Source: Agelas oroides
Taxonomy: Eukaryota > Porifera > Demospongiae > Agelasida > Agelasidae
Direction: 5' to 3'
Length of the DNA stretch: 64,000 bases
NCBI GenBank assembly: GCA_949130485.1
Contig: OX422184.1
Location: forward strand, 23,864,917-23,928,916
Below are positions 1-64,000 of the stretch, piece after piece. Both the position numbers and the translations under genes were made by a program. Under the pieces are notes generated by a model. That model was not told the origin of the DNA. It worked only from the letters and a program-made list of their open reading frames with translations, and ran no database searches. Positions within the stretch are counted from its first letter, which is position 1, and each line of letters starts with the position of its first letter.

Positions 1-2619
1 GAAAGTGACAACATTCTTCTCACGCCAAAATATCACAATGAAAACTTTTCGTCCGAAGATCGTAATCAAGACAGCAAAAGCAGTCATGATGATTCCGAGT
101 GCAATAATTGCATTCTGGAACTCTTGTGCTGCCTGCTGAATAGCAAGGTACGTTATGATAAATGCCACCCAGATCACAACAACTGCAAAAGTGCAAAATG
201 AAATATACTTTGCTTCATTGAAATTGGCAGGATATTTGAAGCTCAATACTCCTAGTATTGTGGCGGCTGCAAGGATTGCTGACTCATATAGTATGGAAAT
301 GATAGCGAAAGGCAGTGGGTTAATAGCACAAGTAACCACAACCTCTGGAGGAGTTGTGACGTTCTTGGAGATTGATCGTTCCTCTTGATGAACACTAGGG
401 ACCTGGAACGCAATAGCAGCTGCAACTATTATCATCTGTACAAGCACAAGCACTAGTGTGAAGATAATCTGGTAGTAGAATTCGGTAAACCTCAGATGAG
501 TTAGGGCGGTTTTATTGAAGAAGATACGAGCAACTCGAACAATTTTAACCAGTAGCGCCCCAAACATGAGTGAAAGAGCTAACCAGAAACCAATGCTTTG
601 TAATACACACACTGCTCCATGCAATGGAGGGGCAAGGTATATGAATGGCAGAATAAAGCTTAGAGTAATCCCGATCAGAAGAATCACCATCTGTTCCCGG
701 CCTGAAGATTTTATCACTGGTGTGTTCCAGTAGATAGCAAAGACCACGGTTACAATAGCTACACCTAGAAGACCAAGAATGGCAAGCAATAGAAGAATAA
801 TTGACCACGCATGATTAAACCTGAGATATATTTTACGTAGTGGTACACAGTAACTGCTGCCTTCAGTGGGGTTGTCTCCCCACGTGAACATTGAGCATGT
901 TTGGCAACTAGTTGCACTGGGGTCATCAGAGTAATCCTGTCCTAGGCAGGGATCACATATGCCACAGCAGGAGTCAGTCAGTCTGTGATACTCACCAAGT
1001 GAACAGCGTCCACATTGAGTGGTGGGGGGCTGGACAACAATGCCTCCTGAACTGGTCACTCCAAACTGGAGAGTCACATCTTCCCAAAGTTTTAAGTTAT
1101 CTGAGTTGGAGCCATTCTGAGTAAGTAAATTTGTCCATATTCCAACTTGCTTGTAACCGTAATGGATAACACCATTGGATATCTCTGCCTGATAGTTCAA
1201 GATTTCATAGTTTCCTGCAGCACTTCCATTATGAAATGTGACTGTATTTCTAGTGAGAGGACTTACGAAGTCAACCTTTTCAAGGTAGGATTGTAGACTT
1301 GAACTGTTCAGCTCCTTCTTTTGACCAGGACAACTCTGATTTTCCCAGGTCCATCCAGATGTGAAATTGCAGTTTTCCTCTAAGAAGTTGTGCAGAGCAT
1401 TAGCAAATGCATACACAGCATCAATTGTTTGTGACACAAAATCACTCTGGGCATAGTCAGATAATTTAGTAAGGTTGTTAACTGGGTTGCAAACACTGCC
1501 ATTACAGGTGTAAGCAGAATGTATTCCCTTAAACCAGTGGTTGCGTCTGTTTGTTTGGACAGTTAGTTGTGAAAAATAGTCATCAAAGAGGGGTACACGT
1601 AGTGCATGTGGTGTGAAACCATAATAGCCTGCCATAGTTTCATTGAACATGTGGGCTAGCGCAAGTCTACGTGCCCACCCATCACTTCCAATCCAAGTGA
1701 GTCTACGATCGGTACGATGAAAAGATGAGTCAGTAACTGCTTGTAGCAACTGTTTTGCATTCTGCTCATGTGCAATGACTACTACAATATTTGTATCTGA
1801 AGCAAGAAGTGTTTCAGCAAGCTCCTGATAATCTCCCATCCTAAAGTCATCTCCAATTTCCTTGTACACATCGATGCAGACATTGTTGGCTTTAGCTTGG
1901 TTTAGAAGCTCTAATGCCAATGACACTCCGTATGCATCTTCAACATAAATGATTGAAATTTCAGTCCAGTTAAAGTGAAGGATTAGATCAATCATTGCTT
2001 GTGCTTGAAACTTATCAGATGGGACTGTGCGATAGAAAAAAGGATACCTCTCCCTGTTGCTAAGCTTGGGAGATGTGGAGCCGAAACTCACCGTGAGAAC
2101 TTGGAACAGTCTTCCCAGATTAGCTACTGGGATGCTCACTCGACTTGCTCCAGGCCCTACTATTCCGATTGTTGTGACTGACGCGTTTGCTGACCCCATA
2201 CTGGTGGATGTGCACTCCTCCACCTCCAGTAGATTGCCCGAAATTATCACGTCGATGGCTTCGTCCAGTCCAATCTTGTCGCTAAAGCACGTATCTCTGA
2301 TGTCAAATCCTAACGTGATGTTGGGCAGCAAGGTTTCGTTCGCGTTGACGGAGTCTATCGCAAACAACATTGCTTCAACCCACTGATCGCGCCGAATATC
2401 GCCGCACCGACCTCCGCTAAAATTTTTGTGTTCGAAGTGTACTGGAATCAACCCTCCTAACACAAAGTCCTTGTTGACCCGGTCTCTGATTCCACTAGTT
2501 GTACCATCTGTGGTGATGAGTTTTTCTGATTCGACTGTGTATCGGAAAGGTGTTGGGGCGACGTGCGCAATTGTTACGAGCATGATAAAGAACAGCGCAA
2601 GGCAATCATGATGCTCCAT
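1..2619 (-). CDS. R1: class C GPCR (mGluR-like), main exon, runs off left edge
   Basis: Reading the minus strand from the ATG at 2619 gives 873 codons without a stop up to the window edge. The protein starts with a hydrophobic signal peptide (about residues 1-20), followed by a Venus-flytrap ligand domain (about 45-480) containing IGSDGWAR, DAYG and RNHWFKGIHSAY. A cysteine-rich linker follows (CGRCSLGEYHR...CDPCLGQDYSDD, about 535-600), then seven membrane segments with the class C signatures TPVIKSSGREQM (TM1-TM2), FKYPANFNEAKYISF (before TM6) and IFGRKVFIVIFW (after TM7). It is a cell-surface receptor that should couple to G proteins; the ligand is unknown but the SDGW element favours an amino-acid-like one. 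By comparison with R2 only some 150 bp of this exon are missing. It is the sister of R2 and looks functional. Confidence 0.93.
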   Translation of the reverse strand, partial: MEHHDCLALFFIMLVTIAHVAPTPFRYTVESEKLITTDGTTSGIRDRVNKDFVLGGLIPVHFEHKNFSGGRCGDIRRDQWVEAMLFAIDSVNANETLLPNITLGFDIRDTCFSDKIGLDEAIDVIISGNLLEVEECTSTSMGSANASVTTIGIVGPGASRVSIPVANLGRLFQVLTVSFGSTSPKLSNRERYPFFYRTVPSDKFQAQAMIDLILHFNWTEISIIYVEDAYGVSLALELLNQAKANNVCIDVYKEIGDDFRMGDYQELAETLLASDTNIVVVIAHEQNAKQLLQAVTDSSFHRTDRRLTWIGSDGWARRLALAHMFNETMAGYYGFTPHALRVPLFDDYFSQLTVQTNRRNHWFKGIHSAYTCNGSVCNPVNNLTKLSDYAQSDFVSQTIDAVYAFANALHNFLEENCNFTSGWTWENQSCPGQKKELNSSSLQSYLEKVDFVSPLTRNTVTFHNGSAAGNYEILNYQAEISNGVIHYGYKQVGIWTNLLTQNGSNSDNLKLWEDVTLQFGVTSSGGIVVQPPTTQCGRCSLGEYHRLTDSCCGICDPCLGQDYSDDPSATSCQTCSMFTWGDNPTEGSSYCVPLRKIYLRFNHAWSIILLLLAILGLLGVAIVTVVFAIYWNTPVIKSSGREQMVILLIGITLSFILPFIYLAPPLHGAVCVLQSIGFWLALSLMFGALLVKIVRVARIFFNKTALTHLRFTEFYYQIIFTLVLVLVQMIIVAAAIAFQVPSVHQEERSISKNVTTPPEVVVTCAINPLPFAIISILYESAILAAATILGVLSFKYPANFNEAKYISFCTFAVVVIWVAFIITYLAIQQAAQEFQNAIIALGIIMTAFAVLITIFGRKVFIVIFWREKNVVTF

Positions 2620-2779
2620 CTTGCACACCCGAAACCCGTTTATGTACCGCCTCAAAGTAAGAAACGCAGCTCGTCTTTGGCGTTTTATCGCTGATGGACT
2701 GGGTTGATTCGTCGTACTACGCCTGTACGTATCAGCACTTTGTAAACTGGACTATATTTCCTGTACCCCAGTTTGCCAG

Positions 2780-2786
2780 CTTTATA
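2780..2786 (-). promoter_or_regulatory. Candidate TATA box of R1
   Basis: The minus strand reads TATAAAG here, 161 bp before the R1 start codon. It directly abuts the end of a 365-bp MITE, so the upstream promoter of R1 would consist of MITE sequence. Motif match only. Confidence 0.35.
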
Positions 2787-3151
2787 AGGGGACACTTCCA
2801 AACTATTATGACGCTAAGGGGGGGAGGGGTTAGGGCCATGACGCTAATTTTAGCTTGAACTTCGAACCATTCTTTTTAATATTAGGCTTTGAGCGTCTAC
2901 ACGTAGCTACACACGTGATGTCGTTGCAAACGACACTCCTTGGCTACAAGCTGAAGAAAGAGGATCACAGTTTGCCTGGTAAGGAGGGGTTTTATATAGA
3001 ATGCCCTACATGTATATCTGCCACTGTCTTAAAGTCCAGGTATGACTATCAGCTACTTTTGCCATGACGCTAAGAGGGGGAGGGGGAGAGGGTCCAAGAC
3101 TTAACGTCATAATGACGCTAATTTTTTAAAAATAGTTTGGAAGTGTCCCCT
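2787..3151. mobile_element. MITE with 21-bp terminal inverted repeats
   Basis: The left end (2787-2807) AGGGGACACTTCCAAACTAT is the reverse complement of the right end (3131-3151). Inside, the motif ATGACGCTAA recurs near both ends, next to G-rich runs. There is no transposase; the 70-aa open frame inside is not convincing. No clear target duplication was seen, so the superfamily is open. Confidence 0.7.
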
Positions 3152-5924
3152 GAACTAACGTTCAGCTTTATAAACTAACATAGGTATACCTCTTCCCTCA
3201 CTCTCTATGTGCTTGAAAAGTCTGTGTGTAGCAAGGCCAAGGTTGGCAAAATCGTGTAACTGCAGTTGTGAAGAACCATTTCAACAACATTATAGAAAGA
3301 GTCAATGTTAAAGCGATCACCCAGCTTACTAATGAGGTGGTCAAGAACTGGAAATTGCACTTGTAGTGAAACCGGTCAGAAAAAATCTCAGGTTTAACGA
3401 TGTTCCTCCAAGCTTGTTTTGGCACATCTTGTTGGTTTTTAGTCTCTTGCACTCTTCCTCAAGACCTCAATCCATTTTTACAATGCAAGCTGCCTTTTGG
3501 ATGAGTTACTGAAAAGCGAGATAGAATATGGAATCTGCATCATATTGCTCACTTCTCAAATTTTACAACATTTCATAATGCTGAGATTCAGCCTGTGTCT
3601 GTCCTGTATATAATATTGTCAGTTGTCATGCAGGTCACAAATAACTCCACTGACTCAGATAAAACACTAATGCAGCTATGTAGTACTTTCACATTGTTGT
3701 TGATGGTTTACTCGAAGCGTATTCTTAAGTTTAATTTTTGTAGTTGTAGTGATGCACATATGCGTCTATATGCCTTGCCATTTGGATATTTTAAACAACC
3801 ATTGCATTTTTTTACCACAGCCTCTAAATTCTAAAAAAAAATTTGTGAAAGGACACATGCATTATAGCTTACAAGCTCATACAAATAGTAACTGCATGGG
3901 TACTTGCACTTTGTCACATTATAGTTTACAACCTAATACAGTAATATTAATAGTAACTGGGTACATAAGCTACATGTGTAACTGTTACTACTATAGTACC
4001 ACAACAAAAGATAGATACAGCAATCTAAGGACAGTATGCACAAGATCTACATGCTACAAGTGACTTTAGTACAAGTATAGAAAAACCATAGAAAAAGAGC
4101 ATGCTAGTCTACTTCTCACAGCACAGTAGTACTACTTCTCAGGGGATCCTGTGGTGAAGATAAGATAGTATAATATTATATACAGTAGGACACACAAAAA
4201 ACCGATCATACATCCGTAATGATGATAGTCCAAGAGTGAAAAAGTAAATCCACAGTAAAATTCTGTATGTGCATGCTGTTAACTTCAACTGGACAATAGT
4301 TGGCTCAGTTCATTGAGCATTCACCGCTAGGAAGGTTTTGTTAATCTAACATTCTGTACCAGTGCGAGCTGACAAGTGTCTTATTAGGGAAAGAACCATT
4401 GCAGCTTGATGGAATTCCGGAGGTGAATTACTACTATGATTCGAATACTACGTAAGCTTAAAACATAATTAGGTCGTGACCTTACGTTAGATTGGATTCA
4501 TCATAAATTCCTGAAATTGAAATTTCTTACATTAAATTGGATCATACGTAGTATTCGAATAATTACGGTATTACTGCTATGAATAATAATCTACCCGCAG
4601 TTTGTTTTTGTAAACTTTGAACTTGATTGTAAGTACATCCCTGCACCTATCAACAAAATCTGTAACAGTCAGTTTACAAACGATGGAAATACAATTTGAG
4701 TTGGGTTGCAGCACTGTTACAGTTGCAGGCACAGACTGTAAGTCTTTTAGAATTCAGAGCCTGTTGCATGTACATGTGTCTGCTTGTTGGAAATCCAAGA
4801 TTGAATGATAAAAAAGGTACTCAACATTCGTACATACACACAGACATGTATATATAGAGCGTTTTTGAATTTGCCATCCATACATTATTTTGTCATGAGC
4901 GGTTGTGGTCGAGTACGAGACCAGACAGGAATCTTCAGGTTGGAACTAGCTATAATAGTAGCTACCAGCAGAAGCAGAAGTACGATGAGAATACTTCCAG
5001 ACTGCTAAAAATTAGAACAAAACTTTTAGCCACATACAAACAGCCTGAACATCATCAAATTAGTTCCAGCACTGCTGCAGCTTCAATTAACATTTAGTAC
5101 TAGCTTGCAACCCAGCTACATTGATGCCACCAATCTTCTTGTACTACACTTCAAAGTTTGACTGATCTGATGTGTCTGCATATGTAACTCTGTGATTTTG
5201 TTGGAACTTGGATCACAGGAGGATCCTTGGTACTGATCAGTTACACACCATCTGGTAGGCAATGTTAATTTTCTGAATTATTATCTGACAATCAGCTGGT
5301 TGATTTAACATGTAGTGAGAACTCACTCAAGCAGAACTAACCATGCCATGCACTTTTTGCAGTGTATGCACCTGTTACTACACATGCATGGTCCACATGG
5401 TTGTGGGCAGCAATTAAGATTAAGATTGGGTTTGTACTTCTAATGTAACTTGTTTACTTGCAGCAGTAGTGTTTTAATTTCCAATTTTTACAATATTTTC
5501 GAACAATAAATATACCTACCACAGAGAGCTAGTAAGCCCCAAATCTGTGAAGCAGTCAGGCTTCATCAAATCCACGAATACAGTCACTTCAAATCAAGTG
5601 TATGGCCTGCTATTTTGACTTGTTACATTGGAAGTGGCCAAGCAATTATGATGTAGAGGCATGTTACGAAGCCTTCATGGAACAAGATCACTTGCACATT
5701 GTAGTAGTGAATCTTCATGACACACTTTAGGAAAAGGCTTGAGGAAGATCGTTCGGATTCATTCCAATGATGACGCAATTACGTATCACCAATTTTGATG
5801 CAAGATTGGAGCAATGCAAATTTACGGTGCCTATGATTTAATTGGAATAGTTGAACCCGTAAGGGCCATCACAGTACATGTACATGGCAGATTTTTAAGT
5901 GACATACTTATACAACTGTGTGAT
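3152..5924. other. R1-R2 intergenic DNA, no gene seen
   Basis: The stretch holds only short chance open frames on both strands. The part at about 3838-4200 resembles 34257-34580, including the shared string GTATGCACAAGATCT, so it is old duplicated flanking DNA of the R1/R2 receptor subfamily, possibly part of the downstream region of R2. Tail exons of R2 should lie somewhere between here and 10157 but I could not recognise them. Confidence 0.5.
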
Positions 5925-6680
5925 ATGATAAATAAATAAATACAGCTACCATGACATGTATTTTATTAGTGTCAGTTCACTGAGAGAGAAAAAGAGGAGG
6001 GGGCACCGGTACCCAGGTAATCAGGGGGAGTAAGAGCTAGTTAACCCAACCTAACAACACCTTACGCCTCTGCCACCACGTCACCATCTCTTTCATTATG
6101 CACCTGTCTATGTCATCCATCACCTCCCTATTCACATCTACCCTTCTCCCTAGCAGTAAACTCACTCTACTATCATCATCACCTTCATATCCCTTCACCC
6201 ACTCCTCTGCTCCCACAATTCCCTTGATCCTTTCCAGAAGCCGACATCTATCCTGGTCAAACTCCTCACACTCCAATACAAAATGCTTAACATCTTCCAC
6301 CTTCCCTCCATTACACAGCACACATCTGTCCTCTTCCACCATCCCGCATCTCTTTTTATCTTCAAACAACCCTGCAGACCCTGACCTCAACCGGAACTTC
6401 AACCGTACTGCCACATGTCCCTCCCATGAACCTACGTATTTCTCCGGCCCATACTCTTCTTTAACCTTCTTATACCATTTCAAGCTACTTTTCCTGTCCA
6501 CCTCTTCTTGCCAGTCTTCCCAGTTCTGTTTTTCTATTTTCCTCTTCCAGGCTGCTGCTGACCCTGACTCTTCCTCTTCGGCTTCCTCCAAGCCATACTT
6601 TCTTAGCAACATCTCATATTCTTCCCTCCAGCCTACTCCACCTGACTCTTTCAATTTTTCTACTATCAGCCTATTATGAC
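5925..6680 (-). mobile_element. 5'-truncated LINE, 3' end only
   Basis: A minus-strand frame at 6037-6654 encodes 205 aa, highly charged, with CVLCNGG and HFVLEC: the C-x2-C...H-x4-C zinc-knuckle pattern found at the C terminus of many non-LTR retrotransposon polymerases. Downstream on that strand the element ends in a short TTTATTTATTTAT tail near 5928-5942, typical of LINEs with a simple-repeat 3' end. The reverse transcriptase core and endonuclease are missing, as expected for 5' truncation at insertion. The plus-strand open frame over the same bases is a shadow. The exact clade (CR1/L2-like or other) cannot be set by eye. Confidence 0.65.
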
Positions 6681-6682
6681 AC

Positions 6683-7060
6683 TACCGTAAACTCTGGTTA
6701 ATAAGCACGCCTTGCTATTATTTATTAGGCTCATGCTTCCTTCCACGAAGGTCGCAAGCCACACCCTTGACCGCTTACGAGACTAGAATTTCTCCTATGC
6801 GTGGAGCCCCGCTATCTCCTTGAATACACAACGGCTGTGAATTAGTTCCATACTCTCTTAGAGGAGGATGGAGTCTTCTGATTTTACGCCGATGCTCACC
6901 AGGTAAACGCGTCTAACGACCTACCGTACAGCTCTGCATATCAAGCCAATACCTGTTGGGCATGGGTTTAATTTGATCCATTATTTAGCACATATCCTCT
7001 ATTAGGCAAATTTTTGCTTACCACTTACGCTCATAAGCGCATGCACTTATTAACCACAAT
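6683..7060. mobile_element. Probable MITE, right end decayed
   Basis: The left end reads TACCGTAAACTCTGGTTAAT followed by AAGCACGCC. Near 7040-7056 GCACTTATTAACCA is an imperfect reverse complement of the subterminal part. The outermost TACCGTA is shared with the MITE at 7216-7632, suggesting related ends. No coding sequence. Confidence 0.4.
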
Positions 7061-7215
7061 GCAATGTATCATGGCCAGCAAGAGCTTCCATCTCTCTGTC
7101 ATAGATTCTAATTTACTGTTTACCTCACTCTCAGATGAATGACTCTTTTGCGTGATATGACTCACCCATTTGAGGCTGGACGCTCTGCATGGCAACATGA
7201 TGTATATGTGAGTAC

Positions 7216-7632
7216 TACCGTAATCTCTCGAAAATACGCCCATGGGCAATGAACTTAAGGGGCTCCTCAAAGAGGGGGGTGGGCATATTTTCGAGAGTTG
7301 TGATATTTCTCTTGAAAATACGCCCACCTCACACACAGTTACTCTGGCTCTATTTGTGTGCGCATGCAGTGATTCTGCAATGCCTTATTTGTCATGGGCT
7401 TGCTTATGCAATAACAGCAAATGGTGCCTGCCTTCATTTGTTAAGTCCCTCCTCTTGCAATGTACCACTTCTTCAGTGCTTCTTGCTTAACATAACCCCA
7501 TGTACTACAGCACAAGTAGGTGGGCGTACTTTCGAGAGAAAAGCACCCTTTGCAACAACTTCATTCAAAAAGGGGGGGGGGGGTGGGTGGGCATATTTTC
7601 GAGGGTGGTCCTATTTTCGAGAGATTACGGTA
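7216..7632. mobile_element. MITE with TACCGTAATCTCTCG ends
   Basis: Both ends carry the inverted repeat TACCGTAATCTCTCGAAAAT; a second copy of the CGAAAATA motif sits inside each arm. G-rich runs (near 7275 and 7570) follow the arms. There is no transposase. The element sits in a local repeat (CATTTGAGGCTGGA...GGCAACATGATGT...GTGAGTAC) that recurs at about 7169-7216, 7676-7717 and 7747-7800, and it appears to have split the first unit from the others. Confidence 0.7.
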
Positions 7633-7639
7633 CTACTTA

Positions 7640-7830
7640 TCACCTGGCAACCAGCTCACATAATTATGTCTCACTCATTTGAGGCTGGAAGTTATGGCAA
7701 CACAATGTGTATGTGAGTAGGCAGTAAGTACCACTTATCGCATGCACTCATTTGAGGCTGGAAGCTCTGCATGGCAACATGATGTTTATGTGAGTACTAC
7801 TACTTATCGCCTGGCAACCAGCTCACAAAC
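7640..7830. repeat. Imperfect tandem repeat, about 75-bp units
   Basis: Units share TCATTTGAGGCTGGAAG, GGCAACA and ATGTGAGTA, and the phrase TTATCGCCTGGCAACCAGCT. A third unit lies left of the MITE at 7169-7215. Confidence 0.55.
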
Positions 7831-10157
7831 AGTCTAAGAATGCAATTATGGATAGTGATCTGCCCCATATCAGTTTGATGTTATTTTAACAACAGTTGCA
7901 CTGTCTGGACAGCTGGACAGTTGCACGCAACTTTTATCTTGAGGTTAAACGGAAAGGCTTTTAAAAGTGCAGTGACGTACTATACATCTAGAATCATGGT
8001 ACAATCCCAGAAAGCTGTTATTTTGGTGCATTATTATTGACAGCACTGTTGACTTTGCTTGGGTGTTTGGTGATTAGCAGTATACCCTGACACTGTGCGT
8101 GGCTGGATGAAAACGTTTGTGTTGTAATGGAAGCACAGTGTGGGTGCAGGAATAAACATATGGAGGAATAACAGCAGAATAGTCTGGGTACATAAATAAG
8201 TATGTGTGGGAAAACTTGACTGCATGGGCACAAGAAGACATTTACTGCTAGTTGTCTCTGATGTCTAATCAGATTACACCAGTTAGGTTTTAGCTAGCAT
8301 CCAATAGCAGTCAAAAACACTCGTATTAGCTTCTGCGAGAGAGATCTTCCCCACAAATCACATTTGAAGTTTCAGTTGCCAATCTAGCCTCATCCCTAGG
8401 TTCTCATGCCCCCACAAGTGCCTGGAAACAAAGCTACTGCCAATCATGCTGAGATTGCTAATGTCACAGTACAGCTTATATTCTAAATGCCATGTTTGTT
8501 TTATAAGATTAGTCAGAACCCCCCTACAATGGATCTGTCCAGCAACTATTGTAAGCACATAGTGAATTCCACCATTGTAACTTTTGGGGCTTCACGCAAC
8601 TTCTTATGACTACTGGATCAGATATGTTTTGAACCAAGATATGTCTCACTAGTAATGCCTGAAATCAGACAAGACATACTGCAACATGTCAACAAAAACA
8701 AAAACACCATTGTCATAACTATAGGACCAAGTTATCCACACATGGGCATATGTACAGCAAAGAAACCAATATTAGAGAGCAGCACCTGCCACCAGGAACT
8801 TCCGGTGTCACACACAGTCAGCAGTATCAACACATTAATCTAATCAGATATGTGGGTGGCACATGCAGCAGAAGGGCAGAACAATGAATATCAATTCTTT
8901 GTTGTGATTGCTAAGTGCCCTACTCTATACACACAGGTTCATTCATTTATACACCAAAGCTAAGACCAATTTAGCCTCATTCCCTACATCCAGTTTTTAA
9001 TCACTTCCATTATGCAAAAATGGAAGGAGAAGGACTTAACTTAACTACCGTTGCCTGGCTTTACAATGCAGTGAATCACAGCACAAAATCTCACAGCCAT
9101 GTGACCGATTTTTGCACATGTGTGCATGCACATTCAATGTAAAAACCACATTCGAGTGCTCATTAGCCACATACAAATCCAATTAGGGTACCTGAGGCAG
9201 CATGTGGGATACAGTACAAGGAATATCAATTAACTGTTATCATTGCCAACTGCCCTAGTATTGGTCAAGGCAATTCCAAAATGGCTTCTTCTTACACCAC
9301 CTGCACAGCTTCATCCACAGAGGCAGACTGTACATATGAAGCTGACTTTGAACACATGGCTAGTCTGACAGTGTGCGTGCTAACAGACTTTGCAGACATT
9401 CATGCCCTAGCTCTTTGGTTCATGCTTCATAGCTGGTAGTAGCCTCGTTCCCAGGCTCCTCCCTGGGTTTATAAGCTGGTCACATAAGGATATACATTTG
9501 CCTGCTTAGTCACCCGGTCTACAAGCTGTGAAAGCAGCAATGTAGATCACACATGATGTTGAAAAGGCCTTGGTTTATGGCATTGCCTTGAAGCAGTTTA
9601 CAGATATTTTACATACTGGGTAAGTCACTATGCATGATAAGTACACAGCTGTTCCTCAAAGCATATTAGCAAGATTATCTTTTGCAGTGGTTGTCTGTCA
9701 TAGGAAGTAGTTATATCACTAATTCAATTATTGAGTAAGCTCTTTGCCAGAAATTGTATTGATTAACCGTAGTAGATCTGCTGCTGTGTAAACAAACAGA
9801 TATTCAAAGGTTGTTGTGTGGTTTCTTCTGAGTAGTGTGCTGTACAACACAAGAAGGGTCAAAGTTCAGATGAAAATGTTAATAAAACCCACTTCTTGCA
9901 AATTGAAGATTAGAGTTTTGCACCCATTGATTTCAGAAGTAATGCAGGCACAGTTGGGTACAAAAATCATACACAGAGCCTGGACAGCAACAAATTTTAA
10001 CATTCACTACTTATACAGCAATGTCATATTTGGCATTGCAACTTATGCTGTACGACCACCTCCACTTTGTGTACCATAGAGGTGAACTGCAGATATGCTG
10101 AAAGTTATCGCATTGACATAAATTCTTAGCCATAACTACCAAAAATAAATACCTTAC
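7831..10157. other. R2 downstream region, no gene recognised
   Basis: About 2.3 kb without a convincing coding region. R2's last coding base here is followed by a good splice donor at 10156-10157, so this region should contain an R2 intron and perhaps tail exons, but none could be identified from similarity to the tails of R4-R6. Confidence 0.4.
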
Positions 10158-12942
10158 CTTTCTTATTTTCCTTGTGATCAGTACCGTTGGACTCCAGAGT
10201 ACTCAGTTTAGGCTCCAGGGTGCTCAGTCTAAGGTTTTGTGTATTATGTTCGTCTCCAACAGAGTTGCGATCTACTCGTGAGCGACCGTGTTGTGTGCTG
10301 AAAGTGACAACATTCTTCTCACGCCAAAATATCACAATGAAAACTTTTCGTCCGAAGATCGTAATCAAGACAGCAAAAGCAGTCATGATGATTCCGAGTG
10401 CAATAACTGCATTCTGGAACTCTTGTGCTGCCTGCTGAATAGCAAGGTATGTTATGATAAATGCCACCCAGATCACAACAACTGCAAAAGTGCAAAATGA
10501 AACATACTTGGCTTCATTGAAATTGGCAGGATATTTGAAGCTCAATACTCCTAGTATTGTGGCGGCTGCGAGGATTGCTGACTCGTATAATATGGAAATG
10601 ATAGCAAAAGGCAGTGGGTTAATAGCACAAGTAACCACAACCTCTGGAGGAGTTGTGACGTTGTTGGAGATTGATTGTTCCTCTCGATGAACACTAGGGA
10701 CCTGGAATGCAATTGCAGCTGCCACTATTATCATCTGTCCAAGTACGAGCAGTAATGTGAAGATAATCTGGTAATAGAATTCGGTAAACCTCAGATGAGT
10801 TAGGGCGGTTTTATTGAAGAAGATACGAGCAACTCGAACAATTTTAACCAGTAGCGCCCCAAACATGAGAGGTAGAGCTAACCACACTCCAATGCTTTGT
10901 AATACACACACTGCTCCATGCAACGGAGGGGCAAGGTATATGAATGGCAGAATAAAGCTTAGAGTAATCCCGATCAGAAGAATCACCATCTGTTCCCGGC
11001 CTGAAGATTTTATCACTGGTGTGTTCCAGTAGATAGCAAAGACCACGGTTACTATAGCTACACCTAGAAGACCAAATATGGCAAGCAATAGAAGGATAAT
11101 TGACCATGGATGATTGAAGTTGAGATATGTCTCGGGTATTGGTACACAGTAACTGCTGCCTTCAGTGGGGTTGTCTCCCCATGTATAGTTTGAAGATGGA
11201 CATGTTTTGCAGCTCGGTGCACTGGGATCATCAGAATAATCTCATCCAAGGCAAGGATCACACACACCACAGCAGGAAGAGGTAACTGTTCTACGATACT
11301 CACCTAATGAACAACGTCCACACTGAGCGACGGGGGGCTGGTAAACTATGCCTCCTGAATTGTTCAGTCCAAACTGGATGATCACAGTCTCAAAAAGTTC
11401 CAAAGGTTCTGAGTCTGGGCTGTTTATCCTCGAACTTGACCATGTTCCTACTCGTAGGTAACCATACTCGGCAACACCACTGGATATCTGCGCTTGGTAG
11501 TTCAGAATTTCATAGTTTCCAGCAGCACTTCCTGTAGCATCAAAAGTAACCCTGTTTCCAGTGTAGGAATTGGTGAAATCCACTCTCCCAAGGTATTCTA
11601 GCAGGGTTGCACCATCCAGTTGTCTCTTTTGACCAGGACATCTCTGATTTTTCCAGGTCCAACCAGATGTGAAATTGCAGTTTTCCTTTAGGTAGTTGTG
11701 CAGGGCATTAGCAAATGCCCACACAGCATCAATCATATATGGAGCAAAATTGTCTTGAGCATAATTTGGTAATGATCGTAGGCTGATATTTCGGTTACAA
11801 GAGTTATTGCTGGAGTTGCATGAAGTGTAGGCAGAAATTATTCCTTCAAACCAGGGATTACGCCTGTTTGTTTGGATTGTAAGTTGTGAAAGGTAGTCAT
11901 CAAAGGAAGGTACGTGGGGTGCATGTGGTGCTACACCAAAGTATCCTGCCACTGTTTCATTGAACATGTGGGCTAGGCCTAGAGTGCGTGCCCATCCATC
12001 ACTTGCGATCCAGGTGAACCTGCGATTAGATGTTGACTTAACAATTTCTTGCAGTAACAGCCTTGCATTTTGGTCATGTGAAAAAAGAATAACGACATTT
12101 GCATCTGAAGCAAGGAGCTCTTCAGCAAGATCCTTATAATCTTCTGTCGTAAATTCAAGTTCGATTTCTCTGTCCACATCAATACAGATACTGTTATTCA
12201 TAGCTAGTTGTCGAAGCGCTCGTGCCCCGGGCTGTCCGTATGCGTCTCCAACATAAAGGATTGATATGTAATTCCAGTTGTAGTGTAGAACAATATCAAT
12301 CATCGCTTTTGCTTGAAGGTTATCTGGTGGGACTGTGCGATAGAAATAAGTGTATGTCTTCCTGCCACTAAGAGTGGGAGAGGTAGAGGCAAAACTCACC
12401 TGGGGAACCTGGAACAATCTTCCCAGACCTGCAACTGGAATGCTCACTCGACTCGCTGCAGCCCCCACTATCCCAACTGTCGGGATTGACGCATTCGTTG
12501 ACCCCATATTTGTGGACTCACAATCGCAAGATTCGACGTCTAACTGACCGCCAGAAATAATCACATCGATCGTTTCATCCAGACCAATGTTCTCGCTGTA
12601 GCATGAATCTCGTATGTCAAAACCCAACGTAATGTTGGGCAGCAAGCTTTTGTTCGAGTTGACAGTATCTATTGCAAACAACATCGCTTCGGCCCACTGA
12701 TCACGCCTAGGCTTTCCGCACACCACACCTGCATCATCTTCGCGCACTGCAAACACACCACCGATGACGAAGTCCTTGTTGTTGCGGTTTCGAATCCCTC
12801 TTATTCGCCGCATCGTCGTGCCATCTGTTGAGGTGATGCTTTCAGACGTTTCTCCATACCCGTAAGCTACTTGCGCGAAACAGTCAGTTGGAGTCAGACT
12901 GAGAAGCGCAAACAGCAGCAGCACAAGGGACTGTAGCTTCAT
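10158..12942 (-). CDS. R2: class C GPCR (mGluR-like), main exon, one in-frame TGA
   Basis: ATG at 12942 (chosen over an upstream GTG frame start because a signal peptide, MKLQSLVLLLFALL..., follows directly). The 928-codon frame covers the flytrap domain (IASDGWARTLG, DAYGQPG, RNPWFEGIISAYTSC), the cysteine linker and seven membrane segments ending in IFGRKVFIVIFW. The exon ends AAGAAAG/GTAAGG, a strong donor in phase 1. Codon 567 (11242-11244) is TGA where R1 has CAG (CLG-Q-DYSDDP); the frame continues unchanged on both sides. If real, the stop would release the ligand domain and part of the linker without the membrane region. It may be a young pseudogene, an allele, an assembly error or a recoded codon; the first three are more likely. 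Confidence 0.85.
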
Positions 12943-13021
12943 CTCCACAAGCACAGATGCAAACTTAACATCCGGATATGAGTTTACAAGAAACCTGAAG
13001 GACGTCCGTTTGGCCCATTCT

Positions 13022-13029
13022 TGACGTCA
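13022..13029. promoter_or_regulatory. CRE-like palindrome upstream of R2
   Basis: TGACGTCA lies about 80 bp before the R2 start codon. The sequence equals the cAMP-response-element consensus bound by CREB/ATF-type factors in animals. A match to eight bases alone is weak evidence of function. Confidence 0.3.
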
Positions 13030-13835
13030 TAAACTGGCAGGCGTCCGGCCAGATCTACGCATGCGCAAATTTCTCTGTTGGGGGGAGCTGCATTGCTCCC
13101 ACACTATTAGGCCTATAGCTAACATATCCGTATCGCTACCTTTTCAACTTGCAGCACGGATTTGGTCATTGGCTGAGCAGTGGCTTTGTTCAAATCCACA
13201 ATCGTTCAATGTACGTGGGTTAATCCAGGGTGTATTGACTGAAAAATTTGTAGCTGCCAAGTAACATGAAATGCAATGTTTACGTTTGGCCTGGCTTGCA
13301 CGCTCTTGTCTAGCTGCCAATCTACGATTGCTATACTGAAAGAACTATTCTATTGCTGTTTTGGCCCAACAATGGCCTCAGGATCTAGTTTCAAAATTTT
13401 CCTAGGGGGGCATGCCCCCAGACCCCATACTAGCTGCTGCATGCATGCCTACACGTATACAACTTGTACTCAGCTTCCCCAAAGTATCTTCCTATGCCAC
13501 TGCTATTCCTATGAAGTCTTGTTGGTCACATTCAGAGTGTGTTTTGGTAAACAAGAGACGGAACTTTAACATTCATTTATTATGGTATTGAATGAACTCA
13601 AGTAGCTATAAACTCTGGGAAGTATTCATGTTAAATTAGATTCAGTGCCTTATTGGAACCTGAGCAGACAATAAATACAAGTAACCCCAACTATGCCATG
13701 ACAACACGTACAAGATGCCATGACAACACGTACAAGGAGCATGTTTGATGTTTACACAATAGTGTAGCTACAAGTGCTGAATCACACACACACACACACA
13801 CACGACACACACATGATATATATATATCACTCTAA
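13030..13835. other. Intergenic DNA with (CA)n, no gene seen
   Basis: Contains a duplicated 18-bp phrase near 13695-13735 (ATGCCATGACAACACGTACA twice) and a CA microsatellite at 13783-13811. Open frames here are short and lack recognisable domains. Confidence 0.5.
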
Positions 13836-14065
13836 AAACAGATTGGTTGTTTTAACTGCAGAGTGGTTACCCTGGCTGCAAGGTTTACTTGGTACTCCAC
13901 CCTAATTGTATAAGACAATCAGTTTCCTCCTCTTTTCCCTGTTCTGGAATAAGGGAAGGAGGAGGAAACAACAAGGAAAGTACCTCTCTAGTTGTTAGCC
14001 TCTGATACCAAAAGAACCTGTGCAACTAGGGTAACCACTCTGTGGTTAAAACAACCAATCTGTTT
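13836..14065. mobile_element. 230-bp MITE with about 45-bp inverted repeats
   Basis: The left arm AAACAGATTGGTTGTTTTAA continues with GCAGAGTGGTTACCCT; the right arm is its reverse complement with few mismatches. CA microsatellites flank the element on both sides (13783-13811 and 14076-14112). A one-sided relative lies at 56528-56570. No coding sequence. Confidence 0.75.
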
Positions 14066-14075
14066 ATATACACAC

Positions 14076-14081
14076 GCACAT

Positions 14082-14112
<31 letters not shown>
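14076..14112. repeat. (CA)n microsatellite
   Basis: About 18 uninterrupted CA dinucleotides. Confidence 0.9.
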
Positions 14113-14117
<5 letters not shown>

Positions 14118-14439
14118 ACTTACTGCATGAAGTAACAGCTAGTCCCTATCTGTCTGACACATCAGAAATGTTTGGACGAGCCTATCGGGTTATTTGCCAT
14201 AAAGGCACTCCCCAGTAATTCTATATACATCCAGCTAGGACTGCCTTTTAACAGATGAAACAGAGTACAAATAACAATGTACATAATTGAAATTGTGTTG
14301 CCTTGAGTTCTAGGGTTCTTTTCATCTTCTATCGTCATTGTACTCTTGAACAAATCCATTAAATTTGCGTACTATATCATCAGTCATTTGGCTAGTTGTG
14401 CTACTAGCTGTTTCACATTATTATTATTAGCTAACTGTT

Positions 14440-17400
14440 TCCTCCATTTTACGCTGTCATAATGGGGCACATTAGGAAGACCTGCAGGAAACTAAAGAAT
14501 ACTGGTGGGGGTGGACAAGGGGTGTCACAGCCTAAAGACAAGAGTGTGAAAGTTGTCCAGGAGCCTGGGGTGGAACAGGACTCCATTCAAAATGAGTACC
14601 CCCTATATTGTCTGTCAGATGCAGAGCGTAGTAAGCCAATAAATGTGGAGGTGGTTGTGGACGGAAAACCCCTCACAATGGAGTTGGATACAGGAGCAGC
14701 TGTATCACTGGTATTGGAGAGTATGTACCAGGAGTATTGGCCTGACAGGCAGCTGCAGGCTAGGAGTGCAAGACACGATTGAGCACCTATTCAGGAGAAC
14801 CATTGGGTGTCCTTGGGACGCTTGAGGTTGAGGTGCAGTATGAAGAACAGAGAGCCCACTTGCCCTTGTTAGAGGGCCCGAGTTTGTTTGGTCGTAATTG
14901 GCTGGAAAGTGTCCGGCTGGATTGGAAGAGAATTCACCAAGTGCAGGGTAGTTCTCTACAAGATGTTCTGTATCGTCACCAGGAAGTGTTTGGAGAGGAG
15001 TTGGGAATGTTGAAAGGATACGAGGCAAAGATTGACATTGATGCTGGAGCGACACCTCGGTTTTGTCGTGCTCGTCCAGTCCTGTATGCCATGAGAGCTA
15101 AGGTGGAGCAAAAGTTGGAGCGGCTAGTGTGTGAAGGCATTTTGGAGCCTGTACAACACTCAGATTGGGCAGCGCCCATTGTCCCGGTTCTAAAGGGGGA
15201 TAAGTCGATCCGAATTTGTGGAGATTCTAAGATGACGGTTAATCAGGCATCCAAGTTGGATAGATATCCTATTCCACGAGTGGAGGACTTGTTGGCAACA
15301 TTGGCAGGAGGAAAAACCTTCACGAAACTTGACATGAGTCAGGCCTACCAACAGCTAGTTTTGGACAAGAAATCGAAGGATTTGGTAGTGGTGAACACAC
15401 ACAGAGGACTGTTCAGATACACAAGGCTACCCTTTGGCATTGCTTCAGCACCAGGTGTGTTTCAGAGGGTCATGGAGAGCCTCCTCCGGCATATCCCAGG
15501 TGTGATCGTTTACATAGACGATATGCTGGTGACAGGTCCCATGGATGAGGAACATTTGGTATCATTGGAACAGGTACTTCACAGGATTGAGTCGGCTGGA
15601 TTGCGGTTGAAGAGGAAGAAGTGTTCGTTTATGGCGAAGTCGGTGGTCTTTCTTGGTTACCAGATTGATGCACGAGGCCTGCACCCAGTGGCAGAGAAGG
15701 TTCGAGCTGTGCAAGAGGCACGAGATCCCAGGAATGTGTCAGAGTTGAAGTCGTACTTGGGCCTCCTGACATACTATTCTCGATTGATGCCAAATATGGC
15801 AACTGTGTTAAACCCTCTCTACAACCTGTTGAGAAAGGCAGTACCCTGGAGGTGGACTGCTTGTGAGAGGAGGGCATTTGAAGCCTCTAAAGAGCTCCTT
15901 GTGTCGTCTCAAGTGTTGGTACATTTTGATTCGAAGCTTGAGTTGGTGTTGGCATGTGATGCATCTGCATATGGTGTTGGCGCGGTATTGTCACACCGCA
16001 TGCCTGATGGGACAGAGAAGCCGATTGCGTTTGCTTCTCGTACACTTTCGGACACTGAAAGGCGTTATTCCCAAGTAGAGACAGAGGCCCTTGCTATTGT
16101 ATATGGTGTGAAACACTTCCACTCGTATGTCTATGGTCGACATTTCTACTTGCAGACGGACCACAAACCTCTAACTACACTGTTGAGTGAGAGTCGGTCA
16201 GTTCCACAGATGGCTTCCGGGAGGATTATGAGATGGGCCTTGACCCTTTCCTCCTACGAGTACACTTTGGTATTCAGGTCAACCATACAGCATGGAAATG
16301 CTGATGCGATGAGCCGGTTGCCACTTCCCGAGAGTCCGAGGGAGATTCCTGACCCAGCCGAGTGGGTACTTCTGATTGAAGGTTTGAAAGATTCTCCCAT
16401 TTCGTCAGAACAGATTCGTACATGGACAAGCAGAGACTCTCTATTATCCCAGGTGCTGCGGTGCGTGCAGCAGGGGTGGCCGACTGTGGTGACTGAGGAA
16501 CTGAAGCCATACTGGAATCGGAGGTTGGAGTTGTCAGTGTATGATGGATGTCTCCTGTGGGGATCCAGAGTAGTTGTCCCCCCTCCTGGTCGAAACCAGG
16601 CACTTTGTGAATTACATGGTGGTCATCCTGGATGTTCGAGGATGAAGTCTCTCGCTAGAATGTCTTGTTGGTGGCCAGGAATGGATGCAGAGATTGAGAC
16701 TCTGATACGACAATGTCCTGAGTGTCAGGAAGATCGGCCTGGTCCACCACCCAGCCCATTGCAGCCATGGCAGTGGCCATCACGACCTTGGTCGCGGTTG
16801 CATATAGACTATGCAGGACCATTTTTGGGTCACATGTTTTTGATTGTGATTGATGCACACTCTAAATGGATTGAGGTGTATCCAGTGAGAGCTACTACCT
16901 CGAATGCTACTATTCAGCAACTGAGAATCACGTTTGCACAGTTTGGGATTCCTGAGACTGCAGTGGTGTCGGATAATGGACAGTGCTTTGTGAGTGCTGA
17001 GTTTGAGGAGTTTTTGAGTCGTAACGGGATCAAACATTTGAAGTCTGCTCCCTATCACCCAGCTAGTAACGGACTCGCGGAGAGAGCCATGCAGATTTTC
17101 AAAAGAGGAATGAAAAAGATGAAGGCTGGATGTCTCACAGACAGGATTGCAAGAGTTCTGTTTAGTTACAGAATCACTCCACAGACAACTATGGGATTGT
17201 CACCTGCTGAGCTTTTAATGGGTCATAGACATAGCTCACGTCTGGACTTGATGGTACCCAGTGTATCGAGGAGGGTACAACGAAGCCAGTCGCAGCAGAA
17301 GGTGACTCATGATTTTCATGCCAGTGACCGTGAAATTGCTGAGGGAGACCGAGTGTATGCACGCAATTTTGCTCCCCGAGCAGGAACCAAGTGGTTACCT

Positions 17401-17880
17401 GGTGAAGTGGTGCAGAAGACGGGACCACTTTCATGCCAAGTACAGTTGCAGGACGGAACTGTTTGGAAGAGACATCAGGATCACATTCGAAAGCATTTCA
17501 CGGAGCAGTCAGAAGAGGTTGCTACACCTCTTGAGACCGTACGACTCCGAACCTGACTGAGTCCGAACCTGGGGATGGAGAGACCTCAGAGCGGAAGCTA
17601 GAGGAGACTCCAACTAGACTGACACAACAGACTGAGCATCGGTACCCTACGAGAGTTCATCGTCCCCCAGAGAGATACTCTGATACTCCATAGAGTAGAG
17701 TTATTTGTTTTTATGTATTTTTATTTTTAGGGGGAAGGAATGTAATGATTACATAGATGACGTAAGGTACACTTCGATGTTTTCTGTATATATTTGTGTG
17801 TCTGTTGGAATAATTCAGTCTGTCTATGTGGAAACCAAATGGTGACTGTGGGTGGTGTGCAGGCCCCAAGTTACCACAGG
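14440..17880 (+). mobile_element. Ty3/gypsy-type LTR retroelement fossil (Mag-like), incomplete
   Basis: A plus-strand pol region carries, in order, a protease-like LDTGAAVS motif (about 14.69 kb), a reverse transcriptase with LPFGIASAP and YIDDMLVTG, an RNase H with CDASAYGVGAVL, and an integrase with the HHCC zinc region and a catalytic core. The RT resembles Mag/SURL-type elements. A purine-rich tract at 17730-17740 precedes TGTAATGATT (17741), the likely start of a 3' LTR of roughly 140 bp or more. Only a trace of a gag zinc-knuckle region remains on the left, and I find no 5' LTR. The pol region looks well preserved, so the insertion is probably fairly young, but as a whole the element is broken (most of gag and the left end gone). 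Confidence 0.88.
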
Positions 17881-18606
17881 GCGATAGTTTTTAGGACTGC
17901 CCTTGACTGTTTAGGTTAGTCCACTGTGGTTCTGCATTTCCCCTTTAATTTTAGTGCTTGCTAGTGGTGGTAAGATTAATAAACAATGTGAGCTAGTAAA
18001 TCATGTACTGTACGTAGTCGTAGGTGCTGAAGTCAGACATTACATGAGACACATAAGATGACATGTAGCTGTGACAGGCAGAATCAGTTATATAGTACGT
18101 AGGACATGTTATTAAAACTGAAATGCACTTTTGTAAAGCACTAGTTATACTAAACAATCACCAAACTATATATAATAGCAGTTAAGTTATGGTTATAGCA
18201 CAGCACGGTGCCAGGGATTTATTGCAGTAAACAGACTAAGCCTGAGGACAAGGTTTGTTTACTAACAGCCATAAATCTCTGGCCACCTGTGCTGTAACTA
18301 TTATATATCCCATCTGATTGGTCCTTTGTAGCTGTTATTACTGTAAACACAACTGTCCATATGCAAGTGTTTACAGTAACTTCAACATTGTTTACATACA
18401 ACTGTGTATAAAATTTGTACTGCAGACTGTAGACTAAGAAGAGATGGAGAGGGAAATATGAGCCATATTTTTCCTTGTAGCCCTCAGGGAGGGAAAATAT
18501 CCCCTCTTGTTGTATAGTCATAACTATACTATAGGTGGGATATATATGTAACTTATCAGCTGCAACTGACTGCATGTGATGTAATACAAAATGAAATGTC
18601 TGCATA
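17881..18606. other. Intergenic DNA with an interspersed repeat, no gene
   Basis: The part at about 18220-18500 (GTTATTACTGTAAACAC, TTTACAGTAACTTCAA, CCCTCAGGGAGGGAAAATAT) recurs inverted at 60640-61060, so it is a dispersed repeat of unknown class. Confidence 0.5.
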
Positions 18607-18689
18607 CTAAATTGTCCCATGTGAGAATGTTTCTGACTCTGAATTACTGACTTCTCCATCAGATCCAGTTTGTATTATCATAGATAAGC
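18607..18689 (-). pseudogene. Orphan terminal tail exon of a lost receptor (R3)
   Basis: On the minus strand an acceptor (TATGCAG) is followed by a phase-1 exon encoding (G)LSMIIQTGSDGEVSNSESETFSHGTI and a TAG at 18607-18609. It aligns with the terminal exons of R4-R6 (LSTVVQ.GSDGD...SSETS) but is more divergent. The only receptor exon nearby is the fragment at 19280-19568, so this is most likely a remnant, though an unseen transcript could still use it. Confidence 0.6.
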
Positions 18690-19279
18690 CTGCATATGAA
18701 ACATAAAGCACTGAAGGAGAGTCATGCTCACAACTCTATGTCCAATGCAGCTGATGACATACCTATAGGTCCATGGACTTGGAATCCCATAGCCATAATG
18801 GATCAAACATATTAATTTTATTTGATTTTGTTTTACTTTACTGGACAAACTCACCTTCACTTTTGTCACTATTGTCACACGAGGCAAGCTGTACCATAAA
18901 CATATAGTACAAATACTCTTTATTCTTTTCTAGTGCTCACTTTTAGTTTCAGGAGGGTGTGCTGTAACTGTCATAATGTTCAAGATGCAACCTGTTTAGT
19001 ACTATGTGCTGTGCATCAGAAATTGATTTACACATTTCTCTAACAAATGAAGGATTGCAGTCAAAAGAATGGGAATTGAAAGATGGGTATTGATCAGAGT
19101 CGTACTTGGCGTTTTATATAGAATGGATGGGGCACAGATATGGCAGATGCAGTGCTTTGTGCTGCATTATTTTGGGGGTGGAAGGGTGCCCAGAGAACAA
19201 TGCTTTAATGACTTCTACTGGCACAAAAAGTCTGTTGCATCATTTCTTTAAGTTTCACCACGCACTCCGTAGACAATTT

Positions 19280-19568
19280 TTGAGGTGAATTGTCTTTTGT
19301 TCTCCTTTGGCCGCAGAAGAACAATGTACAACTTTCGTCCAAAGATACAGAAGAGTACTGCAAATGCACTCATGATGACAGCAACTGCAATGGTTGCATT
19401 CTGTATCTCCCGGGTTGACAGTGTGGCAAAGTAGCTTGGGATGAAGGCAAGCCAAATCATCAGTAGAGCAAAGGAGCAAAATGCAATGAACTTGGCTTCA
19501 TTGTAGTTCGCTGGGTACTTAAAGCTCATGACACCGAGTACACAAGCTGCTATAATTAATGATTAGGG
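19280..19568 (-). pseudogene. R3 fragment: TM5-TM7 of a class C GPCR
   Basis: The minus strand encodes MSFKYPANYNEAKFIAFCSF through IFGRKLYIVLLRPKENKRQ, nearly identical to R4-R6. Similarity begins at GAGGTGAATTGTC and stops at about 19568, where unrelated DNA starts; the rest of the receptor is absent. Its close identity to R4 points to a recent origin, perhaps by partial duplication rather than slow decay. Confidence 0.8.
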
Positions 19569-20730
19569 TGTTCTGGCCAGTGACATGCATGATTGAGGAA
19601 GACAGGGACTCGGGGCACCCCGACAAACGACTGCATGGTTGTGGTAAAGCAGGAGAGAAGACCTTGCTTACGTAGCTAGCTAATACATTAGTTTTGTTAA
19701 ATCGCTGCAAATGTTTAGTATTTCACCGATGGTTGTCATTCCCTGAACAACATTTAGAAGTATATATATAGCCTATTCTTTTGGCCTAGATAGATGTGCT
19801 CCGCCAGAAGAAACGCCCCAGGACAGGAGCTATGCCGGAGGAAACAATGTAGGGCAGGTGCTCCACCAGAGATAATATCGTAGGGCCAGGGCTCCTGTAC
19901 AGGGAGACCTCTCACCATGGGGTTGGACCTTTTGTCCTAGGACAGAATCTTCAGGGGGAGATAATTAGTCTCGTCTCCAGACCCCACCCTCTCATGAGGA
20001 AAAACAGTCTGGTGAACCAAGTCGAATTCTTGGGCTAACACACACTCTTGTGATGGTGTAGCTAACCAAGCAACATTCAAAACAAACGCGGCAAACCCGC
20101 TCAAAAAAGGTATGGATACCCAAGTAGAGATAAAAACGTTACTGCTGTAAGGGAAGTACTATGTAATAATTACCAATCTCACAATCTCATTAACTCCTTG
20201 CCACTTTTGGGGAATAAGCCCTAGAAATTCAACTTTGTTCACCAGACCGTTTCTTGCCGGGAGACAGGCGTGGGTTGCGTACAAGACTAGGAGATAATGT
20301 CCTTAGGACGGAAGCTCTCCCGTAGCTATTGTCCACGGGAGGCCATGTCTTGTGACACCAAGAAACAGGCTAGCAACTATTCTGTTCATATATGTACCTG
20401 GTGTGTGTTACAGTAAAGGATACAGAAATGTACAATGTTCAAATTAGCAAAGTAGATAGCATCATGAGGTTGGAAGTCTTTTCACTGTTTTCACTGAACA
20501 AGTCAAACCAAACCAAAAAATGCTTGTAGACTATGCTAGATAGTGAATGTGTTTGTACAAAATGCATTTAGTGAAGTGGACTGTATACACGCTAACACAA
20601 CACTGCATGAGAGTTAACCTGCAAACTAGCATTTCACTGTTATGTAATTAAATGAAACTAGCTAATCAGCTAAGTGTGTACAAAATTAATTTAGCATGTT
20701 ACTTTGTCCCATGTCATTAACTTTCTGAGC
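19569..20730. other. Spacer with unrecognised dispersed-looking sequence
   Basis: The part at 19790-20360 has several short similar phrases (AGGACAGGAGCT, GGGCAGGTGCTCC, GGGCCAGGGCTCC) but no long frame. From about 20370 on the sequence aligns with 49740 onward, the downstream flank of R6, marking the left border of the R4 duplication block. Confidence 0.45.
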
Positions 20731-20792
20731 TCAGGACGTTTCAGAACTGTTGCCATCTCCATCAGACCCAGCTTGTACTACTGTAGACAAGC
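20731..20792 (-). CDS. R4 terminal tail exon
   Basis: Acceptor ATATGCAG, then a phase-1 exon encoding (G/S)LSTVVQAGSDGDGNSSETS and TGA at 20731-20733. Same length and reading phase as the R6 exon at 50062-50123. The tail is acidic and serine-rich, suited to phosphorylation. Confidence 0.75.
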
Positions 20793-21422
20793 CTGCATAT
20801 GAAGAAATTACACAATGCATTTAAAGGCAAATGTCTCATGCAGGGATGCAGCCAGCCGATGAAGAAATTACACAATGCAAATGATGCTCACACTGCATGG
20901 TATGTAGCCCATTATATTATATTTTAAGTAGAAAATGCCGTAGAAAGAGTATTTTCCATGCAGACTTTGAATGTAGAATATACATCCGGGTACATATATA
21001 CATGCCGCACTTATACATCCACCAGTTTGTAGGAAAGGTAATGCACACGAATTCATATGGTAGTACTCTAAGCAAGGGCTTCATTTTGTTGGAGGGAGGG
21101 GGAGGGGAAGAGTGCATTTAGTATGTAGTATGTATGTGTGGCCATTAGCCTCATTCTCAAGCACCAATCAAGCTTTCAATTAGAAGTTAACCTAACATGT
21201 GCTGAATGTGACCAAAAACAAAGAAAAGGCAGTGGTTTGAGAACTGTGGTTTCATTAGATAGTACAGTCACAAACTGGAGGTGGCTATAGTATTTGTCTA
21301 AACAGAAGGATAACCCATAAATGTAGATACCATATAGTTGTACAAGATGCCTAGCTATCTACTGGGATAATTTAGAGCTGTACTGGTCACATCATATGAA
21401 ATTTACAGTGACCACATCTTAC

Positions 21423-21485
21423 TTTTGTTGTCTTCTTGATCCTGAGAAGTGTCAGAGTTGTCACAGTGGTCAAAGTCAAGGCCCA
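21423..21485 (-). CDS. R4 tail cassette exon (VGLDFDHCDN...)
   Basis: 63 nt between acceptor TTGCAG and donor GTAAG; phase 1 on both sides. Encodes VGLDFDHCDNSDTSQDQEDN plus K. Homologues at 37453-37515 (R5) and 51442-51489 (R6, shorter by five codons). Confidence 0.75.
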
Positions 21486-22080
21486 CTGCAAGAATTGTGC
21501 ACGTGATTGTGCTTGTGGTTGTTATTGTTCAAACATGCAGGCTACATGAGCATGTTACATGTTAATTATAAGGAACTTTGACATACCACCTATTGTGTAG
21601 GGACATTCCCTAGCTGAGCTACTGCAGAAAGTATAATTATATATTACAACAAAATACAATTGGTACATTGTATGTAATGTAGACTTCCCATTCTTGTCAT
21701 GCACTAAAAGTAGTAGTTGTAGCCATTGTAGTCTTTTTTTTTGGTAATGATTAGCAAATTTTGTGGGCGAAGCATTTTCAGAGAGTTGGAGAAAAGTTTG
21801 TATCGAGACTGAACCTGTACGATCTTATTGGAATTGGTATAGTTGGAATAATCTTTCACATGAAATTTTATTCTGATTAGGCTTATGCACAGGAGCACAT
21901 ATAGTATATGTTGAAGGCCATACTGCCTGCTATAGTTAACTCTGCATATAGGTGCTATATATTAAAATGTCATCCTAACAAGAGGCAGTGAAAGAGATTA
22001 CTGTGTGTACAATTAAATGCTGTTAGCTGCTATATAGATGCCCTTCATGCTTCTCATCTCACACTGTCAATTACTCTCAC

Positions 22081-22131
22081 CTTGTTTATTGGAATGAATC
22101 TCAACTGGCTCATCAATATCAAGAGACAGGC
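22081..22131 (-). CDS. R4 tail cassette exon (GLSLDIDEPVEI...)
   Basis: 51 nt between acceptor TGTACAG and donor GTGAG; phase 1 on both sides. Encodes GLSLDIDEPVEIHSNKQ. Conserved in R6, where it is present twice. Confidence 0.75.
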
Positions 22132-22845
22132 CTGTACAATGCATGTAGTGCATTATTAGAGTGAATAATGCAATAATATAAGAAGTGACCAAAACATGGA
22201 GCGCATAGAGTGACACGTACGTGCAGTCTGTATGCATGTTTAACATGCATGCAGAGATCCTAGACACTAGGTAGCCTTGTCTGCATCGCCCAAAAAATCA
22301 ATTTTTCAGGCGCGGCCTAAGAATAAAGCTAGGTATTAGGCAGATAGAGTGTCAGGATCACATAACCTTCCACATGTGATACTACACTATAGGGTTGTCA
22401 AATCTGGTGGTGGGTAGTTCTCGCTTACTGGAGATTTGCATCTTATCCAAGGATGGCGCATGTTTACTATGGTGGACATGTTCTCAATTAGCATACCTAC
22501 TGTATCAGTACCTTCAAACAGTTACAATACTTAACAGTTTTGACAGCTCTCAAATGATACAGTGAAAAGGTCAAAAATGAACTGAGCTGCACCACTTTTG
22601 AAATCTCACAAATAAAAGCATAATGGGTGACTTTTGAGCATAATGGGCACTTGATGAAAGTTTAATGGACTGATTTTGAGCATAAAGGAATAGCATAATG
22701 GGCCAGAAAGAAAAACATCATGTAGTTGTGTGTCGAGTGGGGGAGCACCAACAGCTGGCACATCAATGCATTATGCTCATTCATTATGTGAAAATTTCCA
22801 CGCATACACAAAGTGTGAAGTTAAAACATAATGGGATATAGGGAT

Positions 22846-22956
22846 GGGGCATTTATGGCTTAAATGGATGGGGCATTTATGGCTTAAATGGGTGGGGCAT
22901 TTATGGCTCAAACGAGTGGGGCATTTATGGCTCAAATGGGTGGGGCAGTTATGGCA
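22846..22956 (+). repeat. 24-bp minisatellite, 4-5 units
   Basis: Units of the type GGGGCATTTATGGCTTAAAT plus GGGT repeat head to tail inside the first R4 intron. They produce the repetitive open frame (MGHLWLKW...) on the plus strand, which is not a gene. Confidence 0.85.
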
Positions 22957-23694
22957 AAGTGAGTTATTGTTTTTTGGTGTTCAGGGGAGTACCCTTTCTG
23001 GTCATCGCGTGGCCACGGGTTTCGGTCCCTTTGAAGCAGTAATAAGAACGCACACAGTCCACTGGTCAGGAGTTCAAAGACCATGTACACAGGTCTATAC
23101 TTCCCATCTTCTTTCACTTTGGTGTGGGAATGAGACTATAAGATTCCATGCGTGACAGCGATCGTGTTACAGTTGAGTCTACTCTGTATGCATGCCTGTA
23201 TGCATGACAACTTCTAAATGTATGTTTAATTTGGCATGCCTTAAAGTCAAATTATTTACTTTGCTTCGTACCAGATTTATGGGGCCACACACATATCTAT
23301 AGAACATGAGCGATTGAAATACGTTCACCCAAGCCAGTACATAGTATAGATGTACAATCAACAAAGCAAATCTCCCTGAAAAAGTAGGCCTAGAGATTAT
23401 GTAAAGTCACCCACTGCGCAGGATGTGTTTCGGCCAGATAAAATTATTACTGCTTATGCTAACTTCCCCAGTGAGTATGGAAGGATGTAGCGATATCATA
23501 TGTGCAAGTACATGTATGCACATAGACTGTAAAAACTTAGCAGTATACTAACTGTACACGTAGCATAGTCTGTATTCAAATGTTCACTCAGGCTTGTCCT
23601 ACATTCAAACATTCCCAGTTGATATGAGAGGGTACAAAAACATCCACATTCTAGTTGGGTAAGTATGCAGGATGCATAGCAAACCCTGAATTAC

Positions 23695-26427
23695 CTTTCA
23701 TTGGGTCTTGGCCTGCAAACGTCACTGCACTTTGTACTGTCAGTGCTTCAATTGCAGTTGTACAGTCACTAGTTTTGGTGTATTGAGAGGTGAATTGTCT
23801 TTTGTTCTCCTTTGGCCGCAGAAGAACAATGTACAACTTTCGTCCAAAGATACAGAAGAGTACTGCAAATGCACTCATGATGACAGCAACTGCAATGGTT
23901 GCATTCTGTATCTCCCGGGTTGACAGTGTGGCAAAGTAGCTTGGTATGAAGGCAAGCCAAATCATCAGTAGAGCAAAAGAGCAAAATGCAATGAACTTGG
24001 CTTCATTGTAATTCGCTGGGTACTTAAAGCTCATGACACCGAGTACACAAGCTGCTATAATGATTAGAGTTTCATAGATCCCTGAAAGGACAAATATTGG
24101 GAGGGGATCAGAAACACAAGTTACAATAATCTCTGGAAAATCATTCATATCTGTAGAGTCCAGTCGCAGTTCTCGTTGAATTCCAGGAATTTGCATGCCT
24201 ATTGAAGCAAAGACAAGTACCAATTGTCCCAATACAATGAGGAAACTGAAGATTACCTGGTGGTATGCTTGCATGCACCTGGGACGTTTGATTAGGGACT
24301 TGCTCTGAAATACGCGAAACACTCGAAGGATTTTGATCATAACGGCTCCAAACATAAATGAGAAGCAGAACCAAATAGCAACCCTCTGAACAATGCACAC
24401 ACCAAGTGTGGGCGGAGCAATGTAAATGAATACAGAAGCAAAGCTCAGGCCAATTGCAATGAGTAGTAGTATCATTTGTTCCCTGCTAGAAGATTTAATG
24501 ACTGGGGTTTTATAGTACACTCCAAAAACTATTCCTGTCACTGCTACTGACAACAGGCCAAGTATCCCCATAATGATGACCACAATTGACCAAGGATCAC
24601 TAAAGGTGATAAAAGTTTCAGAGATAGCTACACATCCATCACTACCTTGGAGTGGGTTGTTACCCCACATGTCGCCAAGCACAGAGCAGTTAGTGCAGCT
24701 TGGGGCGAGGTGTTCACTTGAGAAGTTCTGCCCAAGACAAGGTTCACATATGCTACAGCAGGAGGATGTCACTGGTCTGCGATACTGGCCTGGGAGACAG
24801 CGACCACAGTGAGATTCTGGAGGCTCATGAACATTCTGATCAACGCCAAAATTGAGGGTGCTCACATCAGTGAAGTTCAAAGGTGATATACCAGAGACAT
24901 TAATACTACTCCTTGTTTCACTTGCTGCAGAACTATCCCAAATTCCAGCCCTAAAAAGGCCAATTCTGCTGTTATAGTTCCATATATCAGATCGACCATT
25001 CACATTTCCCTCAGAATCAAACTGCACTGTATTTCCAGTCAATGGTGAATGGAATTGCACGTCTGCAATGTATGCACGTAGGGCAGAACCATTCAGTTGC
25101 CTCTTCTGTCCATTGCACCTGTTGTCTGTACGGCTCCAGACTGTTGGCTGATCACAGTTTTCTAGGAGAAAGCGGTCTAAGGCATGGGCAAAGGTGTACA
25201 CTGCATCAATGGTCAGTGATACAAAGGGACTCTGTCTATAGTGAGCAAAGCGAGTGATGTTTGAATGTTGATCACACGCATTTTGGAAATCATTTGTAGC
25301 ATTCAAGGTAGTGTTACACCCAGCATAGTTTGCATAAATTTCAGGGAACCATGGGTTGCGTTTATTGCTGTGGATTGTCAGCTGCATCAGATAATCATGG
25401 AACTTTAGAACATGCGATACATATGGAGAAACTCCATATATTGCTCCGGCAGTTTCATTAAACTTGCTGTCAACAATGATGGACTTTGACAAGGCAGTTG
25501 CTATCCAAATATACCTTCTCTCGGGAGAAATTCTCCTGACTTCCTTCAAAAGCTGCTGTGTATGATGGCCATGAGCAAAAAGAACTACGACATTTGCAGT
25601 TGAAACATTCAGGTTTGTTGCTAATGTTTGATAATCATCACCTAGAAAATTTTCGTTCATTTCTTCTCCAACATCAATACAAATTTCATTTGCTTTAGCC
25701 AGCTCTTGCAGTTCAGCTATTCCCGCCTGACCGTAGGCATCATTGGAATACACAGTTGAGATGTGAGTCCAGTTGAACCACAGCATTAGGTCAACTATTG
25801 CTTTAGCTAGAATATTGTCAGGAGTTGTTGTCCTATAGAAGTAGGAATACCTGTCCCTGTTGTTGAGTACAGGGGAACTGGACGCGTAACTGACCTGGGG
25901 CATTTGAAACAGACGTCCCAGGCCGGCCACAGGAATGCTTACTCTGCTTGCATACGCACCCACGAGTTTGCAGACGAGTTTCCTCCGAAATATGCCATAC
26001 AACTTTCTAGGGTCAATTGATCTCCGGGAACTATCAGATCAAGAGCTTCGTCCAAACCAATGGTTTCGCTGAAACAGGTGTCGCGTATGTCATACCCCAA
26101 TTTTATACCTCGGAGTAGCTGCGAGTCGGCGTTGATGGTGTCCAGTGCGAATAACATCGCCTCCACCAGCTCATTATCATCACGAAGGATCTCTCCACAT
26201 TTTTCTCCTACGCCTTGTGAGTGGAGGGCAAACAGCCCACCTATAACAAAGTCTTTGTCAACGCGACTGGCCGCACCGCGTATTCTTCCATCGGCGGCCC
26301 TTATCACCTCCGACTCTTCTTCGTATTGATAAATCCTCGCATCAGAGGCGTGGGTCCTTGGACTGGAAGCAGCGAGCAAAAGCAGAGGCAGTAAAAGCAA
26401 GCGAAATCTTCTTGGTACGCAAGCCAT
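23695..26427 (-). pseudogene. R4: class C GPCR (mGluR-like), main exon with one frame break
   Basis: ATG at 26427 opens a signal peptide (MACVPRRFRLLLLPLLLLAA); the upstream in-frame extension is ignored because R5 and R6 start at the same aligned ATG. The flytrap domain begins normally but around 25950-25990 about 16 bp are missing relative to R5/R6, removing the VATVGIVG strand and shifting the frame. From there on the second frame is open to the end (VGAYASRVSIPVAGLG, NDAYGQAG, linker CGRCLPGQYRRP, seven membrane segments, FGRKLYIVLL). The exon ends ATGAAAG/GTAATT, a phase-1 donor. With tail exons intact and only one lesion, R4 is either a young pseudogene or suffers an assembly error. Confidence 0.8.
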
Positions 26428-26894
26428 TGTTTGAACTAAAAGTTCAGTATAATACACTTTCGCTCAAGCAAGTAGACTTTAGAACTTCGTGACTGGCAAA
26501 TATTTATCGATAATGAAACTTCCGGTCGCGTGCTATTTGGGTGGGAGAGTTGGTGGGGGGGGGGGGGGGGGGGGCAGATAGAAATCCAGTGCCGTCTAGC
26601 TAAGATCGTAGCAGAATCTAGGCGCTGGTTAGCTATCTTAGGTTCTCTCAGTTAGCCAGCATACAAGACTTTAGCATGACGATTGTAGTAGTGGCCATCC
26701 AACGTTAACATTGCAATAGAGTACTAGAGTAGTATCAGTTAGTGCATGAGTTTATAGACCCTTGCAAATCATGTTGATGTTTGAAATCATTTTTGGGGGG
26801 TTTAGAGCCATTGCTTGCACATTAAATTGTGGTGTTCAAGAAACAACACAATGTCAATGATAGAGTGAGAAAAATCGTGCAAGTATAGCTATTA
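26428..26894. other. R4 upstream region
   Basis: 5' flank of R4. It has a poly-G run at about 26548-26575 and no coding sequence. No clear TATA box; the AT-rich ATAAATATT near 26497-26510 is the only candidate. Confidence 0.4.
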
Positions 26895-27961
26895 CAGTGG
26901 AGCCCCGCTTAACGGGCACCCCTCACTTGCGGACACCCACGATATAACGGACAATTCTGAAAGTCCTTCCATTCACTTCAATTAGCGATGTCAGAGTCTC
27001 CAGAAGTATGCCAGTTTTCGTCTACAGAGGCCATATCTACACATTGCTACAACGCATCTGCATCAAATTGAGTACAGAGGTTTCTTAGATGCTTAGGTAC
27101 ATTTGCACTTACTAATTTTGTGAAAATGTCTGCCTTAGTCAAGAATGCATGCACTTTTTTCGTCATATTTCATCCCTTTTCTGTGTATTTTTGAGGTAAT
27201 AACAGACTTTGTACTCCTGCTCACAATGACTTTCAATATTCAACGATGAACAACTATATTTGTATACCGGACAGGTTGCCCAAGGGGACAGTGCAGGTTT
27301 TTGATTGCAACTTTGATCCAACTCCTGCGGAAATGCTGCTATTTACAACCGAAAAACGCCGTTTTTTTAAGCGTTTATCAAGCCTAGTGCAGGCATTACA
27401 CTAGGTATTCAAAATGAACAACCTTCACTGGACTGAATAGGTACTGACTGACTTGCGGAACGTGTACCGGACGCATAATCACGCAAAAACAACGTATAAA
27501 TTTTCTGCAAATCACTTGCATTTCTAAGCTCATACAACCTGCTATATGGACTCAAAGTTAATGATATTGGTACCGTTAGAATCGCCGTTTCATGCTCTTT
27601 TCAAAAATCATAGCTGTTAATGTGATAAATTAATTTCAATTTTTACTCCGATATCGCTACTTCAATACTTAAGCAACCTCAATTTAGCGGACACCCATCG
27701 ATCTTCAGCAAGATTGTCCAACATCGCTTCTGGAATTAACAACTTGACATTAGACTAGCGCTGTTACTCGTAATACTAGCCTTTGCTTGGCCTTCCCCAC
27801 CAGGGGAAAGCTCTGAAAACGTAGCCGCGTTGTGCTCAACAGCCCGATTACGCATACCACGCCTACCGGAACTATACCGGAAGCCCCTGAGTAAGGGACA
27901 CCTCGCTATAAGGGACAAATTGTTGGTTCCCAATGGTGTCCTTTATAGAGGGGTTCCACTG
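26895..27961. mobile_element. Pogo/Tigger-like non-autonomous element, 1.07 kb
   Basis: The ends are CAGTGGAGCCCCGCTTAACG and, inverted, CAGTGGAACCCCTCTATAAA; both sides are flanked by TA, the target of the Tc1/mariner group. Ends of this type (CAGT.GA.CCTC...GGACA) are known from pogo/Tigger elements. GGACACC motifs recur inside. No transposase frame remains. Confidence 0.8.
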
Positions 27962-30900
27962 TATATGACTTAAATGAGAGAAGTGAAAAGGCTCAAAGAT
28001 AGGTAGTTGGGTTGTGAGAATTAACTAAAGTGACCTAAAAACCATGGCAACCTCTTATAGCTACCTCAGTTCCATGCATGATACATGATGCAGCCCAACA
28101 AATGTTTCCATTAAATTTTATGAAAGAAGACTTATTTAACAAACAGCATTTCCGGAAGAGCTATGCACGATATATGAACATGTACTGAATTGATTTTCTT
28201 CTGTACCCTTGTTTTGTTGTTTTGTTGTTGTGCATCAAGCCCTGAATTTGTCAGTGCTTAATGTGTACCATATAATATATGCAAACAAAATGCACGATCC
28301 AATCTAGTGCAAGAAAAATGCAATTCTGAGAATTTATGGCTGGATCCAACGTAGTGCAAGCCGCCACCTATCAATTTTGGGTTGATCCAATTTAGTGCAA
28401 TACCAGGAATGAAAAATAAAAACGATATCTTTTCAGTGTCTTCTCTGCATGCCCGTGAGTGTTCAAGATAATAAGGGCACTATGTAGTGTTGGTAATATG
28501 ACCATGCACACATTTGTAGGTTTCATGCTTTGCATATTTTGGTAATTTGATTTGCTTGTGCATGCATGACATCATAATATTGCTCAAGAGAGCAGCCTCC
28601 AAATAAGCTTCCGAATACTTCGAATATAGCTTCAATCTTCAACTAGAAGACATCATAGTAACATAATTAATAAGCATTTCGTTGTTGTTCTCTTGCACAT
28701 GTAGGCTGTCCCTGGATGACCCATGCATGCATGCACTTGGTTGCACTTGGTTGCACTGGTGTAGAGAAGATGCCAGGAATGTAGCTAAACAACTACAGAA
28801 GAGACTAACTCATTCAAAGAAGCTCCTGACTTGGCTGTCTCATAACATCCTTGATTCCCTCATCTGGTTACATGAAAGTTCCTTACTGCAACTTTGAAGT
28901 GCATTTGTAATGAGATGTTCTGAGGGTTGTCAATGTATTGTGGTTGTAAGATGAACTGGGCAGCTGCCTATTGAGTTGCCTTTTGCAATAGTCTTCAATA
29001 CCTAAGCAAACCTATCATAACCACTGTCTCTTCAGCTTGTCTGCAACCATGGTAACCACTCTGATGGACTGGATTGTTGAACAGAAAATATTACTTTAGG
29101 TAGTGTTATGTCATAACATAGTGTGTGTAAGTGAAGCCATAGGCTATATTGTACACGTATGCATCTTCAAATCAATTTAGTGCTGACTTGGCCCAACTGG
29201 AAAGCACTCAAAAGTCACCAGACCATTTTCCTCATGAAAAATTGGGGTCTGGGCAAGGACCAGAGGAGGTCCGACACTAGTGATGTTATATACATCAACA
29301 CGTGATCCTGATTGTCAAGTTAATTGCTAACCTTCTGCATTCCAATGCTTCAACAGTGATTCCTGGGCGATAGAATTTATCACCATTATTTTTATTTGCA
29401 CATATACAAACGAGCGATAGGTGTCATGAGCATAGCGATGAACGTAACGCTAACAAACGTGTCTGTCTGGTGCACAGCATCCAAAAAAAAAATCTACAAT
29501 GACGGATAATGAGTGACGATCGTCTTTCGATCATGGTTGTCAACTTCTTTTGTGAGAAATATCTGTTGGCTGAATGATGGCATAGTGGTAATAACTGCCC
29601 GCCCACGTTGTGAGCGGGGAAGCACCTGATGAGAAACTAAAAATCAACGAATTGGGGCCTTATGCACATGCTAATTAACCTCTGACCCAAAGCATGTGTT
29701 TCAGTGAATGCAGCTGTCGTGAGTAGTTTAACAAAGATTGTATTTAAAAGCTGTGTACATGTCTGCTTAATATGGCTTCTGTGAAGTGCTTGGCATAACA
29801 GAGATTGACTTGGTTGCTTGGTTATGGCAAAGACACCAGGAATGTAGCCAAATAGGTCTTCTGAAAGAATAGTAATTGGAAGCATTTCTAATTATTATTA
29901 TTATTGATTGTTATTGTTGTCGTTGTCGTTCAGGCATGCAGGAAAGGCATGCAGGAAAGCCATGCATGGTGATAAAATTTGTATCAAGCATAATGTAGGA
30001 GTGCATTGTCTTTGTAAATTGTCATTTTCAAATACAATGCACTCCTAGATATGCCTAAAATTGCAAGCAAATAAAATATTACGAAGCTCCATCCCTACAC
30101 TGTAATCACCGTGGTCTTTGGTCGATCTGGGAACGAGACTACGTGTGCGCATGCGTACAAAGAAGGAAAAATGGTGTCGGACAGCAGTCGGGCAGTGCTG
30201 TAAACTGCTTTATTGACAAAGGGTGAATTTGAAGCTACGAAGACGCTGAGTATTTGTAGAGCTCCATGCTGTAGTAAGAATCCGTTTCGTACTAAAATTA
30301 CGGTAAGTGCTTGAACTGTTTTCAAGTTATCGTTGTGGAACAAAGAAGTTCAAAGTTCAGTAGAATACACATTGAGTCGTTCTGGTAGGCACAAAAATAA
30401 AAAGTAGGAAAAGTGGACAGGGCGTGAAAGTTCAGGTATCACTGCAGGGCTAGCTGGCAAGATTCTGCTTCCCAGACAGGACAAACAGCACCATTGTTAC
30501 CAAATGGTGTTAGTCCAGATGAAGATGCATCTACACCAACAAAACTCTGTAGACAACACTGGTGACTTTTACTTAATGCCGCTATATTCAATGTGCAAAA
30601 GTATTCTCCCATTCACAGTATGGTATTAATGATCTGGAAAGTACTTCATCAAGTTGTTTGAAACCTGAAAACAGGCAGTAGCTAACTACAAATCTACTGC
30701 ATTTAATGACCCAGACAAAAGTAGGTAACTCAGGTAGCCATATTAAATTGCTTACAACCAGTAGCCAAGGGGAATGTTTACAATCATTAAATACAGGAGC
30801 TTATGAGTGGCAAAGCATAACTACAGAATAAACTTTCTCTGGCTAGGTGTGTACAATCCAGAAGTATATATAACTATACTTTGTGCAACTAACAGTTTGT

Positions 30901-32225
30901 AACATTCAATAAAATGTCTATGATGTGGGTGTTCAGCTGTGGATAAATGAAGGCTTGGTTTGGCTGTGTACCCTATTTTTGTTGCAACCAGCGAACTGGG
31001 TTATTAGCAGCAGCTATGCACCATCAAAAATGCAATTAGAGGCCAACCCAACCCTTCTTTCCTATACATTTTCCACTCATCCGAACATTTCACTTATTAA
31101 AACACCTTCCAGTCACGTGTTTGGATAAGTGATTTCCTATTGTACTTCGGTATTAATTATGTATAGAGGTTGTACAACATCCAACTAGGATCTATACTTG
31201 CATACCACTTGTAACTAAAATTGATATGCACATAGTTACTGATATACCGGTATAGTATAGCACTGTTTCATGTGGGGATAATTATCTTTTACCTTATGTA
31301 ATTTGTTGATATGTACATGAGGTGTGTTTATACATGCACCCCCATACAAAATATCCTTATGATATACGATACCCCCAAATGTACCCCCTAGGAAATTTTC
31401 CATTGCGGTATGAACAAAATTGAACAAATGAAGAAGCTATATATAGCCAATGCAAGAGAGCTTGTTGTACCGTTTTGGAGTCTTGACACCTTCTATAGAA
31501 ATTTCTGGAAAGGTGTATATTTTGCGTGGGAGATTCTGATTTTGCATGGGGGTACTGACATACTATCACTTGTGGCTCAATACAGGGGGAAGCAGGATTT
31601 TTAAGATCCTGCAATAAGTAGTTTTCATGGTTATCGTAGTTATCTAGAAATGGTAAGTCAGATGGCATCCTGAGCTGAAGGTAGGTATAGTGGAAGTCTA
31701 GTGTTGGTTGAAGTGCATTTAACCTTTTAACTACTGTGACGACTATAGTCGTCATCGAAATCCGGCTGATGTTATCAGTTGGCGCAATCCGTTTAGAAGA
31801 TAGGTTCTGCGCTAGCAGAAATCGTGGGACAGGGGGAGGTGGGTGCCCTCTAGGTGACAGTGAATGGCAGCTGTTGCAGCTGGCTGTAGAAAACACCTGG
31901 TCAGCACCAGGTGGGCCATTTGTCTGCTTTCTTGCACGAACAGGCGGAGAAAACGCTCCTTTCACCTTGTAGGGCCTCCATTTCTGGCAGCTTTAAGTCC
32001 GGAGGAGTGTTCTCTTGTCGGAGGGCCCTGACCATTGAACGCTCGCTAATGAGTGGGTGTGGTCAAGGTTATGAACCTGCAAAGGACATCTGAAAGAAGC
32101 TGTGATTCACTTTTCAAGGGCTAACTTCCAGCAGAAATACAGGTGAAAGAAGGTGGGACAAGTCTAAACAAGACTTCTAGCAAATACAATTTAGTATTTA
32201 AAGGGTTTTTAATGAAGTTTGACTG
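27962..32225. other. 4.3-kb gap without recognisable gene
   Basis: Only short chance frames. Repeated phrases occur, for example CCAGGAATGTAGC(T/C)AAA at about 28778 and 29838, related to 58380, which marks a dispersed repeat. GTCTGGGAACGAGACTA-like ends (near 30125) suggest further small fold-back elements. The longest frames (31357-31965, minus; 31736-31972, plus) have no recognisable domain. Confidence 0.45.
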
Positions 32226-32822
32226 TGACTGGGGTTTTACGGTACACACCTAAATTATTCTCATCACTGCTACTGACAACAGGCCAATTATCTCCATACT
32301 GATTACCGCATCGACCAAAGAGAAAAGTTTTAGAAGTAGCTACACATCCTTGGAGTGGGTTGTTACCGGTCCCACATGTCTGACACCAAGCACAGAGCAG
32401 CTATTACAGCTTGGGGCAAGGTGTTCACTTGAGAAGTTCCGGGGGTCCACTTCTTCTTCCTCTTCTTCAAGTGTTAGCTCCTCTGTGTCACGAATGACCT
32501 CCTCCAGCACTTTCTCCTCGTCTGTTAGTGTGTGGTGTGTGTAGGGGGGAGAGAGAGAGGAAGAGGAGAAAAGGGATGAATATGTATGCATGTATAGGAG
32601 AAGGCGGGAGGAGAAAAGGTGTGTGTACAATGTATGCACATGTGTGCATGTCGCCATGGTTACACAGCATGTACCTTCCTCAGTCTCCTCCGTAATGGCT
32701 GTTGAGTCTACAGCAAGAGGATGTCACTGGCCTGCGATACTGACCTGGGAGACAGTGACCACAGTGAGATTCTGTAGGCTTATCAAAATCACTCCCATTG
32801 TACTTACCAAAGTCAAAGTGTA
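32226..32822 (-). pseudogene. Receptor pseudogene fragment with foreign insert
   Basis: The outer parts (32226-32442 and 32708-32822) match the cysteine-rich linker and first membrane segment of R4-R6 (HCGHCLPGQYRRPVTSSCC; NFSSEHLAPSCNSCSVLG). The membrane part is decayed. Between them about 265 bp of unrelated sequence replaces the CEPCLGQ region. The insert reads on the minus strand like exon (32675-32707), intron with GT...AG ends (32522-32674), exon (about 32445-32521) encoding an acidic stretch DEEKVLEEVIRDTEELTLEE. I do not recognise that donor gene. Confidence 0.7.
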
Positions 32823-33537
32823 GTACTGCTTAGTCACAAAGCTTTTAGAATGTGTAAAGTTTTATTCACTGGGTACATAGCGCATAGGTGAACCATGGAA
32901 CTAAGAACTATATAATCAGATTGAATGTCCATCACATTCTCTAGCTTGTGTATTAAGTTAGTCTACAAACTGTACCCCAAGATGCTCACAGAGCCCAGAG
33001 TGTAGTATCACTCAGCTAAAGAAAGTTTTATCCAAAGGCTTTATTAAAAACAAGCTTCATCCTCAAGGGTAGAGCTAGACAGGCATCAGTAAGCCATGCC
33101 ACTTTAGTACACACACGTATTTTAATATCCCACAGGACTGTTAATGCACATAGGATTATGGAATACACAATACAATGTAAGCAGGGAAATCCTTCTGGAG
33201 TGTCTTATGAGGGGGAGGGTGATGTAGCTGGTGAAGGGAGACTTTTTGGTGAGCAAAAGTTTTATTCACAAGGTATAGGTGCGCCATGCATGACACTAAC
33301 CATTATGCACTCAGATTAATGGTCCATTGCTTCTTCTGAACAAGGGAGTTACTTCAATTATGTGCATCATCTAATTTACATCTTGAGGTGTACGTAATTT
33401 TGTTTTTTGTGCTCACAAATACAGATTCATGTAAATAACACCACTGACACAATAATTACAATATGGTTTGCTTGTTACATTTCTGTACACTGTAGCTTAT
33501 GAATCGAACCTGATGTAAAAAGGCTGCATGTCTGGGT

Positions 33538-33568
<31 letters not shown>

Positions 33569-34914
33569 GGGCTTTGCACCACCACCTCTTTAAGTTGCAA
33601 CTCTGAATTAAACACGGGGCCACAATTTCTAAATTACCAGACGCAAAGTCACTTAAGTTGGTTGGTTGTTACACCCCTTGGGGCAAAAAAGTCCTTAGTA
33701 AGGCAATTTGGTGCAGGAGGGATTTCCACACTTTTAGGTGACAATGCAAAAAGAAAGACATTAAGTGACTAAATACACACTATAGCTAATGTGTTCACAG
33801 AAAACAAATTATTACAAAACGCATCGAGCGTTCTTAGTTTTACACCAGCGGTGGCCTGTCGCTTGTGCTTGACCCCGGTCAAGTGTGTGTTGATATGGTA
33901 TTCACTCAAGGTCGACAAAACCGCTACACAACTGCACTGTCGCTTTGTTGGAGGCGCATCACATGTCGTGTGTTCAGCCATTTGCGATCGTAGCACGTGT
34001 AAATCGTTCCGTGCACCTCCGTTTACGTTATCACTTTTACTGTATAATTCCGTATACTATAATTACATAATCATTATGCAACGGTTGGTTGGTTGGTTGG
34101 TTCTGGGGTCAAGGCAAAAAGGGGGTTTGCGTCGGCAAAAAAGTGCACTGTGGCCCCGTGGAATTAAAGCTATAATATTATAGGGAGTGGAACGGGGGGG
34201 GGGGGGGGGGGAGGGGGAACTGAATGGTTGGCAACTACATGCATGGCATCTCATTGTGTCACATACAAAATGTGTGAAAGAACATTATATACACATACCA
34301 GCTTACAGTAACTATATATTACGACCTATGCCTCCTCACATATTACGACTAGAACTGTATACACAAGCTATAAATGTGTAACTGTAACAAGTAGATACAG
34401 CAATCTAAAAACAGTATGCACAAGATCTGCATGCTACAAGTAAATGCAGTCAGCAAGTCAAAGCATAGAAAATAAGTACACTAGTCTACTTCTCAGAGCA
34501 GCTATAGTCTACTTATCACAGCATACTGCTACTACTTCTAAGGAGCTCCTACATGGTGAAGATAGGTGATGAGACACATTACATACAGCAAGACTACTGT
34601 CTGCTTGGTTAGGACATAAGAAATGGACATCATATACACGAATGTACATACAGAGGTTAATGTGGAAGCATTGTGTGGGTGTGTACATGTAGTTTATATA
34701 AAGTTGTATTGTATTGACTTTTCCTCCACATGTGCGCTAGATCGCACTACGTATGTTCCCACTGTCACTCACTAAAGACCAACTAAGTTGTTTCCATATC
34801 AGTAACTAGACTACTAGGCTACACTTGGTTAATGTTAACTGAAATGATAAAAGTTATCTCAACAATTGAAATAAATGAATTCTATGCTGCTGTCAATCTT
34901 ATCAACTATTACTA
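32823..34914. other. Repeat-rich spacer, no gene
   Basis: Two stretches (about 32830-32995 and 33195-33330) resemble the arms of the large palindrome at 58.55-59.05 kb (AAGTTTTATTCAC, CCCCAAGATGCTCAC). Poly-G tracts sit at 33549-33571 and 34195-34212. The part at 34257-34580 resembles 3838-4200. The open frame at 33791-34183 has no recognisable domain. Confidence 0.45.
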
Positions 34915-35366
34915 CCACGAATAAAATGCCTTACCTATTTTATTTTCCTTTTCATCAGTGGCGCTCAGTCTGAGGGTGGTAGTGCTATGTTCTCCACCAG
35001 AGCTGCGATCTATTTGTGAGTGACTATTTTGGGTACTCAGAGTGACAACATTCTTCAAACGCCAAAACACCACAATGAAAACCTTTCGTCTGAAGATCGT
35101 AAGCAAGACTGTGAAAGCAGTCATGATGATTCCGAGTGCAATAACTGCATTCTGGAACTCTTGTGCTGCCTGTTGAATAGCAAGGTACGTTACGATAAAT
35201 GCCACCCAGATCACAACAACTGCAAAAGTGTATATAAAACGAAACATACTTTGCTTCATTGAAATTGGCAGGATATTTGAAGCTCAATACTCCTAGTATT
35301 GTGGCTGCTGCAAGGATTGCTGACTCGTATAGTATGGAAATGATAGCGAAAGGCAGTGGGTTAATG
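34915..35366 (-). pseudogene. 3' fragment of an R1/R2-type receptor
   Basis: The minus strand encodes VIWVAFIVTYLAIQQAAQEF and the end of TM7 (KVFIVVFW), then a short tail ending ATAG/GTAAGG, the same phase-1 donor as R2. Upstream the similarity stops abruptly at about 35366, within TM5. A small insertion just before TM6 breaks the frame. It lies only 0.4 kb from the R5 terminal exon, so it is not part of R5. Confidence 0.8.
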
Positions 35367-35758
35367 GTGGTTCTGATGGTGCATGAAAGAGCTAGTGGCT
35401 GCTGCTAGTACAATCAGTACAGGAAGAGAATGTAGACCAGTTGTGTCCCGGTTGTGTCATCTAAGATGTCAGTGACTCAGTGCTAACATAGCTCTGTTTC
35501 ATGTGTGCATGATATACTTCACCCATCTAATTCTTTTTATATGTACATGAGAAGTGTGCAGTGCCAAATAGGATACAGAAATGTAGTGCTACAATGTTCA
35601 AGTTAGCAAGGTGACTAGCATCCTGAGGTAGGTGTTGGAAGTTTGAACTAAAGTGCATTTAGTGAAGCAGCTTTCTTCTTACGCTTTTAACACTAACACA
35701 ATGCTGGTAGTCATGCATTCAACTAATAAACTAGCTAATCAGCTCAAACATTTTGAAT

Positions 35759-35823
35759 TCAGGACGTCTCTGAACTGTTGACATCTCCATCATCAGACCC
35801 AGTTTGTACTACGGTGGACAAAC
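35759..35823 (-). CDS. R5 terminal tail exon
   Basis: Acceptor CTTGCAG, phase-1 exon encoding LSTVVQTGSDDGDVNSSETS and TGA at 35759-35761. One codon longer than in R4/R6. Confidence 0.75.
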
Positions 35824-36447
35824 CTGCAAGTGAAGAAATTACACAACGCAAATGATGATTGCACCACATGGCTGTGTGGCACATTACATTTTAGGAGGCC
35901 AATGTCATAGAAAGAGCACTGTCCATGTGGATTTTGGATGCTGCATGATTATGTATGTCAAGAAACACGTACTTACACTCAGAAGTTTGACAGAAGAGGC
36001 AATGCACATGATCTTAGATGATAGCTTTGTTCCCAGGAACCTGCCTTTCCATCGTTTGTAGTATAGAAGAACTGGGCAGGAGGCCTGGGAACAAGGCTAT
36101 GCATGCTAATGATGTGTGTGTCTGTGTTAAAAGCTAATGAGGTTCTTTTAGTGTTTACCTATGCGTTGCATGCACATGCACATGCTGGTAGTTTGTTGGA
36201 TGTAAGCAGTAACTCAAGACAGGTTCCAGTTTCGGATTATTCAGACAGCTAGCTATCTACTGCTTGCTATGTGTAATAGATATAACGCATGGTAACTCGG
36301 GATTTATGGTCAATCTGTAGCCGATTTGGAGGGCAGGGCCTGAAAACATGGGTAGTTATTGTAAACCATAAATACCAGATTAAAATGCAGCTTATAGGAA
36401 CATCACTTTACAACTTCCTATGGTATATATAATCTACAACTTCCTGT

Positions 36448-36716
36448 CAGCAAGAGTTTGTTACAGTAAGAGTGTGCAACTCCCAAATGGGCCTGCCATC
36501 TGGATAGAATGACGTAGGCAATCAGCAGTGAAAGCTGTGAAAACCAGCAAGGAGGCAGGTTTTTGCTACAGTGTTCACTCAGCTAATTACACTGGCACCT
36601 AGAATGGCTTTGTGTTAAGTGCCTGCTAAGCATATTCACTGCTGATTGCCAATGCCATCCTATCCAGATGCGGGTATATGGGAGTTCCACACTCTTACTG
36701 TAATAAACTCTTGCTG
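36448..36716. mobile_element. 269-bp MITE with about 90-bp inverted repeats
   Basis: Left arm CAGCAAGAGTTTGTTACAGT and onward pairs with the right arm ending ACTGTAATAAACTCTTGCTG. The homology extends through TCTGGATAG and GGCAATCAGCAGTGAA. It lies in the last intron of R5 and has no counterpart at the same place in R4 or R6. Confidence 0.75.
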
Positions 36717-36933
36717 TTAGTTATTATAATAATACCAACTGACCTTTTACAATAGAAACAGGCTAATTAAAGAACATAGTGACATAGAGTTAGCTATATC
36801 CCTTCCTGCTAGTGTCCTTCCTGCCCACATACAACACTAGTACAAATTGGCAAGCATTGGTAACTGCATGATTTCAGTAATAAAATGACATTGTGCCGGC
36901 CCTTTATAAGGGAATCATCATGCATGCATTTAC

Positions 36934-36999
36934 CAGTTTCATCTTCATGGCTTTGAGGTTGTTGTGTCTCGTCACATTTACAGCTTTCAAGCTGCAGGT
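36934..36999 (-). CDS. R5 tail cassette exon (DLQLESCKCDE...)
   Basis: 66 nt, acceptor ACTGCAG, donor GTAAAT, phase 1 on both sides. Encodes DLQLESCKCDETQQPQSHED plus ET. Homologue in R6 at 50776-50841; not found in R4. Confidence 0.7.
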
Positions 37000-37452
37000 C
37001 TGCAGTAAGTACATATCATACATGCACTAGATTAAAATGTACTATTCAGTATATACTGTGTGCATAATAATGGACCCACACACGTTTTGGCTAGATAGTT
37101 ACTTTAAAAAAGACCAAGTCAGGAAGATCTGAGAACAATGTTACATGTTGCCATCAGCAGTGTGAGATGTACTGCAAGCAACAAAAAGTAGACTGGGTAG
37201 TTTGGTCTGAAAAAAGTAGTTGGCACCTCCACCCTTGTCTCCAGGGGGAGGTGCCTGGAGATGAGGCCATACGATAATACAGGCCTATTTCTGTTGACTC
37301 CAAAGTAATTCTTCAACACAAACTGATGAGTGCATGCTAGTACGTCACCTCATTCACAATCAAGCCATTGTCCTATATGTCCTATAGTGGCAGCTTAAGG
37401 TTACACAATGAGATAGGGTGTAAGATAATTTAGGACTGTGACCACATCTTAC

Positions 37453-37515
37453 TTTTGTTGTCTTCTTGATCCTGAGAAGCGTCAGAGTTGTCACAGTGGT
37501 CAAAGTCAAGGCTGG
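37453..37515 (-). CDS. R5 tail cassette exon (ASLDFDHCDN...)
   Basis: 63 nt, acceptor TTACAG, donor GTAAG, phase 1 on both sides; encodes ASLDFDHCDNSDASQDQEDN plus K. One of the best conserved tail exons. Confidence 0.75.
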
Positions 37516-37544
37516 CTGTAAGAAGTGCATATACAAACATAAAT

Positions 37545-37588
37545 CTCAACTAGTTCATCAATATCAAGAGACAGGCCTGTACAGTGCA
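37545..37588 (-). pseudogene. R5 decayed copy of the GLSLDIDE tail exon
   Basis: The acceptor side (TGTACAG, GLSLDIDELVEI) is preserved but the sequence after it no longer matches R4/R6 and the GTGAG donor is missing. R5 probably skips this cassette; the common phase 1 would allow that without changing the frame. Confidence 0.6.
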
Positions 37589-38121
37589 TGCAGTGAGTAA
37601 TGCAATGATAAGAAGTGAAGTCTGTACACACATTACACATGCACTTACATTTATGCAGAGATCCTAGGCACTAGGAAGCCTCATCCACACTGGCCTCAAA
37701 ATTCAGTTTTTCAGATGAGGCCTAAGAACAAAGCTATGTACTAGGCAAATGGGATCACATTATCTTCCACATGTGATACTACACTATAAGGTTGTCAAAT
37801 CTGGTGCATGGTGGATAGTTTTCACTTACTGGAGATTTTAAGCTCTGCATCTTCTTTTACCATTGTGTATTGTTCACTGTTTGTGTATTTTTGTTGATTT
37901 GCTTGTGGGAAGCCCTTGAACCGGCACATTTTTGCTATTCAATGTATACCCGATTTTGTTTGTCTTGCATTAAAATTTGAATAAAGGGAAAAAAGGTCAA
38001 TGTCATGTGCACTATGGTGGACATGTTCCCAATTACTCTGGACCATCCTCAGCATACCTAAGTATCAGTACCCTTTCAAACAGTTATGATGGTTAGCCTC
38101 TACCCATCAACTGTTTTGACA

Positions 38122-40324
38122 CAGTGGAGAAGCCAGGACACAGCTAATGCCAGGGCATGGCATGGATGCACTACGTTTGTGAGAACTTCAAAATGCAGGA
38201 AAAAAGTGGGAGGTTCTGGAGGCATGTTGAAAATTTTAGCTAATTAATTATTCGTAACTTAACTAATTAATAATATTCTAAATAACCCACCATTTCCGCG
38301 ATAGTGTGTGTCTCCACTATATTTCACTCCACATACACACGTAAAAAAAGTCGTTATCAATGCTGCTGGTCTTTTCCCAGCCATGAGGTCTCTATCTATA
38401 GTGCGGGTGAGTTCTGTCATAGTGATGTAATTTACTTTGCACATGCGCTAGTTATTTATAGGACATCGCCAATGCGTGCATGCGTTCTTACACAGAAAAG
38501 TGAGGAAGCAACTGCCTCCTCTGCCTCATTGCTAGCTACGCCCCTGTTATTTTAGGCCACCATCAGGTGTGCTTCCCACCATGCCTTCGGTGCGGATGTG
38601 TGCGCGGTGTTAAGTCACTTCATTAGGCCATAGCAGGGAAATATCCTATTGCTCATCCTAGTAACGGCTGAAAATCAGTGCGGGCGGGTGCAGAATTAAC
38701 AAAACACAACTATGAAAATGGGCAAGGACACAGCTAAATTTCTACTGTTTTCCAAAGGCTCTATAACGGTATTCAGTGTGGAAGCGGGACAGTTATAGTT
38801 TGAGAGGTGGAACTATCAGGAAATCTGTAGGAAATCTGTAGCTGAGAAACAGGACATTTCCCTGCTGTGGCCTTTCGGCATGCTAATGGCAAACTCATGT
38901 GCAGTGAGATCGGGCGAGAGGAGAAACGCTAATTCAGAAGTACGGAAACCGAAGTACGGAAACGGGAACAAAAGTACGGAAACCGAAGTACGGAAGTGAG
39001 AAGATGTAACCGCCTATCCGGCTATCGGTATTTAGTGCCTTACGACTGTGTCTTGTAGACAAACAGTGACTGTCTCTAAGCGATGTGAGAGCTGAGTACT
39101 GGCACATCGGACTCCAGCGACCTCTAACACAGTTGTTTAGCACGGTGAGTGTAGTCTCATTCCGAGACATTCTGTTGCTAGTGTGAGCTAGTCCCATCTC
39201 ACCTACTCCCATTTCGCCTACTCACATTTCCATTTCGCCTACTAAAAATCAAATTGTGCCATTTCGCCTACTCAGCCAAAAATACTTTTTTGACACTAAG
39301 ACAAACACATCCAGGCAACTAAGCTTGGCTTTTCTACAACAAGGGGTGAAGGATTGCTTTTTCCACTTTGCTCAAGCCCTAAATCGGAGGATATCCACAC
39401 TTGGGCTTCTTTTATTCATTTCATACACCAGACAGTTGCACCAGTTTTTGTGCCTCTTTGATTTGTACAACTAGCCTGGGAGCAGCCAAGGTTACAGCTC
39501 CTAATCTGCCCAGAGTTGATGAGTTTTGCAACATACTTTGAAGGAACATGGTTGGTGGGCAATATGAGTTGCCAGAATAGCTCATCCCAATGTTTTTAAA
39601 CTGATTAAACAGGAACAAGCTCACACAGTTTTTATTTGGCGAAATAGCATGCTCATTTTGATTTTTAGTAGGTGAAATGGGAGTACTAGGCGAAATGGCA
39701 ACAAACCGCTAGTGTCTCTCTGCATGGAGTAGTTTCGTAACTGGTTGAGCAGCATTGGTGAAGATTCTGGGCAAGGAGCTATGACAACACTCGCATCTGC
39801 ATCAGTGTCACGAGAACATCAGGAGCCGGCATAGAGCCCACATGGTTGGCCCACCACTCACAAAGTTAGTCTTGATTTGGGTCTGGCCACACTCATTGGT
39901 AGTCACTAACATCGTGATAGCGACGCTCGATGCAGTCCTAGAGCCCAAGATCGGGCTCTCACATCGCAGGGATAGAGTCACCCTTTGGCTAAAAGGCCTC
40001 AACACACACAGTCGTGAGTCAATAAGGCACTAAATAATAAAACATCGACCCGGGCGGCTTTTAGAATTTAATATTCTCACTTCCGCACTTCGGTTTCCGC
40101 ATTTCAGCGTTTTCCACTTGTTCCAGTGAGATCAGGGGAGCGTACGAGTCCTCGTTATTCTGAGGATACAGAAGCTATATGCTGTGCAGCTCGATTTCAA
40201 GACCTTTATGCATTTTTTAGCGCCCAATTTGCGGTTGACAACTGTACTTTCGGCGCTGATAATTTGCAGCCGGACACAGCTAGGTCACGTGCCCCAGTGT
40301 GCCCCCAGCTTGGCTACGCCACTG
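38122..40324. mobile_element. 2.2-kb hAT-like element in the first R5 intron
   Basis: Starts CAGTGGAGAAGCCAGGACAC, ends TTGGCTACGCCACTG; flanked by TTTTGACA (38114-38121) and TTTTGATA (40325-40332), an 8-bp target duplication with one change. R4 has the uninterrupted intron sequence (CAGTTTTGACAGCTC) at the matching place. The right end matches the MITE at 59371-59733 over more than 100 bp. Inside are an inverted pair of ACTTCGGTTTCCG phrases (about 38937-38995 and 40087-40110) and another nested element. No transposase frame. Confidence 0.75.
39185..39707. mobile_element. Nested MITE with 8-bp target duplication
   Basis: Flanked by GCTAGTGT at 39177-39184 and 39708-39715. Subterminal inverted repeats built from CCCATTTCGCCTAC and ACTAAAAATCAAA occur on both sides. 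The extreme ends are poor inverted repeats. It inserted into the hAT-like element 38122-40324, so it is younger. Confidence 0.65.
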
Positions 40325-40330
40325 TTTTGA

Positions 40331-40444
40331 TAGTCTCGTCCCCAGACACCAACTTTTTCGCGCGCGCCCTGCGGCCTTTTTTTTTTTTTTTTCGACAAGG
40401 CCGCAGGGCGCGCGCGAAAAATTTGGTGTCTGGGGACGAGACTA
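40331..40444. mobile_element. 114-bp fold-back element, near-perfect hairpin
   Basis: Two arms of about 50 bp, TAGTCTCGTCCCCAGACACC...GCGCGCGCCCTGCGGCC and the reverse complement, surround a T-rich loop. Flanked by CTGTTTTGA on both sides (40322-40330 and 40445-40453), an 8-9 bp duplication of hAT size. It inserted immediately beside the right end of the 2.2-kb element. Confidence 0.8.
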
Positions 40445-40453
40445 CTGTTTTGA

Positions 40454-41353
40454 CAGCTCAGGAAGTGAGAAGGTCAGAAAATGAACTGATCAAGTAGCTT
40501 GTTTTGAGTATGACAACGAACTTGAAATCTCCAATACTGTAGCTAGCTATACCCAACAGTCTGCCCTTCTATGTCAGTATTTCCTGCATGCTTCTAGTAT
40601 GGTTAGTGTTGGAGATCCCACAAAAGTGATTGATCCCTAGCTAAGCCAAAGCCCACAAACTAATTTTTTTTTCTGTTAGCCAACAGTCTGCGCTTTTATT
40701 AACGAAAACAACTCTTTTCTATAGTGAAACAATTAAAAAAAAAAAGAAGATTTAACAATAAACAGCATAATGGGTGACTTTGTGCATAATGGGACTTTGT
40801 GAAAGCATAATGGACTAATTTTGAGCCTAAAGGAATAGCAGAAAAAATATCATGTACGCAGACCTAATAGGCTATAGTTTCCATCTTCTCTCAGTTTGGT
40901 CTGGGAACGAGACTATAAGATTCCATGTGTGACAGCGATCGTGTTACAGTTTAGTCTGCTCTGTATGCATGCCTTTATGCATAACGTCTAAATTTACCTT
41001 TAATTTGGCACGCCTTAATGCCAAATTGGTTACTTTGTTTCATGCCAGTTTTATGGGGCCACACACAGGCCAGCAGTATAGATGTATGGTTATTACATAG
41101 CTACTACTTATGCTAACTTTTCTGGTGAATATGGAAGGATGTAGGGACATCCTGCATACAAGTATGCACATGGACTACAACAAACTTAACAGTACACATG
41201 CAAACTGTAAAATTCACATTGATTTAGCTATAATCAAATGCTCTCTCAGGATTGTCCTGCATTCAAACATTCTTAGTGGACGTGAGAGGGTATAACAATA
41301 TCCACATTCTAGTTGTGTAAGTATATATGCATGTACAGCAATCCCTGAATTAC
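40454..41353. other. R5 first intron, part homologous to R4
   Basis: Aligns with about 22550-23690, including GCATAATGGGTGACTTT and the GAACGAGACTATAAGATTCC region, but lacks the 24-bp minisatellite of R4. No exon seen. Confidence 0.6.
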
Positions 41354-44093
41354 CTTTCATAGTGTCTTGGCCTGCAAACGTCACTGCACTTTGTACTGTC
41401 AGTGCTTCAATTGCAGTTGTACAGTCACTAGTTTTGGTGTATTGAGAGGTGAATTGTCTTTTGTTCTTCTTTGGCCGCAGAAGAACAATGTACAACTTTC
41501 GTCCAAAGATACAGAAGAGTACTGCAAATGCACTCATGATGACAGCAAATGCGATGGTTGCATTCTGTATCTCCCGGGTTGACAGTGTGGCAAAGTAGCT
41601 TGGGATGAAGGCAAGCCAAATCATCAGTAGAGCAAAGGAGCAAAATGCGATGAACTTGGCTTCATTGTAGTTCGCTGGGTACTTAAAGCTCATGACACCG
41701 AGTACACAAGCTGCTATAATGATTAGGGTTTCATAGACCCCCGACAGGACAAATATTGGAATTGGGTCAGAAACACAAGTCACAACAATCTCTGGAAAAT
41801 CATTCATATTTGTGGAGTTTAGTCGCAATTCTCGTTGAATTCCAGGAAGTTGCATGCCTATTGAAGCAAAGACAAGTACCATTTGTCCCAGTACAAGAAG
41901 AAAACTAAAGATGATTTGGTGGTATGCTTCCATGCACCTCGGACGTTTGATTAGGGACTTGTTCTGAAAAACGCGAAACACTCGAAGGATTTTGATCATG
42001 ATTGTTCCAAACATAAGTGAGAAGCAGAACCAAATAGCAACCCTCTGAACAATGCACACACCAAGTGTAGGTGGAGCAACGTAAATGAATACTGAAGCAA
42101 AACTCAGGCCAATTGCAATGACTAGTAGTATCATTTGTTCCCTGCTAGAAGATTTAATGACTGGGGTTTTATAGTACACTCCAAAAACTATTCCAGTCAC
42201 TGCTACTGACAACAGGCCAAGTATTCCCATAATGATGACCACAATTGACCAAGGATCACTAAATTTGAGAAATGTTTCAGCAATAGCTATACATTCATTG
42301 CTACCTTGGAGTGGGTTTTTACCCCACATGTCACCCAGGACAGAGCAGCTATTGCAGCTTGGGGCAAGGTGTTCACTTGAGAAGCTCTGCCCAAGACAAG
42401 GTTCACATATGCTACAGCAGGAGGATGTCACTGGCCTGCGATATTGGCCTGGGAGACAGCGACCACAGTGAGATTCTGGAGGCTCATGAACAACACTTCC
42501 ATTGTGATTACCAAAGTCGAAGGTGCTCACACCAGTAAGATTCAAAGCAGAACCACCAGCACTGTTCCAGGTTCCAACTTTAGTAAAGCCACAACTAGTT
42601 GTACCATTTGCAGTTCAGCATTGATAGTTCCATATATCAAACTGACCTTCCACATGTCCATCAGAGTTAAACTGCACTGTATTTCCTGTCAGTGGAGAAT
42701 GAAATTGCACATCTGCAATGTACTCACGCAGAGACGAGCCATTCAGTTGCCTCTTTTGTCCACTGCAGTGGTTGTCTGTACGGCTCCAAACTGTTGGTTG
42801 GTCACAGTTTTCTAGGAGAAAGCGATCTAAGGCATAGGCAAAGGTGTACACTGCATCGATGGTCAGTGATACAAAGGGATTCTGTCTATAGTAGGCAAAA
42901 CGTGTGATGTTTGAATTTTGATCACAGGCATTTTGGGAATCATTTGTAGACAGTGTATTGTTACAATTAGCATAGTTTGCATAAATTTCAGGGAACCATG
43001 GATTGCATTTATTACTGTGGATTGTCAGCTGTGTCAGATATTCATGGAACTCCTGAACATGTGATGAAAAATAGATAAGTCCATACATCCCCCCAGCAGT
43101 TTCATTAAACCTGCTGGCAACAATAGCTGACTGTAACAACTCGGTTGTTATCCATATGAACCTTCGTTCCGGAGAAATGTCCCTGACTTTCTGCAGAATC
43201 TGCTCTGTATGCTGAGCATGAGTATAAAGAACTACAACATTTGCAGCCGATGCATTCAGTTTCAATGCCAATGTGTGGTAATCATCTTCTAGAAAATCTT
43301 CATCGATTGCGTCTTTAACATCCATGCAAATTTCATTCATTACAGCCTGTTTTTGCAGTTCATCTGTTCCAGCCTGACCATATGCATCATTAGAGTACAC
43401 AGTTGAAATGTGAGTCCAGTTGAACCACAGCATTAGGTCAACCATCACTTTCACTAAAATATTGTCCGGAGAAATTGTCCTATAGAAGTAGGAATACCTG
43501 TCCCTGTTGTTGAGTACAGGGGAAGTGGAAACGTAGCTGACCTGTGGCATTTGAAACAGACGCCCCAGGCCGGCCGAAACCGTGCTTACTTTGCTTGCAT
43601 AGGCTCCTACAATGCCTACAGTGGCGACAGATTCTGATACGTTTCCCCCAGGAAATGTCGTGCAGCTCTCGACAGCCAGATGTTCTCCGGAAATGATCAG
43701 ATCAAGAGCTTCATCCAAGCCAATGTTCTCGCTGTAACAGGTATCGCGTATGTCGTACCCCAACTTCATGCCTCGGAGTAGCTGCGAGTCGGCGTTGATG
43801 ATGTCTAATGAGAATAACATCGCCTCCACCAGCTGTTCAGAACGGATCTCTCCACATTTTCCTCCAGCAGAAGTGGCGTCTTCTGAATGGACGGGGAACA
43901 GTCCGCCAATAACAAAGTCCTTGTCAACGCGACTGGCCGCACCGCGTATTCTTCCATCGGTGCTCCTGATCACTTCAGACTCTTCCTCGTATCGATACGT
44001 CCTGGCATCAGCAGCGTGGGTTTTTGGACTGGGAGCAGTCAAAATTACAAACAGAAAGACGAGTGAGTGTAATTTTCGTAGTACACGAGTCAT
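41354..44093 (-). CDS. R5: class C GPCR (mGluR-like), main exon, one in-frame TGA
   Basis: ATG at 44093 opens a signal peptide (MTRVLRKLHSLVFLFVILTA). Flytrap domain about residues 50-490 (VATVGIVGAYASKVS, NDAYGQAG, NPWFPEIYANYANC), cysteine linker CGRCLPGQYRRPVTSSCC, seven membrane segments with TPVIKSSSREQM, FKYPANYNEAKFIAF and FGRKLYIVLL. The exon ends ATGAAAG/GTAATT, donor in phase 1. Codon 493 (42615-42617) is TGA and lies in a 15-nt in-frame insertion (42603-42617) absent from R6; otherwise the frame is open for 913 codons. In place of the SDGW of glutamate receptors the pocket strand reads WITTELLQSA. Whether R5 is dead, polymorphic or read through is open. Confidence 0.85.
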
Positions 44094-44640
44094 TGTTTAA
44101 ACTTAATTAAGAGAATGGCTTCTCGCGCCGGCCGTCTTTGTTATAAGAAATGTATATAGATGTTCTCCACATACCCCAGTTATATTTATGCCTGTAAATG
44201 GACCACTTCAGATGAGTACACGGTTAGTTTGCCAAGCCATAAACCCGTGGCACAACCTCTGTGCTGGACACCCTGAATAATCAATGGACCACATCTCCCT
44301 GAACCATGGGATAGGCTAGTCCTGGGCACGAGACAGAAGTTCACAAAAAGAGTTATTGTACACAATTGTGCCATTTTGTACTGCATGCCCATACTGCAGT
44401 ACGGCATGCAAACCCTTTACCTCTGGCCAATAGTGCCCGAGTTAGCTTCCAGATAGTCTCACAAGCCAGACCGCTTTCAGTATGCGGCATGCTGAGGGAA
44501 GGGTCTAGAGACTTAGGACCACTTTACATGAATCTCTAGTGAAATTTCCAATGAAATTGCAAAACGCACAATTCGAGCTGTTTAGTCACGTGCACAGTCA
44601 GTCAGTCCTCGTACCAGATCAGAGTAGGCAGAATAGAGGG
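44094..44640. other. R5 upstream region and start of repeat block
   Basis: 44094-44160 is the R5 promoter flank; TATAAG on the plus strand at 44142-44147 (minus CTTATAACAAAG) aligns with the TATA-like site of R6. A MITE-like sequence (TAGTCTCACAAGCCAGACC...GGGTCTAGAGACTTA, about 44455-44530) has an inverted relative at 47150-47246. Confidence 0.5.
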
Positions 44641-45884
44641 TGTGCACATCTACATACGTCCACTGTAGGGATTCTGTAGACCAGATTGTACAAAAACATT
44701 TAGCGTACATGCATAACACAAAGGTTAAAGTAACAGAAGACATGAAGAGATTGCCTGGTTTTTACTGGATGCCTAAACTACACAAAAATCCCTATGGACA
44801 TCGCTTTATAGCAGCTTCTGCCTCCTGCACAACCAAACCTCTATCTAAGCTGCTTACCCACTGTCTCCAGCTGATACTCAAACATTACAAGGAATATTGC
44901 AAAGGTATGGAAAGAAGAACCGGGGTAAACTGCTTTTGGGTCATTAACAACTCCACTGAAGTGACTAATACCCTAGACAAGTTGAGACATGCAAGAGCAT
45001 TAGATAGCTTTGATTTCAGCACACTCTATACTAACATCCCCCATAGTCAACTCAAAACACGCATGGAAGAGTTAATTAGAAATGCATACAATACCAGAGA
45101 TGCCTCCCACATGGCCTTAGGGAAAGATTATGCTTACTGGACTTCCAGACCTGTAGCTAATACCCGTAACTTAACAGTGAACCAGTTAGTTGAGATGTTC
45201 AATTTCTTGATAGATAACATATACATCCAGATAGGATCAGCTGTCTACCAACAAACAATTAGCATCCCTATGGGCACTGATTGTGCTCCATTAGTTGCAG
45301 ATCTATTTCTTTTCTCCTATGAATTTGAGTTTATGAAATCCCTAATCCAGACTGACCTCTCTGTAGCATGCAGCCAAATTTAGTAATACTTGCAGATATA
45401 TTGATGACTTGCTTACACTTAACAACCCTGATTTTCAAGCATGCATATAGGCCAAATTTACCCCCCAGAATTAGAGCTTAAGAAAACTACAGAGAGCCAT
45501 GACAGCTGTTCCTACCTGGATCTTAACATTAAGGTCCTGAAAGGTAAGTTTTGCACAGACTTGTATGATAAGAGGGATACCTTCAGCTTTTCAATAGTCA
45601 ATTTTCCACACATGGATAGCAACATACCCTCAAAACCTGCATATATATACGGAGTAGTAATTTCACAGTTAGTGAGGATATGTTGTAATTACCAAGATTT
45701 TGCTTACAGATCTAAACTACTCACAACCAGATTACTTAGACAGGGATACATATACCAAAAACTCTGTAGCACCTACAAGACCTTTGTGCATCGCTACCCC
45801 AGGACTTTACAGAAGTACGGGAGGTGCCTGAAAAACATTATTACTGAATGCATTGCCTTACCTATACTGTTTAACACAGCCTGA
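44640..45884 (+). mobile_element. Penelope-like retroelement, reverse transcriptase region, broken
   Basis: Two plus-strand pieces (44640-45383 and 45441-45884) carry reverse transcriptase features of Penelope-like elements: GFYWMPKLHKNPYGHRFIAA, SFDFSTLYTNIPH, MGTDCAPLVADLFLFSYEFE, the catalytic YIDD in the short gap between them (about 45398-45409), and SYLDLNIKVLKGKF...NIPSKPAYIYG. The frame is broken about twice close to YIDD, so the copy is inactive. No GIY-YIG endonuclease was seen before 45884, so it is either an endonuclease-lacking type or a truncated copy. A hammerhead ribozyme lies 0.3 kb downstream, which fits the family. Confidence 0.8.
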
Positions 45885-46092
45885 ACATGCAGTTAGCACA
45901 TTTATACACACACAGTCTTTAAACACGCACTGTTTGCCTCACACTGTTTGCATTGTGCCTTACTAGCCTCCGGTACCTCGAGCTCCAGCGCCTCTGTATG
46001 CGCGCGCGCCCGCACGCACGCGTTTAACGTTTACGCACCGATAGCACGTGACGATCAATGATTACGATCGCTACACAAGATCTTCGAAAGAA

Positions 46093-46139
46093 AGACAGCT
46101 GCACGAAGAACAGCTGCACGAAGAACAGCTGCACGAAGA
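46093..46139 (+). repeat. 15-bp tandem repeat, three units
   Basis: AGCTGCACGAAGAAC repeats three times, enclosed by the inverted pair ATCTTCGAAAG / CTTTCGAAGAT at about 46080-46090 and 46147-46157. Confidence 0.8.
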
Positions 46140-46198
46140 GACGGTGCTTTCGAAGATCGGAGTCTCTACCGACTTTTGAATAAGGCCAGCCACCTGAC

Positions 46199-46280
46199 TG
46201 CATTCTGTGCATGATATGGCAGTCCCCATCTCCCGGTCACCCCAGCGCAGCTGATGAGGCCTGGTATTGGCCGAAACGCG
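46199..46280 (+). ncRNA. Type I hammerhead ribozyme of the Penelope-like element
   Basis: The catalytic core is complete: CTGATGA at 46251-46257, stem II GGCC/GGCC (46258-46261 with 46269-46272) closed by a 7-nt loop, then GAAAC at 46273-46277. Stem I pairs CTGTGC (46205-46210) with GCGCAG (46245-46250), six pairs including one G-U, with a long loop. Stem III is short (46199-46203 with 46276-46280) and has one A-C mismatch; the expected cleavage site is after T46204. Hammerhead motifs with minimal stem III are known from the terminal repeats of Penelope-like elements. After the core the phrase GCGTCCTGTGCAG resembles the start of a second, tandem copy that is not present. The weak stem III makes self-cleavage uncertain. 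Confidence 0.72.
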
Positions 46281-47590
46281 TCCTGTGCAGTGGGTGCCTT
46301 TTTTTGCATAACATCTAGGCCTGTTTTATAAGGGAGATGTGGTTCGTTGATTGTTCATACACGTCATCACACCATAGCAACCGTTGCTATGCCGCCATCT
46401 TGATAGGCACCATTGCCGGTTTTTAATGGGACTTAAGTACTAGCGCGTCGAACTCCCCGCGCTAGCAACGATCCTACAAGTAGCATCCCTTTCTTGTACA
46501 GGTATGTTGACTGTCATGACTAGCTCTCTGCATACTATAAAGTTGAAGCTAAATGCATGCTCCGTACCTCGAAGCGAGCTCGTAGAATAGGCCTCACCAT
46601 ACATTTTCCCTATTCATTGCCTCTCAAAATGGCGGCACGTATACGGTAGTATGCGGAAATATGCAGAACTTGCCTACCGGGTGACTTGCCCTCTATAGGC
46701 AACTACAGCCGATAAGTCAGTTTTGGACGCTCTCATCAAGTCGGGGTGTGAGTTTAGAGCACGACAACAAGAGATAGTAGTGAACTTTGTGAAAGGTTGA
46801 GATATAGTATTCATGTCTCCCCCCCACTGGTAGCGAGGAAACTTGCTATTTGGTGCTTCCGTGGAAGTATACAAACATCGTAAATTTACCCCGTTATACA
46901 TCCGTTACGCGGATTATTTTATATGAGCTTCCGTATTTGACGTACGTTTCCTATCCACCCAGCGTACTATATTATCCATGCGTGGACCTATGCTCGTCTG
47001 AGATGCCGCCCGAAACCAAGCTCGATCATCGCTCAAACAGACAGCACAAGCAGCGTGGTAAATAGCACTGGCAGCAGCTATCTAGCAGGGGTGACTATGA
47101 ATACTTGTGTGCTTTACACGTGATCGATTGGCATTGCAGACGTTCACGTTAAGTGATCCTAAGTCTCCAGACCCTTCCCACCGCGTACCGCATACTGAAA
47201 GCATTCGGTGCTGTGGAACGGAAAGGGTCTGGCTTGCGAGACTAGCTTCCGGATAAGTTTATCGCCACAGCTGCGTGTTTTTGAGTTAGTACCGATATCC
47301 GCATGATATGGGGGCCCTAATACACTAGTGATATGGGGCCTATATGGGGCCCCAGAACTCTTGACCTTTCAGTGATTTGGGGCCCCTCTGTAAAGCTATA
47401 AGTACAAGACAACAACGTACTTGTCAGACCAGTAGAATCAGATTCTGGAAGTAATTTCAGACAATCTTTTTGTCTACATGTGCAGAGTTCGTCTTGTAGG
47501 TCGCTAAATATATTTGCTTTCGATTTGGGGCCTGGGGGGTCCCTATATCACTAGTGATATGGGGCTGGGGGGCATGTAGTTACCTAAGTA
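46281..47590. other. Spacer with short inverted repeats, no gene
   Basis: Contains the inverted relative of the 44455-44530 sequence (47150-47246) and a pair of CACTAGTGATATGGGGC phrases at about 47321-47337 and 47550-47566 that may bound a small element. No coding region recognised. Confidence 0.45.
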
Positions 47591-49510
47591 TCAGATGCTC
47601 ACCATGAAACCTTCCGCTCTTGATGCGTATCTGAATCTGAAGACGGTCAAACACAAGACAATAATGTTTTGTGCTCGATGTGTTGGGCCCTCTCACTACT
47701 CTCCTAGAGTCAAAAGCAGAGGATTTGTCCCACCAGGAGATCATCAGTGCTACAACCACAGCAGTGGGCCTCCTCTGTAATGCCAATGCCAAGAGATCTT
47801 ACCTAAGACGTAAGAAAGTCACTAACGCAATAAACAAATGACTGTTACCCCTCGTAGAGGATGACACCAACTTCAAGGACATATATAGCTACCTCTAACC
47901 TATTTGGCACGGAGCTTGCCAAAAAGTCCAAGGACCTGGTTGACCAAGTCAAAGCCATGTGGTCTCACTGTCCTCTGGAAGAGAGAGAGATGGGGGGGGG
48001 GGGCTATGTCCAAAAGTTTGGTTGAGGTGGAGGCCTCTAATAGCAGACCAAACAGTACAGTGACAGACAATACCAGGGGGAAGATCCTCAGTGGGGCCAG
48101 GGCCACTGAAAATCTCAAGCAAACAAGTCGTAGGAACAGACTTAAGTGAAATCGAATCTCTACAACCAGTAAAGATCGCAAATCCTGTATTGAATCAAAT
48201 TGTTGGCATGGGTATCCACCCAATTTCAGTATATTGCTTGTATTTTATAAGCAACTGGAAGTTGCTGACCAAAGATCGTAGGGTATTAGCTAGAAGCAGT
48301 ATGGGGTTACCACATAACATTCATGTCCAAGTAAAGCAGACCACACCCACATACTTACCAACCAGACCAGGTAAGTCTCATCCTAGTAGAACTCAGAGAG
48401 CTCTGTCAAAAAGGGGCAATCACGGAGTTGACCACACCCATAACAGTGGGCTTCTACTCAAACTCATTAGCTACTAAAGTTCTCAACAAAGACATAAAAG
48501 ACTCTGAAACAATTTATCCAAGCACAGCATTTCAAGATGGAAGGCATCCATACCCTGAAGGATCTAATAAAGCCCGGAGAGACTGGCTTAAGGTATCTCA
48601 GATTCACCTTTCAGACAAAAATCTACCAATTCAAGATCAATTCCCTCCCATTCAGCCTATCTTCAGCCCCATAGGGTTTTTACCAAGACCCTGAAGCTAG
48701 TGATAGCCATTTACAGAAACTGGGAGTAAGATTGATCACCTATATAGACAGTGTACTTGCTTTGACAAAGTCCCAGTTACAGGCAAAATACCACATAGCA
48801 GCACTGTGGCATCTGCTGCAATGCATGGGGTGTGTAATGAACCGCCAGAAGTTGGTAAGTGAGCCTGCACAAGTCCTAGATTTTCTAGGTTCCACAGTGG
48901 ACTGCACGCTTTCTATGGAACTGAGACTTCCCCTTGACAAGAGGAAAAACATCCATGCAGAGGCATGGAAGATGAGCACGTTTCACCTCGCTCACTAGCT
49001 CAGGTTGCTAGAGAAGATGAACGCAACAGCTTAAGTCATACCCCACTGGCCAGCTCCTCTATTCTGCAGGAACCTACAAATGTGCCTGACCCATGCACTA
49101 GATCAGAGTTCCCAATGTTATGAGACAGAAGTCTCTCTTCACCAGGATGCCAAAGAGGAACTCAGGTGCTGGACAACCACATGTCCAGCTGGAATGGGAA
49201 AACACTATTGAAGACAGAGATAGATCCAATTATTGACTCGGATGCTTCCAACTAGGGGTGGGGAGCAACCTGCCTCCCCCCAGAGGACCGGAGGTCCTTG
49301 GTCAGTGGAGGAAAGCAAAAGGCACATCAATTGCTTGGAACTACTAGCTGCAACTCTACCAGTACAGACATTTGCTGAAGATTTGTCCACGATTTCTGTG
49401 TCGTTGCAAATGGACAACACAATGGCTGTAGTCTATATCAACAACATGGCGGTGGTACATGCACAAGTGGGATTTTATCTACAAGACAATTTTATGTATT
49501 TTAGGTAATT
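47590..49510 (+). mobile_element. DIRS-like retroelement fossil, heavily broken
   Basis: Scattered plus-strand pieces resemble DIRS-type elements: a gag-like part (FGTELAKKSKDLVDQVKAM, about 47.9 kb), a reverse transcriptase part (GVRLITYIDSVLAL; VLDFLGSTVDCTLSMELRLP, about 48.7-48.9 kb) and an RNase H-like part (HINCLELLAATLPVQTF; SLQMDNTMAVVYIN, about 49.3-49.45 kb). The tyrosine recombinase and the terminal repeats are not seen. At least five breaks; an old copy. Confidence 0.65.
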
Positions 49511-50061
49511 TTGTCATCGAGCGTATTAGTTAGCTGTTTGAGCAAGGAAAATTGGTCAAACACACTGCAGTTGATAAGCTCATCATCATATAATCTCGAA
49601 TAGCATGCAACCACTACGTTGGTCTGAGCCATTCAAAAATTATAGCCACAGGAAATCGATCAAAGCATACTTCACTGGGTTGTCCCATAGGGATGTTCCC
49701 AGAAATGGTGCCTACTGATCAAGTTCAGTGCTGGGAACCAGGCCCGCAACAATTCTGTTCATATGCTTATAAGGTGTGTGTTGGTGTACAGCAAAAGATA
49801 CAGAAATGTACAATTTCATGGAGTCTAATTAGCAAGGCAGGCAGTATCCTGAGGTTGGAAGTCTATTACTGTTTTAACTAAAATAATAAATTTCAAAATG
49901 CATGTGTATACACATGCACGTGCACGCATTAACATGACACTGGGAGTTAATCTTTAAACTAGTGTTTAACTGTATGTAGTTAAATGAAACTAGCTAATCA
50001 GCTTGTGTGTACAAAATGAATTTAGCATGCTACTTTGTCCCATATCATGAACTTTTTGAGT
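49511..50061. other. Downstream flank of R6
   Basis: From about 49740 the sequence matches 20370 onward (downstream of R4) and 35560 onward (downstream of R5): AATTCTGTTCATATG, GATACAGAAATGTACAA. This is the 3' part of the duplication unit; it presumably holds the 3' UTR of R6. Confidence 0.55.
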
Positions 50062-50123
50062 TCAGGATGTTTCTGAACTGTTGGCATCTCCATCAGACCC
50101 AGCTTGTACTACGGTAGACAAGC
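50062..50123 (-). CDS. R6 terminal tail exon
   Basis: Acceptor ATATGCAG, phase-1 exon encoding LSTVVQAGSDGDANSSETS and TGA at 50062-50064. The C terminus does not match a class I PDZ ligand because the last residue is serine. Confidence 0.78.
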
Positions 50124-50775
50124 CTGCATATGAAGAAATTACACAATGCAAATGATGCTAACAATGTGTGGGTATGTACGTAGCCCATTATATTTTAAGT
50201 GACCAATGTCATAGAAAGAGTACTTTCCATAGGGACTTTGAATGTGGAGTATAAATCTTGATACATAGGTACATGCAGCATCTACGTGCATCAGTTAATT
50301 TGTAGGCAATGCACATGATTTTATATGGGATGATTGCTATAGTGATAAGTGTGTCTGAGAATACCATGGCCAAAAGCCAGTAAGGCGCTCTTGGCATTTT
50401 TCATTCATTCATATATGATTATTTTTGGGATCATTATGGAATTATTAACCCATGATGAGTTCATTGGCGGTTTCATAAGCAATAACCACAATTTTACCTG
50501 GGCAATGCCCGGGCTTGCCGGGTCTGGAACCACCACTGGATTAGGTACCTTAGTTGCAGTTTGGAAGATATAAATTGCACCTACCATTTGCTAGTGACTT
50601 GGAGCTAATTAGCTTATGCCTACACAAGAACACTAATGTAGCCTCATTCACAGGTGCTCAACCAAACTGAAACACTATCAATAGTGACAATAACACATTT
50701 GGCAGTCAATTGTAACTGTACAATTTCAGTATTATGGTGAGTTAATATGCCCCTTATAAACAAATCATCACTTAC

Positions 50776-50841
50776 TGGGTTTGTCTTCTTGACTCGGAGG
50801 TTGTTGCATCACATCACATTCACAGCTGTCGAGCTGCAGGT
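50776..50841 (-). CDS. R6 tail cassette exon (DLQLDSCECDV...)
   Basis: 66 nt, acceptor ATGCAG, donor GTAAGTG, phase 1 on both sides. Encodes (D/N)LQLDSCECDVMQQPPSQED plus KP. The CxC pair is shared with R5. Confidence 0.75.
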
Positions 50842-51441
50842 CTGCATGCAGTAAGTACATATCATACAGCTATATGATGCTTCTGAATTAATATTTTTAG
50901 TACTGTATGTAAGTATGGTCTTCATATCGGGGGAGTGGTGGGGGGAGGGGCATTTAGTATGTACTGTAAGCATGTGGCCATTAGCCTCATTCTCATCCAC
51001 CCAACAGCTTTTCGTTGTTAGAAAGTCACTTTGTCTGCACTGAATGTGACCACAAAAAAAGAATGACCAGGTTAGCAGTGAGAACAATGCTTTGTTGTTT
51101 CTACTATTGCAAACAGTCACAAACTGGAGGTGGCTATAGTAGCTACTCCAGAAGGATAAGCCATGATTGCATGCAGATACCATAATATTGGTGTAATTCT
51201 GTCTGACTCCATATCGGCTCTTTGTTAATACACACTAATGAGTTCTAGTAGTATCTACATGTACAGCCTCATTTGTTGCCACTGCCCAACTTGCAGTACT
51301 CTTGTAACTAGCTTGGTCCATAGTTAAGTAGCTACTGGAACTTACTGCTGGAAAAATATGACAATTAGATACTTAGCTAGCTAGCTACTGGGATAATTTA
51401 GAGCTGTACTGATCACATAATTTTCAGACAGCATTGTTTAC

Positions 51442-51489
51442 TTTTGTCATCTTCTTGATCCTGAGAAGTGTCAGAGTTGTCCAGGCCCA
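51442..51489 (-). CDS. R6 tail cassette exon (VGLDNSDTS...)
   Basis: 48 nt, acceptor CTGCAG, donor GTAAAC, phase 1 on both sides. Encodes VGLDNSDTSQDQEDDK; lacks the FDHCD codons present in R4 and R5, an exact 15-nt, in-frame difference. Confidence 0.75.
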
Positions 51490-51830
51490 CTGCAGATAGT
51501 GCATATAACATGATTGTAAACATGTTGTTATTGCTCCAACATGGATTTAAGTTATGTAAGCAAGTTACATGGTATAAGGAGGTTTGACATACCACATACC
51601 ACCTACTGTGGAGGAGGTTTATATATGGGGACATTCCCTAGCCGAGCTACTGCAACAGGTCTGACAAAAACATATATGGCTACATATAGCTGCTGATAAA
51701 CAAATTTTGTGGCCACTGCAGCATTTTCAGAGAACTTTGAGCCAAACTTGAATCAAGACTGAACCTGTATCTTCCTATTGGGTAACAAAATATCTTAGAT
51801 AAACAATCAAATGTTCACATGTGAATTTTG

Positions 51831-52515
51831 TTTCTGATTAGGCTTACACACAATGAGGATAATATCAATAAAAAAACAGTTGCATTTCGAAGGCCATAGC
51901 TACTGCCTGCTATGGTCACTCTATATTGAAATTGCGATTTCATATCAATCAGTCAATCAATGCTGTCATCCTAACAAGAGACAATGAAAGAGATTACTGT
52001 GCATACTATCAGATGTTGTTAGATGTTCTACATGCCCTTCAATTCATGCTTCTCACCTCACAATACTTCTCACCTTGTTTATTGGAATGGTTCTCAACTG
52101 GCTCATCAATATCAAGAGACAGGCCTGTACAATCCATGCAGTGCATGCATATTAGAGTGAGTAATGCAGTGATAAGAAATGAAGTCTGTACCCGCTATGT
52201 ACCCACCTTACGCATGTACTTACATCTAGATCCTAGACACTAGGTAGCCTCATCCACACTGCTCTCAAAATTCAATTTTTTGGGTTTGGGTTTTTCGGCG
52301 AGGCCTAGGAACAAAGCTAGGTACTAGGCAGATATAGAGCGCCAAGATCATGTTATTGTCCGCGTGTGATACTACACCATAGGGTTGTCAAATCTGGTGG
52401 TGGGTAGTTCTTCTTACTGTGTCTTCTTTCACCTTTGTGTATTGTTCACTATATGTTTTGACAAATCTGGCGACAGATAATTCTCACTTCCTTATTTGTA
52501 TTTCATTCTCGTATT
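51831..52515. repeat. Direct duplication, copy 1 (with tail exon)
   Basis: Nearly identical to 52691-53329. Both contain the R6 GLSLDIDE tail exon and its splice sites. Copy 1 has about 45 bp more near 52010-52060. Confidence 0.9.
52074..52124 (-). CDS. R6 tail cassette exon, copy B (GLSLDIDEPVEN...)
   Basis: 51 nt, acceptor TGTACAG, donor GTGAG, phase 1. Encodes GLSLDIDEPVENHSNKQ, identical to copy A at 52902-52952. Confidence 0.72.
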
Positions 52516-52690
52516 CAAAGTTCCAAACTTTTTAGAAATTTGGAATTATTGCAACAGTAGGAAGGGAAGTGCTTAATAGCATATTCAAAGGTGGCGTATG
52601 CACACTGTGGTGAACAAGAAACTCCATGAGAATGGATACACCAGTAGCATAACTGCATTGTGTATAGTTAGTATTGCTTATACTAACTTC

Positions 52691-53329
52691 TATTTCTGAT
52701 TAGGCTTACACACAATGAGCATAGTATCTAAAATAAACAGTCGCATTTTGAAGGCCATAGCTACTGCCTGCTATGGTCACTCTATATTGAAATTACGATT
52801 TCATATCAATCAGTCAATCAATACTGTCATCCTAACAAGAGGCAATGAAAGAGATTACTGTGCATACTATCAGCTGTTCTACACCTCACAATACTTCTCA
52901 CCTTGTTTATTGGAATGGTTCTCAACTGGCTCATCAATATCAAGAGACAGGCCTGTACAATCCATGCAGTGCATGCATATTAGAGTGAGTAATGCAGTGA
53001 TAAGAAATGAAGTCTGTACCCGCTATGTACCCACCTTACGCATGTACTTACATCTAGATCCTAGACACTAGGTAGCCTCATCCACACTGCTCTCAAAATT
53101 CAATTTTTTGGGTGAGGCCTAGGAACAAAGCTAGGTACTAGGCAGATATAGAGTGCCAAGATCATGTTATTGTCCGCGTGTGATACTACACCATAGGGTT
53201 GTCAAATCTGGTGGTGGGTGGTTCTTCTTACTGTGTCTTCTTTCACTTTTGTGTATTGTTCACTGTATGTTTTGACAAATCTGGCGACAAATAATTCTCA
53301 CTTCCTTATTTGTATTTCATTCTCGTATA
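52691..53329. repeat. Direct duplication, copy 2 (with tail exon)
   Basis: Second copy of the 51831-52515 segment, differing by scattered substitutions and one short gap. It is the one nearer to the main exon of R6. Confidence 0.9.
52902..52952 (-). CDS. R6 tail cassette exon, copy A (GLSLDIDEPVEN...)
   Basis: 51 nt with the same splice sites and phase as copy B. Inclusion of A, B, both or neither would keep the frame, so R6 could have tails of at least three lengths. Confidence 0.72.
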
Positions 53330-53525
53330 TAAAGCATGTCTGCCTAGTTACTGTATAGTCAAATGCTTACATATTGTGTATTTGAACTCTCTTCCTGCAT
53401 TTATTAACTCCCCGTGACGTACTTTTTGTTGCTAATGCAAACTTTCCCCCAGTGGATGTGGGAGGGTATAACAACATCCACATTCTAGTCATGTAAGTAT
53501 ACACATACAAATTACGGTGAATTAC

Positions 53526-56256
53526 CTTTCGTTGGGTCGTGGCCTGCAAACGTCACTGCACTTTGTATTGTCAGTGCTTCAATTGCAGTTGTACAGTCAC
53601 TAGTTTTGGTGTATTGAGAGGTGAATTGTCTTTTGTTCTCCTTTGGCCGCAGAAGAACAATGTACAACTTTCGTCCAAAGATACAGAAGAGTACTGCAAA
53701 TGCACTCATGATGACAGCAAATGCGATGGTTGCATTCTGTATCTCCCGGGTTGACAGTGTGGCAAAGTAGCTTGGTATGAAGGCAAGCCAAATCATCAGT
53801 AGAGCAAAAGAGCAAAATGCGATGAACTTGGCTTCATTGTAGTTCGCTGGGTACTTAAAGCTCATGACACCGAGTACACAAGCTGCTATAATGATTAGGG
53901 TTTCATAGATCCCCGACAGGACAAATACTGGGGTTGGGTCAGAAACACAAGTCACAACAATCTCTGGAAAATCGTTCATATTTGTGGAGTTTAGTCGCAA
54001 TTCTCGTTGAATTCCAGGAAGTTGCATGCCTATTGAAGCAAAGACAAGTACTATTTGTCCCAATACAACAAGAAAACTAAAGAGGATTTGGTGGTATGCT
54101 TCCATGCACCTCGGACGTTTGATTAGGGACTTGTTCTGAAAAACGCGAAACACTCGAAGGATTTTGATCATGATTGTTCCAAACATAAGTGAGAAGCAGA
54201 ACCAAATAGCAACCCTCTGAACAATGCACACGCCAAGTGTGGGCGGAGCAACATAAATGAATACAGAAGCAAAGCTCAGGCCAATTGCGATGAGTAGTAG
54301 TATCATTTGTTCCCTGCTAGAAGATTTAATGACTGGGGTTTTGTAGTACATTCCAAAAACTATTCCAGTCACTGCTACTGACAACAGGCCAAGTATTCCC
54401 ATAATGATGACCACAATTGACCAAGGATCACTAAATTTGAGAAATGTTTCAGCAATAGCTATACATTCATTGCTACCTTGCAGTGGATTGTTACCCCACA
54501 TATCACCCAGCACGGAGCAGCTATTGCAGCTTGGGGCGAGGTGTTCACTTGAGAAGTTCTGTCCAAGACAAGGTTCACATATGCTACAGCAGGAGGATGT
54601 CACTGGCCTGCGATACTGGCCCGGGACACAGTGACCACAGTGAGATTCTGGAGGCTCATGAACAATACTTCCATCGTAATTACCAAAGTCAAGGGTGCTC
54701 ACATCAGTAAAGTTCAAAGCGGAACCACCAGCACTGTTCCAGGTTCCAACTCTAGTAAAGTCACAACTATTTCTGCACTGATAGTTCCATATATCAAACT
54801 GACCTTCCACATGTCCATCAGAGTTAAACTGCACTGTATTTTCAGTCAGTGGAGAATGGAAATGCACATCTGCAATGTACTCATGCAGTGCTGAGCCATT
54901 CAATTCCCTCTTTTGTCCACTGCACCTGTTGTCTGTACGGCTCCAAACTGTTGGTTGATCACAGTTTTCTTGGAGAAAGCGATCTAAGGCATGGGCAAAG
55001 GTGTACACTGCATCAATGGTCAGTGATACAAAGGGACTCTGTCTATAGTGAGCAAAGCGAGTGATGTTTGAATTTTGATCACAGGCATTTGGGGAATCAT
55101 TTGTAGAATTCAGTGTATTGTCACATTTAGCATAGTTTGCATAAATTTCAGGGAACCATGGATTTCGTTTATTGCTGTGGATTGTCAGCTGTGTCAGATA
55201 TTCATGGAACTCCTGAACATGTGATGAAAAATAGATAAGTCCGTACATCCCCCCAGCCGTTTCATTAAACCTGCTGGCAACAATAGCTGACTGTAACAAC
55301 TCGGTTGTTATCCATATGAACCTTCGCTCCGGAGAAATGTCCCTGACTTTCTGCAGAATCTGCTGTGTATGCTGAGCATGAGTATAAAGAACTACAACAT
55401 TTGCAGCCGATGCATTCAGTTTCAATGCCAATGTGTTGTAATCATCTTCTAGAAAATCTTCATCGATTGGTTCCTTAACATCCATGCAGATTTCATTCAT
55501 TACAGCCAGTTTTTGCAGTTCATCTGTTCCAGCCTGCCCATATATATCATTAGAGTACACAGTTGAAATGTGAGTCCAGTTGAACCACAGCATTAGATCA
55601 ACCATCACCTTTACTAAAATATTGTCCGGAGAAATTGTCCTATAGAAGTAGGAATACCTGTCCCTGTTGTTGAGTACAGGGGAAGCGGAAACGTAGCTGA
55701 CCTGTGGCATTTGAAACAGACGCCCCAGGCCGGCCGAAACCATGCTAACTCTGCTTGCATAGGCTCCTACAATGCCTACAGTGGCGACAGATTCTGATAC
55801 GTTTCCTCCAGGAAATGTCGAGCAGCTCTCAAGGGACAGATGTTCTCCGGAAATGATAAGATCAAGAGCTTCATCCAAGCCAATGTTCTCGCTGTAACAG
55901 GTATCACGTATGTCGTACCCCAGCTTGATGCCTCGTAGTAGTTGCGAGTCGGCGTTGATGGTGTCCAGTGCGAATAACATCGCCTCCATCAGCTGTTCGG
56001 AACGGATCCCTCCACATTTTCCTCCAGCAGAAGCGGCGTCTTCAGAATGGACGGGGAACAGTCCGCCAATAACAAAGTCCTTGTCAGCACGACTGGCCGC
56101 ACCGCGTATTCTTTCATCCGCGCTCCTGATAACTTCAGATTCTTCTTGGTATCGGTACGTCCTCGGTTCCGCGGCGCAGGCTCTTGGACTGGCAGCAGCA
56201 AGCAAAATCACAAACAGAAAGACGAGTGTGTGTAATTTTTGTAGTACACGAGCCAT
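53526..56256 (-). CDS. R6: class C GPCR (mGluR-like), intact main exon
   Basis: ATG at 56256 starts 910 uninterrupted codons: signal peptide about 1-28 (MARVLQKLHTLVFLFVILLA), flytrap domain about 60-490 (VATVGIVGAYASRVS, NDIYGQAG, RNPWFPEIYANYAKC), cysteine linker about 538-600 (CGHCVPGQYRRPVTSSCC, CEPCLGQNFSSEHLAPSC), seven membrane segments about 610-868 with TPVIKSSSREQM, LIKRPRCMEAYHQ, FKYPANYNEAKFIAF and FGRKLYIVLL. The exon ends AAAG/GTAATT; intron retention would give a short tail GNSP. Spliced on, the downstream cassettes add about 75 residues. The glutamate-receptor SDGW element is replaced by ITTELL, so the ligand is probably not glutamate bound in the usual way. The gene is the best candidate for a functional member. 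Confidence 0.93.
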
Positions 56257-56302
56257 TGTTTAAAAGAGACTGCATGGGCCGATTACATCTCGCGTCAGCC
56301 TT

Positions 56303-56309
56303 TTTTATA
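56303..56309 (-). promoter_or_regulatory. TATA-like box of R6
   Basis: TATAAAA on the minus strand, 47 bp before the start codon. The surrounding sequence (CTCGCG...TATAA) is conserved upstream of R5, which supports it as a core promoter. The short distance implies a short 5' UTR. Confidence 0.45.
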
Positions 56310-57452
56310 ACAAATCACGAGAGAGTCGACATTCATTATCTGGCCCATGAGAATTTCCGGGAAACGCACTTGAATTGATATACGTCCTCGATATACCCTA
56401 CGTATACTAGCATAGGCTAATGGTTCACAGGTGTTCTGAGGATTGTCAGTGAGTAGTGCCTGGGCAGCTGCCTCTCTGCAAGTTCTGCAAGAATGTGGTG
56501 GCTACTCACTGCGAAAACAAAATTAGATGTTTTAACCACAGCCTGAGTGGTTACCCTGGTTGCAGACTAGCTAGTAGCTATAGAGAGATGTTGGTTATGA
56601 GAGGTTTATAAACTTCTCACAGACATGCAGGCTAAGGTTACGGTCACAAGCCTTGGTTCCCTTTGACTGGCTAAGTCCCCCCCATTCCCTTCCCATATAA
56701 CGTTACTCAATTTAACTGGCACAACAAAATTTAATGCTTACATAATAAAGATGTAATGCGGTACATACAATAAAAACAGTTGTGTGGGCTCTGCTACATG
56801 TTATCATTGCATCTTCCGGTTACACTTAATTACAAAGGAAAGGTTTAGAACCATAGTGGGCTAACTCACCAAACACTGCATGGGTTTGGTATATTTGAGG
56901 CATGTTGGCTACATGCAATATGTAGGTCAAAGGGCCACTATATAAGCTTCCTGTGTTATTCTAGCCATACCTGCTACAGGTCATGTGTATGACATTTCAA
57001 TACCCGACAGTTTGATGTATACCTGTTATCGGATATGTACCTAACATTTTTAGGTATGATATTGATAGTAGCTGACGTTTCGTGGTAGGTAAGATTCCTA
57101 AAATTTATTTTGGACTGACATTTTGTGGCATGTACATGTACCTGATTGTATGGAGCTGGCATTTTATGGCTATATACCTAGGTAAGATACCTATCAATTC
57201 CATGTATGTTATTATTTTTAGGTAATTAAATCCTCGTCTTTGATTAGACCACTCTGATTCTAAGGCCTTCATTAATTTTAATATAGATTGCCACATGCAG
57301 CTAATGATGTTTTTGTACAGTAGAACCACAGAAGTTAGCTACTTGCCAATGTAGCTACAGTTTTGAGAATGGCTATATGTACTGGTTAAAATGACGGCAA
57401 GTGCTGGTTACTGCAGTTTCAGGGTTCATTGAACAGGTTGATAGTATGACAA
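56310..57452. other. R6 upstream spacer, no gene
   Basis: Contains a one-sided relative of the 13836-14065 MITE at 56528-56570 and a phrase shared with 28920-28980 (GTTCTGAGG.TTGTCA, GGGCAGCTGCCT). No coding region. Confidence 0.45.
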
Positions 57453-58111
57453 CAGTGGCGGATCTAGAAATTTAGAAAGGGGGGGTTCGGACATTTTTGG
57501 GTTGCCACGCCCACTTTCGGTCACGTGAACGCATTCGTACAAAATATATAGCTGGAAGGCCGAACCGAGGGGTCCGTCACAAAAGAAATCTCGTATATAC
57601 ACTGTCCGACAGTGTTGTTTTAGTTAACTATAACTTTAACTAAATGCATGTTAGTATGGTCTTTTTAAAATTTAGTTAACCAAAACTACAACTAACTAAA
57701 AATTTTTGCTCAGCTGGGAACTATAACTAAAATATCCAAGAACATACAAGAAGAAACCTGTCGGCAGAAATCCAAACTGAAATCCAGAAATCCACTGTGA
57801 AATCCAGAAATCCACTCTGAAATCCGAAATCCACGTGAAATCCAGTGGATTTCGAAATCTCGTACGCCGAGGCGCGCCTTGGCGGACCCCTCGGGCCGGA
57901 CTGAATATCTCGAAGCAACTCTAGGCCTAGTCAAACGTCTGGAGATCAACAGTAAAGAACTGATACGTGAATGCGTAACTGTGCCTGGTTGTTGTTGCTG
58001 CATGCCACTGCTGCATAATCATTTGATGGTTATGTACGCATAATACATTACTAGCCGCCAAAGGGGAGTGCATCAGTTGCACCCCCCTTACCCCCCCTAA
58101 ATCCGCCACTG
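57453..58111. mobile_element. MITE with CAGTGGCGGAT ends, 659 bp
   Basis: Starts CAGTGGCGGATCTAGAAATT, ends AAATCCGCCACTG; flanked by GACAA on both sides (57448-57452 and 58112-58116). Ends of the CAGTGGCGGAT type are common in animal DNA-transposon derivatives. Inside, short GAAATCCA units repeat (about 57765-57860), giving a spurious minus-strand open frame. Confidence 0.75.
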
Positions 58112-58439
58112 GACAAATGGAATTCCAAAACACAATCATCATCCATCAACCCACTCACAATTCCATCTAGCTTTAAGAGCTATCTAACATCATCAAACCA
58201 GATAATAGCCAACAGATATAGATGCATATATATATCACTGCAAAAACACTTGAGTTAGTTTAACCACATTTTTAGGTTGTCTCAGTTGCATCAGTGTGAC
58301 CAAGGAATGCTAGGTTTTCTTGAACAATTTTTGATGAGCTTTTCCCATTAGCTAGTCTCGCTTTTAGAAGACCTATTTGGCTACATCCCTGGCATTTCTA
58401 CCACAACCATGCAACCAAGGAACTCTCCAAGTGCAGTTG

Positions 58440-59180
58440 TTACACCCCAAGATGCAACTTAAAGGATCCGCGTAAATATTATTACAAACCCCAAGATGCA
58501 ACTTAAAGGACCCGCGTAATATAATATAATATAACTAACTAATATAATACACAGGCCAGAGGAAGCGTTGGACATCCAATCTGAGTTGATATTCGAATGA
58601 AACTTTGGTACACCAACAACTCTCCCTTCACCAGCTACACCACCGTCACCCCTCACAGCGACTCCCGAAACGATTTTTCCGCTTACGTGACGTCACACGT
58701 TCAATATGACATTAGCATTATCACTATGTTTCTATTGTTTATATACAGATATATATTTTTTTATATACTTTCTCTCTTTTATTTTCTATTAAGGTTCATG
58801 ACCCCTTAAAAAAAATAATAAATAAAAAAAATTTTAAAAAAAAAAATAAAAAAATAATAAAAAAGAAAAAAATTTGAACGTGTGACGTCACGTAAGCGGA
58901 AAAATCGAGTCGCTGTGAGGGGTGACGGTGGTATAGCTGGTGAAGGGAGAGTTGTTGATGTACCAAAGTTTCATTCATGGGGTAAGTGCACCATGACATT
59001 AACAAATAGCAACTCAGATTGGATGTCCAACGCTTCCTCTTGCCTGTGAATTATTTATTTAGTTACTTACTTATTTATATACGCGGGTCCTTTAAGTTGC
59101 ATCTTGGGGGTCCTTTTAAGTTGCATCTTGGGGGTAACGAGCAAAGTAACCGCACCCCAAGATGCTCACGGAAGGCTAGT
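58440..59180. mobile_element. Large palindrome / fold-back element
   Basis: The left arm (about 58553-58710) and right arm (about 58873-59040) are inverted copies over some 160 bp: TTTTTCCGCTTACGTGACGT faces its complement across an A/T-only centre (58730-58872). Further out, repeats of AAGATGCAACTTAAAGGA occur on the left and TCCTTTAAGTTGCATCTTGG on the right. One-armed relatives lie at about 32.83-33.33 kb and 59.99-60.02 kb. No coding sequence. Confidence 0.8.
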
Positions 59181-59370
59181 GCTGCAGGTTTTACCTTGGT
59201 TCGAACACTTTAGAGTTCAGTGCTATACGTAGGTAAAATCTTTGTTAGTAGGCTTTAGGGAAAAAAAGGGGGTTTTTTTTTTTCTTTGTTTTTGTTTTTT
59301 TGAAATGACAAAAAATGTATTATAGCAAACTATAGAGGAGGAATACTGCTACTTAGCTACAAGACCTGAA

Positions 59371-59733
59371 CAGTGGCGTAGCCAGGCTGGGGCACACTGG
59401 GGCACATGCCCTAGCAACTAGAGGCCGTGCCCAACCAGTGTAAGTATGCATGCGAATTATCAGCGATGATAGTATCGTTGTCGATCGCGAATCGGGCGCT
59501 AAACCATCTTGAAATCGAACGGCGCAGTATCGGTATGTATATCCACAGAGTTACGAGTCTCGTATACGCTCACCGTACGCATGCAAGTTTGCCGTATAAG
59601 TGACGTACACTGCACTACCATATGGCCTCAGAACCGACCTGGGAGGCTGTAAAAGTCCCAAAAATTTCGTACAAATTAACGTAGTGTGCCCATGCTGTGC
59701 CCTAGCATCGGCGATGTCCTGGCTACGTCACTG
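59371..59733. mobile_element. hAT MITE with perfect 8-bp target duplication
   Basis: Starts CAGTGGCGTAGCCAGGCTGG and ends TCCTGGCTACGTCACTG; GACCTGAA flanks both sides (59363-59370 and 59734-59741). Same family as the right end of the 38122-40324 element. Perfect target duplication suggests a young insertion. No transposase. Confidence 0.88.
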
Positions 59734-59741
59734 GACCTGAA

Positions 59742-61157
59742 ATAGAAGGCTTAAGAGATCAGGATTTTGTGCTGCAAATTTAGCTGAAGTAGAAAGCTTT
59801 AGAGTTCAGAATTTTGTGGTTTCTTAAAAAAGCTTTACCCTCAAGGGAGGAGCCAGACATCAGTTTATCAATCGTGAATAGCAAGGCACGCATTCACCTG
59901 CTTTTTACTCGCGCGTTACTTGCATAATATCAGCCCGGAGCACGGTAGCGCGCTCAATACACGCAATGATTTTATACGTAGGTATATGAACGTGTGACGT
60001 CACGTAAGCGGAAGAATCGCTTTGGGAGGGATGCACTTTGTTTACAACACTTCGAGTTCGCTCACGTAACGTGTGACATCTTAGATACATCCAGAGGCTA
60101 TCAAACCAACGAAGACAAGATGTTCACCACATTTTGTAAAAAAAAAAAGTAATGCATTCCCTGACCCCAGCCCTAACCCTAACCCTAACCCTTTCCCTTA
60201 ACCATTTGGCCAACAAGCAACTTCGGTCGACCAACGCACCAAAATATGGTTAAAGTAACCTAAAACTTTTTGCATAATTATATGAACTGGTATATACGTT
60301 GGCTAGCAGACAAGCTTAGTGTTTCAGCTGCCTGTTTGAAGCTTGATGGGTTGTGAAGGTGGTGATGGATGATTATTTTTCGATTTCCTTAAAAACATAG
60401 ACACTACATGCAAGCGTTCACTGGAACCTTTATCGTATTTCTAATCCTCTGCTGCCTCATCTCATCCCATAAATCAATCCCAGGTCAAGTGATGGTGGGC
60501 TGAAGTAGACGGTCTGGTCTGTGATAGTCTGGGAACATGACTAGGTCTGTGGAGGCATGCATGGATTTTCTGGCACTAGCTAATACATTCCATGTGCACA
60601 CAAAATCCTAATATATCTATAGTTTGCCTATGCAACAGGTGGAGTTTAACTGTGATATTTTCCCTCCCTGAGGGCTAAAAGTGAAATTATTATTATTATT
60701 ATTATTATTATGAGAAACACGCCAACAGTAGGCGCAGATACTACAGTTAGTGTTATTAATTAATTAAGACTCTTCAAAAACTCAGCAACAGTTTGACCAT
60801 TCTCAACCTGATATGGTCCTAGTTGGATATACTTCAGGATATGCTCCCATTTCATATCACATTCAACCCTGTCATCCTTTGTATTATGCCTCCTAATTCT
60901 CCATGTATTTGTAGTTTACACTACACCACATTGCTATACTACAGTACAGAATTTAAATAAAGTTGTGTGTAAACAATATTGAAGTTACTGTAAACACAAT
61001 GGACATGTACAGGTGTGTCTGCAGTAATAACAACAAAGAGGTTCTGGTCTCTGTCTTGTTCCCAGACCCTCAGAAAGACCAAGCCATCTTGTTTCTTGTG
61101 CCTACATTAGAGTTCTGACACAATCCTTTGAGCGTGGTGCTTGCTAGATAAGAAAAC
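59742..61157. other. Spacer with dispersed repeat, no gene
   Basis: Holds a short (CCCTAA)n run at 60171-60192, an ATT microsatellite near 60686-60710, and at 60640-61060 an inverted relative of 18220-18500. No coding region recognised. Confidence 0.5.
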
Positions 61158-61350
61158 GAGGCTAAGGACAAGCCCGCTCCCAGGTGCTTGCTTGAAAAAA
61201 AAACAAGGCTAAGGACAAGCCCAGCTCCCAGGTGCTTGCTTGAAAAGAAATGAGGCTAAGGACAAGCCCCGCTCCCAGGTGCTTGCTTGAAAAGAAACAA
61301 GGATAAGGACAAGCCCCGCTCACAGGTGCTTGCTTGAAAGGAAACAAGGA
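61158..61350. repeat. 47-bp minisatellite, about four units
   Basis: Units share GCTAAGGACAAGCCC, CTCCCAGGTGCTTGCTTGAA and AAGAAA. They create a repetitive minus-strand open frame that is not a gene. Confidence 0.9.
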
Positions 61351-61945
61351 TATAAGGACACTAGTCTGTACTGGTGCTGGTGTGAAACAGACCTTCGTCC
61401 CCCTGCATCAAGACCATGTTTACGCAAGTAAACTACGTAGGGATAATCAAACCTTCTGAGTAGCTACATATTAGCTACTTATGGGCATGCCGCTACATAT
61501 TACTTATAGGCTACTCCTGCAATGTTAGGGGAGCTAGATCACGCCATGGCATACTACATGCAGAATATCATACAATGACATCTCACGTGCTCATGTATAT
61601 AGCTATTTGTAACAAATCCCAAACCAAAAAATGACTCTCAGACTAATAATTGACAGTAGGCATATCTCCTAACGTAATTCTTCTTACTAAGCATTGAAGT
61701 AAGCACAAAGACAGTTGTTTAACTGCATGTATACTGTGTGCATTACAGCAATGAATGACTACACCAAGGGTTATTGAGCTCTTATACATGTATATGTAGC
61801 ACATTCAAGTTAGAGGTCCAAATATTTTGATCCAAGGATCTTCATGAGTGGAATACAAGAGCTATGACAACTTAAGCTCAACTATACTATACTATAATAT
61901 ATTTAGTTATGACTGCAATTTTATACAAATGTCTAAATTGGTGGG
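61351..61945. other. No feature seen
   Basis: Unique-looking AT-rich DNA downstream of the seventh receptor's terminal exon; may include its 3' UTR. Confidence 0.4.
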
Positions 61946-62040
61946 TCATTGTGAGGATGTTTCTGAGCCACTGGCGTCCTTGTCAGACTCAGGGTGCAAG
62001 ACTTTATGAACCAGGTCAGTGGCACCACTATCAGACAGAC
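61946..62040 (-). CDS. R7 terminal tail exon (main exon beyond right edge)
   Basis: Acceptor TTATGCAG, phase-1 exon encoding LSDSGATDLVHKVLHPESDK followed by DASGSETSSQ and TGA at 61946-61948. It keeps the LS start, the GSD-like acidic core and the SETS ending of the other terminal exons but is longer. Confidence 0.65.
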
Positions 62041-62091
62041 CTGCATAAGGAAATTTGTATCATATAATTAGCGTGTACAGCTTCCAGATAT

Positions 62092-62382
62092 CAATGGCGT
62101 AGCAATGCAGTTCGATCTGTGCCTGGGCAATTCGATCCACAGTGAACTAAGGTCAGAGTGCACTCATTGTAGTCACTATGGCTGTAACACCAGCCTTGGA
62201 CACCATAACAATCCTAGTGGCACCCTTGTCAACTGCAAGTGCAAAAAAAATACAGTCTGGGACGATACGTACTCGTCACTCCTTGCCGCGGCCTGGAGTG
62301 CTCACAAGCCACACTGAAAGGGTGTGGCCTGCACAAATCACCGTGCCTGGGCAACTTTGAGATCCTGGCTGCGCCACTGCGA
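62092..62382. mobile_element. Possible hAT MITE inside the R7 tail intron
   Basis: Left end ATGGCGTAGCAATGC and right end ATCCTGGCTGCGCCACTG form an imperfect inverted pair; AGATATCA occurs just outside each end. The phrase GTGCCTGGGCAA appears inside both ends. Confidence 0.45.
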
Positions 62383-63331
62383 GATATCATATACCTATGA
62401 TAGATGAGTAGCTGCCCAAGCTTGAGTGTCATCCAGGCATGACACTGTGCTCTTGAAAGCCCCAAAACACTGCCAGATATCATACCACTATGATAGCCCC
62501 AAATAAATCAGATTGACAAATGTGAGTAGCTGAAGTAAAATTCAAGTTTTAATGATATTCATAGCATTACAGGTGGGTGTGGCTACAACTCATTGCTAAT
62601 GTGTTACTAGTTAGTGATACACTTGCACGTTTGAGTCCTTCCATTGCTATAAAACCTCAATTTCAGTAGAACTTGGATCATGTGACTTACAGTTTGAATT
62701 TTACTTGAACCGCTCACATAATAGAAGCCAGTTGTATATGGTGAAAACGTTTCCTGTATGTGTGTGCATTCTTCTATACATACATGTGTGAATGTATGGG
62801 TGAGGGAAACAAAGTATCCGCAACTTTGTCCCTACCTGCCTGCAATCACATCCATGACAGATTAATGTTTCTTTGCAGTGTAGCAGTAGCTTCTCAGGCT
62901 TGAGTGTGAGGATCCATGCAGGCATGACAATAGATCTAGAATTGTGGTACACCATGCTCTTGAAAGCTTCAACTCAATGTGGATGTTGTAGAGTTGTACA
63001 GTGTTCATAAAATGAAATTTTGCTTATGTGTGTATATACTTCTGTGTGTGTGTAGCCTCTTTCTCAGGCTCCTCCAGCTGTTTCATGAGGCTAGCTGAGG
63101 AGGAGCCTGTGTGTACATATGTTAGGCTTGTTCCAAGGCCCTACCCAGCTTTCCATTGCTTACACATCTACTGCAAGCAATGGGACGCCGGGCAGGGGAA
63201 TGAGGTATATGTGTGACGGTGACAGTGTATTTGGAGAGTTGAAAGTTGGTGGGACATGTCCTTGTGCCTGCATACCCACACACAATCAAAGTGCAACAAT
63301 TTAATAGGTAGTGGGATTAGCTAGTATTTAC

Positions 63332-63397
63332 TTGATTCATCTGTGATGTTCCCAAAGTGAACATGTCTTGAGGTGGGGTGAGTCTCCTGGTGCACGT
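63332..63397 (-). CDS. R7 tail cassette exon (DVHQETHPTS...)
   Basis: 66 nt, acceptor CATGCAG, donor GTAAATAC, phase 1 on both sides. Encodes DVHQETHPTSRHVHFGNITD plus ES. Same length and phase as the DLQL exons of R5 and R6 but little sequence similarity. Called from splice sites and phase, so less certain. Confidence 0.5.
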
Positions 63398-64000
63398 CTG
63401 CATGTGAAAGACGTAAAATACAGAGTTGAAACGTTGGATCTTCCAAACAATGCACTATTTCATGTACCTCGGGGTTAATATGTGTGTATCAATAATTCAT
63501 AAGCGTCAGTTTGCTAGCCACTTTGTTTAACTTCCCAGATCATACATAACTAGCTCTAGCTCTGTTATGCAATACTCAGTTCCCCCTTCATCTGAGACCA
63601 TCTAGCTCCCTCAAGTGTTCTTATCGTCTCCAAGACAATCATACCCACACTTGTGATAATTGTGTGTATTTGCTACCTGAGGTTTCCGCGGAGCTTGCCC
63701 AAGAAGTCCCCACTTAGCTACAGTGTATGCACTTTACGCGGAAACTGTTACAAACCGGTGTGCCCATGCATCCTGTCCCCCAGGCATCTTAAGAAATCCT
63801 TGCTACACAACTGCCTCTATTAACAGCTAGCAAAGATCCTGTTATCACTGCTATATGATAGCACTCTCATATGCCTTCACTGTAAAGAACATGGGGGTCG
63901 TCATGATTACATCAGCTTTGGACAATTTCATTAGCAAAATTCTTTTACCATGACATTTAAACCTACTAAAGCCTAATTGAGTTATTTGAACTTTGGAATC
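63398..64000. other. No feature seen up to the right edge
   Basis: Probably intron of R7; no further tail exon recognised. Confidence 0.35.

Follow-up and report, generated by a model that had tools for sequence, protein, structure and literature searches.

A probable dimer-forming type I hammerhead in the terminal region of a permuted Penelope-like element of the sponge Agelas oroides

The locus and its element

The stretch of Agelas oroides DNA analyzed here (the window, 64,000 nucleotides of contig OX422184.1) contains the remains of a Penelope-like element (PLE) with one hammerhead motif close to its 3' end. An earlier note, made from the sequence alone, had placed this motif 0.3 kb downstream of a reverse transcriptase (RT) region; the strand is identical, as it said, and the distance from the RT-like coding sequence to the hammerhead is about 0.4 kb. 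The features of the locus, all on the plus strand, are as follows.

44647 to 46358, plus strand: Penelope-like element copy, 5'-truncated and degenerate (blastn to unit positions 1893 to 3558 of the tandem locus L041, 91.7% identity)
44647 to 45881, plus strand: reverse transcriptase remains with no intact frame (open stretches 44637 to 45383 and 45432 to 45884)
46200 to 46211, plus strand: upstream look-alike of the cleavage strand (GCATTCTGTGCA; TGCATTCTGTGC at 46199 to 46210), used by the type III fold; CTGCATTCTGTGCA retained by 32 of 39 copies
46245 to 46250, plus strand: hammerhead stem I, 5' strand GCGCAG (sequence; pairing counted over 39 copies)
46251 to 46257, plus strand: hammerhead core CTGATGA (sequence; shuffle test)
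46258 to 46272, plus strand: hammerhead stem-loop II, GGCC-TGGTATT-GGCC (sequence and pair listing)
46273 to 46282, plus strand: GAAA, palindromic half-stem III ACGCGT (46276 to 46281), and the C at the cleavage site; predicted cut after 46282
46283 to 46288, plus strand: hammerhead stem I, 3' strand CTGTGC (CTGCGC in 37 of 39 copies, from the 39-copy count)
46283 to 46358, plus strand: tail from the predicted cut to the element 3' end, 76 nt here and 72 nt in 28 of 38 loci

A class C GPCR-like gene with ANF_receptor and 7tm_3 domains occupies two adjoining open stretches of the minus strand at 41214 to 44096.

The window copy lacks the first half of the element's unit. When compared by tblastn to the 1012-amino-acid open reading frame (ORF) of the family, it covered residues 596 to 1010 at 89% identity with 8 internal stops. 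The two RT pieces matched genomic copies at 97% and 90% identity, and a Pfam search with those two window pieces alone returned no match. In intact copies, a 1012-codon frame starts approximately 150 nt 3' of the predicted cut and encodes a GIY-YIG endonuclease domain (aa 148 to 237, 24.7 bits, over the cutoff). In an intact relative, RVT_1 matched aa 652 to 862 with an E value of 2.8e-5 and 24.4 bits, under the Pfam cutoff of 29.6, and from its motifs we take this RT to be of the PLE type. Among the matches listed, 6 of 48 extended from residue 1 to 1012 without a stop. The family thus combines RT and GIY-YIG endonuclease in one ORF with 5' truncation and partial tandems bearing pseudo-LTRs, all of which are criteria for PLEs. 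Its domain order is permuted, with GIY-YIG N-terminal to the RT, and this is the order of the Chlamys and Naiad elements, permuted PLEs reportedly described by Craig in 2021. The likeness to those elements comes from domain order, not from a tree.

Two sequence details of the element 3' region can be added. At 46076 to 46165 of the window, an inverted repeat (GATCTTCGAAAG / CTTTCGAAGATC) flanks 15-bp tandem repeats of CAGCTGCACGAAGAA, and the copy at L039 has one 15-bp repeat CAGCTGCACGAAGAA fewer.

Fold of the motif and pairing between two copies

Read directly from the sequence, the invariant core CUGANGA ... GAAA encloses stem II exactly where the earlier note had found it, with CTGATGA at 46251 to 46257, GAAAC at 46273 to 46277, and a 4-bp stem formed by GGCC at 46258 to 46261 with GGCC at 46269 to 46272. 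An NUH cleavage triplet, the canonical GUC, follows at 46280 to 46282, adjacent to a stem I strand. The 32 nt from 46251 to 46282 occurred once in the 64-kb window at up to 3 mismatches, with an expectation of 0.00 from 100 shuffles, and the single-strand folding energy of the motif was ordinary (z of −0.28). No Rfam family reached its gathering score in the window, which formally is the outcome that was proposed as grounds for abandoning the hammerhead. The best subthreshold match, Hammerhead_HH9 (46235 to 46305, plus strand, 20.4 bits versus a cutoff of 52, E value of 0.017), falls in the type I register, and we infer that Rfam models miss the motif because an intramolecular stem III is absent. 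No PDB relatives of the motif were found by sequence search at an E value of 0.01.

We prefer to read the motif as a minimal type I hammerhead, with stem I formed by 46245 to 46250 and 46283 to 46288, stem II by 46258 to 46261 and 46269 to 46272, and GUC as the triplet. From the hammerhead consensus, this fold predicts a cut after 46282. Stem I (GCGCAG with CTGTGC) has 6 standard pairs at the window locus. In 38 of 39 distinct genomic copies all 6 pairs are standard, and 37 read a perfectly paired CTGCGC; most of these copies were picked by a pattern fixing part of the cleavage strand, so the count is not independent. The bounds, A-C mismatch, and cut of the earlier reading correspond to a type III hammerhead, in which the upstream TGCATTCTGTGC supplies both stem III and stem I, cleavage occurs in cis, and the predicted cut falls at 46204/46205. 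In favor of this fold, stem I pairs fully with the upstream CTGTGC, and type III stem III has 4 of 5 standard pairs, with the upstream half-site string retained in 32 of 39 copies. Against this fold, its A-C mismatch adjoins the cleavage site and, the string being identical, is common to those 32 copies; the sampled copies have, partly by selection, a GUC triplet downstream together with its stem I; and the form reported for PLEs in the available portions of PMC7761336 and PMC6155905 is minimal type I. Two points decided against taking the type III fold, with its cut at 46205, as the main reading: the mismatch that adjoins its cleavage site and the superior fit of the downstream strand. Our preference for type I, a judgement and not a measurement, is based on the canonical triplet, the complete stem I, and the type III mismatch beside the cleavage site. 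The earlier fold is probably wrong, and a cis-acting type III ribozyme at this locus is very unlikely.

Several other expectations change with the type I register. The A-C mismatch in stem III belongs to the rejected fold, and GCGTCCTGTGCAG, once taken for the start of the next tandem copy, is the cleavage site and stem I strand of the ribozyme itself. A terminal-repeat boundary had also been proposed here; the locus has one hammerhead and its element ends at 46358, so there is no tandem boundary.

Stem III does not form within one strand of the minimal motif, where ACGCGT between GAA and C would leave a 2-nt loop. This hexamer is a self-complementary palindrome that allows the reduced stem III to pair between two copies. 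Because ACGCGT is too short for self-closure, two copies should pair. The active double-hammerhead fold was calculated at −35.1 kcal/mol against −35.6 for the most stable dimer, a difference of 0.5, and the best monomer fold was −14.9, or −29.8 at best for two monomers, under energy rules that ignore tertiary contacts of the hammerhead core. Neither optimum is the active fold, because the GAUG of the core is paired with CGUC in monomer and dimer alike.

Small PLE hammerheads studied by Lunse, Weinberg, and Breaker in 2017 reportedly cleave as dimers. The motif described here has the same core, a strongly reduced stem III, a PLE location, and, as inferred from the fold, a need for two copies. 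It shows no motif difference from that type; as stem III it has the exact palindrome ACGCGT, and its cleavage is predicted. Minimal type I hammerheads in PLE pseudo-LTRs, tandem in partial-tandem loci, were described by Cervera and de la Pena in 2014, according to the text available from PMC7761336 and PMC6155905. The A. oroides motif is alike in form, pseudo-LTR location, and tandem arrangement, and its host element differs from those PLEs, as far as these excerpts describe them, in having the endonuclease ahead of the RT. As excerpted, PMC7761336 also states that minimal type I hammerheads of PLEs may self-cleave as dimers. Taken with the element described above, the sequence makes it probable that the motif is a hammerhead of the minimal type I, dimer-forming kind, located in the pseudo-LTR of a GIY-YIG/RT Penelope-like retrotransposon with the endonuclease before the RT. 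Two such hammerheads, most readily both in one partial-tandem transcript, would pair via ACGCGT and be cut after GUC. The window copy is dead and has a single hammerhead; any activity it has would therefore depend on pairing with a second transcript.

Genomic copies, tandem loci, and insertion ends

The pattern GCAGCTGATGAGGCC-N4..9-GGCCGAAACGCGTCCTG had 175 exact matches in the genome and CTGATGA-N10..26-GAAACGCGTC had 233, compared to 0 for each reversed control. A 301-base query around the motif likewise identified copies genome-wide (40 scored of 2952 candidates). Thirty loci selected by pattern, the first of the 175 by position (L009 to L038, contigs C1 and C2), all aligned to the 3' end of one PLE family, with the hammerhead inside the PLE. 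This sample bears out the proposal that the hammerhead lies in a PLE terminal (pseudo-LTR) region, and none of the 30 places the motif in an unrelated context, which had been named as a possible refutation. RT code was present within the locus (up to 1.5 kb upstream) in 15 of the 30, and the remaining loci are 5'-truncated copies that break off at various upstream points. A genome pattern for other minimal-form hammerhead families gave 5 matches versus 2 in the control, 4 of them near-variants of the PLE hammerhead family. Because the copies are young and alike, conservation of the hammerhead among them says little about selection.

Each 3.55-kb unit contains one hammerhead, and partial-tandem loci contain two. 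The tandem copies anticipated beside other PLEs were found at L039, L040, and L041, where two hammerheads lie one unit apart (3553, 3558, and 3558 bp, respectively), and at a fourth locus on contig C11; an older, short tandem is on C3. In the tandem layout, a 5'-truncated upstream unit is joined seamlessly to a full unit. Upstream and downstream parts differed at 1 of 414 positions in L039 (which also has a common deletion), 1 of 2280 in L040, 0 of 2064 in L041, and 0 of 476 in C11. In three of the four tandems (L039, L041, and C11) the partner was closer than the other compared copies. For example, the next-best copy for L041 had 3 differences in 2064, and the C11 parts had 4 differences each from L041, the only other copy compared, over 476 or 1130 bases. 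The upstream part of L040 matches another locus, L045, without a difference over 2280 bases, and variant sharing within the tandem is uninformative there. A separate old copy (G000:C4:5760581-5760971) has the 5' region of the unit repeated at approximately 54-bp steps.

The 3' end of the element is nearly constant. It is separated from the predicted cut by 72 nt in 28 of 38 loci and by 72 to 76 nt in 34; in the remaining 4 the end string is altered. By alignment, 36 of 38 loci end at unit position 3558, and one of these 36, L027, is an internal tandem junction. L001, L002, and L003 have their downstream flank in common and may not be independent. One of the three is the window copy, in which the common sequence past the element 3' end lies at 46359 to 46685 of the window, and part of this sequence also occurs in L035, away from the element's end; candidate sources are insertion into one repeat family, duplication, and 3' carry-over. 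In the 3' flanks of 36 distinct copies, purines and pyrimidines take turns (position 1 is R in 35 copies, position 2 is Y in 31, position 3 is R in 27, and position 4 is Y in 31), which suggests insertion into TGCA/CA-type DNA. Microhomology of the 3' flank with the next unit was considered as a sign of a circular or tandem template and rejected; the R/Y alternation points to target preference instead.

At the 5' side, nine copies extend into the first 26 bases of the unit (27 matches and 23 candidates, every candidate scored), and eight pass the unit start, by 1, 7, 54, 155, 419, 1130, 2064, and 2280 nt. With the upstream predicted cut lying 72 nt beyond the unit start, the five longest of these eight cross the upstream hammerhead. 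None of the eight copies passing the unit start begins within 10 nt of the upstream cut, and the start of L047 is 18 nt after it. A Kolmogorov-Smirnov comparison of the eight extensions with a constant drop-off of 0.74 per kb, in which the two shortest were entered as 0.5 and 5 nt where the walk gives 1 and 7, yielded a p value of 0.13, so that the two copies stopping at the unit start are no proven pileup. This rate was derived from the numbers of copies that extend to aa 600 (34) and to aa 1 (9). The 34 are drawn from 48 rows after omission of those with less than ~93% identity, starts beyond aa 600, or a location on C4, and two of the 34 are upstream parts of tandems.

Which RNA was copied

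A constant 3' end past the ribozyme indicates that the copied RNA extended beyond the cut, and long copies through the upstream ribozyme indicate that the RNA was continuous there. Together, these ends exclude, for the copies concerned, a template that had been trimmed at the ribozyme without resealing. Reverse transcription would start internally, on RNA that is uncut or re-ligated at the ribozyme. Judged from the insertion ends, either a linear multimer RNA or a re-ligated circle remains as the template.

The linear template would be RNA transcribed from a tandem. The circular template is speculative and, on balance, unlikely. In that scheme, the hammerhead would make the template of retrotransposition: the two hammerheads of a partial-tandem transcript would pair via ACGCGT and excise exactly one 3.55-kb unit that is ligated to a circle, and RT would start internally, 72 nt past the sealed cut, sometimes for more than one round; the need for two copies would act as a sensor passing only tandem, complete loci. 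Seamless unit junctions, the hammerhead crossings by five of the eight longest copies, variants common to units within three of four tandems, and the beginnings of two of eight copies, which lie 1 and 7 nt beyond the internal start once a full unit has been passed, are all consistent with a circle. If it is true, repeated rounds alone would make the pseudo-LTR partial tandems. In the literature covered, a circular template is stated for retrozymes (PMC7229834, in the portion available) and not for PLEs, and the proposal may be in print.

Like the PLE family, the metazoan retrozymes of PMC7229834, in the sections available, have type I hammerheads, dimer action in some cases, and tandem copies; they differ in being non-coding. 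A second hammerhead family in the A. oroides genome, unrelated to the PLE family and retrozyme-like, gave 29 genome matches to RF00163 over the cutoff, several of them in arrays of 606-bp units that are partly head-to-head (L062, at G000:C3:504700-506800, and L063, L064, and L065). Its stem III palindrome is ACCGCGGT, and its best dimer fold is a double hammerhead. One array ends approximately 100 nt past the predicted cut, beside TGCATACATA-like DNA, resembling PLE copies, and the family may be moved by a PLE. Comparison of the PLE tail and unit with this family revealed no similarity beyond chance.

A point of comparison for an internal start is the Poseidon PLE of Anolis (PAc; Frangieh 2024, PMC11167929). 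In the available text of that study, reverse transcription starts internally, 111 to 118 bp into the ORF, and the hammerhead cut lies 26 bp into the ORF; hammerhead cleavage was seen only with protein, hammerhead mutants still inserted in vitro, and 0 RNA-seq reads ended at the cut. From these stated positions, PAc shares with the A. oroides element a short distance from the hammerhead to the internal RT start (85 to 92 nt in PAc, 72 nt here), along with partial tandems. As described there, PAc differs in having a C-terminal GIY-YIG and a hammerhead that overlaps the ORF start, whereas here GIY-YIG is N-terminal and the frame begins ~150 nt after the cut.

The in vitro insertion of the lizard PLE without need of its hammerhead (PMC11167929, from the same text) favors a functionless relic, a hammerhead carried in the terminal repeat and copied along with the element, as do the breakage of stem II in many genomic copies and the youth of the family. 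A relic would leave unexplained the conservation of minimal hammerheads reported across PLEs in the available parts of PMC7761336 and PMC6155905, and we regard it as rather improbable. Trimming of the RNA 5' end before copying, as by HDV-like ribozymes of R2-type elements, would fit the hammerhead upstream of the ORF in tandem loci and a role in print for other retroelements (PMC7761336, as excerpted), and is scarcely plausible given that, past the unit start, five of eight copies run through the upstream hammerhead and 0 of 8 begin within 10 nt of the cut. Trimming of the template should have left full-length copies whose 5' ends coincide with the cut, a genomic footprint that these copies do not show.

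The motif belongs to a type that has been published before: minimal type I hammerheads of PLE pseudo-LTRs and their dimer action are already in print (PMC7761336 and PMC6155905, in the portions available). The useful part here is the data set of copy ends. The family is young, includes intact ORFs and partial tandems, and offers a few hundred hammerheads in long contigs, which makes its insertion ends readable as records of the copied RNA. In the available text of PMC7761336, a 2020 review, the role of minimal hammerheads in PLEs is called a mystery. For this family, the insertion ends argue against 5'-end trimming and leave an uncut multimer or a circle. A circle, if true, would explain why a dimer-type ribozyme is retained, why variants are common to the units of a tandem, and why partial tandems exist.
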